Shown: positions 1 through 64,000 of the stretch, piece by piece
Numbering within the stretch: the first letter of the stretch is position 1
Layout of the letters: every line of letters begins with the position of its first letter
Assembly (NCBI RefSeq): GCF_001428505.1
Contig: NZ_LMHU01000007.1
Location: 248,133 to 312,132, forward strand
Length of the DNA: 64,000 nucleotides
DNA from: Terrabacter sp. Root181
Lineage (GTDB): Bacteria > Actinomycetota > Actinomycetes > Actinomycetales > Dermatophilaceae
Direction: 5' to 3'
The notes under the pieces: generated by a model
Database searches by the model: none
What the model was told of the DNA's origin: nothing
The model's input: the letters and a program-made list of their open reading frames with translations, nothing else
Translations under genes and position numbers: made by a program

Positions 1-1050
1 ATCGTCCTCGTCGACCAGGACCGGTGCCGAGGCTGGCGGCAGTGCATCACCGGCTGCCCGTACAAGAAGATCTACTTCAACCACAAGAGCGGCAAGGCCG
101 AGAAGTGCACCTTCTGCTACCCGCGGGTCGAGGTGGGCCTGCCGACGGTCTGCTCCGAGACGTGCGTGGGCCGGCTGCGCTACCTCGGGCTCTTCCTCTA
201 CGACGCCAACCGGGTCACGGCCGCGGCGGCGACACCTGACGAGGGCGACCTCTACGAGGCCCAGCTCGACCTCCTGCTCGACCCGAGCGACCCCGAGGTC
301 GTCGCGGCGGCCCGGCGTGACGGCATACCGGACGACTGGATGGACGCGGCCCGGCGCTCGCCCGTCTACGCGCTGGCCAAGACCTACCGCGTCGCGCTGC
401 CGCTCCACCCGGAGTACCGCACGATGCCGATGGTCTGGTACGTCCCGCCGCTGTCGCCGATCGTCGACGTGCTCTCGTCGCAGGGCCACGACGCCGAGGA
501 CCGCACCGTGCTCTTCGGCGCGATCGAGGCGCTGCGCATCCCCGTCGACTACCTCGCCGAGCTCTTCACGGCCGGGCGCACCGACATCATCACGGGTGTG
601 CTGCAGAAGCTCGCCGCGATGCGCGCCTACATGCGCGACGTGTCGCTTGGCCGCGACGGCGACCCCGCGATCCCCGAGGCGGTCGGCATGAGCGAGGAGA
701 CGCTCTACGAGATGTACCGCCTCATGGCGATCGCGAAGTACGCCGACCGCTACGTCATCCCGACCGCGCACGTCGAGCGCGCCCACGAGCTCGAGGAGAT
801 CGGCTGCTCGCTCGACTTCGACGAGGGACCGGGGATGTACGAGTCCGGTCCGTTCGGTGAGGCGAGCGGCCGGCCGGCGCCCGTGGCGGTCGAGACGTTC
901 AACGCCCTCAAGCAGCGGCAGACCTCCGACACGGCGATCTCGACGAGCCCGTCGGGCGCGCTGACCGGTCGGGTCAACCTGCTCAACTGGGACGGCAACG
1001 GCGCACCCCCGGGACTCTTCCCCGGCCGCACGGACGGCGACGCACCGTGA
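1..1050 (+). CDS. narH: Respiratory nitrate reductase beta subunit NarH (5' part outside window)
   Basis: Iron-sulfur subunit of membrane-bound nitrate reductase; it relays electrons from the NarI haems to the molybdenum site of NarG on the cytoplasmic side. The frame is open at base 1, so the N-terminus and narG lie outside; 349 C-terminal residues remain of about 500. Read from base 1 it contains CRGWRQCITGCPYKK, then CTFCYPR and CSETCVGR, the cysteine groups (one site replaced by Trp, giving a 3Fe-4S centre) diagnostic of NarH. Its stop overlaps the narJ start (GTGA), so the two are translationally coupled. Confidence 0.97.
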   Translation: MVLVDQDRCRGWRQCITGCPYKKIYFNHKSGKAEKCTFCYPRVEVGLPTVCSETCVGRLRYLGLFLYDANRVTAAAATPDEGDLYEAQLDLLLDPSDPEVVAAARRDGIPDDWMDAARRSPVYALAKTYRVALPLHPEYRTMPMVWYVPPLSPIVDVLSSQGHDAEDRTVLFGAIEALRIPVDYLAELFTAGRTDIITGVLQKLAAMRAYMRDVSLGRDGDPAIPEAVGMSEETLYEMYRLMAIAKYADRYVIPTAHVERAHELEEIGCSLDFDEGPGMYESGPFGEASGRPAPVAVETFNALKQRQTSDTAISTSPSGALTGRVNLLNWDGNGAPPGLFPGRTDGDAP

Positions 1051-1736
1051 TCGGCCGACGGCGCCGGGCGGCGGCACGCCGGGACGACCGCGTCGTCCAC
1101 CTCGTGGCGGGGCGTTGCCTGGACTACCCGTCCGGCGACCTCCTCGCAGCGATCCCCTCTATGCGCGATGCACTTGCGGAGCAGGGCGACTCGCCGCCGG
1201 CCACGGGACTGTCGAGTCTCGTCGCCCACCTCGACGGAGCCGACCTGGCCGAGCTGCAGCGGGCCTACGTCGACACGTTCGACCTCAGCCGCAAGCACGC
1301 CCTCTACCTGTCGTACTGGACCGACGGCGACACCCGCAGACGCGGCGAGGTGCTGGGACGGTTCAAGACGGCATACCGCAGCAGTGGTGCGGTCGTCGAC
1401 ACGCACGGCGAGCTGCCGGACTACCTCCCGATGGTGCTCGAGTTCGCGGCACGCGTCGACGCGGCGGCCGGCGTCGCGCTGCTGCAGGAGTACCGCGCAA
1501 GCCTCGAGCTGCTGCGGATCGCCTTGCAGGAGAAGCAGAGTCCGTATGCCGCTGCTGTCGTCGCCGTGTGCGCGACCCTTCCCGGGGAGTCGCCACCCGA
1601 CCGGGCTGCGGTCATGGAGATGGTCGGCATGACCGGTCCGCACCCGACGGAGTCGGTCGGGCTCGAGCCCTACGACCCCAGGCTGCTTCCGCTGCAAGCG
1701 GTCCCGTCGGGCACGACGACGGGAGGAGGCTCGTGA
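1047..1736 (+). CDS. narJ: Nitrate reductase molybdenum cofactor assembly chaperone NarJ
   Basis: Cytoplasmic chaperone of 229 residues needed for cofactor insertion into NarG; it is not part of the mature enzyme. Support is its position between narH and narI, usual family length, helical composition and the family-type segment HALYLSYWTDGDTRRRGE near residues 91-108. The GTG start overlaps the narH stop by 4 bases and its own stop overlaps the narI start by 4 bases (GTGA at 1733), giving a tightly coupled narHJI operon. Confidence 0.95.
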   Translation: MIGRRRRAAARRDDRVVHLVAGRCLDYPSGDLLAAIPSMRDALAEQGDSPPATGLSSLVAHLDGADLAELQRAYVDTFDLSRKHALYLSYWTDGDTRRRGEVLGRFKTAYRSSGAVVDTHGELPDYLPMVLEFAARVDAAAGVALLQEYRASLELLRIALQEKQSPYAAAVVAVCATLPGESPPDRAAVMEMVGMTGPHPTESVGLEPYDPRLLPLQAVPSGTTTGGGS

Positions 1737-2482
1737 GCACCTTCCTCTGGGGCGTCCTGCCCTACCTCTGCGTCGCGAGCCTCGTCGGAGGGACGATCTG
1801 GCGCTACCGCTACGACAAGTTCGGCTGGACGACCCGGTCGTCGCAGCTCTACGAGTCGCGCCTGCTGCGCATCGGCTCGCCGCTCTTCCACTTCGGCATC
1901 CTGCTCGTCTTCGTCGGCCACGTCGGCGGACTCGTCATCCCCGAGTCGTGGACCGAGGCCGTCGGTGTCAGCGAGGGGCTCTACCACTTCAACGCGCTGC
2001 TCTTCGGCGGTCTCGCCGGGCTGTGCACGCTCGTCGGCATCCTCATCCTCGTCTACCGGCGCCGCACGACCGGACCCGTGTTCATGGCGACGACGAAGAA
2101 CGACAAGCTGATGTACGTCCTGCTCGGCGCAGCCATCGTGCTCGGCCTCTGGACGACGCTCGTCAGCGTCGCCGCCGGATCCGAGGCGCACAACTACCGC
2201 GAGACGGTGTCGCCCTGGTTCCGGTCGGTCTTCCTGCTGAGCCCCGACGTCTCCGCGATGGCCGCGGCGCCGGTCCAGTTCCACGTCCACGCGATCGTCG
2301 GGATGCTGCTCTTCGCCCTGTGGCCGTTCACGCGGCTCGTGCACGCCTTCACCGCCCCGCTGCACTACCTGTTCCGGCCCTACATCGTCTACCGCTCGCG
2401 CGACGGCGGGACCTCCGGCAACCGCTCCAGCCGTCCCGGCTGGAGCGGGGTCGGCACCTCCGACCGCGACCGTCGCCCCTGA
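1733..2482 (+). CDS. narI: Respiratory nitrate reductase gamma subunit NarI (cytochrome b)
   Basis: Membrane dihaem cytochrome b of 249 residues that oxidises quinol and passes electrons to NarH. The GTG start at 1733 follows GGAGGAGG and overlaps the narJ stop. Five hydrophobic segments are visible. Candidate haem-ligand histidines lie in SPLFHFGILLVFVGHVGG near residues 47-64 and in QFHVHAIVGM plus RLVHAF in the last helices. The C-terminus is a polar, Arg-rich tail. Length and layout match actinobacterial NarI. Confidence 0.96.
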   Translation: MSTFLWGVLPYLCVASLVGGTIWRYRYDKFGWTTRSSQLYESRLLRIGSPLFHFGILLVFVGHVGGLVIPESWTEAVGVSEGLYHFNALLFGGLAGLCTLVGILILVYRRRTTGPVFMATTKNDKLMYVLLGAAIVLGLWTTLVSVAAGSEAHNYRETVSPWFRSVFLLSPDVSAMAAAPVQFHVHAIVGMLLFALWPFTRLVHAFTAPLHYLFRPYIVYRSRDGGTSGNRSSRPGWSGVGTSDRDRRP

Positions 2483-2534
2483 GGGCGCCCCGCACCTCGG
2501 CCTCCGTCCACCCACCCCTCGTCCAGGAGCCACC

Positions 2535-3767
2535 ATGAGCCAGACCGCGGCCACGCCCCGAGCGGGCGCCGCACCCGACCTGACCGGGCAGAACCGCAAC
2601 CTCGCGCTCGCCCTGTTCGCGTTCACCGTGACGTTCTGGGCGTGGAACATCATCGGTCCGCTCGGGGTCCGCTACACCGAGCAGATGGGGCTGAGCAGCA
2701 GCCAGAAGGCGCTGCTCGTCGCGACTCCCGTGCTCGTCGGCTCCGTCGGCCGCATCCTCGCCGGCGCCCTCACCGACCGCTTCGGCGGCCGCATCATGTT
2801 CCCGATCCTCACGCTCGCCAGCATCCCCTTCGTGCTCCTCGTCGCCGTGGCCGGCAACGCGGGCTCGTTCACCCTGATGCTCGTCTTCGGTTTCTTCCTC
2901 GGCATCGCCGGCACGACGTTCGCCGTCGGCATCCCCTTCGTCAACGCGTGGTTCCAGGCCGACCGGCGCGGGTTCGCCACCGGCGTCTTCGGGGCCGGGA
3001 TGGGCGGCACCGCGCTGTCGGCGTTCTTCACGCCGAGGTTCGTCACCTGGTTCGGCTACACGGCGACGCACGTCATCCTCGCCGTCGCCCTGGCCGCGAC
3101 GGCGGCCATCTGCTGGACCTGGATGCGCAACTCGCCGCTCTGGCGGCCCAACACCGACCCCGTCGTGCCCAAGCTCGCAGCGGCGCTGCGCCTACCGATC
3201 ACGTGGCAGATGTCGTTCCTGTATGCCGTCTGCTTCGGCGGCTTCGTCGCCTTCTCCACGTACCTGCCGACCTACCTCAAGGACGTCTACGCGTTCGACC
3301 TCACGGCAGCCGGCACGCGCACCGCGGGGTTTGCCATCGCGGCAGTCGTCGCCCGGCCGATCGGCGGCATCCTCAGCGACCGCATCGGGCCTCGTGCCGT
3401 CCTCGGCATCTCGCTCGCCGGGACGACGGCGCTCGCCGTCGTGCTCGCGCTCCGACCTCCGCTCGAGCTGCCCGCGGGCCTCTCGTTCGTCTCGATCGCC
3501 TTCTTCCTCGGTCTGGGCACCGGCGGCGTGTTCGCCTGGGTCGCCAAGGCCGCCCCCGTCGAGCGGGTCGGCAGCGTGACCGGTCTCGTCGGCGCCGCTG
3601 GAGGGCTCGGCGGCTACTTCCCGCCGCTCGTCCTCGGCGCCACCTACGACAAGGTCCTCCCCCAGTACGGTCTCGGGCTCGCCCTGCTCGCGTGCGTGGC
3701 CGGCACCGCGCTCGTCTTCTCCCAGCTCGGCATCCGCACTCCCGACCGTCGAAGCCGCACGGCCTGA
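2535..3767 (+). CDS. narK: NarK-type nitrate/nitrite transporter (MFS)
   Basis: Major-facilitator transporter of 410 residues with about 12 membrane helices. The MFS loop motif is visible as GALTDRFGGR near residue 78 and again as GGILSDRIGPRAVLG in the second half. The Gly-rich segments FGFFLGIAGTTFAVGIPF and GAGMGGTALSAFF fit the nitrate-signature helices of the NNP family. It lies 52 bases after narI, so it probably serves nitrate uptake or nitrite export for the reductase. The ATG follows CAGGAGCC at good spacing. A strong hairpin follows the gene. Confidence 0.93.
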   Translation: MSQTAATPRAGAAPDLTGQNRNLALALFAFTVTFWAWNIIGPLGVRYTEQMGLSSSQKALLVATPVLVGSVGRILAGALTDRFGGRIMFPILTLASIPFVLLVAVAGNAGSFTLMLVFGFFLGIAGTTFAVGIPFVNAWFQADRRGFATGVFGAGMGGTALSAFFTPRFVTWFGYTATHVILAVALAATAAICWTWMRNSPLWRPNTDPVVPKLAAALRLPITWQMSFLYAVCFGGFVAFSTYLPTYLKDVYAFDLTAAGTRTAGFAIAAVVARPIGGILSDRIGPRAVLGISLAGTTALAVVLALRPPLELPAGLSFVSIAFFLGLGTGGVFAWVAKAAPVERVGSVTGLVGAAGGLGGYFPPLVLGATYDKVLPQYGLGLALLACVAGTALVFSQLGIRTPDRRSRTA

Positions 3768-3783
3768 GGCCGAGGACGCACCG

Positions 3784-3811
3784 GGCACCGGGGTCGCTCG
3801 ACCACGGTGCC
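3784..3811 (+). terminator. Hairpin terminator after narK
   Basis: Inverted repeat GGCACCG/CGGTGCC with an inner GGTCG/CGACC and a 2-base loop, 16 bases after the narK stop. No T-run follows, as is usual in high-GC actinobacteria. Confidence 0.55.
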
Positions 3812-3839
3812 GGACCACCCGGCATACGGCAGCGGGCGC

Positions 3840-4012
3840 TCAGTCGTCGGCGTGGCCCAGGGCCGGCTCACTGATGGACGCGCGCCCCGTCTCGAGGTGA
3901 CCGGCGAAGCCACGCAGGAAGGGCCCCTCCTCTGCGGCGACGGTGAGGTCAAGGTCGTTGCTGCCAGCGGGCCGGCCAGGGCCAGGCGGACGAGGAGACG
4001 GCGTACGTGCAT
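3840..4012 (-). pseudogene. Small gene with a probable frameshift (unrecognised product)
   Basis: On the minus strand an ATG at 4012 opens MHVRRLLVRLALAGPLA with G/C-ending codons. The good codon pattern then jumps one frame near 3960 and continues as GSNDLDLTVAAEEGPFL and on through GHLETGRASISE to a stop at 3840. The two parts join into a protein of about 57 residues if one base is gained or lost. Either a broken gene or a sequencing slip; no family recognised. The rest of the 3768-4213 gap holds only the narK terminator and the upstream region of the next gene. Confidence 0.3.
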
Positions 4013-4213
4013 GGGGTGTCCTTCGCTCGGGTCCGGTCTGACCCCTCGACGCTAGGGACTGCGCTCGTGGTCGCGGTGCCCTCGACGTGGCGAGTCCGTG
4101 AACCCTCGTCGAACACGGATGAACCGGACACCGGCGCGCTTTCGCCGGAACCGGCATCTCGGTGCTGTCAGGCCGTATGCTGCGCTCGTTTCATTCGTCC
4201 GACAGGGGGACTC

Positions 4214-6508
4214 GTGTTCTCGTACGCCCACGCCCGTCGCCGGCTGGCAGCGCTCCTGGCCGTGGGAGTCGCGGCGACCACGGCCGCGACGACAGCAGCC
4301 GCTCCCGCTGCCTGGGCGGTCGACGACGTCGCCCCTCGGCTCGACTCGGTCGCGTTCACGTCGCCCGTGGACGTGGGACCGGGCGATCCCGTCACGATCT
4401 CGTACTCGGCTACGGACGCCTCTCCGACGGTCTCGATCGTCGCCTCGTTCGTCGACGCAGCGGGACGACGGACGGAGTGGGACTTCGGTGACCAGCTGCC
4501 GTTGACCGGCGTCGCGTCGACGACCGTGCCCGACGGCCTTGCCGACGTGCCCACCACGCTCTACACCCTGACCGTCCGCGACGAGTCGGGCAACACGACG
4601 ACGTACTCGCCGACCACCATGACCTGCGTGCCCGAGTGCCCAGGCGCCGTGCACCAGCTCCCGTTGGACGTGTCGTTGGCCGTCACGGGCTCGACGCCCG
4701 ACTCGGACGCGCCGCTGGTCACGTCGGTCACGCTCGCCTCACCGAGCGCCGCTGTCGGCTCGGAAGCCCGCCTCCGGCTGGGCCTCGACGAGGCGCACCC
4801 GCCCGTGACGTCCCTGGGCTCGATGGCGTATGCCGTCTTCACCGACGGGAGCCACACCTTCCGTCTCACGGGCGACCCGGCGGCATACGGCACCGTGGTC
4901 GGGGTCGTGCCGACGTCCGTGCCGAACGGGACGTACCGGCTCGACTCCGTCTATGTGCGCGACCTGGCGGGCAACAGCGCGACGTACCGCTCCTCGGGCG
5001 CCGTCCAGGTGTGGCCGCAGGGAAGCGCCAGTGGCCCCTCGACGCACACGCTCCCCTTCGCGGCGACGACCGTCACGGTGACCGGGTCGTCCGTCGACGT
5101 CGAGTCCCCCGTGCTCTCCCGCATCGCCTGGACGACACGTCCGACGACGAGCGGCTCGACCGGCACCCTGTCCTACGCGGCGGCCGACGAGTCCCTCGCC
5201 TCGGTCACGGTCCAGTACCGGGCGGCCACGGGCTTCCAGAGCCCCTCCTGGTGGGAGTTCGCGACCTCGGCGACCGGCTCCGGAGTCGCGTCCGGACGGG
5301 TACCAACGGTGAGCACCGGGACCTGGTACGTCGACGCGGTCGTGCTCCGCGACAGGGCAGGCAACTACAGCGAGTACCGCCACGACGGCACACTCACCTG
5401 CAACCGGTCGTGCCCGTCCACCCACACCGTGGGCATCGCAGCCCTCGACCTCTCGGTGGTCGCCGCGCCGACGGCGCCCTCCTTCCTTGCCGCAGTCCCG
5501 CTCGACCGGTCGGCCCGCGTGCAGTGGGATCCGCCCACCGACGTCGGCAACAGCGCGGTCACCGGCTACGCCGTGACCGTCTCACCCGGCGGCAGGACGT
5601 ACCCGGTCGGCGGGAGCGCCCGCACTCTCACCGTGACCGGGCTGGCGAACCACACGGCATACAGCTTCTCGGTGCGCGCCAGCAACGCGGCCGGCCTCGG
5701 CCCCGCGCGCGTCGCGACGGCGACGCCCCGCCCGCGGCAGCGACTCTTCATCACCGGTGACGTGAGCAACGACGGGCGCGCTGACATCATCGGCGTCACC
5801 CACGGCAACGTCGCCTACCTCTACCGCGGCAACGGGATCGGTGGCATCACCGGCAGCGCCAAGGTCGGCTCGGGCCTCGGCGCCGTGCGCACGCTGCTGC
5901 CCGCCCTCGCGAAGCCGGGCGACGACTTCTTCGGCGGCAACGTCCTGTCGGTGACCTACACGGGGTGGGACGAGTCGTGGTGGGCCTACAACGGCAACCG
6001 GCTCGTCGCGTTCAACTCGATCTCCCCCTCGACGTTCAACAGGTACCGCCACATCGTGACGCCCGGTGACTTCGACGGCAACGCCAAGGCCGACGTGCTG
6101 ACGATCGCCGACAACGGCGACCTGTACCTCTGGGCCAACCGGGACTGGGCGCGCTTCTGGGGACCGAAGAAGATCGGCAGCGGTTGGCAGTCCTTCACCA
6201 CCGTCGTCGGGGTCGGTGACCTCGACGGCGACCGGCACAACGACCTCGTCGCCCGGAGGAACGACGGGACCCTCTGGCTCTATGCCGGCAACGGCTCCGG
6301 CGGGTTCCGCTACCGCAAGCAGATCGGCACGAGCAAGGGCTGGAACGCCTTCACCCAGCTCGCCGGCATGGGCGACTTCACGGGCGACGGCCGGAAGGAC
6401 CTGCTGGCCCTCGCGCCCAACGGCTACCTCTACGTCTACAAGGGCACCGGCACGGGCAGCTTCACGAGCCGGGTCCTCGTCTCCACGGGATTCGGCAGCT
6501 TCACCTGA
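4214..6508 (+). CDS. Secreted protein with Ig-like repeats, fibronectin type III domain and FG-GAP/VCBS repeats
   Basis: Predicted exported protein of 764 residues. The GTG at 4214, preceded by AGGGGG, is preferred over upstream in-frame starts because it places a Sec signal peptide (Arg-rich start, then LAALLAVGVAATTAATTAAA) exactly at the N-terminus. Residues about 40-415 hold three similar beta-rich segments, each with a conserved VRDxxGN-type motif (VRDESGN, VRDLAGN, LRDRAGN). A fibronectin III domain spans about 418-505. The C-terminal third has FG-GAP-like repeats with Asp-rich calcium-loop motifs (DVSNDGRADI, DFDGNAKADV, DLDGDRHNDL, DFTGDGRKDL). Likely an extracellular adhesion or carbohydrate-binding protein; substrate unknown. 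Confidence 0.88.
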   Translation: MFSYAHARRRLAALLAVGVAATTAATTAAAPAAWAVDDVAPRLDSVAFTSPVDVGPGDPVTISYSATDASPTVSIVASFVDAAGRRTEWDFGDQLPLTGVASTTVPDGLADVPTTLYTLTVRDESGNTTTYSPTTMTCVPECPGAVHQLPLDVSLAVTGSTPDSDAPLVTSVTLASPSAAVGSEARLRLGLDEAHPPVTSLGSMAYAVFTDGSHTFRLTGDPAAYGTVVGVVPTSVPNGTYRLDSVYVRDLAGNSATYRSSGAVQVWPQGSASGPSTHTLPFAATTVTVTGSSVDVESPVLSRIAWTTRPTTSGSTGTLSYAAADESLASVTVQYRAATGFQSPSWWEFATSATGSGVASGRVPTVSTGTWYVDAVVLRDRAGNYSEYRHDGTLTCNRSCPSTHTVGIAALDLSVVAAPTAPSFLAAVPLDRSARVQWDPPTDVGNSAVTGYAVTVSPGGRTYPVGGSARTLTVTGLANHTAYSFSVRASNAAGLGPARVATATPRPRQRLFITGDVSNDGRADIIGVTHGNVAYLYRGNGIGGITGSAKVGSGLGAVRTLLPALAKPGDDFFGGNVLSVTYTGWDESWWAYNGNRLVAFNSISPSTFNRYRHIVTPGDFDGNAKADVLTIADNGDLYLWANRDWARFWGPKKIGSGWQSFTTVVGVGDLDGDRHNDLVARRNDGTLWLYAGNGSGGFRYRKQIGTSKGWNAFTQLAGMGDFTGDGRKDLLALAPNGYLYVYKGTGTGSFTSRVLVSTGFGSFT

Positions 6509-6546
6509 GACCCGGCGTTCACCCCCACGGAGGGGCGCCGGCCACG

Positions 6547-6630
6547 GTGGAGCCCGCCGACGTGTCCGCCTTGGCCGGGCCCCTGCTCATCGCGTTCCTC
6601 TTCGGCATCGTCGGCATCGCGGGCTTCTGA
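6547..6630 (+). CDS. Possible 27-residue hydrophobic peptide
   Basis: A short GTG-started frame with a GGAGGGG stretch 11 bases upstream encodes an acidic start followed by ALAGPLLIAFLFGIVGIAGF, essentially one membrane helix, and stops at 6630. Codons end almost entirely in G/C. It lies between the FG-GAP protein and a convergent gene. It may be a small membrane peptide or the relic of a larger membrane protein. Confidence 0.25.
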   Translation: MEPADVSALAGPLLIAFLFGIVGIAGF

Positions 6631-6646
6631 GCCGTCGCCGCCCGCG

Positions 6647-7597
6647 TCACGGAGCCATGACGGCGTACCCGGAGGCGTCGTGGATCGCCAACCCGGCGTA
6701 GGTCGCGTAGCCGCTCGCGCCGGCGTTCACCTGGGCCAGCTGGGCCTCCATCGCCGTGCGGGTCCAGCCGAAGTACGTCTGCTTCGTGTCGACCGCGGTC
6801 GCGCCGAGGTAGTTCGTCTCCTGTCCGAGGCGCACCGGCTTGCCGAGCGACGCGCCGGCGGCGAGGGCGGGAGCGGCGACGCCGAGCGTCCCGTCGGTGC
6901 CGGTCGCCGTGTTGCGGTAGGACATGACCGTCACGCCGGCCGTGCGCTTGATGATCTCGCGGTCGAGTGTCGAGGCCGCGCCGGTGGTCGCGACGGCGGG
7001 AACCGTGTCGAACCAGAAGGGGATGTCGGCCTCGATCGGGTAGGTGCCGGCGTTCGCCTGGAGCTTGTCGAGCAGGGTGAGGTACCTGCCGACGACGCTC
7101 GGCCGGTCGGTCGACCACGCGGAGGTGGAGTAGGGCTCGACGTCGACGTGGATGCCCGTGAAGAGACCCGAGCTCTTGGCCGGCTTGAGCCAGTAGGTGA
7201 TGACCCACGTCGGGTTGTCGACCCAGCCGGGGTCGCCACCGAGGGCGTCCACGCGGATGCCCGCGGCGCGGGCCCGGTCGCTCAGCGCCCTGATGTTCGG
7301 CAGCTGGCCGGAGGTGGCGAGGTTCGGCGGGACGGCGACGAAGAGCTGGTCGGTGCCGGTGCTCACGGCGAGGTCGACGGTGGCCGCGGGAGTGCTCGTG
7401 TCCCACACCCACATCGCCCGGGTGTCCTGGGCTGAGGACGCCGGGGTGGCAAGCGCCGGGGTCACGGTCCTCACCGCCCTCGGCGTGGACGCCGCCGCGG
7501 CCCCGGGAGCCATCGCCAGCAGTGCGACGGCGGTGCCCGCCAGTGCAAGGGCCCCGGCGACGAGTCGGGGCGAGCGGGCACGAGGAGTGGTGAGCAT
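6647..7597 (-). CDS. Secreted hypothetical protein, TIM-barrel glycosidase-like
   Basis: Exported protein of 316 residues with a clear signal peptide (LVAGALALAGTAVALLAMAP, then AAAAS). The mature part reads like a sugar-hydrolase barrel without a named family: TRAMWVWDT near the start, then GIHVDVEPYS with the acidic pair typical of barrel strand ends, DIPFWFDTVP, and VTVMSYRNTA. No catalytic assignment is possible. It is convergent with the FG-GAP gene and has no operon partner. Confidence 0.75.
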   Translation of the reverse strand: MLTTPRARSPRLVAGALALAGTAVALLAMAPGAAAASTPRAVRTVTPALATPASSAQDTRAMWVWDTSTPAATVDLAVSTGTDQLFVAVPPNLATSGQLPNIRALSDRARAAGIRVDALGGDPGWVDNPTWVITYWLKPAKSSGLFTGIHVDVEPYSTSAWSTDRPSVVGRYLTLLDKLQANAGTYPIEADIPFWFDTVPAVATTGAASTLDREIIKRTAGVTVMSYRNTATGTDGTLGVAAPALAAGASLGKPVRLGQETNYLGATAVDTKQTYFGWTRTAMEAQLAQVNAGASGYATYAGLAIHDASGYAVMAP

Positions 7598-7741
7598 GTG
7601 GGGACTCCGGGACGAGGGACGAGGACCAGCCCTCCGAATTGTCCGGATTGTTCAAGACTCGCGCAGGCGATTCGCAAGATTCCCGCAAGACCGTCCAGCC
7701 GGGCGGTGTGCACGCGTCGCCCCGGGGCTCGAGGGGCGTCG

Positions 7742-8188
7742 TCAGGCAGGATCTGGCTGGGCGCGCTCGACGAGGATCGCCAGACGCCGGAGCGCCTCCC
7801 GGTTGCGGCGGTCCAGCACGACGTCGCGCACCGGCTTCGGGACGAGCACCGCAGGCCCCTTGGTCGCGTCCTCCTCCATCGTCACCTCGGTGTCGGCGCC
7901 GTCCGCGCGACAGGTGATGCGCACGACCCCCTCACCGGACGGCCACGCGCGCACGGTCAGCTCGAGCAGCTCGGGCCGCTCAGACCGACGCACCGTCGTC
8001 GTGTCGTCGATGAGCAGGGGCCAGGCACCGACGGAGTGGTGGATGTGGGTGTCGGGCGCCGGCCAGCCCGGTGTGACGTCACGGACGCGCGAGGCGCCGA
8101 CGACCCACTGGCTGTAGCTCCACCCGTCGGCGAGGACGTCGAACACCGCGTCCGGACTGCCGTGGATCGTGCGGGTCGTCGTGCTCAC
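7742..8188 (-). CDS. SRPBCC (polyketide cyclase/START-fold) family protein
   Basis: Protein of 148 residues with a typical SRPBCC start: after VSTTTRTIHGSPDAVFDVLA comes GWSYSQWVVG, the helix-grip segment that closes the ligand cavity. A GTG start at 8188 overlaps the stop of the upstream FAD oxidoreductase (GTGA), so the two are translated together. The family binds hydrophobic ligands; coupling to a phytoene-dehydrogenase-like enzyme suggests a lipid or isoprenoid substrate (inference). Confidence 0.85.
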   Translation of the reverse strand: MSTTTRTIHGSPDAVFDVLADGWSYSQWVVGASRVRDVTPGWPAPDTHIHHSVGAWPLLIDDTTTVRRSERPELLELTVRAWPSGEGVVRITCRADGADTEVTMEEDATKGPAVLVPKPVRDVVLDRRNREALRRLAILVERAQPDPA

Positions 8189-9783
8189 GTGCGCCTCCAA
8201 GGGAGTTGGATCGTGTGGTGGAACAAGGCAGCCCGTGCGGCATTCGCTCCGCATGCACCGTGCACGCCGCCGCCGGGATGGGCCGACGCGGACGCGAGGA
8301 AGAGGCCCTTGACCGGCGTCTCGGCGCGCCCGGATCCGGCGACCGGTCGGAAGACGAGCTGTTGGTGCAGCCCCGCCGTGCCGCCGTTGATCGCCCCGCC
8401 GACGAGGTTGCCGTCGAGCGCCTCCAGCTCGTGCGGGCCGAGGACCCGCCGGGCGGTGATGCGGTCGCGGAAGCCGGGCGCGCGGCTCTCGAGGCGCGCC
8501 TCGATCCGCTCGGCCATGGCGTCCAGGTCGCTCTCGTCCCACATGCCGCGCACCTCGCGGATGCCGGGTCGACCCGCGGCCGCGTCACCCCGAACCCGTT
8601 GGGGCACATGGGTGTAGGCCCACAGCGCCTCTCCCCCGGCCGGGACGCGCGTGGCGTCCGCCGCGCCCATCTGACCGACGAGCAGGAAGGGTCGGTCCGG
8701 CACGAGGCCGGCTGCCACCTGTGCCCCGGCCAACGTCATCTCGTCCATGGAGTCCGCGACGTGCACCGTGCCCGGGGCCGCCGCGGGTGCGCCCTCCCAC
8801 GGCACCGGTCCGCCGAGGGCCCAGTCGACCTTGACGGTCGACGGGTCCCACTCGAAGCGCTCCATCCGATGGCGCAGCCGCGAGGGCAGGTCGGCCCACG
8901 GCACGAGTCCGCCGTAGAGGGCGGGCGCCGACACGTCCGCGAGCACGGCACGCCTGACCCGGATCTCGCGTCCGGCGGTGCGCACGGCGACCGCGCGACC
9001 TCGCTCGACGCGTACGCCCTCGGCCCGCTCTCCGAGGCTCAGCTCGCCACCACGGGTCTCCAGACGACGGACCATCGCGGTCGACAGCCGGCCGGCGCCA
9101 CCGCGCGGGACGGGGAAGCCGACGGTCTGGCCGAGGAGCGCGAGCAGCAGACCCATGGCCGCCGAGCCCGGGGACTCGAGGCCGATGTCGGCGTGACCGG
9201 CGTTGCCCGCCACGAGCATGCGCGCCGCCTCTCCCCGGAAGAGCCGCTCCGTCAGGCTCCGGGCCGGCATCGCCATCTCGCGCAGCAGCTCCAGACCGCC
9301 GGAGCGGAGCATCTGGCGGGCGAGACCGGCGCCGCCCCGAACCGGTGGGAACGGACTCAGCAGGCCGCGCAGCACGTCGTCACCGACCCGGTCCCACGTG
9401 TCGCAGAGGGCGAGCCACGCGTCGCCGTCGCCGGGTGCGTCGTCGTCGAGAGCTGACGCGGTCGCCGCCCGGTCCCGGTGGAGCACGCCCCACCGGCCGT
9501 CGCCGAACGAGTGCCCGAGCACGGACGGGGCGTGAGCCCACGCGAGCCCGTGCTCCTCGAGACGGAGCCCGCGGATGGTCGGCGAGGCTGCGGCCAGGGG
9601 GTAGAAGGAGCTGAAGGTGTCGTGCACGTGCCCCGGCGCGACGGAGTCGTCGCTCCACACCGCCCCTCCCGGCCGGTCCTGCTCCTCGAGGACGATGACC
9701 GACCACCCGGCGTCGGCGAGGAGGTTGGCCGCCACGAGCCCGTTGGGTCCGCTGCCGATGACCACGGCGTCCGTCGTCGTCAC
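8185..9783 (-). CDS. FAD-dependent oxidoreductase, phytoene dehydrogenase-like
   Basis: Flavoprotein of 532 residues. The Rossmann FAD motif GSGPNGLVAANLLADAG lies at residues about 10-26, followed by the second acidic strand VIVLEEQDRPGGAVWSD. The C-terminus has the family signature LFLASASAHPGGGVHGACG, the FAD-contacting motif of the CrtI/NAD(P)-FAD superfamily. GTG at 9783 is chosen because GGAGGGA precedes it and the upstream extension has no homology-like content. Substrate unknown; probably desaturates or isomerises an isoprenoid or other lipid. Confidence 0.88.
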   Translation of the reverse strand: MTTTDAVVIGSGPNGLVAANLLADAGWSVIVLEEQDRPGGAVWSDDSVAPGHVHDTFSSFYPLAAASPTIRGLRLEEHGLAWAHAPSVLGHSFGDGRWGVLHRDRAATASALDDDAPGDGDAWLALCDTWDRVGDDVLRGLLSPFPPVRGGAGLARQMLRSGGLELLREMAMPARSLTERLFRGEAARMLVAGNAGHADIGLESPGSAAMGLLLALLGQTVGFPVPRGGAGRLSTAMVRRLETRGGELSLGERAEGVRVERGRAVAVRTAGREIRVRRAVLADVSAPALYGGLVPWADLPSRLRHRMERFEWDPSTVKVDWALGGPVPWEGAPAAAPGTVHVADSMDEMTLAGAQVAAGLVPDRPFLLVGQMGAADATRVPAGGEALWAYTHVPQRVRGDAAAGRPGIREVRGMWDESDLDAMAERIEARLESRAPGFRDRITARRVLGPHELEALDGNLVGGAINGGTAGLHQQLVFRPVAGSGRAETPVKGLFLASASAHPGGGVHGACGANAARAALFHHTIQLPWRRT

Positions 9784-9868
9784 GATGTCCCTCCGTCCGG
9801 TCGTGCTCGACGTACCCCGTCGACGACAGAACGAACCCGAGGCGGCACTCGCCGCCCCAGGTCGTCGG

Positions 9869-10015
9869 CTACGAGGGACTCGCGAGAGGGAGCACGGTTC
9901 GTCCGGGGTCGGGCCCGACCGCCGGTCGTCCGACGACACGGAAGCCGATGTGGCTCATGCCGGTGTCGACCATCTGGGGTCGCCGCGCGGGCAGGCGCAC
10001 CGCCTGGGTGTCGCT
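9869..10015 (-). pseudogene. C-terminal gene relic (formylglycine-generating-enzyme-like end?)
   Basis: The minus strand reads RLPARRPQMVDTGMSHIGFR, then a short Pro/Gly-rich tail and stop at 9869. The SHxGFR-type ending resembles C-termini of FGE-sulfatase-domain proteins, but the recognisable part is only about 47 codons and runs into sequence belonging to an opposing HTH fragment near 10016. Family assignment is tentative. Confidence 0.25.
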
Positions 10016-10235
10016 CGAACGGGGCGACAACGGCTCGGTCGCCGAGTCGCTGACGGACCGCGAGCTGTCCGTCCTGCGCTGGCTCACGACGATGATGTCG
10101 GTGGCCGAGATCGCCGACGAGCTGTGCGTGTCCACCAACACGGTGAAGACGCACGTCGCCGCTGTCTACCGCAATCTCGGTGTCGCGAAGCGACGTGACG
10201 CCGTGTCGCGGGGGCGCGAGCTCCGCCTGCTCTGA
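9999..10235 (+). pseudogene. LuxR-type regulator relic, C-terminal HTH only
   Basis: About 75 residues ending at 10235 form a nearly complete GerE/LuxR DNA-binding domain: LTDRELSVLRWLTTMMSVAE, then IADELCVSTNTVKTHVAAVY and LGVAKRR. The large sensor/ATPase part expected for this LAL-like class is absent; upstream sequence instead fits an opposing reading frame. A GTG or ATG (9948) could still start a short protein, so residual function as a free DNA-binding domain is possible, but a truncated relic is more likely. Confidence 0.65.
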
Positions 10236-10333
10236 GGCACGAGCGGGCCGATCCGCGATCTCATGCCGCCAGGGTGACGACCACCGCTCTGCGCTCGTCG
10301 GACCATGGGGCATCGCCAGACACGGGAGGACGC

Positions 10334-10744
10334 ATGACCAGCTCGCCCATCAGCACGCCGACGCGACCGCACGGTTGGAAGTACGGGACGGTGCTGTTCG
10401 TCGGGACCCTGTTGCTCATCTCCGGGGTCCTCGAGTTCCTCCGGGGCCTGTCCGCCCTCTTCGACAACACGCTCTACGTCAACACGCCGAAGTACATCCT
10501 CGCCTTCGATACGACGGCCTGGGGCTGGATCCACCTCGTCTGGGGCGTCGTCCTCGTCGTCATCGGCGGGCTGATCCTCGCCGAGCGGCCCATCGGTCGC
10601 ATCCTCGCCCTCGTCCCGGTCTCGATCGCGATGGTGCTCAACTTCGCCTCGTTGCCGCTCTACCCGTTCTGGTCGATCGTGCTGCTCGCCCTGAACGGGC
10701 TCATCATCTGGGCGCTGTGCACCGCCGAGTTCGCCGAGCTCTGA
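10334..10744 (+). CDS. Small membrane protein (DUF7144-like, four helices)
   Basis: Protein of 136 residues from the ATG at 10334, chosen because GGGAGGA lies 4-10 bases upstream. Four hydrophobic helices are visible; the first is GTVLFVGTLLLISGVLEFL. The motif TAWGWIHLVWGVVLVVIGG in the middle is characteristic of a widespread actinobacterial membrane-protein family without known function. It stands alone between two relics. Confidence 0.8.
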   Translation: MTSSPISTPTRPHGWKYGTVLFVGTLLLISGVLEFLRGLSALFDNTLYVNTPKYILAFDTTAWGWIHLVWGVVLVVIGGLILAERPIGRILALVPVSIAMVLNFASLPLYPFWSIVLLALNGLIIWALCTAEFAEL

Positions 10745-10771
10745 CCGACCTGGTCGTCCACGCACCGCCCT

Positions 10772-11401
10772 TCAGCGGGCTCTGAGCTCCTCGAGCGCCG
10801 CGCGGTTCGTGCCGAACATCGCCGACCGTTCGTCGAGCCCGAAGCGGTGCAGACGGTCCGCGACAGCCGGGCGGACACGGCTGTAGTGCACCTGTGTGCC
10901 GCGGCCCTGGAGCCAGGACGTGAGCTGCTCGAGTCCGTCGGCACCGGTCACGTCGATGTCGGTGACGCCCTCCATGTCGAGCACCAGGTGTCGGACGGCG
11001 GGCGCGCCCGCCCCGTCGGACGCGCCCGATGGGGCAACCTGCGCCGCTTCGACGACGGCGTGCACGCGATCCCGCAGCAGGCCGACGTTGGCGAAGAAGA
11101 TCGGCGCGGAGAAGCGCACGACGATGACCCCGGGCTCGCTCTCGGTGGCGTCACCCAGCACGGGAAGGGCCTGGTCCGGGTCCTCGGTCGTGCCGAGCAC
11201 GTCGACGGCGGGGTTCGCCGCGCGTCGGGTGAGGTTGACGAGGGCGAGGACGAAGGCGATGAGGATGCCCGGGATCGGTCCCAGGAGCAGGGCACCGAGG
11301 AAGCGGGCGGCAGCCACCCCGAACTCGAACCGGTCCTTGGCCCACAGCCCGCGCAGCGTCGCGGGGAGCCCCCCGTGGTCGCCACGCCGACCCGTCCTCA
11401 T
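10772..11401 (-). pseudogene. SulP sulfate/anion transporter relic: last helix plus STAS domain
   Basis: The minus-strand frame encodes only the end of a SulP transporter: LWAKDRFEFGVAAARFL, a last membrane helix (GPIPGILIAFVLALVNL), then a STAS domain with VIVVRFSAPIFFANVGLLRD and LVLDMEGVTDIDVTGADGL. The other membrane helices (roughly 300 residues) are missing, and upstream sequence is low-complexity Gly/Pro-rich without helices. Best read as a 5'-deleted gene. An ATG at 11401 could still give a soluble STAS protein of about 209 residues. Confidence 0.7.
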
Positions 11402-11663
11402 ACGCCCGGGGTGAGGCCCCGAACCGGGACCCGGACACGATCCAGGAAGACGTCCTCCGACACCGGGCCACCACCCTGACCAACCGACCGTCGCCCTGAC
11501 GAGCGCAGGCTGCGTACCGAACTCGGGCTCCGCGGCTCCCCCGCGACGCGTTCGTCCCGGTGACAATGGTCGTCAGACCGGGTGGCCGTGCGACTCCACG
11601 CCGGCGGGCACGTCAGGTCTGCCCGCTCCAGCACCCGGCACGGGACGACGGGAGCCGACGGCG

Positions 11664-12407
11664 ATGGTGGCGAACGAGCAGCTGGCCGAGGTCTTCGTCG
11701 AGATCGCCGACACGCTCGTCGACGACTTCGACGTCATCGAGTTCCTCGGCCTGCTCGCCGAGCGCGCCGCGCAGCTCAGCGCGTCGTCAGCGGGCGGTCT
11801 GGTGCTCGCGGACCCTCGGGGGCAGCTCCAGTTCGTCGCGGCCTCACCGGAGTCGGTCAACCTGCTCGAGCTCTTCGAGCTGCAGAGCCAGGAGGGTCCC
11901 TGCCTCGAGTGCTACCGCCTCGGGGTCCCCACGTACGCTCTCGACCTCGACACGGCCGAGGCGCGCACTCGGTGGCCGTCCTTCGCCGAGCGAGCCGTCC
12001 GTCTGGGGCTGCGGTCGGCGCACGCCTTCCCCCTCCGGCACCGCCAGACGGTCATCGGGGCTCTCAACGTGTGCTCCGCGACACCGCGCAGTCTCGACGA
12101 GCCGGAGGCCACGATCGTGCAGGCCCTCGCCGACGTCGCGACCATCGGCATCCTGCAGGAACGCACGATCCGCGCCGGGGAGGTGCTGACCGAGCAGCTC
12201 CAGGCCGCCCTGGTCAGCCGGGTCAGCATCGAGCAGGCCAAGGGCGCCCTGGCCCGGAGCATGAACATCGACGTGGACCAGGCGTTCACGATGCTGCGCA
12301 ACTACGCCCGCGCCAACAACCACAGGCTGAGCGAGCTGGCTCGAGGGGTCGTGTCCGATCCCGCTCGCTTCCCCGACCTGACCCGGGCGGACCCCCCGGG
12401 TCCGTGA
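11664..12407 (+). CDS. GAF and ANTAR domain protein (RNA-binding antiterminator)
   Basis: Sensor of 247 residues. The N-terminal two thirds form a GAF domain (SQEGPCLECYRLGVPTYALD is the ANTAR-family version of its binding loop). The C-terminus is an ANTAR domain at about 170-235 with QLQAALVSRVSIEQAKGAL, three-helix content and ending helix ANNHRLSELARGVV. ANTAR domains bind paired hairpins in mRNA leaders and prevent termination. The ATG at 11664 is weakly supported; 262 bases upstream show no other gene. One of three related sensors in this window. Confidence 0.9.
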   Translation: MVANEQLAEVFVEIADTLVDDFDVIEFLGLLAERAAQLSASSAGGLVLADPRGQLQFVAASPESVNLLELFELQSQEGPCLECYRLGVPTYALDLDTAEARTRWPSFAERAVRLGLRSAHAFPLRHRQTVIGALNVCSATPRSLDEPEATIVQALADVATIGILQERTIRAGEVLTEQLQAALVSRVSIEQAKGALARSMNIDVDQAFTMLRNYARANNHRLSELARGVVSDPARFPDLTRADPPGP

Positions 12408-12622
12408 CCCGACGGTCCGGCGGCTCCGCACGCGTATAGTCGGGCTGGTAGGCGAGTCCCTGGACCCCGGTCGCGTCCCTCCCGTGAACGTGACCGCGCG
12501 CGTCGTCCGGCACCGCCGTCTCCGAGCCGGTCACTCCTCACCTGCCCGTGAAGCCTGTGTCGTTCTCGCCGTGAACGATCGGTGTCCACGGGAACCGCAG
12601 TGACACAAGGAGATCGATCGCC

Positions 12623-13702
12623 GTGAGCAGCACCCACCATGACCACACGACCGGAAGCTCGTTCACCGCGCTCACCCGTCAGGTGCACGACCTCGGGCTG
12701 ATGCGTCGACGGTATGCCTACTACTGGTCCAGGCTCATCGGCGCCGTCGTGGCGATGGCTGCATGGGTGCTCACCGTCGTGTGGATCGGGGACAGCTGGT
12801 GGCAGATCGCGCCCGCAGCGGTGCTCGCGGTGCTGATGACCCAGATCGCCTTCCTCGGCCACGACGCGGCCCACCGCCAGATGTTCCGTTCCGGCCGCAT
12901 GAACGACTGGGTCAGCCTCATCGTGGCCAACCTACTCGTGGGCATCAGCTACGGCTGGTGGCAGAGCAAGCACACCCGCCACCACGGCAACCCCAACAAG
13001 GTCGGCTCCGACCCCGACATCGCGCTGGGTGTCCTCGCCTTCACCCCCGAACAGGCGCACCGCTCCCACCGTCCACTGGTGCGCTGGCTCGTGGCTCACC
13101 AGGGCTGGTACTTCTTCCCGTTGCTGCTGCTCGAAGGACTGTCACTGCACTGGCAGGGCATCCACCGGGTCGCCGGCCGTCGTCGGGTCGACCGCCGGTG
13201 GCTGGAGCTGGCCTTCCTGACGATCCGTCTCGCGGGCCTGCCGGTGCTGCTGCTGCTCGTCATGTCACCGGCGAAGGTGGTCGCTGTCCTCGCTGTCCAG
13301 CTCGCTCTGTTCGGCCTCTACATGGGCCTCTCGTTCGCGCCGAACCACATCGGCATGCCTCTCGTCGCGCCGGGGCTCAAGCTCGACTTCCTCAACCGCC
13401 AGGTGCTCATGAGCCGCAACATCAGTGGCGGGCGGTGGATGTCCGTGCTCCTCGGTGGGCTGAACCACCAGACCGAGCACCACCTCTTCCCCTCGATGGC
13501 CCGCCCCGACCTGCGCCGGGTGCAGCCGCTCGTCGTCGCCTACTGCGCGGCCGAGGGCGTCCGCTACACGCAGACGACGCTCTGGACGGCATACGGCAGC
13601 GTCATCGCGCATCTGAACTCCGTCGGCCTCGGGCAGAACGACCCGTTCCTGTGCCCTCTCGTCGCGAGTCGACGAGCGGTGACCGTGACGGACGCTCGCT
13701 GA
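12623..13702 (+). CDS. Membrane fatty-acid desaturase
   Basis: Di-iron acyl desaturase of 359 residues. The three histidine boxes that bind the iron pair are visible: HDAAH (80-84), HTRHH (117-121) and QTEHH at about 282-287. Two pairs of membrane helices separate them (for example the segments around residues 38-78 and 193-235). The start follows AAGGAG. The family introduces a cis double bond into an acyl chain; with the second desaturase at 15229 it points to active control of membrane fluidity. Electron donor not encoded next to it. Confidence 0.92.
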   Translation: MSSTHHDHTTGSSFTALTRQVHDLGLMRRRYAYYWSRLIGAVVAMAAWVLTVVWIGDSWWQIAPAAVLAVLMTQIAFLGHDAAHRQMFRSGRMNDWVSLIVANLLVGISYGWWQSKHTRHHGNPNKVGSDPDIALGVLAFTPEQAHRSHRPLVRWLVAHQGWYFFPLLLLEGLSLHWQGIHRVAGRRRVDRRWLELAFLTIRLAGLPVLLLLVMSPAKVVAVLAVQLALFGLYMGLSFAPNHIGMPLVAPGLKLDFLNRQVLMSRNISGGRWMSVLLGGLNHQTEHHLFPSMARPDLRRVQPLVVAYCAAEGVRYTQTTLWTAYGSVIAHLNSVGLGQNDPFLCPLVASRRAVTVTDAR

Positions 13703-13809
13703 CGGACGGGCGAGATCCCGGCCGGGCCGATGTCGAGACGCGCGAGCCGGCTCCGTCCCCCGGGTGACGGGCGTCCACTCCGGAGGCCCCGCGCCCAGGG
13801 AGGACGACC

Positions 13810-14307
13810 GTGCACCCGAACGAGATCACCGAGGTCCTGAACCGGCCGGGCAGCCAGGAGCTGCTGGCCCGAGACGTGGCCCGCCTGGCCTACGTCGCCA
13901 AGGACGGCACGCCGCGCACCATCCCGATCGCCTTCACCTGGAACGGGACCGAGCTGGTCATGTGCACCAGCACGAACGCTCCGAAGCTCCCGTCCCTGCG
14001 CCGGTCCCCGGCGGTCGCACTCACGATCGACACCGAGGTGCACCCGCCGACGATCCTGCTCATCCGCGGCCGCGCCGAGCTGGACGTCGTCGAGGGCATC
14101 CCCGCGGAGTACCTCGAGATGAACGGCACTTACACGATGACGCCGGAGCAGCGGGTCGAGTGGGAGGCGGAGGTGCGCTCGCTCTACGACGGGATGGTCC
14201 GGATCGTCGTCACGCCGACCTGGGCCAAGCTGATCGACTTCGAGACGACGCTGCCGAGCGCGGTCGAGGAGCTGGTCCGGGAGCGCGAGCGCCGGGAACG
14301 AGGGTGA
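13810..14307 (+). CDS. Pyridoxamine 5'-phosphate oxidase-fold (PPOX) protein
   Basis: Protein of 165 residues with a split-barrel flavin-binding fold: LARDVARLAYVAKDGTPRTI at the N-terminus, then IPIAFTWNGTELVMCTSTNA, the conserved beta hairpins. The GTG start has GGGAGGA 7-12 bases upstream. Members use FMN, F420 or haem; nothing here decides which. No operon partner overlaps it. Confidence 0.85.
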   Translation: MHPNEITEVLNRPGSQELLARDVARLAYVAKDGTPRTIPIAFTWNGTELVMCTSTNAPKLPSLRRSPAVALTIDTEVHPPTILLIRGRAELDVVEGIPAEYLEMNGTYTMTPEQRVEWEAEVRSLYDGMVRIVVTPTWAKLIDFETTLPSAVEELVRERERRERG

Positions 14308-14359
14308 CTCCCCGTCATCCCGGTCGGGGACCGTCCGGATCCGGTGGCACCGTCCTGCC

Positions 14360-14974
14360 ATGACCACCGTGACGACGCCCGGCGCGCTCACCGACCCGCG
14401 CCCGATCACCGACCTCCTCACGCCCGCAGCCGCCGAGTGCCGGCGTGTCCTCGAAGCGGCCGCCGACCACGACTGGAGCGCGCGGGCGGGCGACCTCGAC
14501 TGGTCGTGCAGCCACACTGCCGGCCACGTCGCGGACGTCCTCTTCTCGTATGCCGTGCAGGTCGTGGCGCGACCGGTCGACTCCTACCTCCCCATGGAGG
14601 TGACCGTCGAGCCGTCGGCCACCCCGGACGGGCTCGTCCGGTCGGTCGTGACGTGTACGGAGCTCCTGCGCCTCGCGTGCGGCGCCGCGCCGGTCGGAGT
14701 CCGCGCGTGGCACCCCGCCGGCATGGCCGACGCGGAGGGCTTCGCCGCCATGGGCGTCGTCGAGGTGCTCGTCCACACCCACGACATCACGAGCGGCCTC
14801 GGCCTGGACTGGGCACCACCGCCCGACCTCAGCGCGCCCGTGGTGACGCGCCTCTTCCCCGACGCACCCGCTGGTGACCCGGCGCAGGTGCTGCTCTGGT
14901 GCTGCGGTCGCGCCGCCCTTCCGGACCGCCCGCGCCTCGAGACCTGGCGCTGGGACCCGACCGTCCGCCGGTGA
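14360..14974 (+). CDS. Maleylpyruvate isomerase/mycothiol-dependent (DinB-like) family protein
   Basis: Protein of 204 residues with the four-helix DinB/MDMPI N-terminal fold. Putative metal-ligand histidines sit in WSCSHTAGHVADVL and in VEVLVHTHDITSGL. Proteins of this fold use mycothiol as thiol cofactor in actinobacteria, but many homologues are uncharacterised, so the reaction is unknown. A strong hairpin follows within 45 bases of the stop. Confidence 0.8.
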   Translation: MTTVTTPGALTDPRPITDLLTPAAAECRRVLEAAADHDWSARAGDLDWSCSHTAGHVADVLFSYAVQVVARPVDSYLPMEVTVEPSATPDGLVRSVVTCTELLRLACGAAPVGVRAWHPAGMADAEGFAAMGVVEVLVHTHDITSGLGLDWAPPPDLSAPVVTRLFPDAPAGDPAQVLLWCCGRAALPDRPRLETWRWDPTVRR

Positions 14975-15016
14975 GACGGCGGTGCCGCGGGAGCTGGTGC
15001 CGGACGCAGCTCGGGC

Positions 15017-15073
15017 GGGCAGCACAGAGCCCCCGCTCAGGTGGGCGAGCGGGGGCTCTGTTCGGTGCTGCCC
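15017..15073. terminator. Strong bidirectional hairpin between convergent genes
   Basis: A perfect 15-bp inverted repeat (15024-15038 with 15047-15061, loop of 8) is flanked by a second complementary pair, GGGCAGCAC at 15017 and GTGCTGCCC at 15065. It sits between the isomerase-like gene (plus) and the desaturase operon (minus), the expected place for a shared terminator. Confidence 0.8.
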
Positions 15074-15228
15074 GTCCCCGACGGGCCAGCCATGGGCGCC
15101 CCTCCACGAACACCCGGGCTGTTCCGGGCCGCCCGTGGGCGACCCGACACCCAGTAGACGATCGGGGTGCGCTTTCATGACACGATTTTTCGAGTCGGAG
15201 GCGATGACCTCGCGAGACGTGACCGGCC

Positions 15229-16392
15229 TCAGGCGGCGACGTGCTCCCGAGCGGGCTCCGACGCGGGCAGGTCGGTGACGGAAGCGCCCCGGCCCCGGCC
15301 CAAGAAGTCGTTGGGCAGCGACAGCCGGATGACCTTCTTCCACGCCGAGGCGACCTGACGCGGGAGCGAGCCCGTCGTGTACGTGAGGCCGTACCTCCGG
15401 AAGAGGTCCTGCACCTGCGGCGCGATCTGCTGGTAGCGGTTGCTCGGCAGGTCGGGGAAGAGGTGGTGCTCGATCTGGAAGCTGAGGTTGCCGCTCATGA
15501 AGTGCATGGCCTTGCTGCCGCTGATGTTGGCCGAGCCGAGCATCTGGCGCACGTACCACTCACCGCGGGTCTCCCCCACGATCGACTTGCGCTCGAAGGT
15601 CTCGACGCCCTCGGGGAAGTGGCCGCACATGATGACCGAGTGGGTCCAGAGGTTGCGGATGAGGTTGGCCGTGGCGTTGGCGGCCAGGGTGTTGAGGAAC
15701 GACGGGCCCGACAGGAGCGGGTGGATGACGTAGTCCTTCGTCATCTGGTTGCGGATCTTCTTCAGCGTGACCTTGGCGCGCGCCCGGAAGTCGGGGTCCT
15801 GGCGGCGCTCCTTGGTCGCGAGGTTCTTGCCGAGCTCGAGGTCGTAGGCGGCGATGCCGTACTCGAAGAAGCACGCGTTGACGAAGTTCCACAGCGGCTG
15901 CGCGGCGTAGAGCGGGACCCACCGCTGGTCCTCGTCGACGCGCATGATGCCGTAGCCGAGGTCGTTGTCCTTACCGATGACGTTCGTGTAGGTGTGGTGC
16001 AGCTCGTTGTGCGAGTGCTTCCACTGCTCCGAGGGGCTGGCGTTGTCCCACTCCCACGTCGTCGAGTGGATCTTGGGGTCACGCATCCAGTCCCACTGGC
16101 CGTGCATGACGTTGTGCCCGATCTCCATGTTCTCGATGATCTTGGCGACCGCCAGGCCGGCCGTGCCGACGAGCCAGGCAGGCGGGAACATCGACACGAG
16201 CAGGACGGCGCGGGAGCCGAGCTCGAGCTTGCGCTGGGTGGCGATGACCTTGCGGATGTAGGCGGCGTCGTCGGCTCCGCGTGTGTCGATCACCGACTGG
16301 CGGATCGCGTCGAGCTCGACGCCGAGCTGCTCGATGTCCTCGGGCGTGAGGTGCCCGATCGGGTTGTGGGCCTTCTTCTGCAGGACGGTCAT
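15229..16392 (-). CDS. Fatty-acid desaturase (DesA3-like)
   Basis: Di-iron desaturase of 387 residues with boxes HNVMHGQWDW (around 105), HNELHHTYTN (around 129) and QIEHHLFP (around 330). Layout and the adjacent reductase match the mycobacterial DesA3 (Rv3229c) stearoyl-CoA desaturase system. The reductase gene lies 58 bases upstream on the same strand, so the pair is probably one operon supplying electrons directly. The divergent PucR-type regulator at 17666 is the likely local controller (inference). Confidence 0.94.
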   Translation of the reverse strand: MTVLQKKAHNPIGHLTPEDIEQLGVELDAIRQSVIDTRGADDAAYIRKVIATQRKLELGSRAVLLVSMFPPAWLVGTAGLAVAKIIENMEIGHNVMHGQWDWMRDPKIHSTTWEWDNASPSEQWKHSHNELHHTYTNVIGKDNDLGYGIMRVDEDQRWVPLYAAQPLWNFVNACFFEYGIAAYDLELGKNLATKERRQDPDFRARAKVTLKKIRNQMTKDYVIHPLLSGPSFLNTLAANATANLIRNLWTHSVIMCGHFPEGVETFERKSIVGETRGEWYVRQMLGSANISGSKAMHFMSGNLSFQIEHHLFPDLPSNRYQQIAPQVQDLFRRYGLTYTTGSLPRQVASAWKKVIRLSLPNDFLGRGRGASVTDLPASEPAREHVAA

Positions 16393-16449
16393 GGTGACTC
16401 CTCTGGTCAGGGGGTCTGGAGGTCTGTGGGTCTGGTCTGTGGGGCTGGG

Positions 16450-17580
16450 TCAGTGGTCGATGACGCAGGCGCCGGCGGCTGCGGAGATGCAGGTCTGGAT
16501 CGGGACGCCCTGGCCCTCGGTCTCGCCGGGCGTCGCGGTCGTGACGGCGCCGGTGCGCAGGTCGCGCACGGCGCCCTCGCGCAGGGGCAGGACACAGCCG
16601 AAGCAGATGCCCATGCGGCACCCGGACGGCATGAGGACGCCGGCGGCCTCGGCGGCGTCGAGGATGGGGGTCCCGCCGTCGGCGTCGACCGTCGTGCCGG
16701 AGCTGGTGAAGTCGACGGTGCCGCCCTCGCCGACGACGAGCGTCGTGACCCGGAACTGCTCGGTGAGCAGGTCGAGCCCACGCTCGTCGTGGTGGCGCTG
16801 GAGCGCGTCGAGCAGTCCGCCCGGACCGCACGCGAGGGTCTTTCGCTCGTGCAGGTCCGGCACGAGGGTGTCGAGGTCGGCGACGTCGAGGACCCCGTGC
16901 TCGTCGTCGTAGCGGGCGACCAGTCGGATCAGGCCGGCCTCGTCGAGGGCGCGGAGGTTGTCGATGAAGATCGAGTGGGGCTCGCTCGGGGCCACGTGGA
17001 CGACGACGATGTCGTATGCCGTCGAGCGGGCCAGGCGCACCACACCGTCGTCAGCGACGGGGTAGAGGTTGCGGAGCATGCCGATGACCGGGGTGACGCC
17101 CGACCCCGCGGTGACGAAGAGGAGCTTCCCGCCGTCGGTGGGCAGCACGAACTCGCCCTGGGCCTGCTCGAGGTGCACGAGCGTCCCAGGCTGCGACTCG
17201 CGCACGAGGTGGGTGCTGACGAGCCCGTCCGGCACGGCCTTGACGGTGATGGAGATGTTGCCGTCGGCGCGCGGGCCGTGGGTGAGGGAGTAGGCCCGCC
17301 ACTGGCGTATGCCGTCCACGTCGACGCCGATGCGGACGTACTGCCCCGGCACGTGGCCGGCCCAGTCGGCGCCGGGGCGGATGACGATGGTGGCCGCGTC
17401 CGCCGTCTCGGGGTGGACGGCGACGATGCGCCCGCGCAGGTCGGCGCCGGGGCGCAGCGGGTCGAACAGGTCGAGGTAGTCGGCGGGCAGCAGCGGTGAG
17501 GTCGCACGCTCGGCGAGCTGGAGGAACCGTCGTCGCAGGGACGGTCGGGTGGCTCGAGTCGAGGGTGCGGTCAGGCTCAT
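16450..17580 (-). CDS. Ferredoxin reductase with C-terminal 2Fe-2S domain (desaturase electron donor)
   Basis: Oxidoreductase of 376 residues. Domains in order: FAD-binding barrel with RAYSLTHGPR near residues 97-106, NAD-binding domain with FVTAGSGVTPVIGMLRNL, and a plant-type 2Fe-2S ferredoxin at the end with CRMGICFGCVLPL and a last Cys in QTCISAAAGACV. It is homologous to Rv3230c, the partner of DesA3. The ATG at 17580 is chosen over upstream in-frame starts because those would extend into the divergent promoter region. Confidence 0.93.
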   Translation of the reverse strand: MSLTAPSTRATRPSLRRRFLQLAERATSPLLPADYLDLFDPLRPGADLRGRIVAVHPETADAATIVIRPGADWAGHVPGQYVRIGVDVDGIRQWRAYSLTHGPRADGNISITVKAVPDGLVSTHLVRESQPGTLVHLEQAQGEFVLPTDGGKLLFVTAGSGVTPVIGMLRNLYPVADDGVVRLARSTAYDIVVVHVAPSEPHSIFIDNLRALDEAGLIRLVARYDDEHGVLDVADLDTLVPDLHERKTLACGPGGLLDALQRHHDERGLDLLTEQFRVTTLVVGEGGTVDFTSSGTTVDADGGTPILDAAEAAGVLMPSGCRMGICFGCVLPLREGAVRDLRTGAVTTATPGETEGQGVPIQTCISAAAGACVIDH

Positions 17581-17665
17581 GCCCCCAGCATGACTGAGTG
17601 ACAAGGGTAAGATCCTGACCGTAGGGCGTGAAGTCTTCGGGAACTCTTGTTCGGAGGAAACAGCC
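17581..17665. promoter_or_regulatory. Divergent promoter region of the desaturase operon and PucR regulator
   Basis: 85 bases separate the two start codons. The stretch is the most AT-rich nearby and contains two half-sites in opposite orientation, GACAAGGGT and ACTCTTGTT (reverse complement AACAAGAGT), about 40 bases apart, which could be regulator sites. The second precedes the GGAGG ribosome site of the regulator gene. Confidence 0.4.
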
Positions 17666-18898
17666 ATGGCGTCACAGGCCAGCAGCCCCACGGTCCGGGG
17701 CGCGGCCGACCTGCAGCTGGACCACGCGGTGCTCCGGGTCCTCCGGGAGCGACTGCCCGCCATCGCGTCGACGACGGTCACGGCGGTCGTCGACGAGGTC
17801 CCCGACTACCGCGGAGCCCTCGGCGGGTCCGCCGGCGACACGATCCAGCGCGCCGTCCAGATGGCCATCGCCGGCTTCCTCAAGCTCGCGGGCGGAGGAC
17901 GCGACGTCGACGCGAGCACCCCGCTCGGCCCGACCCGGGAGGGGGCCTACGCCCTCGGACGCGGCGAGGCACGAGGTGGGCGTTCGATGGACAGCCTGCT
18001 CGCGGCATACCGTGTCGGTGCCCGGGTGTCGTGGCGCGAGCTCGCCCGGGCCGCCGACGAGGCCGGGCTCCCGGCGTCGACGATGGCGAAGTTCGCCGAG
18101 CTGCTCTTCGCCTACATCGACGAGCTGTCGGCCGCGAGCGTCGCCGGTCACACCGACGAGCTGACCACGAGCGGACGGGTGCGTGACCGCTATCGCGAGC
18201 GCCTGGGTCAGCACCTGCTCGCGCGGGCCGGCGTCGACGTCCTGACCGCGGCCGCAGCCCGGGCGGAATGGCCTGCCCCGACCACGCTGACGGCCGTGCT
18301 CCTGCCGGCCGCCCAGGGACGGCGCGCCCTGGCCTCCCTCGGGGCCGACACCCTCCAGGTCGGCGAGGACCTGCCGGGCACCGAGGACGCCGACCCCGAC
18401 CATCCCCCGACGCTGCTGCTCGTGCCCGACGCCGACGGGCCGGGTCGGGTCCACCTGCTGCGCGTGCTCGCCGGACGCCATGCCGTCGTCGGTCCCCCGC
18501 GCCCCTGGGACGACGCGCGGTCGTCGTACGACCGTGCCGCGCGCACGGCGAGGCTGGCCCGGCCGTCGCGCGCCGGCGCCCCGGTCGACACCGAGCAGCA
18601 CCTGGCCGACCTCGTGCTCACGGCCGACCCCGACGCGCTCGCCGACCTGCGAGCCCACGCCCTGGCTCCGCTCGCCGACCTGCCCCCGGGCACCCGGGAC
18701 CGCCTCACCGAGACCCTCCTGTCGTGGCTGCTGCACCAGGGACGTCGCGACGCCGTCGCCGCAGAGCTGCACGTCCATGCCCAGACGGTGCGCTACCGCA
18801 TGGGCCAGGTGCGCGAGCTCTACGGCGATCGCCTGCTCGACCCGGCCGTGGTGCGCGAGCTCGTGGTCGCCCTGTCGGCCGCTCAACCGCACCCCTGA
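17666..18898 (+). CDS. PucR-family transcriptional regulator
   Basis: Protein of 410 residues. The N-terminal half is a helical sensor region; a GGDEF-like middle stretch is weak. The C-terminus carries the PucR-type HTH: LLSWLLHQGRRDAVAAELHV followed by HAQTVRYRMGQVRELYGDRL at about residues 350-392. A good GGAGGAAA site lies 9 bases upstream of the ATG. It is transcribed away from the reductase/desaturase pair and most likely controls it, responding to an unknown (perhaps lipid) signal. Confidence 0.9.
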   Translation: MASQASSPTVRGAADLQLDHAVLRVLRERLPAIASTTVTAVVDEVPDYRGALGGSAGDTIQRAVQMAIAGFLKLAGGGRDVDASTPLGPTREGAYALGRGEARGGRSMDSLLAAYRVGARVSWRELARAADEAGLPASTMAKFAELLFAYIDELSAASVAGHTDELTTSGRVRDRYRERLGQHLLARAGVDVLTAAAARAEWPAPTTLTAVLLPAAQGRRALASLGADTLQVGEDLPGTEDADPDHPPTLLLVPDADGPGRVHLLRVLAGRHAVVGPPRPWDDARSSYDRAARTARLARPSRAGAPVDTEQHLADLVLTADPDALADLRAHALAPLADLPPGTRDRLTETLLSWLLHQGRRDAVAAELHVHAQTVRYRMGQVRELYGDRLLDPAVVRELVVALSAAQPHP

Positions 18899-18920
18899 CG
18901 AGGACGGGCGACGTCTCTCG

Positions 18921-20120
18921 TCAGGTCGCCCAGGTCCGCAGCCAGACGGTCTCCTCCAGCTGGCGCAGACGGTCCAGGGTCTCCTCCGACAGCGCCACGT
19001 CCGTGTCGGTGATGACGTAGCCGAGCTCGCCACGCGTCGACAGCGACTGGCCGGTGATGTTCGCACCCGCCGCGGAGAGCGTCTGGTTGATGGAGGCCAG
19101 GACTCCACGCACGTTGTGGTGGAGGTAGCCGGCCCGGAAGCCGCTCTCGGCCGGCGGAGCCGACACCTCGGGCAGGTTCACGGACAGCGGCGTGACGCCC
19201 GTCTGCACGAAGCCGAGCAGCTTGGCCGCGACGAACGCCCCGATCTCCTCCTGGGCCTCCTGGGTCGAGCCTCCGACGTGCGGGGTCAGGATGACGTTGT
19301 CCAGGCCGCGCAGCGGCGACTCGAACGGGTCGCCCTGGGCCTTGGGCTCGCTGGGGAACACGTCTATGGCCGCGCCGGAGAGGTGTCCGGAGAGGATGTG
19401 CGCGCGCAGTGCCTGGTCGTCCACCACCATGCCCCGGGAGGCGTTGATGAAGACCGAACCGGGCTTCATCAGGGAGAACTGGTCGTCGCCGAAGAGGCCG
19501 GCGTTGCCGGGTCGACCGTCGACGTGGAGGCTGACGATGTCGGCCTCCCCGAGCAGCTCCTCCAGCGATCCGAGCCTCCGGGCGTTGCCGTGCGCCAGCC
19601 GGTCCGCGGTGTCGTAGAAGACGACGTGGAGCCCGATGGCCTCGGCGACGTTGGACAGCTGGGTGCCGATGTTGCCGTACCCGACGATCCCGAGGGTCTG
19701 ACCCCGAGTCTCGTGGCTGCCGCGGGCGGACTTGTCCCAGATCCCGTCGTGCATCCGCTGGGTCTTCTCGGGCAGCCGGCGGGCCAGGGCCAGCATCTCG
19801 CCCAGCACCAGCTCGACGACACTCCTCGTGTTCGAGAAGGGAGCGTTGAACACCGGCACACCGTGCGCGGCCGCCGCCGTCAGGTCGACCTGGTTGGTGC
19901 CGATGCAGAAGCAGCCGACCGCCAGCAGGTCGTCGGCTGCGTCGAGGACGCGCTGCGTCACCTTGGTGTTGGACCGGATCCCCAGCAGGGACACGCCGAC
20001 CAGGGCGTCCACGAGATCACCCTCGGTCAGGGACCCCGACCGGACCTCGACGTCGTGACCGTTGCGTCGAAAGGCCTCGACGGCGACGGGGTGCACGTTC
20101 TCCAGCAGCAGCACCTTCAC
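18921..20120 (-). CDS. serA: D-3-phosphoglycerate dehydrogenase
   Basis: First enzyme of serine synthesis, 399 residues. Substrate-binding halves flank an NAD Rossmann domain with GIVGYGNIGTQ and the 2-hydroxyacid dehydrogenase signature MKPGSVFINASRGMVVDD. The catalytic His lies in LTPHVGGSTQEAQEE near residue 282. The last about 75 residues form an ACT domain (HHNVRGVLASINQTLSAAGA) that normally binds serine for feedback inhibition. This is the compact E. coli-like form without the extra intervening domain of mycobacterial SerA. Confidence 0.95.
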   Translation of the reverse strand: MKVLLLENVHPVAVEAFRRNGHDVEVRSGSLTEGDLVDALVGVSLLGIRSNTKVTQRVLDAADDLLAVGCFCIGTNQVDLTAAAAHGVPVFNAPFSNTRSVVELVLGEMLALARRLPEKTQRMHDGIWDKSARGSHETRGQTLGIVGYGNIGTQLSNVAEAIGLHVVFYDTADRLAHGNARRLGSLEELLGEADIVSLHVDGRPGNAGLFGDDQFSLMKPGSVFINASRGMVVDDQALRAHILSGHLSGAAIDVFPSEPKAQGDPFESPLRGLDNVILTPHVGGSTQEAQEEIGAFVAAKLLGFVQTGVTPLSVNLPEVSAPPAESGFRAGYLHHNVRGVLASINQTLSAAGANITGQSLSTRGELGYVITDTDVALSEETLDRLRQLEETVWLRTWAT

Positions 20121-20311
20121 GTGCGCCTCCTTGTCCGGGACAGGACGTTGTCATGCGAGCGGGTGGGTGGCCAGCGCCTCGTGAGACACGTCCACCGGGA
20201 TCGACCGACCTGATGCTGCCATGCGGGTTCGGCTCGCCGCCAAACCACCCACGAGGTGGTCGGACCGATGCCTGCTCCAGTGACCTCAGGTCCCCCTCCG
20301 GGCCGAGACCA

Positions 20312-20350
20312 CGGGTCGCGGCGACGGGTCGCGGCAGCGGGTCGCCGCAC
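20312..20350 (+). repeat. Three imperfect 13-bp tandem repeats upstream of the sigma/kinase gene
   Basis: Units CGGGTCGCGGCGA, CGGGTCGCGGCAG and CGGGTCGCCGCAC follow one another directly, ending 39 bases before the start codon at 20389. A GGGTAC hexamer (20374-20379) lies between the repeats and the start, so a transcript could begin at or very near the GTG. The repeats could be regulator sites. The remaining gap 20121-20311 shows no gene. Confidence 0.45.
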
Positions 20351-20388
20351 GGGGCTGGGGATCGGGGTCACTTGGGTACGTTGACGCC

Positions 20389-21471
20389 GTGAGCGCGACC
20401 GAGCGCGCCGGGGGTCCCCCCGGGCACAGCGCCGAGGACGTGGCGGACCTGCTTCCCATGGTCCGTCGGATCGTCCATGCCCGCGTCGGCTCGCACCCCT
20501 CCGCGGAGGACCTCGTCCAGGAGACGCTGACCCGCGTCCTTGCCGCCTCGGCCACCATCGAGCCGGGCATGCTCGAGCCCTACGCCATCGTGACGGCCCG
20601 CAACGTGGTGGCCTCCATGTGGCGCGACGCCGACCGCCGGCGGCGCAACCAGCACCGGGTCGTCGACCTCAGCACCCCCGACCTCCCGGACTCGCAGGTC
20701 GTCCTCGACGAGGAGCAGTCGGCGATGGCCACGGCTCTGGCCCGGCTGGGCGAGCGGGAACGTCGAACCCTGCTCGAGCACGAGGTCAGCGGCACCGACA
20801 CCCACACCCTCGCTGCCCGGGCCGGCAGTACCGCCGGTGCCGTGGCTGCCCAGCTGAACCGCACCCGCGCCCGCCTGCGGGTCGAGTACGTACTCGCAGC
20901 TGAGCAGGCGGAGCTGCCGACCGACCAGTGCCGCGCGGTGCTCATCGCCCTCAGTGGCGGTGACCAGCGGCGGCAGCGTGAGGTGCGCGCGGCCCAGCAC
21001 CTCCTCGAGTGCGAGCTGTGTGCTCGGTTGAGCGAGCCGCTCCTCGAACGCGGGCAGCAGCGGGACGACCGTCTCCGCATACCCGTCACGGCGGATCCCG
21101 ACATCGTGTCGGCGCGGCGGGCCGCCCGTGAGCTCGCGTCCCGTCTGGACTTCGCGGCCACCGACCTGACGGTCATCGCCACGGCCGTGTCCGAGGTGTG
21201 CCGCAACATCGTGCGCTTCGCCGGGACGGGTGAGGTCGTGGTCGAGCTGCTCGAGGTCCCCCGCCGTGGGATCCAGGTCGTGGCCCGTGACGGCGGACCG
21301 GGCATCCCCGACATCGACCGTGCCCTCGACGACGGTTTCAGCACGTACGGCGGGCTGGGACTTGGACTGCCCGGGGTCCGCCGGCTGATGGACGAGTTCG
21401 CGATCGCGAGCGAGCCGGGCCACGGCACCACAGTGACCATGACCAAATGGGAGAGGACCCACGATGGATGA
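20389..21471 (+). CDS. ECF sigma factor - zinc anti-sigma motif - RsbT-like kinase fusion
   Basis: Protein of 360 residues that joins parts normally encoded separately. Residues about 15-90 are sigma region 2 (SAEDLVQETLTRVLAASATI) and about 108-168 region 4 (LGERERRTLLEHEV). H204-x3-C208-x2-C211 in QHLLECELCARL is exactly the zinc-anti-sigma (ZAS) pattern. Residues about 235-352 form a GHKL ATPase: N-box SEVCRNIVRFA (E269, N273), G1 box DGGPGIPD at 301, G2 GLGLGLPGV. Sequence and neighbours (RsbR-, RsbS-like) place the ATPase with the RsbT switch kinases. The stop overlaps the next gene by 8 bases. Expected role: a stress-responsive sigma factor controlled by its own kinase/anti-sigma part (inference). 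Confidence 0.88.
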   Translation: MSATERAGGPPGHSAEDVADLLPMVRRIVHARVGSHPSAEDLVQETLTRVLAASATIEPGMLEPYAIVTARNVVASMWRDADRRRRNQHRVVDLSTPDLPDSQVVLDEEQSAMATALARLGERERRTLLEHEVSGTDTHTLAARAGSTAGAVAAQLNRTRARLRVEYVLAAEQAELPTDQCRAVLIALSGGDQRRQREVRAAQHLLECELCARLSEPLLERGQQRDDRLRIPVTADPDIVSARRAARELASRLDFAATDLTVIATAVSEVCRNIVRFAGTGEVVVELLEVPRRGIQVVARDGGPGIPDIDRALDDGFSTYGGLGLGLPGVRRLMDEFAIASEPGHGTTVTMTKWERTHDG

Positions 21472-22378
21472 GCGACCGGAGGAGCACCCGCAGACGCGGG
21501 CCCTGCACGAGAGCCACTGGGCGGACCATGGCGGTGGCGAGCACCTGCTGTCGCAGCTGGTGGCCCATCTGCGCGAGCACCGGACCCGACTGCAGGAGGA
21601 GTGGTCCCAGCGCATCCAGCAGGCCCACCTGCTGACCGCCATGACCCCTCAGGAGATGGCCGCGGAGACCACGTCGGTCTACGACAACTACGTCGAGGTC
21701 CTCGAGACCGGCAACGTCGAGGCGCTCCAGCACTACGCGCGCGACCTCTCGGAGCGCATCATCCCGCGCGGGGTCGAGACGCACGAGGTCGTCGGGATCG
21801 TGCTGCTCCTCCGGGACGTGCTGGCCCGGTCGCTCTTCGAGAAGTACCAGCGCGACTTCTCGAGACTCAACGAGGTGCTCGACGCGTACGAGCCTGCCGC
21901 CAACCGCATCGCGAACACGGTCGCCGTCAGCTTCGTCGACGAGCGCGAGCGCATCATCCGCCAGCAGCAGGACGCGATCCGCGAGCTGTCGACCCCTGTC
22001 CTCCCGGTGCGCGAGCGTCTCCTCATCCTGCCGATCATCGGCGTGCTGGACAGCGAGCGCGCACGTCAGCTCACCGAGCAGCTGTTGTCCGGCATCCGCA
22101 AGCACCGCGCCAAGGTCGTCGTCATCGACATCACCGGCTCACCGGACGTCGACGAGGCCGTGGCGAACCACCTCGTGCAGACGGTCGACGCGTCACGCCT
22201 CATGGGCGCGAGCGTCATCATCACTGGACTATCCCCCAAGATCGCCCAGACGCTGGTGACGATCGGCGTCGACCTGAGCAAGATGAACACGATCGGCGAC
22301 CTGCAGGGCGGCCTGGAAGAGGCCGAACGTCTCCTCGGCTACACCGTGACCCGGAAGGAGGGCAGCACCAGCTCGTGA
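21464..22378 (+). CDS. RsbR-like stressosome protein (RsbRD N-terminal and STAS domains)
   Basis: Protein of 304 residues. Residues about 25-165 are a helical RsbR N-terminal sensor domain (LREHRTRLQEEWSQRIQQAH). A helical linker leads to a STAS domain at about 180-295 with VVIDITGSPDVDEAVANHLV and ASVIITGLSPKIAQTLV, matching RsbR sequences where threonines are phosphorylated by RsbT. It overlaps the sigma/kinase gene by 8 bases and the RsbS-like gene by 4, so the products are made together and probably assemble into a stressosome-like complex. Confidence 0.92.
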   Translation: MDERPEEHPQTRALHESHWADHGGGEHLLSQLVAHLREHRTRLQEEWSQRIQQAHLLTAMTPQEMAAETTSVYDNYVEVLETGNVEALQHYARDLSERIIPRGVETHEVVGIVLLLRDVLARSLFEKYQRDFSRLNEVLDAYEPAANRIANTVAVSFVDERERIIRQQQDAIRELSTPVLPVRERLLILPIIGVLDSERARQLTEQLLSGIRKHRAKVVVIDITGSPDVDEAVANHLVQTVDASRLMGASVIITGLSPKIAQTLVTIGVDLSKMNTIGDLQGGLEEAERLLGYTVTRKEGSTSS

Positions 22379-22791
22379 ACGGCGGACCGGCTCTGGTGTC
22401 CATCATGCGACAGGGATCGACCCTGATCGCATCGGTGCACACTGCCCTCGACGACTCCGAGCTGGTCCGGTTCGAGCACGACCTCATCCACCAGATCGGC
22501 GAGCACCGGTCACGTGGCGTCATCATCGACGTCGCCGCCCTGGACGTCATCGACTCGTTCGCGGCGCTGACGCTGCGGCGCATCGCCGAGATGGCGCGCC
22601 TGCGCGGGGCCCTGACGGTCCTGGTCGGCATCCAGCCCGAGGTGGCCTTCACGATGGTCCGCCTCGGCATGGGCACCGGCCAGGTCCCGACCGCGCTCGA
22701 CCTCGAGGAGGGGCTGGCCCTGCTCGCCGCCCACCCCGGGGCTGGCACCGACTCGACCGAACGGGACGCCCGACCCGGATCCACGCCGTGA
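22375..22791 (+). CDS. RsbS-like STAS protein
   Basis: Single STAS domain of 138 residues, the core partner of RsbR in stressosomes. IIDVAALDVIDSFAALTLRR contains the conserved Ser of RsbS (the kinase target), followed by LVGIQPEVAFTMVRLGM. The GTG start overlaps the upstream stop (GTGA); its stop overlaps the next GTG in the same way. The C-terminal 20 residues are a disordered Asp/Pro-rich tail. Confidence 0.92.
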   Translation: MNGGPALVSIMRQGSTLIASVHTALDDSELVRFEHDLIHQIGEHRSRGVIIDVAALDVIDSFAALTLRRIAEMARLRGALTVLVGIQPEVAFTMVRLGMGTGQVPTALDLEEGLALLAAHPGAGTDSTERDARPGSTP

Positions 22792-23093
22792 CCGGCCCCA
22801 CCGGCCGCACCGTCCTCGACGACCTGACGCAGGACTACCGCATGACCTTGCGCCGCTTCCTCCCCCGCCGTGACGAGGTCGTCCGCGAGTCTGCCTACGA
22901 GCTGGGCCGCCGAGCGTTCACGGCGGGCGTCAGCCTGCTCGACGTCTGCCGCATCCACCACGACGTGTGCCTCGAGGTCCTGCGGGCGACGGGGGCCGAC
23001 GACCTGATCGGTGTCGTCGACGGCGCCGGCGAGCTGCTGCTGGAGGTCCTGGCGGCCTACGACATGACCCACCGCAGCGTGCTCGATCCCTGA
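22788..23093 (+). CDS. Stand-alone RsbU N-terminal-type domain
   Basis: Small helical protein of 101 residues. The pattern LTQDYRMTLRRFLPRRDEVV, ELGRRAFTAGVSLLDVCRIH and a last amphipathic helix matches the RsbU N-terminal domain, the part RsbT binds to switch on the phosphatase. Here no phosphatase domain follows; the gene stops after the helical domain. It is coupled to the RsbS-like gene by a 4-base overlap. It may act as a docking or decoy partner for the fused kinase (inference). Confidence 0.8.
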   Translation: MTGPTGRTVLDDLTQDYRMTLRRFLPRRDEVVRESAYELGRRAFTAGVSLLDVCRIHHDVCLEVLRATGADDLIGVVDGAGELLLEVLAAYDMTHRSVLDP

Positions 23094-23102
23094 GCGCGGG
23101 CA

Positions 23103-23121
23103 CGGACGCCTTGGGCGTCCG
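23103..23121 (+). terminator. Hairpin after the stress operon
   Basis: Perfect 8-bp inverted repeat CGGACGCC/GGCGTCCG with a 3-base loop, 10 bases after the last gene of the operon. Confidence 0.6.
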
Positions 23122-23309
23122 CGCATGACGCGGGCATGTCGCACATCCGTTCGGGGCGCGCTGCTCCGCCGTGCTCGCACGGGCTGCACGGTGCGGGAGG
23201 ACCCGAGCACGTGCTGTCGACTCCCGCGTCATCCGGATGGGCCGACGGCCTCTTCAGGGGTGACCGACGGCCCACGAAGCCGCCCTCACACCGATCAAGG
23301 AGTCACCCC

Positions 23310-23861
23310 ATGAAGCTCACCACCAAGCTGTGCGCCACCGGAGTCACCCTCGCCACGACCGCAGCCCTGGGCCTGATGCCCGCCGCTGCCGCGTCGGCTG
23401 CCCCGTCCGCCGCTCCCGCGGCCGCCCAGGCAGCCAGCACCCCCCGGACCACCGCCTCCTCGACGATCAACCAGGTCATCGCCGGCGTCGGCACGTTCGC
23501 CGGTTCCTTCACGCCGACCTCGTTCACGAACCAGAACGGCCAGCTCGCCGTCACCGGTCTCGTCACCGGCACCCTGACCACCCTGACGGGGACGGTCATC
23601 CCGGTCAGCCAGACCGTCACCACCACGGTGGCGAGCGCGACCACAGCGGGCTCGTGCGACATCCTCAACCTCGTGCTCGGGCCGCTGCACCTCGACGTCC
23701 TGGGCCTGGTCATCGACCTCAACCAGGTGGTCCTGAACATCACCGCGCAGTCCGGCGCCGGCAACCTGCTCGGCAACCTGCTCTGCGCCGTCGCGGGCCT
23801 GCTCGACGGCAACGGCATCAACGGGCTGGCCACCCTGCTCAACCGACTCCTCGGCCTCTGA
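23310..23861 (+). CDS. Secreted hypothetical protein
   Basis: Exported protein of 183 residues with a Sec signal peptide (MKLTTKLC, then an Ala-rich core ending near SASA at residue 31). The mature part is rich in Thr, Leu and Gly with repeated hydrophobic stretches (TGLVTGTLTTLTGTVIPVSQ) and two Cys in separate places (SCDILNL and LLCAVAGLL) that could pair outside the cell. AAGGAG precedes the ATG. No family recognised; similar Leu/Asn-rich exported proteins occur in actinobacteria. Surface or matrix role is a guess. Confidence 0.8.
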   Translation: MKLTTKLCATGVTLATTAALGLMPAAAASAAPSAAPAAAQAASTPRTTASSTINQVIAGVGTFAGSFTPTSFTNQNGQLAVTGLVTGTLTTLTGTVIPVSQTVTTTVASATTAGSCDILNLVLGPLHLDVLGLVIDLNQVVLNITAQSGAGNLLGNLLCAVAGLLDGNGINGLATLLNRLLGL

Positions 23862-23911
23862 CCGCAGAGGCTTGCCCCGCTGCACACCCCCGGGCCTGAT
23901 CTCACCCGGGT

Positions 23912-23949
23912 GCGGACGGCGCCGGTCCCACACGACCGACGCCGTCCGC
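23912..23949 (+). terminator. Hairpin terminator
   Basis: Perfect 10-bp inverted repeat GCGGACGGCG (23912) and CGCCGTCCGC (23940), 50 bases after the secreted-protein stop. Confidence 0.6.
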
Positions 23950-24013
23950 GCGGCCAGCCGCTGACGCCAGGGACGACACCATCTCGGGACAGACCGACCG
24001 ACCCAGGAGAACC

Positions 24014-24343
24014 ATGCGCCCCCTCACCGCCTCAGACCCCGTCGGCACGCACGTCCTCTACGTCGGACGAGCCGACCCGACGGCCTCCGTCGACGTCGAC
24101 CGGGACGCCGGTCGCGGCCTGGAGGAGAACCACCCCGGCACCGTGACGGCGGTCGACGAGCAGCACGGAGTCCGCATCGCCTTTCTGGGTCTGGAGCACG
24201 AGCCGATGGCCGAGCGGCGCTTCCGGGCGGACGACACTGGCGTCTTCCCGGGGCTCGTCGCCGTCGGCCTCGACGACTGGGAGGCCGCACGGTCGATCGG
24301 CTGGTGGGCGGGACTGTGCCGCGACGCGCGCGAAGCCGGCTGA
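24014..24343 (+). CDS. Hypothetical protein (109 aa)
   Basis: Small acidic, soluble protein. The ATG has AGGAGA 6-11 bases upstream. Visible pieces: GTVTAVDEQHGVRIAFLGLE in the middle (beta-rich) and a Trp-rich end, VGLDDWEAARSIGWWAGLC. G/C-ending codons and a good ribosome site support a real gene. No family recognised. Confidence 0.65.
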   Translation: MRPLTASDPVGTHVLYVGRADPTASVDVDRDAGRGLEENHPGTVTAVDEQHGVRIAFLGLEHEPMAERRFRADDTGVFPGLVAVGLDDWEAARSIGWWAGLCRDAREAG

Positions 24344-24485
24344 CGCTCGAGTGCTGCACGGCGCGGGGTGCACCCGTCGACGTGTCGCCGCCCTCCCCCG
24401 ACGGGTACGTCACAGACCTCGGGGACGACACGCTCTCTGGTCGGGCCGGGGAGTGCGACACCGCCATCACCTCTGGAAGACCACC

Positions 24486-24605
24486 ATGATCGTTCTGACA
24501 CTCGCCGCTCCCATCGTCGGCTTCGCCCTGATGCTCGTCATGCAACGCCTCGAGCACCGCATCATCACCGGCGATCCTCGTCCCGGTTCGCGAACCGAGC
24601 GCTGA
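24486..24605 (+). CDS. Very small membrane protein (39 aa)
   Basis: The ATG at 24486 opens MIVLTLAAPIVGFALMLVMQ, one membrane helix, followed by a charged tail (RLEHRIITGDPRPGSRTER). Short proteins with one helix and an RLE-containing tail are widespread in actinobacteria but uncharacterised. The ribosome site is weak (GGAAG). Codon positions favour this frame. Confidence 0.55.
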   Translation: MIVLTLAAPIVGFALMLVMQRLEHRIITGDPRPGSRTER

Positions 24606-24704
24606 CCGCCTCAGCGGCCACCGCGGCCCGTCGCCGGGTGGGTATGTGCAGCTCGTGAGCCGACCGACCTCCCATCCTCCCGCACCCACTCAGCGGACCG
24701 CCCG

Positions 24705-25769
24705 GTGACCGGGTCCGTCCGGCTCTCCGACGACACGGGATCCGGCTCGCCCATCGAGTGGCACCACGACGGGCCCACGGCCGGGTTCGAGGATGTCCGC
24801 GACCCAGGTGCGGCGCTTCGGCTCGTCCGTGACCGTCCCGAGGCGTTCCCGCTTCCTGGAACGGGCTCCACGCCGGCGCTCTGGGAGTCATTGGCCTCTG
24901 TCGCCGCGGTCAGCCTGACTGCCGCTCGCGCCATCGAGCCCCACCTCGACGCCCTGGCGATCCTCGCGGAGGCCCGCCGGGCCGGGCACCAGGTCCCCAT
25001 GGCCGGGACCGAGGACGCGACGTGGGGCGTCTTCGCTGCAGAGGGACCAGGCATGCGTCTCGAGGCGCGCGGGGACGACAGCCCGGTCGAGCTGACCGGG
25101 ACGAAGCCGTGGTGCTCGCTGGCGGGCTCGCTCTCGCATGCGCTCGTCACCGCTTGGGATGGCGAATCGACACGACGGTTGTATGCCGTCCGGCTCGGCT
25201 CCGGGAACTCCGTGACGGTCCAGCCCGCCTCCTGGTTCGCACGGGGTCTCGCGTCTGTGCCGAGCGGACCCGTGGTCTTCGACGGGGCCGAGGCAGCTCC
25301 CGTGGGCCCGAGGGGTTGGTATCTCGAGCGGAGCGGGTTCGCCTACGGCGCCATGGGCGTCGCCGCGATCTGGTACGGCGGCGCGGTCGGCGTCGCGCGC
25401 CGGCTCATGCGCCCGGGCAGGGAGCCCGACCAGATCGCGCAGATGCATCTCGGCGCCGTCGACGCGTCCCTCTGGGCCGCCCGCGCCGTGCTGGCCGATG
25501 CGGCCGCACGCGTCGACGCTGGGCGAGCCACGGGGCCGGATGGATCAGCCTTGGCGCTGCGCGTCCGGCACGTCGTCTCGCGCGCCGCCGAGACGGTGCT
25601 GCTGAGAGTCGGGCACGCGACCGGCCCGGCTCCGCTGGCCCTCGAGGACGACCACGCCCAGCGGGTGGCCGACCTCGAGCTCTATCTCCGTCAGGAGCAC
25701 GCCGAGCGCGACGAGGCGGCGCTCGGCCGTCACGTCCTCGAAGGGCAGCCCGCGGGGCGGGCGAGGTGA
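24705..25769 (+). CDS. Acyl-CoA dehydrogenase-like protein
   Basis: Protein of 354 residues with the acyl-CoA dehydrogenase fold: helical N-terminus, a beta domain with VELTGTKPWCSLAGSLSHAL (flavin/substrate strand region), and a C-terminal helical bundle (YGAMGVAAIWYGGAVGVARR). It is shorter than usual enzymes (about 380-400) and the catalytic glutamate cannot be placed with certainty. The GTG start is the first of three coupled genes: its stop overlaps the next start (GTGA at 25766). Substrate unknown; probably acts in the same pathway as the following deacetylase and glycosyltransferase. Confidence 0.82.
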   Translation: MTGSVRLSDDTGSGSPIEWHHDGPTAGFEDVRDPGAALRLVRDRPEAFPLPGTGSTPALWESLASVAAVSLTAARAIEPHLDALAILAEARRAGHQVPMAGTEDATWGVFAAEGPGMRLEARGDDSPVELTGTKPWCSLAGSLSHALVTAWDGESTRRLYAVRLGSGNSVTVQPASWFARGLASVPSGPVVFDGAEAAPVGPRGWYLERSGFAYGAMGVAAIWYGGAVGVARRLMRPGREPDQIAQMHLGAVDASLWAARAVLADAAARVDAGRATGPDGSALALRVRHVVSRAAETVLLRVGHATGPAPLALEDDHAQRVADLELYLRQEHAERDEAALGRHVLEGQPAGRAR

Positions 25770-27115
25770 CGGATCACCCGACGTTCACGCACACCGAAAC
25801 GGGCACGGCCGAGTCCAGGTGGCGCGAACGCCCGGAATGGGAGCAGGTCGCGCCGGTCCAGCTGGCGACGACCGCGGCTCGTCGGCTCGTCGTCGTCGCG
25901 GCTCACCCCGACGACGAGACGCTCGGCGCGGGTGGCTTGACGGCGCAGGCTGCCCGAGCCGGTCTCGACGTCGTGGTCGTCCTGGTCACGGACGGGGAGG
26001 CATCCCACCCCGAATCCCCCACGTCGGCTCGGGAGGCCCTCGCGCGCCGACGGGTGGAGGAGTCCCGCGCTGCGCTGGCCCGGCTCGCGCCGTCGGGGAC
26101 CCTCGTGCGCCTCGGCGTGCCGGACGGCGCCGTGGTCGACCACGCCACAGAGGTCGTCGACCACCTCGTCGACCTCATCGGTGAGCGCGGTGAGGCCACC
26201 CTCGTCGTCGCGCCCTGGCGGGACGACGGCCACGCGGACCACGACGCGACCGGACGGGCCGCGGGAGTGGCGTGCCGGCGTACCGATGCCCTCTTGTGGG
26301 AGTACCCGATCTGGCTCTGGCACTGGTGCGAGCCCGCGGACGCGCCGTGGGCGCAGCTTCGGACGCTCGCGGTGCCTGCCGACGTGCAGGACGTCAAGCG
26401 AGAGGCCGTCCGCCTCCATCGCACCCAGGTCGCGCCGCTCTCGAACCGGCCGGGTGACGAGACCGTCCTGCACGCTCACATGCTCACCCACTTCGACAGG
26501 TCCTACGAGGTGTTCCTCCCTCTCGACGCACCGTCCGACGACGCCCTCGACGACCTGCACGAGTCGTCGGCCGACCCGTGGAAGGTGCGCACGAGCTGGT
26601 ACGAGAAGCGCAAGCGAGCCGTGACCCTCGCCTCTCTCCCCGGCGAGCGTTACTCCCGGGCGTTGGAGGTCGGCGGCTCCGTGGGCGCACTGGCGGCCGA
26701 GCTGGCCGGACGGGTCGATCACCTCGTCGTCATCGACGAGAGCCGGGCGGCGACGAACGCGGCGCGTTCCTCGCTCGGCTCCCTCGTCGCCGTCGAGGTC
26801 GTGCAGGGCAGCGTCCCCGAGGACTGGCCCGCCGGGCAGTTCGACCTCGTGGTGGTCTCCGAAGTCGGCTACTTCCTGAGCCCCTCGAGGCTGAGGCGGC
26901 TCGTCGTCCGGGTCGAGTCGTGCCTGACGGACGACGGCGCCGTCGTGCTGTGCCACTGGCGCCATCCCGTACGCGGGTGGCCGATGGACGGTCCCGCCGT
27001 GCACAGGCACTGGAGCGAGTGGTCGGACGTCCCCCGCGTTGCCACCCATGTCGAGGACGACTTCCGGCTCGACGTGTTCTCCCGCACCGGGGCGCACCGG
27101 GCGGGGGCGTCGTGA
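25766..27115 (+). CDS. Bifunctional PIG-L-type deacetylase / SAM-dependent methyltransferase
   Basis: Fusion of 449 residues. Residues about 40-240 are a LmbE/PIG-L zinc deacetylase with AAHPDDETLGAGG (metal-binding HPDDE), LVTDGEASHP and the distal metal motif DGHADHDATG. Residues about 265-445 are a class I methyltransferase with the SAM motif ALEVGGSVGALAAELAGR, acidic VVIDES and FDLVVVSEVGYFLSPS. PIG-L enzymes remove N-acetyl groups from GlcNAc conjugates, so the pathway may make a deacetylated, methylated sugar compound (inference). Coupled to both neighbours by 4-base overlaps. Confidence 0.9.
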   Translation: MTDHPTFTHTETGTAESRWRERPEWEQVAPVQLATTAARRLVVVAAHPDDETLGAGGLTAQAARAGLDVVVVLVTDGEASHPESPTSAREALARRRVEESRAALARLAPSGTLVRLGVPDGAVVDHATEVVDHLVDLIGERGEATLVVAPWRDDGHADHDATGRAAGVACRRTDALLWEYPIWLWHWCEPADAPWAQLRTLAVPADVQDVKREAVRLHRTQVAPLSNRPGDETVLHAHMLTHFDRSYEVFLPLDAPSDDALDDLHESSADPWKVRTSWYEKRKRAVTLASLPGERYSRALEVGGSVGALAAELAGRVDHLVVIDESRAATNAARSSLGSLVAVEVVQGSVPEDWPAGQFDLVVVSEVGYFLSPSRLRRLVVRVESCLTDDGAVVLCHWRHPVRGWPMDGPAVHRHWSEWSDVPRVATHVEDDFRLDVFSRTGAHRAGAS

Positions 27116-27840
27116 CGGTCCCGGCGACCCGGCCCCTGAGCCGCGTACACGTGGTCATACCCGCCAACGACGAGGAGGAGCTCCTCCCCGCGGCCCTGCG
27201 CTCCGTCTCCGACGCGGTGGCGCAGCTCGGCCGGTTCAGGCCAGAGATCCACACCAGCGTCACCGTCGTGCTCGATGCCTGCGTCGACGGCTCGCGTCGA
27301 GTGGCCGAACAGTTTCCACAGGTCGCCCTGAGCGAGATCGAGCGACGCTCGGTGGGTGCCGCCCGCGCGCACGGGGTCGTCGTCGCGACGGCCGGTGAGC
27401 CGGCGTCGGAGCTCGACCGTCTCTGGCTGGCCAGCACGGACGCGGACTGCGTGGTGCCGAGTGACTGGCTCGTGCGCCAGGTCGTGCTCGCCGACGTCGG
27501 CGTGGATCTCGTGATCGGCACCGTGGAGCCCGACGACGCCCTGGACTCGGCGACCCTCGCCCGGTGGTGGCGGCTGCACCACCTGCGTGACGGGCACCCG
27601 CACGTCCACGGCGCCAACCTGGGGGTCCGCCTGTCGGCGTATGTCGACTGCGGCGGCTTCGAGCCGGTCGCCGTCCACGAGGACGTCCGTCTCGTCGAGC
27701 GGATTCGGAGATCCGGTGCTGCCTGCCTCGCCTCTTCGGCGGTCCACGTGCGCACCTCCGGTCGGACGCGAGGGCGCACAGCCGGAGGGTTTGCCGACTA
27801 CCTCGGGGCCTTGTCCGAGCAGGAGTCGCTCACCGGGTGA
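27112..27840 (+). CDS. Glycosyltransferase family 2
   Basis: Protein of 242 residues with a GT-A fold: VHVVIPANDEEELLPAALRS at the nucleotide-sugar site, VVLDACVDGSRRVAEQFPQV, the metal-binding acidic motif STDADCVVPSDWL, and GANLGVRLSAYVDCGGFEPV with the acceptor-side acidic VHEDVRLVERIR. No transmembrane helix, so cytosolic. The GTG start overlaps the upstream stop. Last gene of the three-gene cluster. Confidence 0.9.
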   Translation: MTVPATRPLSRVHVVIPANDEEELLPAALRSVSDAVAQLGRFRPEIHTSVTVVLDACVDGSRRVAEQFPQVALSEIERRSVGAARAHGVVVATAGEPASELDRLWLASTDADCVVPSDWLVRQVVLADVGVDLVIGTVEPDDALDSATLARWWRLHHLRDGHPHVHGANLGVRLSAYVDCGGFEPVAVHEDVRLVERIRRSGAACLASSAVHVRTSGRTRGRTAGGFADYLGALSEQESLTG

Positions 27841-27908
27841 CGGCCACGACGTGACACCCGAACCGTCCCCGGTCCATGACGTCAGGGTTCGGCGTACGGG
27901 GCCCGAGT

Positions 27909-27932
27909 GTTGGGCGTCGGCGCACTGGGTAC
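27909..27932 (+). promoter_or_regulatory. Candidate sigma-B/F-type promoter for the hemerythrin gene
   Basis: GTTG (27909-27912), 14-base spacer, GGGTAC (27927-27932). This fits the actinobacterial general-stress pattern GNNT-N14-16-GGGTA, less well than the GTTT form because of the last base. The start codon is 64 bases downstream. Confidence 0.45.
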
Positions 27933-27995
27933 GACAGAGGTGGACGCCCCAGGCGCCCCTCGTCTGCTGCCACGACCCCACTCGAAGGAGTGCCC

Positions 27996-28493
27996 ATGTC
28001 CACCGATGCCATCGTGCTGCTCAAGCAGGACCACCAGGAGGTGCGCCAGCAGTTCCGCGCCTTCCGCAAGCCCGACCAGACTCCGGTCCAGAAGCAGAAG
28101 ATCGTCGACACGATCCTCGAGCTGCTCACCGTGCACACGTACATCGAGAACGAGGTCATGTACCCGCGGGTCCGCGAGCTGCTGCCCGACCTCGAGGACG
28201 ACGTGCTCGAGTCCTACGAGGAGCACCACGTCGCCGACGTGCTCTGCATGGAGCTCGCCGCGATGGACGCCACCGACGAGCGCTTCGACGCCAAGACGAC
28301 CGTGCTGATCGAGAACGTCGAGCACCACATGTCCGAGGAGGAGCAGGACTGGTTCCCCAAGGTGCGCGAGGGGCTCGGTCGCAAGCAGCTGCAGGGGCTC
28401 GGCGAGGAGCTGCTCGAGGCGAAGAAGGCGGCGCCACGTCGGCCCGAGCAGCCGAGCGCGATGAAGAAGGCTGTGGACGCGGTCATCTCCTGA
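27996..28493 (+). CDS. Hemerythrin-domain protein
   Basis: Helical protein of 165 residues with a four-helix bundle and the His/Glu pattern of a non-haem di-iron oxygen or NO-binding site: LKQDHQEVRQQFR, HTYIENEVMYPRV, YEEHHVADVL and ENVEHHMSEEEQDWFP. The C-terminus is a Lys/Pro tail. AAGGAG precedes the ATG. Related actinobacterial proteins belong to stress regulons; roles suggested are iron, oxygen or NO sensing or protection. Followed after 47 bases by a Cys-rich peptide gene, probably co-transcribed. Confidence 0.93.
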   Translation: MSTDAIVLLKQDHQEVRQQFRAFRKPDQTPVQKQKIVDTILELLTVHTYIENEVMYPRVRELLPDLEDDVLESYEEHHVADVLCMELAAMDATDERFDAKTTVLIENVEHHMSEEEQDWFPKVREGLGRKQLQGLGEELLEAKKAAPRRPEQPSAMKKAVDAVIS

Positions 28494-28540
28494 CGGGCGC
28501 CGTCCACGACACGATCACGACATCTCCGAAGGAGACCGCC

Positions 28541-28681
28541 ATGAGTGGCCAGATCCCTGCCGTCCCCATCGAGACGGAGCCGCAGAGCCCGTGCGACTGC
28601 GAGAACTGCCCGGACGGCTGTACCTGTGACACGTGCGCCTGCGGGGACTGCACCTGCTCGAGCTGCAGCCATTCCGCCTGA
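28541..28681 (+). CDS. Cysteine-rich metallothionein-like peptide (46 aa)
   Basis: ATG at 28541 with GAAGGAG upstream. The 46 residues have 10 Cys crowded into the last 30: CDCENCPDGCTCDTCACGDC then TCSSCSHSA. Repeated CxC and CxxC motifs plus Asp/Glu suggest binding of soft metals (Zn, Cu, Cd); no secretion signal. A second CxxC protein lies at 30118. The intact frame, ribosome site and position after the hemerythrin gene support a real gene. Confidence 0.8.
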   Translation: MSGQIPAVPIETEPQSPCDCENCPDGCTCDTCACGDCTCSSCSHSA

Positions 28682-28826
28682 CGCCCCTCCGCTGCGGACC
28701 GGGCGGCGCCAGGAGGCGAGACCCACACATCACTCCGGCGCGGGCCTCGCTCTCCGCACCCGCGTCTCGCCGGCATCGTCCACACGCGGCCGCCGAACGC
28801 GTCGCCGGGACTTCTCACACGGCTGG

Positions 28827-29153
28827 TTACGCCAAAGACTCCTCGGAGCTCTGGCGCTGCCGGCGGGCGGCCAGCTCGGCCAGTAGCACCCGCTCACGCC
28901 GACGCAAGGCCGCCTCACGGCTGACCTGGCCGGGAAGGGGCCGCGGACCAGCGTGGTGTGCGTCCTCGCGCAGCCGGTCCTCGACCCGTGTGAGCTCGGC
29001 TACCAGCTCCCGGACGGTGAGCTGTGTGAGGGAGTGGGAGTCATCGGCGATCGCGTCGTGCGCATACCCGCTCCCGGCGGGCACAAACGCCTCGCCTGGC
29101 TTGTCGACGACGGACGACCGGGCAGCCCGACGCGGCGTCAGCCTGCATGTCAT
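28827..29153 (-). CDS. Hypothetical helical protein
   Basis: Protein of 108 residues from ATG 29153; longer starts exist. The body reads LTQLTVRELVAELTRVEDRL, then helix REAALRRRERVLLAELAARR and a Gln/Ser-rich end: two amphipathic helices likely forming a coiled-coil hairpin, like other small unknown actinobacterial proteins. The gap 28682-28826 holds nothing else evident. Confidence 0.5.
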   Translation of the reverse strand: MTCRLTPRRAARSSVVDKPGEAFVPAGSGYAHDAIADDSHSLTQLTVRELVAELTRVEDRLREDAHHAGPRPLPGQVSREAALRRRERVLLAELAARRQRQSSEESLA

Positions 29154-29279
29154 CGGGCTCAACGCCCCGCGCGCTGGGTGTGTTGTAGCCCGCGCTAGTA
29201 GTGGCACGGTTCAAGGGTCAGAGCGGTCCAACACAGCGCCGACTCCGTCATCCCGTCCCAGGGGAGATGAGTCATGGCG

Positions 29280-29909
29280 TAGCCGACTAACCGCCCGCGA
29301 CGTGTCTTCACCGAACGCGACGTGCAGACATCCGTCCTCTTCGACCGCCTCTTCAGCGCACGCGACGACTCCGAGCGTGAGAGCGTCGTCGCGCAGATCG
29401 TCACCCCCTACCTCGACCAGTGCACGACGATGGCCGGCCGCTACGACGGCCAGCCCGCCTGCGGTGGTGCGCGAGGAGCTCGAGCAGGGACTGGGTGCAA
29501 CCCCGTCGGAGGACGATCTCGCCGCGGCCGTCGACGCGTCGGTCGACGAGCTGCGAGAGGTTTGCACGTGCGACGACCGCGTTCCCCCCGCTGTCGATCG
29601 ACTGCTCACCGGTGGACGACGACCGTCCGAGCCTCGCCACCGTTCTCTCGCGCCCGGACGGCGAGCTCGAGCGCGCGGAGGACCGAGCCGACCTCGCCGG
29701 CGCCCTCACCGTGCTGGACGACGACGACCGCGAGCTGCTGCTCCTGCGTTACGTCGACGGCCTGACTGAAACGCGAGATCGGCGAGCTGCGTGGGGTGAG
29801 CCAGATGCACGTGTCCCGCTGCCTGCGACGCATCGTGGCGGGCCTGCACGAGCACATCGCCGGTGAGGCGCACACCGGTATCCCGAACGAGCTGAGCTCC
29901 GCCTCCTGA
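29280..29909 (+). pseudogene. Sigma-B/F-type (SigF) sigma-factor pseudogene with several frameshifts
   Basis: Pieces of one sigma-70 family protein occur in order in different frames. Near 29322: TSVLFDRLFSARDDSERESV and IVTPYLDQC (region 1.2/2 start). From about 29460: VVREELEQGLGATPSEDDLA with VDASVDELREV. From about 29605: DDDRPSLATVLSRPDGELER and ALTVLDDDDRELLLLRYVDG (region 4). From about 29770: REIGELRGVSQMHVSRCLRR and IVAGLHEHI to the stop. At least three shifts plus loss of most of region 2-3 rule out a working product. Confidence 0.8.
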
Positions 29910-30052
29910 CGCGCCCGGCGCATGACCAGCGGCTCACCGAGACGACCATGGCGGGGACGCAGGTTCGCGCTCCCGGTGACCGTCGTCTTCGCGTCTGTCA
30001 GCGCCACGTCCTGGAAGGTCTCGCAACGACGGCCCGTCAGGGCTGAGTGCGC

Positions 30053-30078
30053 GTTTCGAAGCGTCCGGGTGGGGGTAC
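30053..30078 (+). promoter_or_regulatory. Sigma-B/F-type promoter for the metallothionein-like gene
   Basis: GTTT (30053-30056), 16-base spacer, GGGTAC (30073-30078): an exact match to the general-stress promoter form GTTT-N15-16-GGGTAY. The start codon is 39 bases after the -10 element, leaving a normal leader with AAGGAG. Confidence 0.65.
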
Positions 30079-30117
30079 CGGCCGAGAGAGACACCGGCTC
30101 ACGAAGGAGTGGACACC

Positions 30118-30363
30118 ATGGGCGTGTGCGACCTGTGCGGCAACGACTACGACCGCAGCTTCACGATCACCCGGGGCGACCGCTCCCGGACCTACGACAG
30201 CCTGGAGTGCGCGGTCACCGACTGGGCGCCCGCCTGCGGACACTGCGGGTGCCGCGTCCTGGGCCATGGGGTGGAGAAGGGCGGAGTCGTGTTCTGCTGC
30301 TCCCACTGCGCTGAGTCCCCGGTGCACGCCACGCGGACCGACCGCCCCGCCACCGGGCCGTGA
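30118..30363 (+). CDS. Metallothionein-like zinc protein
   Basis: Protein of 81 residues; ATG 30118 chosen over the GTG at 30109 because AAGGAG sits 8 bases before it. Cys groups: CDLCGNDYDRSF at the N-terminus, then DSLECAVTDWAPACGHCGCR and FCCSHCAE. The second half resembles bacterial SmtA-type metallothioneins (C-x2-C-x-C plus a CCxxC end). Likely binds zinc or other metals in the cytoplasm. A perfect stress promoter lies upstream and a perfect hairpin after it. Confidence 0.85.
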   Translation: MGVCDLCGNDYDRSFTITRGDRSRTYDSLECAVTDWAPACGHCGCRVLGHGVEKGGVVFCCSHCAESPVHATRTDRPATGP

Positions 30364-30409
30364 GACGTCACCGATGACGGTGCTCGTGGACCGTTCCTGA
30401 GCTGACACG

Positions 30410-30443
30410 CTGATGGACCCGACCGTGTGGTCGGGTCCATCAG
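30410..30443. terminator. Perfect hairpin between convergent genes
   Basis: 15-bp inverted repeat (30410-30424 with 30429-30443) around a 4-base loop GTGT. It separates the metallothionein-like gene (plus) from the DUF3618 operon (minus) and probably ends both. Confidence 0.8.
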
Positions 30444-30516
30444 TGCACGTGGCACGAAGTGGGGCCGGCCCACGAGTCTCGGCCGGCCTCTCACGTCGGC
30501 TGAGCGTCCGGGACGG

Positions 30517-31131
30517 TCAGCCCTGTGACTGGTTCCTGACGCTCCCGGCGGAGTCGGACACGCTCTCCCGCACGTCCGTCGCTGCCTGCTGCCCTTCCGC
30601 TTTGACGTCCTGGGCTGCTGACTGCGCCGTCTCCTTCACCGACTGGACGGCGTCCTGCGCAGGCTCCTTGAGGTGCTCCGCAGATTCGCTCGCCACGTCC
30701 TTGGCCACGGCCTGTGCCTGCTGCACCACAGGCTCGGCCTTGTCCTTGACCGTCTGGGCGAGCTGGCGCTCCTTCTCGGAGGCGGGCAGGAGCGAGCCGA
30801 GGAGCCACCCGGCCCCCAGCGCGATGAGGCCGGCCGCCAGGGGGTTGCCCTGCGTCTTGCTCTGGACCGTCTGACTTGCCTGGCTGGCGGCATCCCCGAC
30901 GCTGTGGGACATGTCTGTGGTCCGGTCTCCCGCCTCGGACGCGGACCCCATGACGCGGTCCCGCACGGCGCTGGCTCGTCCCTTGACCTTCTCGGCCTGC
31001 CGGTGCGCGACATGTCCCGGGCTGACGGACTCACCGAGGGCGTTGACGTCGCGGCTCAGCTCCTCACGGGTCCGTTCGATGTCTGCCCGGATCGCGTCCG
31101 GGTCGTTGGAGGTCTGGTAGTTGGTGCTCAT
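30517..31131 (-). CDS. DUF3618-type envelope stress protein
   Basis: Protein of 204 residues. The N-terminal signature DPDAIRADIERTREELSRDV (about residues 11-30) defines the family. A single helix follows near the middle (NPLAAGLIALGAGWLLGSLL), then a long Ala/Gln/Glu-rich coiled-coil tail with repeated VKETAQSAA-type units. Last of three minus-strand genes, its ATG overlapping the holin-like stop (ATGA). Probably a membrane-anchored protein of the envelope stress response. Confidence 0.9.
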   Translation of the reverse strand: MSTNYQTSNDPDAIRADIERTREELSRDVNALGESVSPGHVAHRQAEKVKGRASAVRDRVMGSASEAGDRTTDMSHSVGDAASQASQTVQSKTQGNPLAAGLIALGAGWLLGSLLPASEKERQLAQTVKDKAEPVVQQAQAVAKDVASESAEHLKEPAQDAVQSVKETAQSAAQDVKAEGQQAATDVRESVSDSAGSVRNQSQG

Positions 31132-31718
31132 CGTTCCTCGTTTCCCTTCAGCGCCTCCGGGACCCGCTTGGCGGTCTCCATCGTGCGCGGCAGTCCTTGG
31201 ATTTCCTTGGTGGTGCGTCGTCCCATCGCCGCAAGGACCGCGGCGATGACGGCCCACACGGCCATGACGATGACGGCGGCCCAGCCACGGCTGTCGAGGG
31301 CTCGAGACAGCCACTCCCACACCGCGACCGAGAGGAAGAGCAGCGCCATCCAGCCCGCGAGGGCAGCACCGCCGAACATGCCGGCGGCCTTGCCGGCGCG
31401 CGTCGTGGACTCCCGGACCTCGGCCTTGGCCAGCTCCACCTCCTGGCGCAGCAGGGTGCTGAGCCCTTCGCTGATGTCGGCAACCAGCTCCCCGATGGAG
31501 GCGTGCTCCGCCTTGTCCTGGGAGCTCTCGTACGAACTGTCGTACGAACTGTCGTGCCGACCCGCGGAACTGGCGTATGCCGTGCCGGCCGGCTGACCTC
31601 TCCCGGACGGGTCCGTGGTGGTGACCGCCGGGTCGGCCCCGGCATACGGGCCGGCCGCGGGTGCCCCGGGGGTGGCCGCAGCAGCCCTTCCGGTGGTGCC
31701 TTCAGGCCAGCTGCTCAT
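31128..31718 (-). CDS. Phage holin-like (Actinobacteriophage holin/DUF1469) family protein
   Basis: Protein of 196 residues. A low-complexity N-terminus (Ala/Pro/Ser, with the Tyr repeat DSSYDSSYESS coded by two 12-bp direct repeats near 31530) precedes the family domain: ISEGLSTLLRQEVELAKAEV, then two membrane helices (GGAALAGWMALLFLSVAVW and WAAVIVMAVWAVIAAVLAA). Despite the name such proteins are chromosomal envelope-stress genes, not lysis proteins. It overlaps the DUF3618 gene by 4 bases and the upstream gene by 1. Confidence 0.88.
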   Translation of the reverse strand: MSSWPEGTTGRAAAATPGAPAAGPYAGADPAVTTTDPSGRGQPAGTAYASSAGRHDSSYDSSYESSQDKAEHASIGELVADISEGLSTLLRQEVELAKAEVRESTTRAGKAAGMFGGAALAGWMALLFLSVAVWEWLSRALDSRGWAAVIVMAVWAVIAAVLAAMGRRTTKEIQGLPRTMETAKRVPEALKGNEER

Positions 31719-32536
31719 CAGAGCACCCCGCTCCGGCCTTCGGTGAGGTCCCCGTCGATCGGGTCGGACGCCACGCCCCCCGTCATCGGGGTCACGGCGT
31801 GCGTGTCACTGTCGCGCACGCCCACCGTGTAGGGCTCGCTCCGCACGGGAGACTCGGACGGTGGCACCGTTGCCGGCGCAGGACCTCCCGTGCCGAGCGG
31901 CGTCGTCGCGGGACCGGCACTGCTCGCCGACCGCAGCGACGCCGGGGTGCCGGAGCTGCCACTGCCGTCGCCGGTCAGCCCACGGGTCAGTCGTCCCCCG
32001 ACGACGCCGAGCACCGCAGCGCCGAGCAGGAAGGCGCCGGGCCGACGCCGCGCGAGGGAGCGCAGCTCCTCGATCATGTCCCCCGGCTGGCGGTTCTCGA
32101 TCCAGTCGGCGGCGGAGCTCGCGCGGTGAGCCGCCTGTCCCACGACCTCCCCTGCGACACCCGGCTGCGAGGAGCTCGAGGCCATCTGACGCAACTCGTC
32201 CGCGAGCGACCGGAGTCCACCCACGGCGCGCTGTCCCTGGGACGATGCCTGGTCGTCGAGCTCACCGCGTACCTGCTCGAAGAGCTGGCGCAGCTGGGTG
32301 GTGGCCTCCGACATGACGTCCTTGGCGCCCGAGGCGGCGGTCTCCGCGACGTGCCGGCTGCTGTCTGCCGCATCGGACGCGACGGACTTCGCCTCGGTCC
32401 CCACAGTCGTGCCGCCATTGGCGCCCTGCGACGGGGACGTCGAGGCCGAGGTGTAGTAGCTGTCCCCGGTCGAGGACGATCCCGGGCCGACGGTCACGTC
32501 GTCGGGCACGGTCGTCTCGTACGGTCGTTCGGTCAT
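31718..32536 (-). CDS. Stress-operon protein with one membrane segment
   Basis: Protein of 272 residues from ATG 32536 (GGAAGGAAC upstream). It starts MTERPYETTVPDDVTVG, contains amphipathic helices with repeated SxADEL/LRQLFEQVRGEL-type segments, then WIENRQPGDMIEELRSLARR and a short hydrophobic stretch (GAFLLGAAVLGVVGGRL), and ends in a disordered Ser/Pro/Gly tail. Family found with DUF3618 and holin-like genes; function unknown. First gene of the operon. A related start fragment occurs at 50808. Confidence 0.8.
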   Translation of the reverse strand: MTERPYETTVPDDVTVGPGSSSTGDSYYTSASTSPSQGANGGTTVGTEAKSVASDAADSSRHVAETAASGAKDVMSEATTQLRQLFEQVRGELDDQASSQGQRAVGGLRSLADELRQMASSSSQPGVAGEVVGQAAHRASSAADWIENRQPGDMIEELRSLARRRPGAFLLGAAVLGVVGGRLTRGLTGDGSGSSGTPASLRSASSAGPATTPLGTGGPAPATVPPSESPVRSEPYTVGVRDSDTHAVTPMTGGVASDPIDGDLTEGRSGVL

Positions 32537-32616
32537 GGTCTGTTCCTTCCGTGGTCGCACGTCCGGGCATGCCCCTGTCTCGAGCCGCCCGCCGAGCTGG
32601 TGTTGCTAGTCACCGG

Positions 32617-32641
32617 GTACCCAGCCGGAGAACGTCCAAGC
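32617..32641 (-). promoter_or_regulatory. Candidate stress-type promoter of the DUF3618 operon
   Basis: On the minus strand GCTT (32641-32638), 15-base spacer, GGGTAC (32622-32617), fitting GNNT-N14-16-GGGTA. It lies 81 bases upstream of the first gene. The stretch 32537-32833 otherwise holds no gene; a plus-strand GGGTAT near 32677 has no target. Confidence 0.45.
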
Positions 32642-32833
32642 AGGTCCGACACAACTGGGTGTGACGGTGCGAGAACGGGTATGGCATGTGGTTACATGCT
32701 GTGACCCCAAGCGTTTTGGCGTCCTCCAGCACCGAGCCACCAGCCACGTGAGCGCATGTCGAAGAGGCCTGCGCGACCCTGCTCTCGTCGCCCCCGCTCC
32801 TCGCCCGAGGACGACGATCGTCCGGTGACCGAG

Positions 32834-33514
32834 CTAGACCTGCTTCCGGACGCCGGCCTCGTGGGCCACGGTGGCGAGCTCCTCACGCGTCGACGCCGTC
32901 ATCGTGTCGGCGCCGGGTCCACGTCGTCCGACAGGCAGCACGGTCACGTGCTGCACGTCCTCGAGCTCGAAGGCCAGAGCGGCATACGCCGCGAGGAGGC
33001 CGAGGGCCACACCGAGCCAACCGGCGCCGGTGAGCCAGACGGGCGAGCCGGTCAGCTGACCGACGCCGGTGACGGCGAAGCGGGCGGCGCTCAGTCCCAT
33101 GACGGACAGACCCGCCAGCTTGCCCGTCGCAGCCACCGTGGGCACGACCATCGCCACGGCCGAGCACACGAGCAGCACCCCGAGGGCTGGTGACGTCGCA
33201 CCGGGCGGCGCGCCGAGCATCGTGAAGCCCACGGCCGCCCACGTGCCGGCCAGGACGCCCATGCCCGTCCCCGCCACCGGGTCTCGCGCCAGGAAGCCGA
33301 GGACGCTGGCAATGGCCTGGAGCGGCACGGTGAGCACGAGCACGCCGAGCGCGACGACATGGCCCTGCTCGGGTCCGATCACGCCGAGCTGGAGCATCGC
33401 GACCGTGGTCGTGGCGACCATGAGCGCGAGGAAGCCGAGCGGGAGCGGGTTGCCGACCGGCCGCACGACGACGCGGGTCTGGATCTCGTCCGGGGCCGCG
33501 GTCCGGGTGCTCAT
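32834..33514 (-). CDS. Membrane protein, GPR1/FUN34/YaaH (acetate transporter)-like
   Basis: Protein of 226 residues with six hydrophobic segments. The start VVRPVGNPLPLGFLALMVAT resembles the NPxPLGL signature of the acetate/succinate transporter family; the rest is helix-rich (LAGTWAAVGFTMLGAPPGAT, AALAFELEDV). The cytosolic C-terminus is polar. The ATG at 33514 overlaps the upstream stop (ATGA), making it the third gene of an operon with the molybdopterin enzyme. Acetate uptake is not proven. Confidence 0.75.
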   Translation of the reverse strand: MSTRTAAPDEIQTRVVVRPVGNPLPLGFLALMVATTTVAMLQLGVIGPEQGHVVALGVLVLTVPLQAIASVLGFLARDPVAGTGMGVLAGTWAAVGFTMLGAPPGATSPALGVLLVCSAVAMVVPTVAATGKLAGLSVMGLSAARFAVTGVGQLTGSPVWLTGAGWLGVALGLLAAYAALAFELEDVQHVTVLPVGRRGPGADTMTASTREELATVAHEAGVRKQV

Positions 33515-33993
33515 ACGACCAGAGCCTGCGTCGAGGACTCCTTGATCTTGGCGTTGGCCCACGTGGCCTGCCGCTTCGTCTCCGCCTGGCAGCGCGTCGC
33601 CAGCTCGAGGAGCTCGTCGTGGACGATCGCCTGGGCGGCCTGGCCGATCATCTCCCAGTCGGTCAACACGCTCGACGCCCGGAGGTAGACGTCGCGCAGG
33701 TCACGGACCATGACCAGCTCACTCTCAGGAGACCTGCCACCGCGCTCCGACATCCAGCGACGTGCCTCCTCGACGAGGGTCGGCGTCCCGTCCGGCGTCG
33801 GGTCCAGGTTCTCGCCGAATGATCCTGCGATGGCGGCGATCTCGCGCACGTGGCGCGAGGACCACTCGGCCAGGTGCACACCCATCTGGTGGACCTCGTG
33901 GTCAGCCCGGTGCTCATCGGCCACGCGCAACAGCGTGCGCGCCAGCTCGTTCTCGTCATGGTGCAGGTCGCGGAGGACCGTGCCGATCCTCAT
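33511..33993 (-). CDS. Helical hypothetical protein (rubrerythrin/ferritin-like?)
   Basis: Protein of 160 residues predicted all-helical, with HHDENELARTLLRVADEHRA, VHLAEWSSRHVREIAAIAGS and MIGQAAQAIVHDELLELATR. The spaced Glu/His residues would suit a ferritin-like metal site, but no defined motif can be confirmed. It sits between the molybdopterin enzyme and the transporter with 4-base overlaps on both sides, so it is probably an accessory protein of that enzyme. Confidence 0.65.
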   Translation of the reverse strand: MRIGTVLRDLHHDENELARTLLRVADEHRADHEVHQMGVHLAEWSSRHVREIAAIAGSFGENLDPTPDGTPTLVEEARRWMSERGGRSPESELVMVRDLRDVYLRASSVLTDWEMIGQAAQAIVHDELLELATRCQAETKRQATWANAKIKESSTQALVV

Positions 33994-36404
33994 CGCTCCA
34001 CTCCTTCTGCCGTTGCCGCGGCCACGGGGGCCGAGGCGGTGTTGTCGGGGGCGGGCGACGGTGTGCCGTCACCATCGGCCACCTTGCGCACGGCGCACGC
34101 CGCCGTCTTGAAGATGGGCTGCTTCGACGCGGGGTCCCAGTCGGTCCGGGTCAGCTCGTTGGCCGCTCGCCCGTGGTCACCCGGGCGCCACCCCTCCCCC
34201 GTGTCCCAGTAGCCGTAGTGGAACGGGAGGAAGACCACCCCGGGGCGTATGCCGCTGACCCGCACGCGCGCCCGCACCTCCCCTCTCGCCGTGGTGACCT
34301 CGGCGAGGTCGCCCTCGGCCAGGCCATACGTCTGGGCATCGGTCACCGACACCTCCACCCAGACGTCGGGCGCCGCCGCCTGCAGCTCGGGCGCCCGGGC
34401 GGTCCGGGTGCGGGTGTGGAAGTGATAGACGGTCCGACCCGTGATGAGCTGGAGCGGGTGATCCTCGTCGGGTATCTCGTGTGGAGGCCGGTAGTCGGAC
34501 GACTTGATGACGGCCCGTCCGAAGGGATTGAGCGCGCGGTACTCCTGCTCCTCGACGGGCGCGCCGGTCTCGAGGTCGCGGCCGAAGGTCTCGCACTCCT
34601 CGGGTGACGCCCAGAAGGTGCCTCCGGCATACAGCCGCTCCGTGCCGTCGGGTGACTCGTCGGTGCAGGGCCACTGGATGCCGCTGCCACCACGGAGCTT
34701 GTCGTAGCTCAGGCCGCTGTAGTCGCACGGTCGACCACGGCTGCACTCACGCCAGGCGTCGAAGGCCTCTTCCGCGGTCGACCACTTCACGAGCGGCTGA
34801 CCGTCCTTGTCCTGCAAGCCCATCCGTGTCGCGAAGTCGACGAAGATGTCGAGGTCGGACCGTGCCTCCCCGGGTGGGTCGACCGCCTTCTCGGAGAGGT
34901 GCACGGTGCGATCGACGTTGGTGAACGCGCCGGTCTTCTCGCCCCAGGCGGCCGCAGGCAGCACGACGTCGGCGAGCTGCGCCGTCTCGGTGAGGAAGAT
35001 GTCCTGCACGACGAGGAAGAGCCGCTCCTGCGAGAGGATCGATCGCATCCGCGCCAGCTCGGGCATCGAGACGACGGGGTTGGTGCCCGAGACCCAGAGC
35101 ATCCGGATGGAGCCGTCCTCGACATAGCGCATGATCTGCATGGCGTGCGTGGGCGGGGTGGCGTGCGGGATCTGCTTCGGCTCGATGTTCCAGACCCGCG
35201 CGAGGTCCTCGACGTGGGAGCGGTTGCTCCAGTTGCGGAAGCCGGCCATGTCGCCGTCGGCACCGCACTCACGGGTGTTCTGCGCGCTCGGCTGGCCGTT
35301 CATCTGCAGGATCCCGCACCCGGGTCGGCCGATCATGCCGCGCAGCAGGTGGAGGTTGTTGACCTGCACTGCCGCCGCGGTCGCCTGGTGTGACTGGTAG
35401 AAGCCCTGCAGCACCGTCGAGAGCAGCGCCTCGGCCTCGCCGATGATCCGGGCTGCGCTGCGGATGTCCGCGGCCGGCACGTCGCAGATGGTGCTGACGA
35501 CCTCGGGCGTGTAGCGGGCGACCGTCTTCTCGAGGTCGGCGTAGCCGACGGTGTGGGCGGTGACCCAGGCCTCGTCGACGTGTCCGTTCGCGACGATCTC
35601 GTGCAGCAGGGCGTTCATGAGCGCGACGTTCGTGCCGGGACGAGGCGCGAGGTGCACGGTCGCGGCCCGGGCCACGGGGGTGGGCCGGGGATCGACGCAG
35701 ATGACCTCCGGTGGGTCGTCGCCGGCCAGCCGGTCGAGGATCCTCATCCACAGCACCGTCTGGGTCTCGGCGACGTTGTGGCCGAACAGGGCGATGACGT
35801 CGGCGTGGTCGACGTCCGTGTAGGAGCCGGGTTGCCCGTCGCTGCCGAACGACTCCTTGAGCGCCTCGGCCGCCGTGGCGGTGCAGAGGCGCGTGTTGCC
35901 GTCCACGTGGTTGGTCCGGATACCGCCGTGGGCGACGAGCGCCAGCGTGTAGTACTCCTCGAGGAAGAGCTGACCCGTCGTGTAGAAACCGACGGCACTG
36001 GGGCCCTGCTCCTCGAGCAGCGCTTGCGTCCGGCCCACCACGACGTCCATCGCCTCGTCCCACGAGCACTCGACGAGCCGGCCGTCGCGGCGCACCAGTG
36101 GACGCGTCAGCCGGTCGGGTGACTGGATCGCCTGCCAGCCGAAGAGGTCCTTGGGACCCAGCCGTCCCCGGTTGACGCGGTCGTCCGGGCGTCCCCTGAC
36201 GCCCACCATCCGACCGTCGCGGACGGCGACGTCGAAGGCGTCCCCGTTCGAGTGCAGGGTCGATGCCGTCTGCACCCACCGGTCGACCTCACCGGGGCTC
36301 AGGTCGGCGGCGAGGTGTGCATCGACCCTCACGGGCCAGTCACCACCGCGTGGGTACGGTGTGCGATCCCCCCAGACATCGGCGATGCGGTCTTCGGTCG
36401 GCAC
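33990..36404 (-). CDS. Molybdopterin oxidoreductase (nitrate reductase/formate dehydrogenase-like) lacking the 4Fe-4S cysteines
   Basis: Large cytoplasmic Mo-bisMGD enzyme of 804 residues. Domains in order: N-terminal domain, molybdopterin domain with VGFYTTGQLFLEEYYTLALV and LFGHNVAETQTVLWMRILDR, and a C-terminal MGD-binding domain with PLQLITGRTVYHFHTRTRTA. At the usual cluster site it reads WVQTASTLHSNGDAFDVAVR, without the CxxC-x3-C ligands, so the proximal cluster is absent. A Cys in RPGCGILQMNGQPSAQNTRE is not at the usual Mo-ligand spot. Substrate unknown. Translation is coupled to the next gene (ATGA at 33990). Confidence 0.88.
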   Translation of the reverse strand: MPTEDRIADVWGDRTPYPRGGDWPVRVDAHLAADLSPGEVDRWVQTASTLHSNGDAFDVAVRDGRMVGVRGRPDDRVNRGRLGPKDLFGWQAIQSPDRLTRPLVRRDGRLVECSWDEAMDVVVGRTQALLEEQGPSAVGFYTTGQLFLEEYYTLALVAHGGIRTNHVDGNTRLCTATAAEALKESFGSDGQPGSYTDVDHADVIALFGHNVAETQTVLWMRILDRLAGDDPPEVICVDPRPTPVARAATVHLAPRPGTNVALMNALLHEIVANGHVDEAWVTAHTVGYADLEKTVARYTPEVVSTICDVPAADIRSAARIIGEAEALLSTVLQGFYQSHQATAAAVQVNNLHLLRGMIGRPGCGILQMNGQPSAQNTRECGADGDMAGFRNWSNRSHVEDLARVWNIEPKQIPHATPPTHAMQIMRYVEDGSIRMLWVSGTNPVVSMPELARMRSILSQERLFLVVQDIFLTETAQLADVVLPAAAWGEKTGAFTNVDRTVHLSEKAVDPPGEARSDLDIFVDFATRMGLQDKDGQPLVKWSTAEEAFDAWRECSRGRPCDYSGLSYDKLRGGSGIQWPCTDESPDGTERLYAGGTFWASPEECETFGRDLETGAPVEEQEYRALNPFGRAVIKSSDYRPPHEIPDEDHPLQLITGRTVYHFHTRTRTARAPELQAAAPDVWVEVSVTDAQTYGLAEGDLAEVTTARGEVRARVRVSGIRPGVVFLPFHYGYWDTGEGWRPGDHGRAANELTRTDWDPASKQPIFKTAACAVRKVADGDGTPSPAPDNTASAPVAAATAEGVER

Positions 36405-36474
36405 AGGTGTCTCCTCGTCGGCAGGGCCGTCGGCGAGCGGCGCGGGTCAGGGCCAGAGGCCCTTCGGCCGTTGC

Positions 36475-36499
36475 TTACCCCGCGGGCCCTGGCTCAGTC
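36475..36499 (-). promoter_or_regulatory. Weak candidate promoter of the molybdopterin enzyme operon
   Basis: On the minus strand GACT (36499-36496), 15-base spacer, GGGTAA (36480-36475), roughly fitting the GNNT-N14-16-GGGTA pattern, 71 bases upstream of the gene start. Confidence 0.3.
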
Positions 36500-36534
36500 G
36501 GAGCGGCCGACGTGCCGCGCCGACCGTCGCACGG

Positions 36535-37185
36535 TCAGGAGGACAGGCGTTCCACGAGACCAGCCCAGAGGGCCGCGGCCAGGGCGGCCGGCCCCTCGAA
36601 GACCTCGGTCGCGCCGGCGTCCCGCAGCTCGGCCTCGCTGAAGCCCCCGGTCAGCACTCCCACCGACGGCATGCCCGCGGCCTGAGCCGCACGGGCGTCC
36701 CATGTGGCATCACCCACCATGACGCCGGCAGACCCACCGACGCGACTCAAGGCGACCTCGAGCAGGTCGGCGGCAGGCTTGCTCTCGTCGGCGTCGTCGG
36801 CCGTCGTCCACGCATCCGCGAGAGACTCACCGTCGAAGAGGCGCAGGAAGGTCTCGACGCGCTGGGGCTGCCCGGAGCTCGCCAGCACGAGGTGGTGTCC
36901 GCGCAGCTTGACCTCCTCGAGCAGCGTCCGAGCTCCGTCGAACGGCCTGACCTCCTCGATGAGCCGGTCGAACTCGCGAGTCCACTGGTCGCGCAGCGCC
37001 TCCCCGAGACGCTGCTCGGCGGCGTCCCCCGCCACGTGGGCGACGAGCTTGTCGCCTCCCATGCCGATCGCACGGTGGATCCGCCAGAGCGGCACGGTCA
37101 GGTCGTACTGCGCGAACGCTCGCGCCCACGCCACAGCGTGGTGGTAGTTGCTGTCGACCAGAGTGCCGTCCACGTCGAGGATCAC
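36535..37185 (-). CDS. HAD-family hydrolase (phosphoglycolate phosphatase-like)
   Basis: Phosphatase of 216 residues. HAD motif I MILDVDGTLVDSNYHHAVAW lies at the very start (nucleophile Asp4 and Asp6), motif II is LVLASSGQPQRVETFLRLF, motif III includes the Lys of ADESKPAADLL, and motif IV is VMVGDATWDARAAQAAG. The helical cap between motifs I and II (about residues 15-85) is of the phosphoglycolate type. The GTG start overlaps a tiny upstream frame (GTGA). Confidence 0.9.
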   Translation of the reverse strand: MILDVDGTLVDSNYHHAVAWARAFAQYDLTVPLWRIHRAIGMGGDKLVAHVAGDAAEQRLGEALRDQWTREFDRLIEEVRPFDGARTLLEEVKLRGHHLVLASSGQPQRVETFLRLFDGESLADAWTTADDADESKPAADLLEVALSRVGGSAGVMVGDATWDARAAQAAGMPSVGVLTGGFSEAELRDAGATEVFEGPAALAAALWAGLVERLSS

Positions 37186-37310
37186 GGTGTCAGCCCAGGG
37201 ACCGTCTGGCGGGCCTCCGCGGTCAGGCGCTGGAGGTCCTGGCGTAGGTCGACGTCGCCATAGCGCTCCAGCTCCATCAGCGCCTCGTCTGTCTCGGGTA
37301 TCGGTTCCAC
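37182..37310 (-). pseudogene. N-terminal stub of a GAF-ANTAR-type sensor
   Basis: GTG at 37310 opens VEPIPETDEALMELERYGD and ends after 42 residues. Its start matches the intact sensor at 51073 (MEPIPETRQALERLGQYGD) at 12 of 19 positions, then stops where that protein's GAF domain would begin. Its stop overlaps the HAD start by 4 bases, so it may still act as a coupling leader. Best read as a truncated paralogue. Confidence 0.6.
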
Positions 37311-37447
37311 CGTCTCTCCATCGGCGCGTCTCGGGTACGGGTCGCCTGGGTCAGGCGCGCCCAGCGGCAGGTAGCCCCTACCTCGACACGTGTGCCCCCG
37401 GGGCCGGGTTTCGAAACAGCACGGGCCGAGTCGCAATGGCGGTCGCA

Positions 37448-37472
37448 GGATGGATCGAGGCCCGGTGGGTAC
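37448..37472 (+). promoter_or_regulatory. Weak stress-type promoter candidate upstream of the GAF-ANTAR gene
   Basis: GGAT (37448-37451), 15-base spacer, GGGTAC (37467-37472), matching only the loose GNNT form; the start codon is 122 bases downstream. Confidence 0.3.
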
Positions 37473-37594
37473 GTGCACGTGGAGTCGGCACCAGCCGCTC
37501 GTGACCGACGCGACGGTGATTCGAACCGGAGTTGCCGCCCCTGACCCGTCTCGGCGCGCAGAGCGTGACCGCAGACTGACGGGAGCCTACCCGG

Positions 37595-38338
37595 ATGAAC
37601 GACACGACGACCACGAACCCGAACGTGCCCGGCTACCTCCGGGGGGTGGCCGAGGACTTCGACCGCCTCGGCCGTCAGCTTGCCCGGGCAAGCGCGAAGA
37701 ACGCGTTCGCGGCGGTGACGCGCATCGCCGTCGAGCGGGTGCCCAGCGCGAGATCCGCCAGCATCACGACGTTGAGCCACAACCGGTTCGCCACGGCGGC
37801 CTCCTCCGACGACGTGGCCCGCGAGGCGGACGCGATCCAGTACGAGCTGGGTTCGGGCCCATGCGTCGACGCCATCGTCGAGCACACGATCTACCAGCCC
37901 AAGGACCTCGCCACAGACGAGCGGTGGCCGGAGTACGGCAGGCGCGTGGCGGACGAGCTCGGCCTGCGGAGCATGTTGTCCTTCCGGATGAACCTCGAGG
38001 AGACGACCCTCATCGCAGGGCTCAACTTCTACGCCGACGAGCCGAACGCGTTCGACGAGCAGGATCTCGCCGAGGGCCTGCTGCTCACCACCCATGCCGC
38101 GCAGTCCGTCATGGTTGCCCATCTGCGCGAGCGCGTCGACAACCTCGAGCGGGCGCTGACCTCCAACCGCGACATCGGGACGGCCGTGGGCGTGCTCGTC
38201 GCGCAGCACAAGCTGACCCGCGACCAGGCGTTCGACCTGCTGCGCATCGCGAGCCAGAACACCAACCGGAAGCTGCACGACGTCGCTCTCGACGTCATCG
38301 ACACCGGCGCCCTCGACGTCACCCCCCACGGACGGTAG
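37595..38338 (+). CDS. GAF and ANTAR domain protein
   Basis: Sensor/antiterminator of 247 residues. GAF at about 25-170 with IQYELGSGPCVDAIVEHTIY, the typical binding loop; ANTAR at about 180-240 with LERALTSNRDIGTAVGVLVA and TRDQAFDLLRIASQNTNRKL, the RNA-binding helices. Second complete member in this window after the one at 11664. Target mRNA leaders are not evident nearby. Confidence 0.92.
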   Translation: MNDTTTTNPNVPGYLRGVAEDFDRLGRQLARASAKNAFAAVTRIAVERVPSARSASITTLSHNRFATAASSDDVAREADAIQYELGSGPCVDAIVEHTIYQPKDLATDERWPEYGRRVADELGLRSMLSFRMNLEETTLIAGLNFYADEPNAFDEQDLAEGLLLTTHAAQSVMVAHLRERVDNLERALTSNRDIGTAVGVLVAQHKLTRDQAFDLLRIASQNTNRKLHDVALDVIDTGALDVTPHGR

Positions 38339-38457
38339 GAGGACGTCCCTGCGGGCCATCCGGCATACGACAGCCCTTCTCCTGGACCACGTCAGGGTCA
38401 ACCGGTCGGGCGCACGGCCTCGGTGGAGCTCAAGTCCCGCTCGACGCGGTCGATCTC

Positions 38458-39312
38458 TCACGGAATGGCACGCGGCACGTCGCGGGCCAGGAAGCCGGGG
38501 CGGTCCTCGCGCAGCCGCGCGCCCGCATGGGCGTGCAGCCACGACGTCCACACGGCGGCCTGCGCCGGCGACGCACCCTTGGCCATGAGGCCGGCAGCAC
38601 ATCCGGCCTTCACGTCACCCGAACCGGCCGTCGCCAGGTCCGAGGGGCCCGAGTCGCACGACCACGCCTCACCCTCGGGCGAGACGATGTAGGAGACCTC
38701 TCCCCCGCTCAGGACGACCGCGCCGGTCCGGTCGGCGACCGTGCCCGTCGCGCGGAGCTGCGCGCGCGTGACCTCCTCCTCAGACCGCTCGAGGAGGGCG
38801 GCCACCTCGGTGACATTGGGGGTGAGCAGCACCCGCCCGTCCAGATGTCGCACTCCGTCACGGTGACCCGTCAGGTAGGCGGTGCCCAGAGCGTCCAGCA
38901 CGAGGCCTGCGTCAAGATGCGGAACGATTTGCGCTGCAAAGAGGCTCGCATCGCGGGGCTTGCCCAGACCGGGCCCGAGGACGACGACGTCGGCGCCCGC
39001 TGCCAGCTCGAGCACGCGGTCGGCACCGGCCACTGCCAGCTCACCGTCGTGCAGGACGGGAAGACCCTCGACGAAGGCCTCGGGCAGCGCGACGGCCAGG
39101 GCCGCGGCGGTGTCGGCGGCCGTGGCCACCTGCACCTTGCCGGCGCCCACCCGTAGTGCAGCCTCCGCGACGAGCAGGACCGCGCCCGGTGTCTGGCGTG
39201 CCCCGCCGACGACCAGGACGGTGCCGTGGTCGGACTTGTCCCCATCCGGATCGGGCAGAGGCCACCCACGCAGCAGCTCACGGTCCACGCGTACGGGACG
39301 CTCGACGGCCAC
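38458..39312 (-). CDS. nnrD: ADP-dependent NAD(P)H-hydrate dehydratase
   Basis: Ribokinase-like enzyme of 284 residues that repairs hydrated NAD(P)H. Motifs: GTVLVVGGARQTPGAVLLVA near the start, LAAGADVVVLGPGLGK, LTPNVTEVAALL, and the catalytic region DLATAGSGDVKAGCAAGLMA (catalytic Asp of the GSGDVL-type motif). The epimerase half of the two-domain form is absent here. It begins 1 base after the phosphatase stop, so the two are co-transcribed. Confidence 0.9.
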   Translation of the reverse strand: MAVERPVRVDRELLRGWPLPDPDGDKSDHGTVLVVGGARQTPGAVLLVAEAALRVGAGKVQVATAADTAAALAVALPEAFVEGLPVLHDGELAVAGADRVLELAAGADVVVLGPGLGKPRDASLFAAQIVPHLDAGLVLDALGTAYLTGHRDGVRHLDGRVLLTPNVTEVAALLERSEEEVTRAQLRATGTVADRTGAVVLSGGEVSYIVSPEGEAWSCDSGPSDLATAGSGDVKAGCAAGLMAKGASPAQAAVWTSWLHAHAGARLREDRPGFLARDVPRAIP

Positions 39313-39313
39313 G

Positions 39314-40096
39314 TCACCCCCTCCTCTCGTGCACCTCGAGGGCGGGCGGCTCCTCGGCAGCCTCCTCGTGCGTCTCCTCGACGGCGGCCCCCTCGAGGTG
39401 GCGGGTGTCGGCGAAGGACTCGAGCTCGAGCTGTCCGTCCGAGCCTCGCCGGTAGCGCGTCACGGAGCAGTTGCCGAGAGGTTGGGTCCGGTCCACGTCG
39501 AGGAGCGTCGTCTCGTCGAGCCCTTCCAGGGCGAGGCGAAAGCTCATGATGACCGCCTGGTGGGTGAAGATCCAGACCCGACGACCTGCGTGGGCCTGAG
39601 CCAGGTCGAGCAGGACATGACGCACTCGCAGGGCGACGTCGGTCCAGCTCTCACCACCCGGCGGCCGGTAGTAGAACTTGCCGAGCCGCGTCCTCCTGTC
39701 GGCCTCCTCGGGGTAGCTCTCGCGGATCCCCACCCCGGTGAGGCCGTCGAAGACCCCGAGGTCACGCTCGCGCAGACGCTCGTCCCACACCGGCGCCATG
39801 CCGACGGCCTCGGCGACGATGCGCGCCGTGCTCGCCGCCCTCAGGTACGGCGAGCTCATCACGACGTCCGGTCGCGGCCTCTCCGCCTTCGCGACGTGCC
39901 GAGCCAGTACCGTGGCCTGTCGCTCACCGCGCTCGGACAGGGGCGTGTCCGGGTCCCGGGTGCCGAGCTCCAGGCGGCCGGCACCGGCACGCCGCGCCTG
40001 CGCGTCGGCGAGGTTGCCCACGCTCTCGCCGTGACGCACCAGGACGAGCGACTCGACCTGGGCGGACGTCGTCCGAGCGCTGACGTCCGTCAGCAC
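39314..40096 (-). CDS. Histidine-phosphatase (phosphoglycerate mutase-like) family protein
   Basis: Protein of 260 residues. The phosphohistidine motif LVLVRHGESVGN lies near residues 17-28 (RHG), the second catalytic region around SSPYLRAASTARIVAEA, the acidic RERDLGVFDGL and the later HQAVIMSF. Substrate unknown. Starts upstream of nnrD on the same strand. The upstream promoter at 40170 is an exact stress-type match. Confidence 0.88.
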   Translation of the reverse strand: MLTDVSARTTSAQVESLVLVRHGESVGNLADAQARRAGAGRLELGTRDPDTPLSERGERQATVLARHVAKAERPRPDVVMSSPYLRAASTARIVAEAVGMAPVWDERLRERDLGVFDGLTGVGIRESYPEEADRRTRLGKFYYRPPGGESWTDVALRVRHVLLDLAQAHAGRRVWIFTHQAVIMSFRLALEGLDETTLLDVDRTQPLGNCSVTRYRRGSDGQLELESFADTRHLEGAAVEETHEEAAEEPPALEVHERRG

Positions 40097-40405
40097 CGGG
40101 ACCGGCTTCCCGCGCGGCGGGGTGTCGCCCGGCAGGTGCTGTGTCGCTCAGGTCTCTGCATGCCCGACAGGTACCCGCGGTCGCCGGCGCAAAACACCCG
40201 CCTCGGCCGCAACCGCCTTGTTGAACGTTGGACAGATCGCTTCCGTGGCGGCGACCCGGTGGGAGTTTCGGAGGTGCGGTGCCGGCCTTGAAGACACAGG
40301 GCCGGCGCCGCCGCGGTCGTGTCGGCCCGGGACGCGTTCGTCGCGGCCATCGAGAGGACGGCCACAGACGGACGGCGACAGACGGACGGCGACAGACGGA
40401 CGGCG
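40097..40405. other. Gap without a protein gene (promoter and tandem repeats)
   Basis: About 309 bases between the histidine phosphatase and the next minus-strand gene. It holds the stress-type promoter at 40170-40194 and a 14-bp tandem repeat at its right end. No frame with good codon use was found. Confidence 0.6.
40170..40194 (-). promoter_or_regulatory. Sigma-B/F-type promoter of the phosphatase-nnrD operon
   Basis: On the minus strand GTTT (40194-40191), 15-base spacer, GGGTAC (40175-40170), an exact match to GTTT-N15-GGGTAY. The start codon is 73 bases downstream. Confidence 0.6.
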
Positions 40406-40406
40406 T
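40365..40406. repeat. 14-bp tandem repeat, three copies
   Basis: Units CAGACGGACGGCGA, CAGACGGACGGCGA and CAGACGGACGGCGT follow directly and run into the stop codon of the 40406 gene. Confidence 0.8.
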
Positions 40407-40789
40407 CAGTGCCGTAGTGCCGCGGCGAGCGCCTCCGGGTCGGCGACCGTCACCGTCGCGGCCGGGTGACGAAGCAGGCCCGTGGGCTCGATCGCACGGA
40501 CCTTCTCGACGAACGAGATGCACAGCCCCCGCCGCGAGTTCGTCGCGAACGTGACGCCACGGTCGGCGAGCGACAGGTGGGCCGGACCCGCCGTCCGCAC
40601 GAGGGAGTACCCCGTCGTGACCTGCGTGCCCGCGACGTTGGCGAGGGGCGTCCTGAGTCGCCAGGGGCCGAACCGGACGAGCAGCTCGTCGTCGGTGACG
40701 ACGACCCGCGCCGTGGCCGGTCTGATCCCGAAGACCATGCCCGGTAGGCGGTAGCGGCCTTCGAAGGCGAAGTCGAACTCGCGCGTCAC
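40406..40789 (-). CDS. Hypothetical protein (127 aa)
   Basis: Small soluble beta-rich protein: FDFAFEGRYRLPGMVFGIRP at the start, DDELLVRFGPWRLRTPLANV in the middle, RRGLCISFVEKVRAIEP near the end. Its GTG start overlaps the upstream membrane-protein stop (GTGA at 40786). This is a conserved actinobacterial type without known function; the compact shape would suit a PH-like domain, which is a guess. Confidence 0.7.
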   Translation of the reverse strand: MTREFDFAFEGRYRLPGMVFGIRPATARVVVTDDELLVRFGPWRLRTPLANVAGTQVTTGYSLVRTAGPAHLSLADRGVTFATNSRRGLCISFVEKVRAIEPTGLLRHPAATVTVADPEALAAALRH

Positions 40790-41328
40790 GCCCGTTCCCC
40801 CGGGCGGGACGGGTTGTCGAGCAGGCCGGGGACGCCGCGCTGCTGCTCACCCAGGTAGGCGTCGAGCACGAGGAGACCGGCGGTGGTCACGGGTGTGGCC
40901 CATCGCAGCCAGGCCATCCGCTGCCCGAGGGTTCGCGCCGCTTGCCGTGACGCCGCATCCGACTCCGCGCGCTCGAGCGCATCGCTGAGCTCCGCGTCGG
41001 AGCGGTACGCCTCGGCGCTCACCGCGAGCGCGGCACCCGTCAGTGCCGTCTTGAGGACGACGGCGACCGCGGTCGGGCGGTGCGCGACGACGCGACGCCT
41101 GTTGTCGACGACGACGGCGACCCCGCTCAGCAGGTGAAGGCCGATGGCCAGCCCCTGGGCCGGACCCCACCGCCGCCGTGCTGCTTCGGCCATCGCGAGC
41201 CCCCCACGTGCCTCGTCGTCCTCCCGCGAGACCTCGTCGAGCGCCACCGCGCTGGCCAGTGAGCCGCCGAACCACGCCGCGTTGGTGAGCACGTGCGTCG
41301 AGCGGACAAGAGTGCTGTATGCCGTCAT
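40786..41328 (-). CDS. Membrane protein (180 aa), four helices
   Basis: ATG at 41328 gives MTAYSTLVRSTHVLTNAAWF, an unusual start running straight into the first helix (GGSLASAVALDEV), then GPAQGLAIGLHLLSGVAVVV, TAVAVVLKTALTGAALAVSA and TPVTTAGLLVLDAYLGEQQR. Predicted integral membrane protein with a polar loop rich in Asp/Glu/Arg. Downstream gene is coupled. No family named. Confidence 0.7.
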   Translation of the reverse strand: MTAYSTLVRSTHVLTNAAWFGGSLASAVALDEVSREDDEARGGLAMAEAARRRWGPAQGLAIGLHLLSGVAVVVDNRRRVVAHRPTAVAVVLKTALTGAALAVSAEAYRSDAELSDALERAESDAASRQAARTLGQRMAWLRWATPVTTAGLLVLDAYLGEQQRGVPGLLDNPSRPGERA

Positions 41329-41541
41329 GCGGAGTCCTTGGTCCGGTGCCGCCGTGCCGGCGACGCGTTGCGGGGTGGGACTCTGCCGTACCCGCTTCGC
41401 GCCGCGGGAGACCCGAGCGGTGCGGCAATTCGCGACGTGCTCGCCATGCGCGTCTCCAGCCGGGACGTCTCGCTGCCTCGGTGGGTGGACCTTTGACATG
41501 ATGGCGAGCGTGAGTGGACCGTGGCAGCGACGCGTTGAGCT

Positions 41542-42789
41542 GTGATGCTGCCACCGGGTGATGCCGATGGGGACCAGACAACCGAGACCCGTGCCCTCCT
41601 GGCAGAGCTCGGCACGGCCATGATCGCGACCGGGCAGCCGGTCCAGGAGATCGAGGAGGAGCTGGCGGAGGTCGGCTCCCGGCTGGGTTTCCCGGACGTC
41701 CAGACCGCAGTCGGCCCCACAGGACTGCTCGTCACCCTGAAGGCGGGAGACCCCGCCACGTATCGTTCGGCTCCCGCTGGCCTGCGCCTCCACCAGTCCG
41801 CGAGCGTCCGCCTCATCCGCCATCAGCTGGTCCACGGCGGCCTGGCGACCGGCGCCGCCCGGGAGCAGCTCGCGGCGGTCGCTCGGCGTCCAGTCGGACA
41901 GCCGTTGTGGCTGGTCGCGCTGGCGTGGCCCGTGCTGGCCGTCGGCATCTCGCTGATCCTGCAACCGGGTTGGGCCAACATCGTTGCGGCCGCGGCGGGG
42001 TCGGTCCTCGTCTTTGCGCTCGTCCAGCTGGCCGAGCGGTACGAGGTCGTCAGGGCGCTGCTCCCCACCCTTGCCGCGTTCGTGGTGTCGCTGGCCATCT
42101 TCGGCGCCGCTGACGCCGGACTGCTCGAGGGTCCGTTGCGCACGGTCCTGCCCCCGCTGGCGGTCCTTCTCCCCGGAGCGCTCGTCGTCAACGGCTTGTC
42201 GGAGCTCGCCGCCGGGCACATGCAGGCGGGCTCGGCCCGGCTGACCTACGGGCTGGCCCAGCTCGGGTTGTTCGCGCTGGGACTGCTCATGGCCACCGCC
42301 CTGCTGCGCGTGCCCGCCTCCACCCTGGTCAACCTCCGGGTGGACGAGATCGGCTGGGCCGGCGCTGCCGTGGGTCTGGTGCTCATCGGATCGAGCATCT
42401 GCCTGATGGAGGGCGTTCCCCTCCGCATGCAGGGGTGGGTCCTGCTGGTGCTCAGTCTCGCCTTCGGCGCCCAGCTCGTCGGGCAGGAGGTGGGCTCGAT
42501 CGGGCTCGGTGGCTTCCTGGGGGCCATCGCGGCCAGCCTCGGAGCGAGCGTGGTCGAGCTGCGACGCCCACAGCTGCCCCGCCTCGTGCTCTTCCTCCCG
42601 GCATTCTGGCTGCTCGTGCCCGGGAGCCTGGGCCTGGTCGGTGTGACCGAGCTCGCGGCGGGTCGCGAGTCGGCCACCGACGTCGCCCTCGGGCTGCTGG
42701 GCGTTGCCATCGCGATCTCGCTCGGCCTGCTGGTGGGCTCCTCCGTGGGCCGGGCCCTGCGTGGGCGTCGCGCCGCGCCCGCCGCATAG
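41542..42789 (+). CDS. Threonine/serine exporter family protein (ThrE-like)
   Basis: Membrane exporter of 415 residues. N-terminal soluble part (LAELGTAMIATGQPVQEIEE) and about ten helices matching the ThrE fold, which carries both halves in one chain: VLAVGISLILQPGWANIVAA and later LGLVGVTELAAGRESATDVA. GTG 41542 or ATG 41545 are both possible starts. Exports threonine/serine or similar small molecules in actinobacteria; the substrate here is not certain. Confidence 0.88.
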   Translation: MMLPPGDADGDQTTETRALLAELGTAMIATGQPVQEIEEELAEVGSRLGFPDVQTAVGPTGLLVTLKAGDPATYRSAPAGLRLHQSASVRLIRHQLVHGGLATGAAREQLAAVARRPVGQPLWLVALAWPVLAVGISLILQPGWANIVAAAAGSVLVFALVQLAERYEVVRALLPTLAAFVVSLAIFGAADAGLLEGPLRTVLPPLAVLLPGALVVNGLSELAAGHMQAGSARLTYGLAQLGLFALGLLMATALLRVPASTLVNLRVDEIGWAGAAVGLVLIGSSICLMEGVPLRMQGWVLLVLSLAFGAQLVGQEVGSIGLGGFLGAIAASLGASVVELRRPQLPRLVLFLPAFWLLVPGSLGLVGVTELAAGRESATDVALGLLGVAIAISLGLLVGSSVGRALRGRRAAPAA

Positions 42790-42790
42790 A

Positions 42791-42833
42791 CGTCAGTCCG
42801 TCAGTCCGTCAGGGGCGTCAGGGGCGTCAGCGT
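42791..42833. repeat. Short GTCAGTCC / GTCAGGGGC tandem repeats at the gene end
   Basis: GTCAGTCC occurs twice, followed by GTCAGGGGC twice and GTCAGCGTC. The minus-strand PPOX-like gene ends inside them (TCA stop at 42801), so its last codons LTPLTPLTD come from the repeat. Confidence 0.6.
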
Positions 42834-43175
42834 CACCATCGGTGAGGCGCTCACCCAGTCGTCGATGGAGTACGCCTGCGCCGCGTACCACGGCTGAATC
42901 CGCCACGCCTGCTCGACGACATGTCGCCGCGTGGCCGGATCCGTCACCTCGTCCGCCACGACCTGCAGGTCGCTCACCGGCTCACCCAGATGCAGCACCG
43001 CCTCTCGGTGGCCGCGCAGGTTGGCCAGCCAGTGCCTCGAGCCGGGAGTGCCGGTCAGGACGATCTGCGCGTCGACGACGACGTACCAGATCTCGATCCT
43101 GCTGACCCTGCCGCTACGGCGCCCGAGCGTGCTGATCTCGCACGTACCTGTCGGGGGCAGCTCCGCCACATCCAT
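42801..43175 (-). CDS. Deazaflavin-dependent nitroreductase/PPOX-like protein
   Basis: Protein of 124 residues with the split-barrel fold of F420-dependent (DUF385-type) enzymes: CEISTLGRRSGRVSRIEIWY at the start (dinucleotide/F420-contact strand) and ILTG-like VLTGTPGSRHWLANLRGHRE. The C-terminal residues are made by a short DNA repeat and are probably variable. Confidence 0.75.
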   Translation of the reverse strand: MDVAELPPTGTCEISTLGRRSGRVSRIEIWYVVVDAQIVLTGTPGSRHWLANLRGHREAVLHLGEPVSDLQVVADEVTDPATRRHVVEQAWRIQPWYAAQAYSIDDWVSASPMVTLTPLTPLTD

Positions 43176-43283
43176 TCTCGAAGGCTAGGGACCATCCCGG
43201 CATCCGTGGCTCGCAACGCGTCCACTCGGCGCGTCCCGTCTGCTCTGGAGTCGGCGTCCGTCCCTTCGCGCCGGGCTGCGGCG

Positions 43284-43961
43284 TCAGGTCCGCGCCTGCC
43301 GATCCGCCAGGACCAGACCCGCGGCCCACCCCGGCGCCCGGCCTCCGGCCGGCGGCCCGATCGCCTGCATGTCGTGGCCGGTCCGCGCCAGCGCCCAGGC
43401 CACTGCCGAGTTGGAGTTCCACATCTCGCCCGCAGACAGCTCGTCCCTGCCCCAGGTCAGCACGGGCAGCGCTCGGAGCACCTCGACCACGGCTGCGACC
43501 CTTTGCGGGTCGTCCGTGGTGCGCAGCGGGCTGCCGACGGCTTCGGCGATATCTGGAATGAAACCCCCTGGCCAGACACGCATCTCATAGCGAAACGCGC
43601 GGAAGCGGCCGAGCCACCGCGAGCCGACAGGCCCCTCGGCGAGGACGCCACGATCGGTGTCCTCGACGTTCCACACCGGACCCATCTCGACGGCATAGGC
43701 GACGCCCTCGAGACTGATCATCAGGGCGCAGTGGTAGAGGTCCGCCGCAGCGCGGTGGTGTCGCCGCGCCGAGCCCTCTTCATAGAGGCGGCCGCACCAT
43801 CGCACGACGTGGCCTCCCGCCCCGAGCGGAAGCCAGAACAGATCGACCGAGGCACCGGCAGGTTCATCGAGCACGCCTTCCACTCTCGCCCGATCCCGAG
43901 CGGGCGGTAAGGGGCGAAGGTCACGTCCGAGCGACGCGGTGACCAAGCGTACGAATCCCAC
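43284..43961 (-). CDS. Conserved hypothetical protein (225 aa)
   Basis: Compact protein rich in Trp, Arg and Asp. Conserved-looking parts: VEGVLDEPAGASVDLFWLPL near the start, the long segment CALMISLEGVAYAVEMGPVW with VEDTDRGVLAEGPVGSRWLG, and a Gly-rich end. No signal peptide or helix. This actinobacterial type has no known role. Codon use and length support a real gene. Confidence 0.7.
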   Translation of the reverse strand: MGFVRLVTASLGRDLRPLPPARDRARVEGVLDEPAGASVDLFWLPLGAGGHVVRWCGRLYEEGSARRHHRAAADLYHCALMISLEGVAYAVEMGPVWNVEDTDRGVLAEGPVGSRWLGRFRAFRYEMRVWPGGFIPDIAEAVGSPLRTTDDPQRVAAVVEVLRALPVLTWGRDELSAGEMWNSNSAVAWALARTGHDMQAIGPPAGGRAPGWAAGLVLADRQART

Positions 43962-43978
43962 CGATGACGGTCAGCCGA

Positions 43979-44605
43979 TCAGGCGGTGCGGCGGCCGTGA
44001 TCCACGAGGTCGGCACGCAGGGCCCGAGGGTCGGCGCCGATCGCCCGGATCAGCATGGTGACCGCCTCGTCGTCGACGCGCAGCACGCCGAGGGCGATGT
44101 GTTCGGTGCGGATCTCGCGCGCTCCGGCGCGGATTGCCTCGCGCAGTGCCAGCTCGAGCACCTTCTTCGAGCCGCGCCCGAATGGGATGTGACCGCCCCA
44201 CCCGAAGCGTCCACGAGCGGTGTCCAGGTCGTCGTCGCCCTCATCCGACGCAGCTCGGCCGGCGGGGGGCGTGGGCCCTGCGGCCGGCTCGTCGAGTGCC
44301 CCGTGGCCGAACTGGCGCTCGACGGCCTCACGGATGGAGTCGAGGTCGATGCCGAGGGTCCGGAGCGCCGCAGCATCGTCCTCGCCCAGCGGGGCGGGCG
44401 GAGCGGACGGCACGACGCCGAGGCACTCCGCGACGGCATCCGTCGTGATGCCGTGGGCGGAGAGGACGTCATGGACGCCGCTGCCCTCTTCGGTCAGGGC
44501 GAGGAGGAGGTGGACCGGGCGTACCTCGTCGGCTCCGAGCTCGCGACAGAGGTCCTGGGTCGAGACCACGACGGCGCGAGCATCACGGGCAAAGCGTTCG
44601 AACAC
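43979..44605 (-). CDS. Clp protease N-terminal (ClpC-type) domain protein
   Basis: Protein of 208 residues with two Clp-N repeats and no ATPase domain: VFERFARDARAVVVSTQDLC with VRPVHLLLALTEEGSGVHDV, and later LREAIRAGAREIRTEHIALG with LRVDDEAVTMLIRAI. Clp-N domains bind adaptors or substrates (including arginine-phosphate-like tags). GTG 44605 is 4 bases after the HTH gene stop, so both are co-transcribed. Probably an accessory or sensor protein of a Clp system. Confidence 0.9.
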   Translation of the reverse strand: MFERFARDARAVVVSTQDLCRELGADEVRPVHLLLALTEEGSGVHDVLSAHGITTDAVAECLGVVPSAPPAPLGEDDAAALRTLGIDLDSIREAVERQFGHGALDEPAAGPTPPAGRAASDEGDDDLDTARGRFGWGGHIPFGRGSKKVLELALREAIRAGAREIRTEHIALGVLRVDDEAVTMLIRAIGADPRALRADLVDHGRRTA

Positions 44606-44609
44606 GGGT

Positions 44610-44822
44610 CTACCTCCGGGCGTGCTTGCGGTGGACGGTCTGCTTCGTGACGCCAAGCGCGTCGGCGATCTCCTGCCACGACCAGCCCTTGCCCCGGGCG
44701 TTGCGCACCTGCAGGGCCTCGAGCTGGTCAAGGAGACGACCCAGCGCGGCCACCGCCCGCAGCCCGACCGTCGGGTCGGTGCTGTCGAGGTCGCCCGCGA
44801 GGTCGGCGGCGGTTCTGGTCAT
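44610..44822 (-). CDS. Small HTH regulator paired with the Clp-N gene
   Basis: Protein of 70 residues. A helical N-terminus (LRAVAALGRLLDQLEALQVR) precedes the HTH: GWSWQEIADALGVTKQTVHR. This short type usually sits next to Clp-N genes in actinobacteria. The ATG at 44822 is also the expected transcription start (leaderless). Two palindromes on the promoter make it an obvious autorepressor candidate. Confidence 0.88.
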   Translation of the reverse strand: MTRTAADLAGDLDSTDPTVGLRAVAALGRLLDQLEALQVRNARGKGWSWQEIADALGVTKQTVHRKHARR

Positions 44823-44824
44823 GC

Positions 44825-44870
44825 CTGTCAGCATATGCTGACAGGCGGCCGCCGTCAACACATGCTGACG
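44825..44870 (-). promoter_or_regulatory. Operator palindromes on a sigma-70 promoter for the HTH/Clp-N pair
   Basis: Perfect 20-bp palindrome CTGTCAGCAT/ATGCTGACAG (44825-44844) and a related imperfect one (44853-44870) centred 27 bp away. On the minus strand they overlap a promoter: TTGACG (44858-44853), 17-base spacer, TATGCT (44835-44830), with +1 expected at the A of the ATG, so a repressor would block polymerase. Confidence 0.75.
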
Positions 44871-44925
44871 AGCGCAGGAGAGCACCCGTGTCGGTCCAGC
44901 CCCACCCCCGGACCGCGCTTGCCCC

Positions 44926-45321
44926 TCAGTCCTCCGGGAAGCCGGAGTCGATGCAGAGGATGTTGCCCTCGCTGTCCTTGAACCAGGCCGCCTTGCCCAT
45001 TCCGCCCATGTCCGCGATGCCGTCGTCCCACTCGACCCCCGGCAGGTCGTACGTCTCGAGTGCGACACCCTTGGCCTGCAGTGCACGAGCCTCGGCCACG
45101 ACGTCGTCGACGTGGAACTGGGCGATGGTGTGACCGGCCTGGCCGGCATACTCGGTCTGGTAGACGCTGAACATCGTCCCGCCGTCGGTGCGGTAGACGA
45201 GCATTCCGGCGTCACCGATCTCGGCGGCCGGCTTGAGGCCGAGGGTGTCGGCGTAGAACGACTTGGCCCGCGCGAGATCGGCGGCGGGGATGTTGGCGGT
45301 GACGGACGCACTGGTGAGCAT
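44926..45321 (-). CDS. VOC family protein (glyoxalase/dioxygenase fold)
   Basis: Protein of 131 residues with two beta-alpha-beta-beta-beta units: VTANIPAADLARAKSFYADT and later GKAAWFKDSEGNILCIDSGF. Metal-ligand-type positions at HTIAQFHVDDV. Likely a small metal-dependent lyase or resistance protein; substrate unknown. GAGGTCCCC precedes the ATG. Confidence 0.88.
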   Translation of the reverse strand: MLTSASVTANIPAADLARAKSFYADTLGLKPAAEIGDAGMLVYRTDGGTMFSVYQTEYAGQAGHTIAQFHVDDVVAEARALQAKGVALETYDLPGVEWDDGIADMGGMGKAAWFKDSEGNILCIDSGFPED

Positions 45322-45494
45322 GGGGACCTCCTGATGAGCTGACGAACGTGATTCTGCGGTGGAGTCGGGGCGGTGACGGTGACACCGCGCGCCCTCATTC
45401 CGCCCTACACCTCCGCCGGCGATGCCGCAGCCGAACCATGAAGATTCCCGTTCGCAGCACAGTGGGCATGGCCGCGGGTGTCGACCACCGAGGC

Positions 45495-46064
45495 TCAGGA
45501 CGTGCCAGGTGGACCGTCCAGCACCGTGGGCACGTACTCGACGAGCTGGATCTGGCCGTCGAACGTGCGGCAGTCGACCATGTCGAGAGCGACGTCGGGG
45601 TAGCCGTCGTAGATGCGCTCCCTGCCCGTCGCGCCGGTGATGACGGGGAACATCACGACCCGGAACCGGTCGACGAGGCCGGCTTCGAGCAGCGAGCGGC
45701 ACAGGGAGACGCTCCCGATCGTGCGCATCGACCTGTCGCCCTCGTCCTTCAGCTGCCGTACGGCCTCGACGGCATCGCCGGCGAACAGCGTCGAGTTCTC
45801 CCACTCGAGGGGCTCGGTCAGCGTGTTCGAGAAGACGAACTTCGACATGCCTCCCAGCACGTCGGTCCCCGGCTCGCCCTCCTTCGTGAAGGAGTGCATG
45901 AGGCGATAGGTGTTCGCTCCCATCAGGACCACGTAGTCCGCCTCGGGGCTCTCACCCAGCCAGGCGAGGTACTCCGGCCCCTGCAAGCCCCACCAGCCGG
46001 GCCACCCCTCGGCAGCCGCGTACCCGTCGAGCGACGTGATGAAGTCGACCACAAGCTCAGCCAT
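45495..46064 (-). CDS. Dihydrofolate-reductase-like (RibD C-terminal) family protein
   Basis: Reductase of 189 residues with the RibD-C/DHFR fold: VVDFITSLDGYAAAEGW at the start, VVLMGANTYRLMHSFTKEGE, KFVFSNTLTEPLEWENSTLF, and the NADPH-loop part MRTIGSVSLCRSLLEAGLVD. Such single-domain proteins are common in actinobacteria with unknown substrates; classical DHFR activity is not implied. Confidence 0.88.
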   Translation of the reverse strand: MAELVVDFITSLDGYAAAEGWPGWWGLQGPEYLAWLGESPEADYVVLMGANTYRLMHSFTKEGEPGTDVLGGMSKFVFSNTLTEPLEWENSTLFAGDAVEAVRQLKDEGDRSMRTIGSVSLCRSLLEAGLVDRFRVVMFPVITGATGRERIYDGYPDVALDMVDCRTFDGQIQLVEYVPTVLDGPPGTS

Positions 46065-46210
46065 CTGGACTCCCCTCCCTGCTCACTGACCAGTCTGCCT
46101 CGGGTGCCTGTCGTCCGACCAGCGTCATGACACCGCCGCCCGACCGATGGAGGGGCGCTGTCGCAGATCCTCACCGAGTCAGCAGCGCTTCTCCCCGATC
46201 CTGGGCCTCC

Positions 46211-47734
46211 TCAACACTCGTCGCCGTTCGTCAGTCGCTGGGTGCCTTCGAGCCGAACCGCATCGAGCAGGCTCTCCTTGAGCCCGAGGGCGCGCAGGAC
46301 GGTCGGCGCCACCTGTCGCAACGAGACGGGACAGCTGAGCGTGCGGCCTCCCTTGCGCCCGGGCTCGACGACCACCAGCGGGACGTGGGTGTCCTCGGCG
46401 CTGCCGCTCCCGTGGTCGACGAGCTTCGAGCTCACTGCTGCGTAGACGACACCGGGCACCGGCTGTACGACGATGTCGGGTATGCGGCCTGGGTTCCCGC
46501 CGAGCTGGCCGGCGAAGAGCGAGGCGACCGCGGCGCCGCTGGTGATCGTGCCCGCTCCCACGGTGCCTGCGTTCGCCTCGAGCACTGCCGCGGCGTCGGC
46601 TGCCCGGCCGCGATCCTTGAGCCAGATGAGTGCCATCGTGTCCGCCGTCACCTGTGCGGTCAGCCCGGGCTCCACGCTGTTGACCAGCGCGGCGAAGGCT
46701 GATGGGTCTACCCAGCGCAGGGTCGAGCGGTCGACCGGGCTGTTGGCGTGCTTCGCGGTCAGGATGATCATCGTCTCGTCCGTCAGGCCGTTGGCCTCGA
46801 GCCGGCTCAGCATGCGACCGATCGCGCCGTCCACGTAGTCGAGCGCCTGCGCCAGGCCAGGTGCGGTGCCGGCGAGCGTGCCGAGGGTGGCGATGCTCTG
46901 GGGGGTCGTGCCGGCCCCATCGACGTAGCCGGAGAACTTCTGCCCGATGTTCGGCGCCTGGAAGTTCATGCCGTAGATCGCCGGCACACCGACGACGGCC
47001 GAGCCGTCGTGGCTGAGGCCGTCCATCTCGTTCAGCACGGCGTCGACCTTGAACTCGTCGTTGGCGATGATCTTGGTGATGTCGGCCTTGGCCGCGTTGA
47101 ACTCGGGGCCGTAGAAGTCATCGACACCTGTCCCTGAGGGGCCGGACAAGATCTCGTAGCTCGGGTGCTTGTCGGCGACCGCCGTGCGCAGCCCCGCCGC
47201 GTGCGCCACCTCGTAGATGGTGTTCACCTTGAGGAACTGGTGGGGGTAGACGACGCTGCACCCGTTGTCCGGGTCACGCGGCAGCTTGGCCGGGTTGATG
47301 TCGGCCACGCTGTCGCCGGCATTGGCGTTGACGTTGATGGTCTGGTTGAAGGGAACGAGCGCCCCGCGTGTGCTGCAGTCCGAGCCGGCGGGCGACAGGT
47401 CGTTGTCCCATGACACGTCGTAGTAGACGCCGGTGGAGCTCGGGGAGCCACCCGTCGTCATGGCGAGTGTGCCTGGGAACGAGTCCGACGGCGCCTGGGC
47501 TGACGCGTTCGAGTAGCGACGTCCCCGCTCCACCACCGCAGCCAGCGCTGAGCTCGGATGCGCGGCCACGTAGTTCGTCAGATCGGCGTCGTGGAATCCA
47601 TCGAGGCTGAGGAGGAGAACATGGTCCACCTTCGGGTTGATGTCCGCCGAGGCAGAACCCACAGGTGCAAACGTCAAGGCCCCTGCAAGCGGCGCCAACA
47701 CCACCGCAAAGACCCGCCACCGAAGATCTCGCAC
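46211..47734 (-). CDS. Secreted alkaline phosphatase-superfamily (nucleotide pyrophosphatase-like) protein
   Basis: Exported protein of 507 residues. The GTG at 47734, with AAAGGGGGAGCC before it, gives a signal peptide (VFAVVLAPLAGALTFAPV). Catalytic core features of the superfamily: first metal Asp in VLLLSLDGFHDADL, the nucleophile-bearing region near APSDSFPGTLAMTTGG, the later pair TAVADKHPSYEIL and VDDFYGPEFN, and TAKHANSPV toward the C-terminus. Related proteins hydrolyse phosphodiesters outside the cell; substrate unknown. Confidence 0.88.
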   Translation of the reverse strand: MRDLRWRVFAVVLAPLAGALTFAPVGSASADINPKVDHVLLLSLDGFHDADLTNYVAAHPSSALAAVVERGRRYSNASAQAPSDSFPGTLAMTTGGSPSSTGVYYDVSWDNDLSPAGSDCSTRGALVPFNQTINVNANAGDSVADINPAKLPRDPDNGCSVVYPHQFLKVNTIYEVAHAAGLRTAVADKHPSYEILSGPSGTGVDDFYGPEFNAAKADITKIIANDEFKVDAVLNEMDGLSHDGSAVVGVPAIYGMNFQAPNIGQKFSGYVDGAGTTPQSIATLGTLAGTAPGLAQALDYVDGAIGRMLSRLEANGLTDETMIILTAKHANSPVDRSTLRWVDPSAFAALVNSVEPGLTAQVTADTMALIWLKDRGRAADAAAVLEANAGTVGAGTITSGAAVASLFAGQLGGNPGRIPDIVVQPVPGVVYAAVSSKLVDHGSGSAEDTHVPLVVVEPGRKGGRTLSCPVSLRQVAPTVLRALGLKESLLDAVRLEGTQRLTNGDEC

Positions 47735-47860
47735 GGCTCCCCCTTTCGGGGTCGAGTACCACCCCAACCTGACCACTTTAGCGACGAAGAGCCCGAATTG
47801 AGCCCGAATCGGCCCAGACTCCCGGGCCCGTCAGGTCACCTGTCTGGAGCGTGGCCCGCG

Positions 47861-48563
47861 TCAGGCCGACCTGATCGCGCCCTCGTAGTAGTCGCAATGA
47901 CGTCGAAAGCCGGCGTTCGCCAACGTCGGAGGCAGGTCGGTATCTCCGGGCTCGACGTTCACCACGACGGCCGCGCAGCCGAGGTCGTGGGCCTGACCGG
48001 TCGCGACAGGCACGGCCTGCTGAGGGTTGGCGACTTCAGGCAGAAAGAGGATGGGCCCCGGCGGCGCGTACACGGGTGGTGCTGGAACCGTGATCGCCTG
48101 GGCCCCGGGCAGCGTGACCTCGACGCAGGCGTCGCCACCGCCCGAGCCTGGCAGCTCCTTCAACCACCACGAGGCCGTGATTGTCAGTCCCACCTGCAGG
48201 GCGAAGGCTCCTCGGGCTTGCTCGTAGGCCGGACACACGAACCGCACGTGGTCGCCCTGACAGTCGCGGCTGAGAGCGATCCAGAGGTCGCGGCCGTCAC
48301 GCGTCCAGCTCTCCTGGTCGACGAAGGAGTCGTCGACCAGCCATCCGTCCGCTCGAGGGAAGCAACAAGCACTGAGTCGTCAGTTCGATAAGCCATGGCG
48401 CTGCTGTCCCTGAGGAGCTGGTCAAGGAAAGCGCGGTGCCGGCTCACGCGTCAGGTGCAGATCGCCAGAACACAGGCGCGTGCTGGACCAGTGGCTCTCG
48501 GCGGCGGTTCAGGGCAGCGGCGATCCAGGCAGAGTCATCCACGACGGCTGCACGGGCGGGCAT
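47861..48563 (-). pseudogene. GNAT acetyltransferase-like gene with two frameshifts
   Basis: Three overlapping pieces of one protein of about 234 residues lie in order. MPARAAVVDDSAWIAAALNR then LVQHAPVFWRSAPDA (48563-48447); the next frame from VSRHRAFLDQLL to VLVASLERTDGW (48447 to about 48340); then LVDDSFVDQESWTRDGRDLW with VRFVCPAYEQARGAFALQVG and on to the stop at 47861. The VFWRSA and FVCP segments and the overall order match an actinobacterial GNAT-like family. One base change near 48445 and one near 48340 would restore it. Confidence 0.6.
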
Positions 48564-48800
48564 GGAAGGACGGTAGCTGGGCCATTGCTCCGCGGGATGC
48601 TCAGTCAGCGGAGGGGTGGCGGCGACCAGACTGCCGCGCTGAGGGCGGCCAAGGCGCTCGACAACGCCGCTCCGAGGGCGACGACGATCGCCCGACCAAG
48701 CCGGTAGCGCAGCACTCGTGTGCGGGCGGTGCCGCATCAGGTGCCCGGTCGATCCGCCACGGCGTCCTGTCGGGCTACGTGCGTCGGTAGGCTCGGCGTT

Positions 48801-49238
48801 GTGCCGGACATCAAGGATCTCGAGCCGCTGATCGGTCGTTGGCGCCAGCTCGTCGACGCCCCGCGGCACGTCGCGGAAAAGGTCACGGGCGACATGACAC
48901 TGGAGTGGCTCCGTGACGAGAAGGTGATCCTCCAGCGCTCGATCGTCGCGAACCCGATGTTTCCCGAGGGCGTCGTCCTGATCATGGCCGCGGACGAGGA
49001 CGCCGAAGGCGACTTCACCGCGCACTACTTCGACTCCCGTGCGGTCTCGCGCCTGCTCCATATGAGCTTCCAGGACGGCGTCTGGAAGTGGTGGCGCCAA
49101 GCGAGCAACCCTGATGATTTCGATCAGCGCTTCGAAGGCACGCTCTCAGAGGACGGCAAGACGATCGAAAGCTCCTGCTACCTCGTCGAAGACGGCGAGT
49201 GGATCCACGACTTCGACGTCACCTACACACGCGTTTAG
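48801..49238 (+). CDS. Hypothetical protein (145 aa), lipocalin/DUF1579-like
   Basis: GTG at 48801 starts VPDIKDLEPLIGRWRQL. The body is beta-rich: MTLEWLRDEKVILQRSIVAN, GDFTAHYFDSRAVSRLLHMS, VWKWWRQASNPDDFDQRFEG and DGEWIHDFDVTYTRV. The alternation of Trp-containing strands resembles small beta-barrel proteins (lipocalin-like, DUF1579) acting on hydrophobic or haem ligands. Upstream starts (48720) look less likely because the stretch before has weak codon use. Confidence 0.7.
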   Translation: MPDIKDLEPLIGRWRQLVDAPRHVAEKVTGDMTLEWLRDEKVILQRSIVANPMFPEGVVLIMAADEDAEGDFTAHYFDSRAVSRLLHMSFQDGVWKWWRQASNPDDFDQRFEGTLSEDGKTIESSCYLVEDGEWIHDFDVTYTRV

Positions 49239-50169
49239 TCCCAGGGGTGCCCGGTGAGCCGGTACCTCATGATTCGCTTCTTCTTCACGCATTTCCGCTT
49301 CAGCCGGACCGGACGTCGGGAGCGAGGGCCGACATGGTGCGGTGGCAGGACGAACCGGAGGCAACTCTGGAACAGCGACCTCGGCGCAGCCTGGCGGGGC
49401 TACGTGCGCCCAGCTGGCATGAGCTGGTGCCACGGATCTCGTGCGACCGGATCACGATGACCTCTGACGCCACCTTCGATAGAGGAAGCGAACGAGGTGG
49501 CGCTGGAGGCGCCGCCAGTTGAACGGATCCGCCGCGTTGAGGGGCGGCTACGCTCGCCCCGTCATGTCGCCGTCCGAGCGATGGAGCCGAAGTGCGGTGG
49601 TCCTGGCAGCGTCCTCAGTGATTCGGTGCGAGCTGCGATGCTGCCCGCGCGGGACCTCGGTATTCGTCATCGTCAGTGGGCGCATCGAGCTTCTCGAAAA
49701 GGTAGGGCCCTGCGCTCCAGCTTCCCGCGGTCCCTGCTGACTGATCGGCAAGGACTTCTTCGGCTACCTCGGGCCGCACCACGTCAGGCTGGTCGAGCTC
49801 GAACGCTGCGGCGCGTCCAGCGCAGCTACGGGCTCCGTGGTCGGCGTGCGGGTCTTTGGGTCCCAACCCGTCTCGCCAACTCCCATGTCGGCGTCATCGA
49901 CCGCCGCGGCCGACTTCCCCTCCTCGCGCGGGCTGCTCATCCGGGAAGGCTAACCGCGCAGATGGCACCGACTCCGTAATAGCGATGCGGGACTCCAGCG
50001 CATTTCGCGCGGGGCTCGCCGAGACCTCGAAGGCAGCGTCGTACTGCCGCGCGCGTCTCAGGGTGCCGACCGGCTGATCTCCTCAGAGGTCATGTTCGGC
50101 TGCGAGGCGAGGATGTAGTACGCCTGACGCCTGTGGTGCAACGTCCCGGACGTCCTTGTTGCAGGCCGG
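49239..50169. other. 930-base stretch of gene relics
   Basis: No intact gene. One piece is annotated separately (49563-49952). A minus-strand tail HHRRQAYYILASQPNMTSEE ends at 50058. Codon use switches frame repeatedly and the rest (for example 49254-49460) lacks any convincing frame. Read as decayed DNA. Confidence 0.4.
49563..49952 (+). pseudogene. Possible cyclic-nucleotide-binding-domain relic with in-frame stop
   Basis: ATG at 49563 starts a frame that includes GTSVFVIVSGRIELLEKVG, like the beta-barrel of cNMP-binding domains, then a TGA at 49738. The same frame continues IGKDFFGYLGPHHVRLVELE with G/C-ending codons to a TAA at 49952. The first part resembles the family only over a short run, so the assignment is tentative. 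Confidence 0.3.
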
Positions 50170-50592
50170 CTATAACGCGAGTTCGGCCTGACCGAATATC
50201 CGCTCGAGGTGCAGCCGCACCAGCGTCTCCCCCGGAGCATCGTTGCGGGCCGCGAAATCGTCGGCCCGGTCCGGTACATAGCGCGAAGCGATACGCGTGG
50301 CCCACCCCAACCGATCTGGCGGCTCATCGTCAAGAGTCACCGAACCCCTTGCCACCACGAATGCATAGGGAAACGAATCGTCCTCGACCACGGCGGCTGC
50401 CCGAGGGTTCGCGTGAAGATGACGACCCTTCACACTCGTCGCCGATGTGAGGAACACCAAATCGTCACCGTCGAGGATGAACCACACAGGCGCGACGAGC
50501 GGCTTTCCGGTGCTGGAGGCGGTTGCGACCTTTGCAGTGCGAGCTCCAGAGCCCAGAAACGCTCGAGCCTCAGCTGCATCCATGTCTCGCAT
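50170..50592 (-). CDS. PPOX-class F420/FMN-dependent oxidoreductase
   Basis: Protein of 140 residues. MRDMDAAEARAFLGSGAR precedes KVATASSTGKPLVAPVWFIL, the usual split-barrel start, then GDDLVFLTSATSVKGRHLHA and the conserved turn AAVVEDDSFPYAFVVARGSV. Such proteins (TIGR03618/TIGR03666 type) reduce small molecules with F420 or FMN. ATG 50592 follows a weak AAGGTGG. The same frame is open up to 50808 and begins with an unrelated stub there. Confidence 0.85.
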   Translation of the reverse strand: MRDMDAAEARAFLGSGARTAKVATASSTGKPLVAPVWFILDGDDLVFLTSATSVKGRHLHANPRAAAVVEDDSFPYAFVVARGSVTLDDEPPDRLGWATRIASRYVPDRADDFAARNDAPGETLVRLHLERIFGQAELAL

Positions 50593-50808
50593 CGGGCGCC
50601 CCCACCTTCTTCGGCGCAGCCGAACAGCCTCCGCGGATCCGTCCGCGGCGGGCGGCTGGTACTGACATCGTATGACCGGTCCGAGGCCCATTCGTTCGGA
50701 AGCCGCGATCAGAGCCCGGTCCACGCAGTTCGGGCCGAGGCGCCGCGACGGCGACCCGGCTACCGACCGGGACGCGGGCGTAGCCGTGTCATACGGTCGT
50801 TCGATCAT
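50593..50808 (-). pseudogene. Start stub related to the 32536 stress protein, fused in frame upstream of the PPOX gene
   Basis: ATG at 50808 has a strong GAAGGGAG site and reads MIERPYDTATPASRSVAG, matching MTERPYETTVPDD of the operon gene at 32536, and even the DNA agrees (CGAACGACCGTA). After about 25 residues similarity ends; the frame runs on without a stop into the PPOX gene. Either a truncated copy or a hybrid that is translated as an extended PPOX protein. Confidence 0.45.
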
Positions 50809-51072
50809 CGGTCTCCCTTCGGTGGCCGGGCGACGGGACCGGCCAGCTTCTCGAGCCTCCACATCGCGTGGTGGTTGCAATGAAGGAGCCAAAACCATTG
50901 CGACTCAGGTCGATTCGGGCAGTGGGTTGCGATCTTCTTGAGCGGCTATGTTGCATGTCTCCTTCGCGTCCGCTCTGGATTGAGGTAGCCGTCGCCTCCC
51001 GCGACGCTCACTTCCTCACCCTGTGTTGCCCACGGGGTTCGGGTAGGCGAGCCCAATGGGTACTTCAAGAGC

Positions 51073-51765
51073 ATGGAACCGATCCCGGAGACGCGGCAAG
51101 CCCTCGAGCGACTCGGCCAGTACGGCGACTCAGCCTTGCAAGACGACCTGACGGACATCGCGGCGACGGTTCTGGCAGCGGCCCCGGGGATCGTGGGGTT
51201 CAGCCTTGGCCTCGTTCGCGAAGGTGTCACCTTCACCTATGTGGCGACCTCCGAGACCGTGGCCTCGCTCGACGCAGTCCAGTTCGTCGACGGCGGTCCC
51301 TGCGTCGACGCGGTCGGGGCCGGCGAGACCGTGCTCACGGACGAGGAGGAGCTGTTCGACGAGAAGCGCTGGCAGTGCTTCGCCCAAGCCAGCGCCACCG
51401 CTGGAGTCCGCAGCACGCTGTCTCTGCCGATCCTGACTGGCGAGACGGTCACTGCGGGCATCAACGTCTACGGCGCCGGGAGCGACACCTTCAGCGGTCA
51501 CGAGCAGCGACTCGCCGAGATCTTCGGTGCCTGGGTCCCGGGTGCCGTGCACAACGCCGATCTCTCCTTCACCACCCGGACCAGAGCGACGGAAACCCCC
51601 GCACGGATCGAGGACCTCGACACGCTCAGCCGCGCGGCCGGCATCCTTGCGGCCCAGCAAGGCATTTCGCCCCGCGAGGCCGACGCCAAGCTTCACGATG
51701 CTGCGGACCGCGCCGGAGTGTCGGTCGTAGCCGTGGCCCGGTTGATCGTCCGCTCCCGTTCGTGA
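51073..51765 (+). CDS. GAF-type sensor protein with C-terminal ANTAR-like helices
   Basis: Protein of 230 residues. It starts MEPIPETRQALERLGQYGD. GAF domain at about 35-165 (VQFVDGGPCVDAVGAGETVL is the binding loop) and a C-terminal helical part (IEDLDTLSRAAGILAAQQGI, then SPREADAKLHDAADRAGVSV) that fits ANTAR. GGGTAC (51058-51063) lies 9 bases before the ATG without a good -35, so transcription may start right at the gene. A truncated copy of its N-terminus is at 37310. Confidence 0.85.
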   Translation: MEPIPETRQALERLGQYGDSALQDDLTDIAATVLAAAPGIVGFSLGLVREGVTFTYVATSETVASLDAVQFVDGGPCVDAVGAGETVLTDEEELFDEKRWQCFAQASATAGVRSTLSLPILTGETVTAGINVYGAGSDTFSGHEQRLAEIFGAWVPGAVHNADLSFTTRTRATETPARIEDLDTLSRAAGILAAQQGISPREADAKLHDAADRAGVSVVAVARLIVRSRS

Positions 51766-51838
51766 CGACGCACGATTGCGGCTCACCCGCAGGTCCCGGC
51801 CGAGCGTCGTTTGTCGTCTTTGGGGGCCGCTGTGCCGC

Positions 51839-52270
51839 TCAGCCACCGCCCATCGCGACACTGCCGTCGGACAGCACCGGTGAGATGAGCCCGAAGACGT
51901 TCCCATCGGGGTCGAGCAGGTAGCCGACACGGCCGATGCCCTGCATGTCGGCCAGCGGCAGTGCCTCCGAGGCCCCGAGGTCGAGGCCCTTCTGGAAGAG
52001 CTCGTCGATGCTGCCGTCGACGCCCACCACGACGTTGCAGCCGTTGACGGGCCCGCCGCGCTCGGGTGCCGGGCCCTGACGCTGCGTGAGCCCGCCGTTG
52101 ATGCCGTTGCCGGGGGCGTTCATGCCGATGGCGCCATCGCCGGTGTCGATCGACCAGTAGGGCATGTCGCCGAACTGCGTGAACGTCCACCCCAGCAGCT
52201 GCCCGTAGAAGTCGATGAGCGCCTGCGGCTCAGACGCATGGATCTCGAAGTGCACCACGAGGTTCGACAC
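51839..52270 (-). CDS. VOC family protein
   Basis: Protein of 143 residues with VVHFEIHASEPQALIDFYGQ and LLGWTFTQFGDMPYWSIDTG at the start, the typical VOC metal-side strand, and IGRVGYLLDPDGNVFGLISP in the second half. Likely a lyase, dioxygenase or resistance protein of the glyoxalase fold; substrate unknown. Confidence 0.88.
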   Translation of the reverse strand: MSNLVVHFEIHASEPQALIDFYGQLLGWTFTQFGDMPYWSIDTGDGAIGMNAPGNGINGGLTQRQGPAPERGGPVNGCNVVVGVDGSIDELFQKGLDLGASEALPLADMQGIGRVGYLLDPDGNVFGLISPVLSDGSVAMGGG

Positions 52271-52605
52271 GGCAACTCCCCCAGACGATGGGCTTTCACG
52301 CTACGCCGGTCGGACGGCATCCTCCAGAGATCTCGTCGGCAGCGGCGGGGGCTCGAAGGTGGATGAGTCGGCCGATACGCCGGAGATTGAAACAGCCCGG
52401 TCGTCCGTGCTGCCTGTAGTGCCCCAAGCCCCTGAACTGCACAAATGCGAAGTTGGCATCGTGGGGCACGGAAGCCACGCGGTAGGGGGACCGGGCTGCC
52501 GCCGGGACGAAGTGGCCGGGGCGGAGGCGTTGAGTCCTTGGACGGTCATCGGCTGAAGGGCTGCGCGTCGCGCATGCCGATGGGACAGTGGGCGGGGAGG
52601 TGTGC
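52271..52605. other. Intergenic gap containing the left rnpB-like repeat
   Basis: 335 bases with no good reading frame. It includes the 25-bp rnpB-end copy at 52359-52383; after it the sequence is unlike its neighbours and leads to the kinase gene's ribosome site (GGGGAGG at 52594). Confidence 0.55.
52359..52383 (-). repeat. Left copy of the rnpB 3'-end repeat (possible att site)
   Basis: 25 bases identical to 57934-57958, the 3' end of the RNase P RNA gene (minus strand). Only the end is present here, not the rest of rnpB. GAA one base further out is also shared. The same orientation on both sides is expected for attL/attR of an element that integrates into the 3' end of an RNA gene. Confidence 0.8.
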
Positions 52606-53748
52606 ATGTCTTGGGGCGGCCTTGACCACCAACGTCCCGACGTGACGGCTGCGGTCCGGCGGCTCCTGGCCGACGAGGCGGCCGAGGTCGGCGACTGGGC
52701 CACCACCGAGCTCGCTCTGGGGGCGGCCAACAACCCGACATCCGGTGCCGCGACCCGACTTCGCGGGACCGCCACGACGAACGGGACAGACCGAGCGTGG
52801 TCGCTGGTTGCCAAGGTCGTCCGCCCCAGCCCGCACGACAGGCAGACCCCTCACTCCGTCATCTACTGGAGGCGCGAGGCCGACGTCGCCATCAGCGGTG
52901 TGCTGGAGCACGGCCTGGGCCTACGCGCTCCTCGGTGCCTGGGCGTTGTCGAAGCACACCCCGAGGCTGTCGTGATCCTGTTCGAGGACATCGGCGAGGT
53001 GTCGCACGTGTCGGGCTACGACGACGAGGAGTTCGCCGTCGCCGCGGCCGCGCTCGGCCGCTTCCAGGCGTACTACGTCCAGGGCCCGCCGCTGCCTGCG
53101 CGAGCGTGGTTGACCGGCAACCTGGTCGGGCGGTTCCGGAGCGCGTGCCTGCCCCAGCTCCGGGTCGTGCACGACGTGCTGTGGGACCGGCCCGCTCGCC
53201 TCAGACGCTTCGAGATCGCGATGGGCGTCGACCCGGCTCTGCTCGTCGCTGCGCTGGATGACCCGACCCCCTTCATCGAGGTCCTGGAATGGCTGCCACA
53301 GGCGTTGTGCCACAACGACGCTCACGTGAACAACCTCGTCGTGCGGCGGTCCGCCGAGGGTGGTTGGGACGTGTGGGCCATCGACTGGCAGATGGTCGGC
53401 ACCGGTCCACTCGGCAGCGACCTCGCGCAGCTGCTCGTCGAGGTGGCCGAGCCTGACCTGCCGCGCGTGGAGACGATCGTGCTCGAGGCCTACCTCGCCG
53501 CCCTGCACGACGACGGTGTCAGGGTCGGGCGTGAGGCAGTCGAGTTCGCGTATGCCGCGAACGTGGCGCTGAGGCATGCTTCGTGGGTGCTCTACCTGCT
53601 GGGACGCTCCCTGGACGAGCTGCCACAGGGCGCACCGGACGAGGACGTCCTCAGGGCCTGCCTGCCGGCCCTCGAGCACCCGGGGCTCGGGCACTGCGCC
53701 GCGATGCTCGAACGCGCCGACCGCCTCCGGCGCCGGCTCGGCACGTGA
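52606..53748 (+). CDS. Aminoglycoside phosphotransferase (APH)-fold kinase-like protein
   Basis: Protein of 380 residues from ATG 52606 with GGGGAGG 5 bases upstream. Kinase motifs: catalytic LPQALCHNDAHVNNLVV (HND-x-H-x2-N) and the metal-binding VWAIDWQMVGTG (Asp of the DFG-equivalent). An N-terminal lobe with RAWSLVAKVV (candidate ATP-site Lys) precedes. It phosphorylates an unknown small molecule; antibiotic resistance is possible but not shown. Confidence 0.85.
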   Translation: MSWGGLDHQRPDVTAAVRRLLADEAAEVGDWATTELALGAANNPTSGAATRLRGTATTNGTDRAWSLVAKVVRPSPHDRQTPHSVIYWRREADVAISGVLEHGLGLRAPRCLGVVEAHPEAVVILFEDIGEVSHVSGYDDEEFAVAAAALGRFQAYYVQGPPLPARAWLTGNLVGRFRSACLPQLRVVHDVLWDRPARLRRFEIAMGVDPALLVAALDDPTPFIEVLEWLPQALCHNDAHVNNLVVRRSAEGGWDVWAIDWQMVGTGPLGSDLAQLLVEVAEPDLPRVETIVLEAYLAALHDDGVRVGREAVEFAYAANVALRHASWVLYLLGRSLDELPQGAPDEDVLRACLPALEHPGLGHCAAMLERADRLRRRLGT

Positions 53749-54114
53749 CCCTGCGCTGGAGCCAGACAGGGTGCGTGATCGGACTGGAGTGAGACGACGG
53801 AATGGACACGTGACTCGCTGCACGCAGTCGTGGCCACCTGGATGCTGTCAACGACGTCGACTCAGTTCGGCTCATCGACCGTGAATGTCCTGGGAGCGCA
53901 TTCAATCTGAATCGCGCATGAGACGGCGCCGCGGTGCGAACCAGGTGCTCGCTGCCTGCCGCATGCACTCGGCGATCCACGCGCGTTGGACCTTCCGGGT
54001 CGCCGACGCTCTGACAACGTTCACCGCCCGCGCACCCGGGCCGAAGACCCTGAAGGCCATGGTGGCGCCGCAGGTGTGTCATAGGCTTCGCACATCCGGC
54101 ATTGGAGGCGCGCC
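53749..54114. other. Gap with no recognisable gene
   Basis: 366 bases. Small frames have poor codon use. The last bases TTGGAGGCGCGCC supply the glutaminase ribosome site. Confidence 0.5.
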
Positions 54115-55140
54115 ATGAGCAAGCTGTCGATGCATGAGCAGCTGCCGTTCGACGAGGAAGCGGTCAGGTCGTCGATCTCGACCGGAGAGCTACCAGAACC
54201 GGACGAGGTCAAGGTCGCTGTCACCGAGGCGTACGAGCGGTATCGGGCAAACCGCGAAGGTGCCGTGGCCGACTACATCCCGGTCCTGGCCGAGGCGTCG
54301 CCGGACTGGTTCGGTATCTCGGTGGTGGGAGCTCGAGGAAGGTCGTTCGAGATCGGGGACGTCGAGAGAACGTTCTCGATCCAGAGTGTGTCGAAGCCGT
54401 TCGTGTTCGCGCTGGTCTGTGAGGCGGTCGGAGACGTCGACGCGCGCCGCCTGCTCGGGGTCAACAGCACCGGCTTCCCCTTCGACTCGCTGGTGGCGGT
54501 CGAGCTCAACCTGGACAGGACGATGAACCCGTTGGTCAACGCGGGCGCGATTGCGGCCACGAGTCTGGTGCCGGGGAGCACCGCGGCGGAGAAGTGGGAC
54601 CGGGTCAGAGACGGCCTTTCGCGCTTCGCCGGCCGTGAGCTCAGCCTGAACGAGAGGGTCTACGCCTCGGAGTCCGCCACCAACCTGCGCAACCAGGGCA
54701 TCGCCCACCTGCTGCAGAGCTACGGCCGTCTCTACTTCGACCCCGACGAGGCCACCGACGTCTACACCCGCCAGTGCTCTCTCGACGTGAACGTCCACGA
54801 CCTTGCGGTCATGGCGTCCACGCTCGCCAACGGTGGCGTCAACCCGGTGACCGGAGAGGCGGTCGTCGGGCCCGGCGCGTGCCGGCGTGTTCTGGCGGTG
54901 ATGGCCACAGCCGGCCTGTACGAGCTGTCCGGCGACTGGCTCTACGAGGTCGGGGTCCCCGGCAAGAGCGGGGTGAGCGGCGGCATCGTCACTGTCGCAC
55001 CCGGCAAGGGCGGTCTGGCCACGTTCTCCCCTCCCCTGGACGTGGCGGGCAACAGCGTGCGCGGTCAGCTGGTCACCAAGTACCTGGCGGAACGGCTCGG
55101 ACTCAACCTCTTCGCCTCGGTGACGGTCTCGAAGGACTAG
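54115..55140 (+). CDS. glsA: Glutaminase
   Basis: Serine-dependent beta-lactamase-fold glutaminase of 341 residues that hydrolyses glutamine to glutamate and ammonia. Active-site motif FSIQSVSKPFVFAL (Ser-x2-Lys), TMNPLVNAGAIAATS, YASESATNLRNQGIAHLLQS and VPGKSGVSGGIVTVAPGKGG are all intact. N-terminal 40 residues are charged. Length is slightly over the usual 310. Inside the island; no STAS extension. Confidence 0.93.
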   Translation: MSKLSMHEQLPFDEEAVRSSISTGELPEPDEVKVAVTEAYERYRANREGAVADYIPVLAEASPDWFGISVVGARGRSFEIGDVERTFSIQSVSKPFVFALVCEAVGDVDARRLLGVNSTGFPFDSLVAVELNLDRTMNPLVNAGAIAATSLVPGSTAAEKWDRVRDGLSRFAGRELSLNERVYASESATNLRNQGIAHLLQSYGRLYFDPDEATDVYTRQCSLDVNVHDLAVMASTLANGGVNPVTGEAVVGPGACRRVLAVMATAGLYELSGDWLYEVGVPGKSGVSGGIVTVAPGKGGLATFSPPLDVAGNSVRGQLVTKYLAERLGLNLFASVTVSKD

Positions 55141-55741
55141 GCAGGCCGTGCGAGGCACCCAGCCCGCCGACTCTCTCCTCCCGGTCAGCCCGAGCATCCG
55201 GTACCTGGAGCCCAGTTCGACGTCGGTCCCCTGGTAGTCCGGCCCCGGGTCGCACGATGGATCGCGCGACCATGCCGGTGACCTTCCCCGTCCTCCGAGC
55301 ACGAGAGTCAGGCGCGTCGATTCCCTTCGGCTGCAAGCCCGGTCATGTCTGCCGCGGACACCGTCGTGTACAGGCTGCTCGGCTTGGCCCACTGGCGGCT
55401 CCGATTCCTGTGTCACCGAGTGGCTTGCACAGCGGACGCCGGCGTTCGGGCCTGGTAGCCGACCTTTGAGCTCCACGTGCCTGTTGTTCGATCTGCACGC
55501 CGTCACCGCTGAGGTGTAGGCGATGGCGGTCCCTGACGAGCCAGCACGCTGCGCCCCACGAGGGTTGGCGATTCCACACGCGTGGCGGCCCTTGAACGGG
55601 ATGTCGTCACGCCGCCGTGCCGCCGCGCCCACCAGCATTGACCGCAGGCAAGCTGAGCCGACCCTCGGCATAGGCAGCTGACGCGCGTATTCGTCCGGGC
55701 TCGGTCAGAGAACTGACGCGGGGTGCGTTTCGGCTGACAAC
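55141..55741. other. 601-base stretch without a convincing gene
   Basis: No frame shows sustained G/C-ending codons on either strand; base use is mixed. A CTGACGCG motif occurs twice near 55680-55720. It may hold the CHAT gene promoter or decayed sequence. Confidence 0.5.
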
Positions 55742-57688
55742 GTGACGAACCAAGGGGATGATCGAAAGGGTGCATGGGCGAGGCGGCGCATGGATTCAGT
55801 GATGGAGATCGAGATCGGGCCGGCGGGCGTGGCCGGTCGGTTCACCGTGCGGGTGCTTCGTTCGGTCGGCGCGGGGGAGCCCACGACGTCGTGCGCGCTC
55901 GACGTGGAGGGTCTGCTCGCGCAGCGGCACGGGCTAGAGGACAGCATTCTCGCCTCGTCCATCGCGGCTCGTCGTGTCACGCCGGCGCACGAGTCATCTC
56001 TGGAGGCGGTCGGCACCCTGCTCTTCGACGCTGTTTTCGCCGGGCAGGTGCGCGAGGCCTACCGCACAAGTGTCGCCGTCGCGGAAAACCGTGGTGAAGG
56101 GGTGCGCCTGCTTCTTCGGCTGACAGCGCCGGGGCTCGCCGCGCTGCCTTGGGAGGCCCTCTATGACCGTGAGGGGCGCATCTACCTGTGTCGCAAGGAG
56201 CCGCTGCTGCGGCAGATCGGGACGACGCCCGCCACACCAACTCTTCCCCTCGAGCCACCTCTGCGGGTGCTCGCACTCATCGCATCGCCGAGCACGCTGC
56301 CCTCACTGGACGTTGCCGGCGAACGGGCACGTTTGGAGGAGGCCCTGGGCGAGCAGGTCGATACCGGATGGATCCACCTCGAGTGGCTCCTCGACGCAAG
56401 CTGGCAGCGTCTGCACGAGAAGCTGCTAGACGAGTCGTGGCACGTCCTGCACTTCATCGGGCACGGCGCCTTCGACCACACACGAGACGAGGGCGTGCTC
56501 GCGTTCGTCGGACCCGACGGGCGCGCGGACCTCATCAACGCGAGCAGCTTCGCGGACTTGCTGCACGAAGCCAGGCAACGGCCGCGACTGGTCGTGCTCA
56601 ACGCGTGCCTCACCGCGGCCGAGAGCACCGACGACCTCTTCTCGGGTACGGCAGCAGCCTTGGTACGCAGCGGGATCAACGCTGTGGCTGCGATGCAGTT
56701 CGCCATCAGTGATAGAGCGGCCATCGCCTTTGCGCGCGGCTTCTACATGTCGCTCGCGCACGGTCGCGCCATCGACGAGGCGATGCGCAGCGGGAGGATC
56801 GGCATCCTCGGTGTCACCCGAGACACGCTCGAGTGGGTGACACCCGTTCTATGTGTGCGCGGCGACGACACACGACTCTTCGATGTCAAGCCCGATGCAG
56901 CACCCGTCCCTCCGACAGGAGATCCCGTCTCGCCGACAGGAGAGCCCGACCCGCCAAGCATGGAGCGCACCGCTCCGGCATCTGGTCCACGGGAGGGGGA
57001 CCGCACCCGGTCTCTTCAGGTAGAGCCAGCAGAGGGCGCGACAACGGTCGGCGGGCCGACTCGCGTCGCCCGGCTAGCGCGGCCGCGCCGCCGCCGGGTC
57101 TACGCTGCCGCGGCTGCACTGTTCATCGCGGTCGCCGGGACCGCGGCCACCCTGCTGATCCTGGACCGGAGGGACGCGGGCCGCCCAGCAGGCAACGAGA
57201 TCACCGCGGCAGCCGCTTGGCGGCTCGTCATCAGCAACAAGATCAAGGGCAGCAACGGCTGCACTGTCACAGTGACGAACACCGACACCGGCGATCAGAG
57301 ACCATTCGAGAGTGTCTGGGGGACCAAGACGTTCCAGATGCAGACCGAAGGCACGTTCCGATGGGAAGCCAACGACCCGGGCTGCCTCGTGGTCCAGCGC
57401 TCCGGGTCCGGGAAGGCCGTCCTGCCATTCAGCCAGAAGGCCGGCACGGGTGACACCGACGTCTTCGCGGCACCGAAGGCTCCGGGTAAAGTCGCCGTGC
57501 AGGTCTTGGCGTTCAACAGCTACGGCCAGTGCGCTTTCGAGCTGCACGATGCCGCGGACGGACAGCTTGTGGACCTCGGCACGGTGCCCCAAGGCGAAGG
57601 CCCGCTGCGGCTCGAGCCGAACGGACGCTCCGAGGTCTACCTCGCCGACTTCGCCGGATGCGACGTGCGGGTATCCGCTGAGCCCTAA
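55742..57688 (+). CDS. Membrane-anchored CHAT (caspase-like) domain protein
   Basis: Protein of 648 residues; GTG 55742 is the longest start, ATG 55790 (MDSVMEIEIGP) with GAGG upstream is also plausible. Residues about 20-390 are a CHAT protease domain: LPWEALYDREGRIYLCRK, then catalytic His in WHVLHFIGHGAFDHTRD and catalytic Cys in RLVVLNACLTAAESTDD, followed by AIAFARGFYMSLAHGRAIDE. A Pro/Ser linker leads to one helix (YAAAAALFIAVAGTAATLLI, about 455-475) and a beta-rich outer domain with three Cys pairs possible. Such proteins cut target proteins after activation; a defence or death role is a hypothesis. Confidence 0.88.
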   Translation: MTNQGDDRKGAWARRRMDSVMEIEIGPAGVAGRFTVRVLRSVGAGEPTTSCALDVEGLLAQRHGLEDSILASSIAARRVTPAHESSLEAVGTLLFDAVFAGQVREAYRTSVAVAENRGEGVRLLLRLTAPGLAALPWEALYDREGRIYLCRKEPLLRQIGTTPATPTLPLEPPLRVLALIASPSTLPSLDVAGERARLEEALGEQVDTGWIHLEWLLDASWQRLHEKLLDESWHVLHFIGHGAFDHTRDEGVLAFVGPDGRADLINASSFADLLHEARQRPRLVVLNACLTAAESTDDLFSGTAAALVRSGINAVAAMQFAISDRAAIAFARGFYMSLAHGRAIDEAMRSGRIGILGVTRDTLEWVTPVLCVRGDDTRLFDVKPDAAPVPPTGDPVSPTGEPDPPSMERTAPASGPREGDRTRSLQVEPAEGATTVGGPTRVARLARPRRRRVYAAAAALFIAVAGTAATLLILDRRDAGRPAGNEITAAAAWRLVISNKIKGSNGCTVTVTNTDTGDQRPFESVWGTKTFQMQTEGTFRWEANDPGCLVVQRSGSGKAVLPFSQKAGTGDTDVFAAPKAPGKVAVQVLAFNSYGQCAFELHDAADGQLVDLGTVPQGEGPLRLEPNGRSEVYLADFAGCDVRVSAEP

Positions 57689-57736
57689 TTGGACTGACCA
57701 CCGACGTCAGGCGCGGCGTGCCTGCTGGACGATGAC

Positions 57737-57802
57737 GAAGACCTCGGAGTGAGGTGCGGAGCAACCACGCACCCACACCGGACTCACAACGGAGGTCTTC
57801 GT
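57737..57802. repeat. 11-bp inverted repeat of an IS481-type end
   Basis: ACGAAGACCTC (57737-57747) and GAGGTCTTCGT (57792-57802) directly before the transposase stub. The right arm matches the GAGGTCTTCG sequence that usually precedes IS481-family transposase starts. Confidence 0.45.
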
Positions 57803-57900
57803 TGTCCCATGCCAACGCCTGTCCGACTCCTGCCGGTCGACTCCGCCTGGCCCAGCTCGTCGTCGAGCAGGGCGGACGCATTGCGGACCAACGGGGGTGA
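57802..57900 (+). pseudogene. IS481-family transposase, N-terminal stub
   Basis: TTG start, then LSHANACPTPAGRLRLAQLV and VEQGGRIADQRG, the typical N-terminus of IS481-like transposases (SHANAxLTPxGRLRL), ending in TGA after 32 codons. The rest of the gene (about 280 codons) is missing; the rnpB repeat begins 34 bases later. Confidence 0.65.
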
Positions 57901-57933
57901 CCAAACACATCACCGCAGGTCAGAGGCCTGAAA

Positions 57934-57958
57934 GTGGATGAGTCGGCCGATACGCCGG
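57934..57958 (-). repeat. Right copy of the rnpB 3'-end repeat
   Basis: Identical to 52359-52383. Here it forms the authentic 3' end of rnpB, including the 3' strand of helix P1 (GGCCGACTCATCC on the minus strand), which pairs with GGATGAGTCGGCC at the 5' end of the RNA. Confidence 0.85.
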
Positions 57959-58337
57959 GTTCTGTTCCGCGCCACCGTTACCGGTGACGTGGCGACGGCC
58001 ATCCATCTAGGCCGGCCATTGCTGGCCGGCTCGAGCGTCCTACCCGCGCACTCGACCGGGCCGGTCTCCCCGACACCCGAGGGCGTCGATCGTGCACTGT
58101 CTGGACTTGCTCCGGGTGGGGTTTACCGAGCCGCTCCAGTCACCTGGAGCGCTGGTGGTCTCTTACACCACCGTTTCACCCTTACCGGCTGCCGAAGCGG
58201 CCGGCGGTCTGTTCTCTGTGGCACTGTCCCGCGGGTCACCCCGGGTGGCTGTTGGCCACCACCCTGCCCTGTGGAGCCCGGACGTTCCTCGGCAGGGCCG
58301 AGGCCCTGACGCGACCGTCTGGCCGACTCATCCGCGC
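57934..58337 (-). ncRNA. rnpB: RNase P RNA (M1 RNA), type A
   Basis: On the minus strand the P1 helix GGATGAGTCGGCC (58333-58321) pairs with GGCCGACTCATCC at the 3' end. Conserved parts follow in order: GAGGAACGTCCGGGCTCCA (CR-I) near 58285-58267, then CAGGGCAG and GGTGACCCGCGGG, the CR-II/III region GGGTGAAACGGTGGTGTAAG near 58180, the CAAGTCCAG segment, and ACAGAA-CCCGGCGTATCGG before the end. Length about 404 fits actinobacteria. TATGCT (58346-58341) lies a few bases upstream as a -10 element. It processes tRNA 5' ends. Confidence 0.93.
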
Positions 58338-58422
58338 ACCAGCATAGGGGCGTATGCCGTCCGCCGCGTCGGCGCCCACCGGGCCGACTCCCCCGGCAGG
58401 GCGCTCGAGCGGTTCAGGGTGC

Positions 58423-60222
58423 TCAGACCAGACGGCGGAAGGCGAGAACGGCGACGTCGTCGTGGCGGTCGGGGTCGGACACGACCTCGGCGAGCTCGGC
58501 GAGGACATCGTCGAGGTCGGCGTCGTCCCCGACGTCCGTGAGCAGCTCCTCGGCGGCGACCTGCAGCCGTTTGAGCCCGATGTCGATGCTCTCACCGCGG
58601 CGCTCGACGAGTCCGTCCGTGTACATCAGCAGGAGGTCGCCGGCGACGAACGGCACCCGGGCCGCCAGCCGCGGGATCTCGCCGAGGCCGTGGACCGGTG
58701 AGCCGTCCTCGGTGACGAAGCGCGTCCGACCGCCTGACACGAGCAGGGGTGGCGGGTGACCGGCGACGACGACGGCCAGGTCGTCCCGCGCCGGCTCGAA
58801 GAGCAGGTAGACCGAGGACGCCATCTGCGTCGGCGGCTCGGTCGCCATGAAGCGGTCCATCGCGCCGGCAAGCGCGTCGGGCTCGGGGTCCTGGGTCGCG
58901 AGCACCCTTGCGGCAGAGCGCATCCGCGACCCGGCGACCGCGGCGTCGACACCGCGACCCATGACGTCGCCGAGGACGACAGTGACCCGGCCGTCGTCGA
59001 GGCCGCTGACGTCGTAGTAGTCGCCACCGACGTCGGTGCGACCGGCCTGCCGGTAGACCGTGCCGATCTGCCACCCCGGGATTTCGGGCAGGTCCTGCGG
59101 CAGCAGCGTCGCCTGGAGCACCGACGCGACGCGCCTCGTCTGGGAGTAGAGGTCGGCGTTGTCGATGGCGAGCGCTGCCCGTCGGGCGAGGTCCTCGGCG
59201 AAGGCGACGTCGTCGTGCGTGTAGCGGCGTCCGGACTCCGCCACGACGAAGGTCAGGACGCCCAGCACCCGGTCCTTGGCCACGAGCGGCACCGACATCG
59301 CGCTCTGCAGGCCGAGCTCGCGCGCGACCCTGAGGTGCTCGTCGTCCTGGGCCGACGCGACGAGCATCTCGTCGGTGACGTTCTCGACGAGCAGGCTCTC
59401 GCCGGTGCGAGCCACGTGCGCCGCCCCACCCTGCCGGTCCGGGTCGGGGGGCCAGCGCGTCTCGAGCTCGCGGGCGAGCTGCACCTTGTCGGGGTCGATG
59501 TGGGCGACGGCGAGGGTCCGCAGGACGCCGTCGTCGACCATCTGGACGGAGCACCAGTCGGCGTGGGCGGGCACGGCGAGCGAGGCGACCTGGCGCAGGG
59601 TCTGCCGGTAGTCGAGCGAGGTGGCGAGCGCCTGCGACGCGTCGGCCAGGAACTCGAGCTGGGCGGCGCGGTTGGCGCTCTGCGCCTCGGCACGCAGGCG
59701 CAGCATGGTCTGCGCGCACATGTCGGCAAGCACACCCAGCACCCACACCAGGTCGGGATCGACCGGCCCGACCTGCCCCTCGAACCGGAAGCCCACGGCC
59801 CCGAAGGCCGACCCGTCGGCGCGCGAGATGAGCGGCAGCGTCACCGACGACCGCTCCGTGCCGTCGTCGAGATCCGGGTAGCGCTCGAGCAGCTCCTGCC
59901 GCCCCTCGACCGAGACGATCTGGGTGGTCCGGACGGCGTCGGTGAGCGGCGAGCGCGCGTCGAGGTCGAGGGTCGCCCAGTGACGGGCCTCGGACGGGGT
60001 CAGACCGTGGGTCGCGATCGTGCGCAGCCGCGCCGGACCGTCCTGAACCGCGAGCACGGCGCGGGAGGCCCCCATGACGGTCGAGGCGCGCTCGGTGATG
60101 GTCTCGGTGAGCTCGTCCAGCGTCGTGGCCGCCGCGACCTGGGCCGCGATGCCCGCCAACGCCGCCAGTCGCGGGGCGACCGAGGCGCGGCTCGCCCCCG
60201 GGCTCTGCCATGGCGCGTTCAT
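58423..60222 (-). CDS. GAF-GAF-SpoIIE (PP2C) serine phosphatase
   Basis: Protein of 599 residues from ATG 60222. Two GAF domains (about 20-165 with SRAVLAVQDGPARLRTIATH, and about 185-345 with VLGVLTFVVAESGRRYTHDD) precede a SpoIIE phosphatase (about 375-595) with VGGDYYDVSGLDDGRVTVVL and GDVMGRGVDAAVAGSRMRSA, whose Asp residues hold the metal, and LLMYTDGLVERRGESID. It dephosphorylates an anti-sigma antagonist, releasing stress sigma factors. Kinase and STAS partners lie next to it. Confidence 0.92.
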   Translation of the reverse strand: MNAPWQSPGASRASVAPRLAALAGIAAQVAAATTLDELTETITERASTVMGASRAVLAVQDGPARLRTIATHGLTPSEARHWATLDLDARSPLTDAVRTTQIVSVEGRQELLERYPDLDDGTERSSVTLPLISRADGSAFGAVGFRFEGQVGPVDPDLVWVLGVLADMCAQTMLRLRAEAQSANRAAQLEFLADASQALATSLDYRQTLRQVASLAVPAHADWCSVQMVDDGVLRTLAVAHIDPDKVQLARELETRWPPDPDRQGGAAHVARTGESLLVENVTDEMLVASAQDDEHLRVARELGLQSAMSVPLVAKDRVLGVLTFVVAESGRRYTHDDVAFAEDLARRAALAIDNADLYSQTRRVASVLQATLLPQDLPEIPGWQIGTVYRQAGRTDVGGDYYDVSGLDDGRVTVVLGDVMGRGVDAAVAGSRMRSAARVLATQDPEPDALAGAMDRFMATEPPTQMASSVYLLFEPARDDLAVVVAGHPPPLLVSGGRTRFVTEDGSPVHGLGEIPRLAARVPFVAGDLLLMYTDGLVERRGESIDIGLKRLQVAAEELLTDVGDDADLDDVLAELAEVVSDPDRHDDVAVLAFRRLV

Positions 60223-60288
60223 GGGGCCATCCTGACAGTCGGCGGCCTCGGGCACCCACGGATGGGGCAGAAGTGGGAGCATGCAGGA

Positions 60289-60687
60289 GTGACGGGTCGG
60301 CGGGTGGCCAGGGGACGCGAGCTGGGCCGGGTCGAGTTCGGCCCCGACGACCTCCGCCGCGTGCGCGAGATCGTGCGGGCCATCGCCCGCGAACGCATCC
60401 CCGACCGGGCCGACAACGCCGTGCTCGCCGTCCACGAGGTGGCCGTCAACAGCATCGTCCACGGCGGCGGCCACGGGGTCCTGCTCATCGACGAGACGGC
60501 CGACTCGCTCGTCTTCACGGTCGAGGACGACGACGGCACCGGGTCGGTGCCGGAGGTCCTCCCGCTCGACGAGCAGTCGACGAGCGGACGCGGGCTGTGG
60601 ATCGCCCAGCGCCTGAGTGACCGGCTGACCATCGAGGCCCGCCCGATGCGTACGCGCATCGGCGTGCACCTCAGGCTGGCATCCTGA
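60289..60687 (+). CDS. RsbW-like anti-sigma serine kinase (GHKL ATPase)
   Basis: Protein of 132 residues with GHKL motifs: N-box VLAVHEVAVNSIVHGGGHG (E and N coordinate Mg-ATP), VFTVEDDDGTGSVPEV as the G1 region, and SGRGLWIAQRLSDRLTIEAR as the G2 end. The GTG start has GCAGGA upstream. Divergent from the phosphatase and convergent with the STAS gene (1 base apart). Together they form a partner-switching trio. Confidence 0.9.
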   Translation: MTGRRVARGRELGRVEFGPDDLRRVREIVRAIARERIPDRADNAVLAVHEVAVNSIVHGGGHGVLLIDETADSLVFTVEDDDGTGSVPEVLPLDEQSTSGRGLWIAQRLSDRLTIEARPMRTRIGVHLRLAS

Positions 60688-60688
60688 C

Positions 60689-61051
60689 CTACGAGGGCTC
60701 CGACGGCTCCGACGGCTCCGACGGCTCCGACGGCTCCGACGGCTCCGACGCGTCGACCACGTCGATGACCTGGTCGAGGTGCGTGAGCCTGACGAGGCGC
60801 AGGGTGATGTCGCCGCAGACGAGCTGCAGCCGGCCCCCGTGCTCCCCCACCTGGTGGTAGAGCCCGATGACGGCCCCGAGACCCGACGAGTCGAGGAAGG
60901 TGACGTCCCGCAGGTCGACGACGACCTTCTGACCGGGCTCGATGGCGAGCTCCTCGAACGCCGCCCGGACGTCCGGCACGGTGTACGTGTCGATCACTCC
61001 GCTGAGCCGGGCCCAAGTGACGCCCCCCGTGCTCGAGACGGTGACGCTCAT
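60689..61051 (-). CDS. STAS anti-anti-sigma factor with a Ser-Glu-Pro repeat tail
   Basis: Protein of 120 residues. STAS core: VDLRDVTFLDSSGLGAVIGL with the phosphorylatable Ser of the DSSG motif at about residues 55-57, and LVRLTHLDQVIDVVDA. The last 18 residues are six SEP tripeptides coded by a 9-bp DNA repeat, giving a very acidic, Ser-rich tail whose length may vary between strains. Partner of the phosphatase (58423) and kinase (60289). Confidence 0.92.
   Translation of the reverse strand: MSVTVSSTGGVTWARLSGVIDTYTVPDVRAAFEELAIEPGQKVVVDLRDVTFLDSSGLGAVIGLYHQVGEHGGRLQLVCGDITLRLVRLTHLDQVIDVVDASEPSEPSEPSEPSEPSEPS
60696..60749. repeat. 9-bp tandem repeat, six copies (SEP-coding)
   Basis: GGCTCCGAC repeated six times without change; on the minus strand each unit codes Ser-Glu-Pro near the C-terminus of the STAS protein. 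Confidence 0.9.
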
Positions 61052-61123
61052 CGAACCTCCTGCCGACGTCGGTGTCCTGGCCTCACCGTAGGACGTCCGC
61101 GGGCGGTGTGTGGGCAGATGCGC

Positions 61124-61855
61124 TCAGTCGGCGGGCCGGCGTCCGGGGGTCGTGTTCGCGACGTAGACGGTGTTGGACGACGTGCCGCCGGTGAGCGGGT
61201 TCGCGAAGGTGACCTCGTGGGCCGCGACGTCGGCGAAGACCTCTGCCAGGAGCGCGGTGAAGGCGTCCTCGGGCGGGTCGTCAGACCAGAGGGCGAAGAC
61301 CCCGCCGGGGTGCAGCCCGGCGGCCAGTCGCGCGAGACCCTCTCGGGTGTAGAGGTAGGCGTGGCTGGGGTGGAGGACGTGGTGCGGCGTGTGGTCGACG
61401 TCGAGCAGCACGGCGTGCACGAGCTCCGGCGCGACACCGAAGCCCTTCCCCTCGCGCGCCAGGGCGAAGAAGTCCCCCTCCACCAGAGCGGTCCGCGGGT
61501 CGTCGGTCAGGGCCGCGGTGGCCGGGAGCAGCTGCCGCTCGTGCCAGGAGATGACGGGCCCGAGCGCCTCGACGACCGTCACCGTCCGCACGCGGGCGTC
61601 CTCGAGGGCGGCTGCGGCCGTGTAGCCGAGGCCCAGCCCGCCGACGACGACGTCGAGGTCGTCACCGTCGACGGCGGCGAGTCCGAGCCGTGCCAGCTCG
61701 ATCTCGGCGACCGTGAAGAGGCTCGACATGAGGAACTCCTCACCGAGCTTCACCTCGTAGACGTCGACGAGCAGCGACGGCTCCACTCGACGTCGGAGGC
61801 TGATCTCGCCCATCGGCGTCTGCTGCCAGTCGATCTCCTCGAAACGCCGGCTCAC
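61124..61855 (-). CDS. Spermidine synthase-like methyltransferase-fold protein
   Basis: Protein of 243 residues. SAM-fold glycine motif VVVGGLGLGYTAAAALEDAR, acidic second strand VTVVEALGPVISWHERQL, the substrate-side VHAVLLDVDHTPHHVLHPSH and a later LFALWSDD-type strand. It looks like spermidine synthase but lacks clear polyamine-binding residues, so it may act on another substrate. Starts 5 bases before prfC ends, on the same strand. Confidence 0.82.
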   Translation of the reverse strand: MSRRFEEIDWQQTPMGEISLRRRVEPSLLVDVYEVKLGEEFLMSSLFTVAEIELARLGLAAVDGDDLDVVVGGLGLGYTAAAALEDARVRTVTVVEALGPVISWHERQLLPATAALTDDPRTALVEGDFFALAREGKGFGVAPELVHAVLLDVDHTPHHVLHPSHAYLYTREGLARLAAGLHPGGVFALWSDDPPEDAFTALLAEVFADVAAHEVTFANPLTGGTSSNTVYVANTTPGRRPAD

Positions 61856-61859
61856 GACG

Positions 61860-63497
61860 TCACCCGAAGATCGGCGTGAGGGCGCCGGCGGGCAGGTCCT
61901 TCTCGACGGACGCGAGGCGCCACTTGTCGGCGAAGACCGCGACGTGCAGGCCGTCCTCGCGCGTCAGCGACTCCGCCCCGGGGCGGCTGTCGACGATCGG
62001 CATGGCGGCTGCCGTGACGGCGCGCGCGACCGAGTAGCTCAAGGGCTCGAGGCGGATCGGCGAGCCGAACTCGTGCTCCATCCGGTGCTTGGCGACGTCG
62101 AACTGCATCGGCCCGACGGCCGCGAGCACGGGCGCCTGGGCGCCACGGCGGTCAGAGTGCAGCACCTGCACCACGCCCTCCTCGCCCAGCTGCTCGATGC
62201 CCTTGCGGAACTGCTTCTGCTTGCCCGTGACGGCGGCCCGCGCGACGGCGAAGTGCTCGGGGGCGAAGAGCGGGATGCGAGGGAAGGCGACCTTCTCGTC
62301 GGCGAAGAGGGTGTCGCCGACCCGCAGCGCGTTGGCGTTGACGAGGCCGATGACGTCGCCCGGGAAGGCCTCGTCAAGCGTCGAGCGGTCGCGGCCGAAG
62401 ACGCTCTGGGCGTACTTCGTCGCGAACGGACGTCCGGTGTCGGCATGCGTGACGACCATGCCGCGGCTGAACCGGCCCGAGCAGACGCGGACGAACGCGA
62501 GCCGGTCACGGTGGGCACGGTCCATACCGGCCTGGATCTTGAAGACGAAGCCCGAGAACGGCGCCGACACGTCACGCGGGGCGCCGGAGCGGTCGGGTCG
62601 CGCGCCCGGGGCGGGGGCGAGCGTCACGAGCGTGTCGAGCAGCTGGCGTACGCCGAAGTTGAGGACGGCCGAGCCGAAGAGCACGGGCGAGGCCGCGCCC
62701 GAGAGGAACAGCTCGAGGTCGAGGTCGTGGCCCGACGAGCGCAGGAGGTCGTACTCCTCGACGGCGTCGGTCCAGACCGGGCCCAGCGACCGCTCGGCCT
62801 CCTCCGCAGTCATGCGGGTGGCGATGGCCTCGGTGGCACCGCCCGGCGTACGCGTGAACTCGACGAAGTCGCCGGTCGCGCAGTCGAGCACGCCCCGGAA
62901 GTCGCCGGCCACGCCGACCGGCCACGTCAGCGGCATCGGGTGCAGGTCGATCCGGGTGGTCAGCTCGTCCATGATCGCGAGCGCGTCGAGGCCGGGCCGG
63001 TCCCACTTGTTGACCACGGTGATGACGGGGACGCCACGGGCGCGGCAGACCTCGAAGAGCTTGAACGTCTGTGGCTCGATGCCCTTGGCGGCGTCGACGA
63101 GCATGACGGCGGCGTCGACGGCTGCGAGCACGCGATAGGTGTCCTCGGAGAAGTCGGCGTGGCCGGGGGTGTCGAGCAGGTTGATGACGGTGCCGTCGTA
63201 GGCGAACTGGAGCACCGCGGAGGTGATCGAGATGCCGCGGTCCTTCTCCATCTCCATCCAGTCCGAGACGACGCCACGACGGTTGCCCTTGCCGTGCACG
63301 GCGCCGGCCTCGCCGATGGCGCGCGCGTGCAGGGCCAGCGCCTCGGTCAGGGTCGACTTGCCGGCGTCGGGGTGCGAGATGACGGCGAAGGTGCGTCGGC
63401 GGGCCGCCTCCTCGGCGACCGCTCGCCCGTTGTGGTCCGCGCCGTCGGGGTCTCGGCGTTCCGCGAGCTCGCGGTCGTGCAGGGCGGTGGCGTCCAT
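61860..63497 (-). CDS. prfC: Peptide chain release factor 3
   Basis: Translational GTPase of 545 residues that recycles RF1/RF2 from ribosomes. G1 ISHPDAGKSTLTEALALHAR, effector region with RGISITSAVLQF, G3 LLDTPGHADFSEDTYRVLAA, G4 VVNKWDRPGLDALAIMDEL. Domains II and III follow with VCSGRFSRGMVVTHADTGRP and PMQFDVAKHRMEHEFG. All landmarks are intact. Confidence 0.96.
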   Translation of the reverse strand: MDATALHDRELAERRDPDGADHNGRAVAEEAARRRTFAVISHPDAGKSTLTEALALHARAIGEAGAVHGKGNRRGVVSDWMEMEKDRGISITSAVLQFAYDGTVINLLDTPGHADFSEDTYRVLAAVDAAVMLVDAAKGIEPQTFKLFEVCRARGVPVITVVNKWDRPGLDALAIMDELTTRIDLHPMPLTWPVGVAGDFRGVLDCATGDFVEFTRTPGGATEAIATRMTAEEAERSLGPVWTDAVEEYDLLRSSGHDLDLELFLSGAASPVLFGSAVLNFGVRQLLDTLVTLAPAPGARPDRSGAPRDVSAPFSGFVFKIQAGMDRAHRDRLAFVRVCSGRFSRGMVVTHADTGRPFATKYAQSVFGRDRSTLDEAFPGDVIGLVNANALRVGDTLFADEKVAFPRIPLFAPEHFAVARAAVTGKQKQFRKGIEQLGEEGVVQVLHSDRRGAQAPVLAAVGPMQFDVAKHRMEHEFGSPIRLEPLSYSVARAVTAAAMPIVDSRPGAESLTREDGLHVAVFADKWRLASVEKDLPAGALTPIFG

Positions 63498-63645
63498 GGT
63501 CCTCCAGTGATCGCCCCGAGTCTGTCACCGCTGGGCACGATCGCCCGAATCGGTACCGCCGTCACGCCTGGGCGGTGAGGTGACCCGAGTCACACCTGCC
63601 GGTTCACGTCAACGATCCGGCACCGTCGTTCGTCGTGCATGGGAG

Positions 63646-64000
63646 ATGACGATCGCAACCGACCCCAGGACCATGACCGAACAGCTGACCGACGACCTGC
63701 CCGACACCCGACCCGGCTCCACGCCAGACGCGGAGCCCGACGCACGGCCCAGAGCGAAGCTGCTCGACCTCTCCCTGACCCAGCTGCTCGGCGGCTCGAT
63801 GGCGGCGGCGACGGCAGCGGCCCTGGGCTCGCGACTCGGCGTCGTCGGCACCATTGCCGGCGCGGCGGTGCTCAGCGTCATCTCGGCGATCGCGGCCAGC
63901 CTCTACACGAACTCCATGGCCCGCGCCCGCGAGGCCGTGGTGCTCGTGCGCTCCCGCCGAGGGGTGGACGGCACCGACCTGGAGGTCGTCCGCGAGACCT
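63646..64000 (+). CDS. Membrane protein, N-terminal part (runs off the window)
   Basis: Reading from ATG 63646 (alternative ATG 63673 with AGGA upstream) the frame stays open to the last base. A polar N-terminus rich in Asp/Pro (about 45 residues) precedes hydrophobic segments LLGGSMAAATAAALGSRLGV and IAGAAVLSVISAIAASLYTN. Looks like the start of an actinobacterial integral membrane protein of unknown role. The C-terminus is not visible. Confidence 0.7.
   Translation, partial: MTIATDPRTMTEQLTDDLPDTRPGSTPDAEPDARPRAKLLDLSLTQLLGGSMAAATAAALGSRLGVVGTIAGAAVLSVISAIAASLYTNSMARAREAVVLVRSRRGVDGTDLEVVRET

Follow-up and report, generated by a model that had tools for sequence, protein, structure and literature searches.

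The stressosome normally holds the kinase RsbT, which in Bacillus is released upon stress and turns on RsbU. The contacts between the two proteins in B. subtilis include R19 and R23 of RsbT as well as Y28 and E24 of RsbU, and the pairing of RsbT with RsbU_N is an activating one (PMC12143880, in excerpt). The same excerpt describes RsbU_N-histidine kinases in stressosome operons, and also Rv1364c-type proteins, which are PAS-phosphatase-anti-sigma-antagonist fusions. The ECF48/52/53 groups comprise sigma factors with a C-terminal ZAS plus transmembrane extension (PMC8999054).

The locus described here lies in a 64,000-nucleotide stretch of DNA from Terrabacter sp. Root181 (contig NZ_LMHU01000007.1, positions 248,133 to 312,132), termed the window, and combines elements of these systems in four genes:

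20389..21471, plus strand: sigma-(zinc-type motif)-RsbT fusion gene; 360 aa, GTG start, single open frame
20443..20640, plus strand: sigma-70 region 2; residues 19-84, Sigma70_r2, PF04542, E 2.4e-11 (Pfam)
20725..20877, plus strand: sigma-70 region 4; residues 113-163, Sigma70_r4_2, PF08281, E 0.0069, below cut-off
20929..21021, plus strand: zinc-type (ZAS-like) sequence motif C181-x22-H204-x3-C208-x2-C211
21094..21447, plus strand: RsbT-like GHKL kinase domain; residues 236-353, HATPase_c_2, PF13581, E 1.5e-14, ATP motifs intact
21464..22378, plus strand: RsbR; RsbRD_N-type N domain (weak match) and STAS; PDB RsbR 9o4h, 9.8e-39
22375..22791, plus strand: RsbS; single STAS domain, PF01740, 1.7e-12, expected phospho-acceptor Ser61
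22788..23093, plus strand: free RsbU_N without phosphatase; PF08673, 3.3e-11, 101 aa

The gene at 20389-21471 encodes an ECF sigma factor, a zinc-type motif and an RsbT-like kinase in one chain, as an earlier note on this DNA had proposed, and it is followed by the RsbR-, RsbS- and RsbU_N-like genes of that proposal, with overlaps of 8, 4 and 4 bases in turn. The NCBIfam model sigma70-ECF (TIGR02937) spans residues 19-166 with 60.2 bits (cut-off 42.9), so that both ECF regions are represented, region 4 weakly in the window member; among five scanned fused relatives, Sigma70_r4_2 exceeds the Pfam cut-off in L101, L111 and L115, not in L110 and L114. The kinase residues N273, D301, G303, G305, G322, G324, G326, T347 and T348, which we take to belong to the ATP site, are invariant in all 67 aligned fusions (the window and 66 of 70 loci), and the non-functional ATP site that the earlier note named as a possible refutation is therefore not borne out. 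The arrangement of the domains is uncertain, the predicted structure having a pTM of 0.56.

The zinc-type segment was described in the earlier note as H204-x3-C208-x2-C211. This motif stands and gains a further upstream position, since C181, H204, C208 and C211 are invariant in 67/67 fusions and conform to the ZAS/zf-HC2 pattern C-x(n)-H-x3-C-x2-C, but profiles do not confirm its assignment to the zinc anti-sigma family. The zf-HC2 profile matched neither the window protein (Pfam) nor, in a whole-genome scan, the place of the fused gene; relative L121 gave E 2.4, alignment with six zf-HC2 domains encoded elsewhere in the genome (hhalign) reached a probability of 31% and E 5e-4 over 18 columns only, and a 53-residue model of the segment found no fold match in the PDB. 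We therefore do not adopt zf-HC2 as the established family, and the C-H-C-C segment would be a zinc fold by its motif. Like the ECF48/52/53 proteins, by their description, the chain runs from an ECF sigma into a zinc-type segment. In contrast to them, Pfam and the structure model place no transmembrane helix after this segment: residues 222-360 are linker and kinase, the membrane/outer part being replaced by a cytosolic RsbT-like kinase, and activation would be expected by kinase release rather than proteolysis. Relatives L121, L025 and L032 appear, by eye, to join a sigma factor and the same zinc motif to a hydrophobic helix and a further domain, which hints at how ECF sigmas gain new sensors: related sigma-ZAS chains have a membrane part, the window chain a kinase. 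Rv1364c-type proteins likewise unite partner-switch parts in one chain, yet theirs is without a sigma factor.

With the RsbRST(X) stressosomes of Bacillus, Listeria, Vibrio and Mycobacterium the module shares the STAS domain of RsbR, the RsbS serine, the GHKL kinase RsbT and an RsbU_N partner, as known here from genes and single-chain prediction. RsbR, with its N-terminal domain and STAS, retains the Thr171 equivalent (Thr177; Thr in 69/69), and the single STAS domain of RsbS retains the Ser59 equivalent (Ser61; Ser in 69/69), counted over the window and 68 loci (L099 and L120 gave no match). In contrast to RsbRST(X), the RsbT of the fused module bears an ECF sigma, the gene order is T-R-S-U_N instead of R-S-T, and RsbU_N, which in RsbU precedes a PP2C phosphatase, stands alone (Pfam). 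Similar modules are L125 and L126, of the type RsbR-S-T-X plus RsbU_N-effector, with RsbR 76-78% and RsbT 54-61% identical and RsbU_N present; there RsbU_N is fused to the effector and RsbT is free, whereas in the window RsbU_N is free and RsbT bears the effector.

The module also departs from RsbRST(X) in its reset. RsbX-like matches occur in 0/70 fused loci (up to 13 kb, some shortened by short contigs, the shortest 3.6 kb) versus 32/32 ordinary RsbR-S-T modules (L020, L026-L031, L033-L050 and L122-L128; those obtained by genome search span about 3.4 kb), and no protein of the source genome matches RsbX better than E 0.07. The second RsbR phosphosite, at the position of Thr205, is phosphorylatable in 0/69 RsbRs of fused modules versus 27/32 of ordinary ones; it is mostly Glu in the former (Glu231 in the window). 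We treat both traits as usual companions of a stressosome, not as essential to it. Since they are missing, classic reset and feedback would be missing too, and the off-switch would have to be another phosphatase, turnover or dilution. The genome encodes three SpoIIE-domain proteins (frames of 386-856 aa), and hence the role might yet be filled by one of them or by some other phosphatase.

Downstream of the operon lie three further features:

23103..23121, plus strand: 8-bp GC hairpin, possible terminator; z -1.5, weak, and the terminator scan called none
23227..23256, plus strand: CGTCAT-N18-TCTTCA, a rigid element upstream of sec1, proposed as a promoter that the fused sigma reads
23310..23861, plus strand: sec1, proposed target gene; 183 aa, signal-peptide-like start (by eye), no Pfam family, AAGGAG before the ATG

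The motif was originally recognised in the module-linked genes themselves, and the window copy is the sole exact one in its genome. A small secreted-protein gene is found near the module in 42 of the 70 fused loci, among the matches listed, and is mostly preceded by the element. Its upstream regions (41 loci and the window; L079, whose start was not found, is left out) contain the exact element in 25 of 42 cases, against none in 30 shuffle rounds, and the spacer is 18 in all 38 regions that match with at most three mismatches. The other four are L057, L069, L093 and L101, of which L057 and L069 have an exact element farther upstream. The 70 fused loci together hold 43 exact sites at spacer 18 and none at nine other spacers. 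Among the 21 module-bearing genomes sampled from the source's family, 14 have an exact site, and each of these has one that is separated from the fused gene by 986-1776 bases; a mismatch search in two of the remaining seven found a one-mismatch site beside the module in G008 and none there in G004. In the membrane relatives L025, L032 and L121, the retrieved sequence contains no element at up to two mismatches. CGTCAT presumably resembles the -35 elements of TGTC type known from other ECF groups. We take CGTCAT-N18-TCTTCA as a candidate promoter read by the fused sigma, on the basis of its linkage to the module, and the gene most likely switched on is the adjoining secreted-protein gene. Autoregulation through this element was considered and dropped, since it lies directly 5' of the fused gene in L086 alone and these operons mostly seem to have a promoter of another type, TAnnnT.

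The earlier note had suggested that, with the kinase and the sigma joined in a single polypeptide, stress could release the sigma directly. This is the best reading and partly supported, through the conservation of the module, the kinase motifs, the RsbS/RsbR phosphosites and the adjoining candidate promoter, and we lean towards a stressosome that directly holds and releases a sigma factor, the client being the sigma itself. At rest, the RsbT part would be docked on an RsbR-RsbS shell, the sigma would be kept off RNA polymerase, and the ZAS-like segment might help to hold it in cis. Upon stress, RsbT would phosphorylate RsbR Thr177 and RsbS Ser61, whereupon the sigma-kinase would leave the shell; free RsbU_N could then cap the exposed RsbT surface, hinder re-docking and perhaps open the ZAS-like segment. 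The released sigma would read CGTCAT-N18-TCTTCA and command a very small regulon, foremost the neighbouring secreted-protein gene, until one of the off-routes named above ended the response. We give even chances to the broader proposal that the stressosome serves as an anti-sigma device, with RsbX dropped, a mostly charged feedback site and a tiny secreted-protein regulon under its own promoter class; the RsbU-RsbV-RsbW cascade would collapse into one protein, as the kinase client is covalently the sigma. If true, the path between stressosome and promoter would be very short, with shell, kinase and sigma and no intermediate phosphatase/anti-sigma cascade. The four-gene system with its predicted promoter and a reporter gene would make stressosome release directly readable, and the joint loss of RsbX and of the Thr205 feedback site in RsbR makes it a natural test of what these two do.

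That separate sigma and kinase genes were joined by a chance merge or an assembly artefact has a negligible probability. L113 and L119 are split over frames and, with L099 and L120 at contig ends, were omitted from the alignment, but the latter contains 67 fusions from many genera, each in one uninterrupted frame, which rules out a chance merge of genes that are separate elsewhere. All four genes stand in the same order in 66/70 fused loci, among the matches listed, and three of the other four run into contig ends. Furthermore, in the RsbR tree, 28 sampled fused loci and the window are set apart from 32 others with support 97; in the RsbT tree, 29 fused rows are separated from 32 free RsbTs with support 40 (quick, unrooted trees of 28/70 loci and the window, with no RsbW included; L122 and L020 form long branches in the RsbR tree). 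The polarity of the switch is a separate matter, and the opposite sign is allowed because the GHKL domain also resembles SpoIIAB/RsbW. Such a domain could clamp its own sigma in cis, with the STAS proteins RsbS and RsbR as anti-anti-sigma factors and docking as the activating step. We consider this unlikely: the best PDB matches in sequence and fold are indeed SpoIIAB, and TIGR01925 spIIAB scores 55.6 bits, but the equivalog cut-off is 135, the RsbW profile reaches 33 bits of a required 145, and the domain shares 45-64% identity with the RsbTs of RsbR-S-T modules and L021, whereas its identity to the chains of SpoIIAB and B. subtilis RsbW in the fold search is 25-29%. The fused kinase is also encoded alongside RsbR and RsbU_N.

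The free RsbU_N, which the earlier note saw as competing for the kinase, would belong to the system as a partner of RsbT, and the residues that speak to this divide. The positions compared are presumed equivalents of those in B. subtilis RsbT and RsbU. Both arginines matching RsbT R19 and R23 are kept in 67/67 fusions, and the tyrosine matching RsbU Y28 is present in 22/22 aligned RsbU_N sequences, where E30, Y37, G40, R41 and H57 are invariant (21 hand-picked loci and the window, of 68 available). On the other hand, the place of N24, an RsbU contact, is Glu in 60/67 fusions, and that of RsbU E24 is Leu in 13/22 and Arg in 8/22. The pairing may activate or inhibit. A bare domain without effector, with RsbT-contact residues partly kept, could act as an inhibitory sink for the released kinase-sigma, and output would then need both stress and the removal of RsbU_N; this is possible but rather doubtful, given the activating pairing in B. 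subtilis (PMC12143880, in excerpt), and the sequence is silent on the sign here. The inhibitory version is a variant of direct release and differs solely in the sign of the RsbU_N step. As to the output, another sigma or regulator might read the element, which would be tied to the module for unrelated reasons. Exact sites also occur in 16/98 family genomes that lack the module (20 sites in total), and the operon's own promoter is mostly of another type; we nevertheless find this improbable, because sites in module-bearing genomes cluster beside it (14 of 22 in the family, with no fused gene within 3 kb of the other 8, and 19 of 23 in a second sample, the two sharing at least five genomes) and precede secreted-protein genes of two unrelated families, on each side of the module and on both strands. 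The second sample consisted of 25 genomes for 26 picks from the 70 loci, its module-side sites being already known from the 70-locus count.

Many soil actinobacteria encode the sigma-RsbT fusion. A full-length fusion is present in 21/119 sampled genomes of the source's family; of 346 confirmed matches the survey retained the best 80, representing 78 loci, and hence there may be further fusions. An earlier report of such a fusion was not found in a literature search that covered sources other than the main ECF classification.

Two features lie upstream of the operon:

20312..20350, plus strand: three direct repeats CGGGTCGCsGC; starts 20312, 20325 and 20338, period 13
20374..20379, plus strand: GGGTAC, within a conserved -10-like element [GC]GTA[CG]nnT just 5' of the start codon

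Both had been pointed out in the earlier note. The repeats are present in the window, but were not seen by eye in the upstream sequences of relatives; they look strain-specific for this reason, were set aside as a regulatory site and are probably not part of the system. A scan of 20100-23400 for sigma-70 promoters and terminators returned nothing. GGGTAC, which belongs to a conserved element, is a putative leaderless-type operon promoter: [GC]GTA[CG] occurs 10-22 bases 5' of the start codon in 49/68 fusion genes versus 22/477 other ORF starts of the same loci, and the last T of TAnnnT is present in 52 of 53 sequences with the pattern.

The fused gene of the window is one uninterrupted frame, and the Pfam and NCBIfam matches bear out the earlier note, which had described a single 360-residue gene with ECF sigma regions 2 and 4 and a GHKL ATPase, directly followed by overlapping RsbR- and RsbS-like genes and a free RsbU_N domain:

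20389-21471, forward strand: fused gene, 360 codons in one open frame
residues 19-166 of the fused protein: ECF sigma regions 2 and 4 (Pfam and NCBIfam)
between sigma regions and GHKL ATPase: motif C181-x22-H204-x3-C208-x2-C211
residues 236-353 of the fused protein: GHKL ATPase (Pfam and NCBIfam)
21464-22378: RsbR, overlapping the fused gene by 8 bases
22375-22791: RsbS, overlapping RsbR by 4 bases
22788-23093: lone RsbU_N domain, overlapping RsbS by 4 bases

In the predicted structure of the fused protein (mean pLDDT 86, pTM 0.56) the domains are mostly confident and their mutual arrangement is uncertain.

A scan of one genome per species (84,980 species) placed the best 80 of 346 matches at 78 loci, 70 of which (L051-L120) carry the sigma-RsbT fusion. 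Among these best 80 matches, the hosts include Terrabacter, Knoellia, Janibacter, Phycicoccus, Humibacillus and Ornithinimicrobium, further Geodermatophilus, Blastococcus, Modestobacter, Nocardioidaceae, Propionibacteriaceae, Cellulomonas and Nakamurella, and also a Euzebyales MAG. The neighbourhood survey suggested in the earlier note recovered the identical four-gene order in 66 of the 70 fused loci; three exceptions (L072, L073, L099) reach a contig end, and in L120 (33-954, Nocardioides pelophilus) a fused gene cut by the contig start is followed by RsbU_N, with no rsbR or rsbS between. Contig ends cut L099 and L120, and frames are split in L113 and L119. All 67 fusions in the alignment have the same residue at each of the four zinc-type positions and at every ATP-motif position checked, the latter arguing against loss of function at the ATP site of the RsbT part. 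A chance merge of sigma and kinase frames is rejected, given the number of fused loci, their conserved order and the aligned fusions. Full-length fusion matches occur in 11 of 98 relatives and 21 of 119 sampled family genomes, and the fusion is found in 4 of 393 genomes of a class-wide sample (five candidates scored per genome); it is thus recurrent, but far from universal. One fused module (L118, 7985-9811) has two RsbS genes.

In the RsbR tree a branch with support 97 divides the window and 28 fused loci sampled for it from 32 others, which fits one origin of the fusion modules, and the RsbT tree, built from shorter sequences, agrees weakly (support 40). A free RsbT from the same genus (L021, 1498-1947, reverse strand) groups with the fused RsbTs and has therefore probably lost its sigma; its genome, G001, also carries the fusion, and no RsbR or RsbS match lies within the 3.4-kb stretch around it. 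The closest free RsbTs belong to ordinary RsbR-S-T modules, and the RsbRs of L122-L128 are 56-78% identical to that of the window. In the modules of L125, L126 and L027, RsbR-S-T is followed by an RsbX-like gene and an RsbU_N match, which by eye continues into a histidine-kinase-like part in L125 and a PAS-like part in L126. Three relatives of the sigma part (L121, 6001-7170; L025; L032) carry the same sigma and zinc-type segment; judged by eye, a hydrophobic helix comes next and then another domain, a layout resembling the known ECF48/52/53 design (PMC8999054). Since free RsbTs sit in RsbR-S-T modules and membrane relatives of the sigma exist, the fused protein appears to be a sigma-ZAS chain in which RsbT has replaced the membrane part, with RsbU trimmed to its RsbT-binding domain; we infer the direction of both changes.

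The fused modules also differ in their phosphorylation sites. According to PMC3944199, RsbT of B. subtilis phosphorylates RsbR Thr171 and RsbS Ser59; phosphorylation of RsbR Thr205 is thought to be limited to extreme stress and to inhibit signalling, and RsbX resets Ser59 and Thr205. Equivalents of Thr171 and Ser59 are present in 69/69 fused-module sequences. At the Thr205 position none of the 69 has Thr or Ser (Glu 54, Gln 9, Ala 3, Val 2, Gly 1), and 27 of 32 RsbR-S-T modules do. An RsbX-like match was found in 0/70 fused loci versus 32/32 RsbR-S-T loci, where L037-L050 match weakly (E 1e-4 to 1e-13); in the window's own genome no match has an E value below 0.07. In the fused modules the reset enzyme and the phosphorylatable feedback residue are lost together.

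Two arginines of the RsbT part are invariant in 67/67 fusions, and an RsbU_N tyrosine is invariant in the 22 aligned. We take these to be the counterparts of RsbT R19/R23 and RsbU Y28, by a matching of our own; by the same matching, the counterpart of RsbT N24 is mostly Glu and that of RsbU E24 Leu or Arg. All five are RsbT-RsbU contact residues according to PMC12143880. On balance, this pattern supports a predicted pairing of RsbT with RsbU_N.

Candidate targets were sought by flank clustering and tblastn over the 70 fused loci. A small secreted-protein gene lies near the module in 42 of them, belonging to one of two families (sec1, 22; sec2, 20) placed on either side and either strand; the one member scanned from each has no Pfam match. 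Both are preceded by CGTCAT-N18-TCTTCA, usually 42-99 bases ahead of the start codon; it is exact in 25 of the 42 upstream regions and in none of 30 shuffle rounds. The spacer is 18 in all 38 upstream regions matching with at most three mismatches, and over the 70 loci (799 kb) an exact match occurs 43 times with spacer 18 and never with nine other spacers. A fixed spacing with variable strand and gene would be expected of a sigma promoter. The window holds the only exact copy in its genome:

23227-23256: element
23310-23861, forward strand: sec1

In a set of 25 genomes with the fusion, chosen by way of hand-picked loci, 19 of the 23 exact copies fall on the stretch around the module. In the family sample, which shares at least five genomes with the former (same contig positions), the exact element occurs in 14/21 fusion-bearing versus 16/98 other genomes (Fisher 9.5e-6); each of the 14 carries a site at a distance of 986-1776 bases from the fused gene, with 8 of the 22 sites in these genomes located elsewhere. 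Among nine same-genus genomes, an exact site adjoins the module in five of seven with it and occurs in neither of the two without it. The element also precedes PRC-barrel/DUF2382 proteins in L072 (Pfam), L082 (by eye, one mismatch) and L091 (by eye), a STAS protein in L097 and the fused gene itself in L086. A PRC-barrel/DUF2382 stress-protein gene likewise adjoins the membrane relatives L032 (Pfam) and L025 (by eye), with no element beside it. Four exact copies stand in family genome G052 and five in G520, which hints at a larger regulon in their genus. A variant, CGTCAT-N18-TCGTCA, occurs in L061, L064, L068, L076 and L084 around position -430 relative to the fused gene; it precedes a small gene, some 90 codons long, that lies upstream of the module.

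The sequences directly show the anatomy of the module, its conservation, the lack of RsbX and of a phosphorylatable feedback residue, and the linkage of the element; the mechanism that follows is a proposal. The RsbT part would dock on RsbR-RsbS and thereby hold the sigma; phosphorylation of Ser61/Thr177 would release the sigma-kinase, which RsbU_N could cap, and the released sigma would transcribe sec1. Pairing with RsbU_N may either activate or inhibit, and the zinc-type segment may act in cis. We rate this a stressosome variant in which every part is of known kind and the wiring is new. Titles and the opening lines of abstracts in the open literature revealed no report of a sigma-RsbT fusion, which the 2021 ECF classification may list; nor does one appear in the accessible portions of PMC8999054, PMC8103513, PMC12143880, PMC9237108, PMC8115616 and PMC3944199, among which a figure legend of PMC9237108 names a Sigma domain.

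Elsewhere in the window, a PucR-type helix-turn-helix regulator (17666-18898, forward strand) lies upstream of the module. The reverse strand carries a GAF-SpoIIE phosphatase frame (58423-60669), and close to the 5' end of this frame the forward strand has an RsbW-like HATPase frame (60343-60654). The two frames, whose starts are provisional, are perhaps a divergent partner-switch pair.
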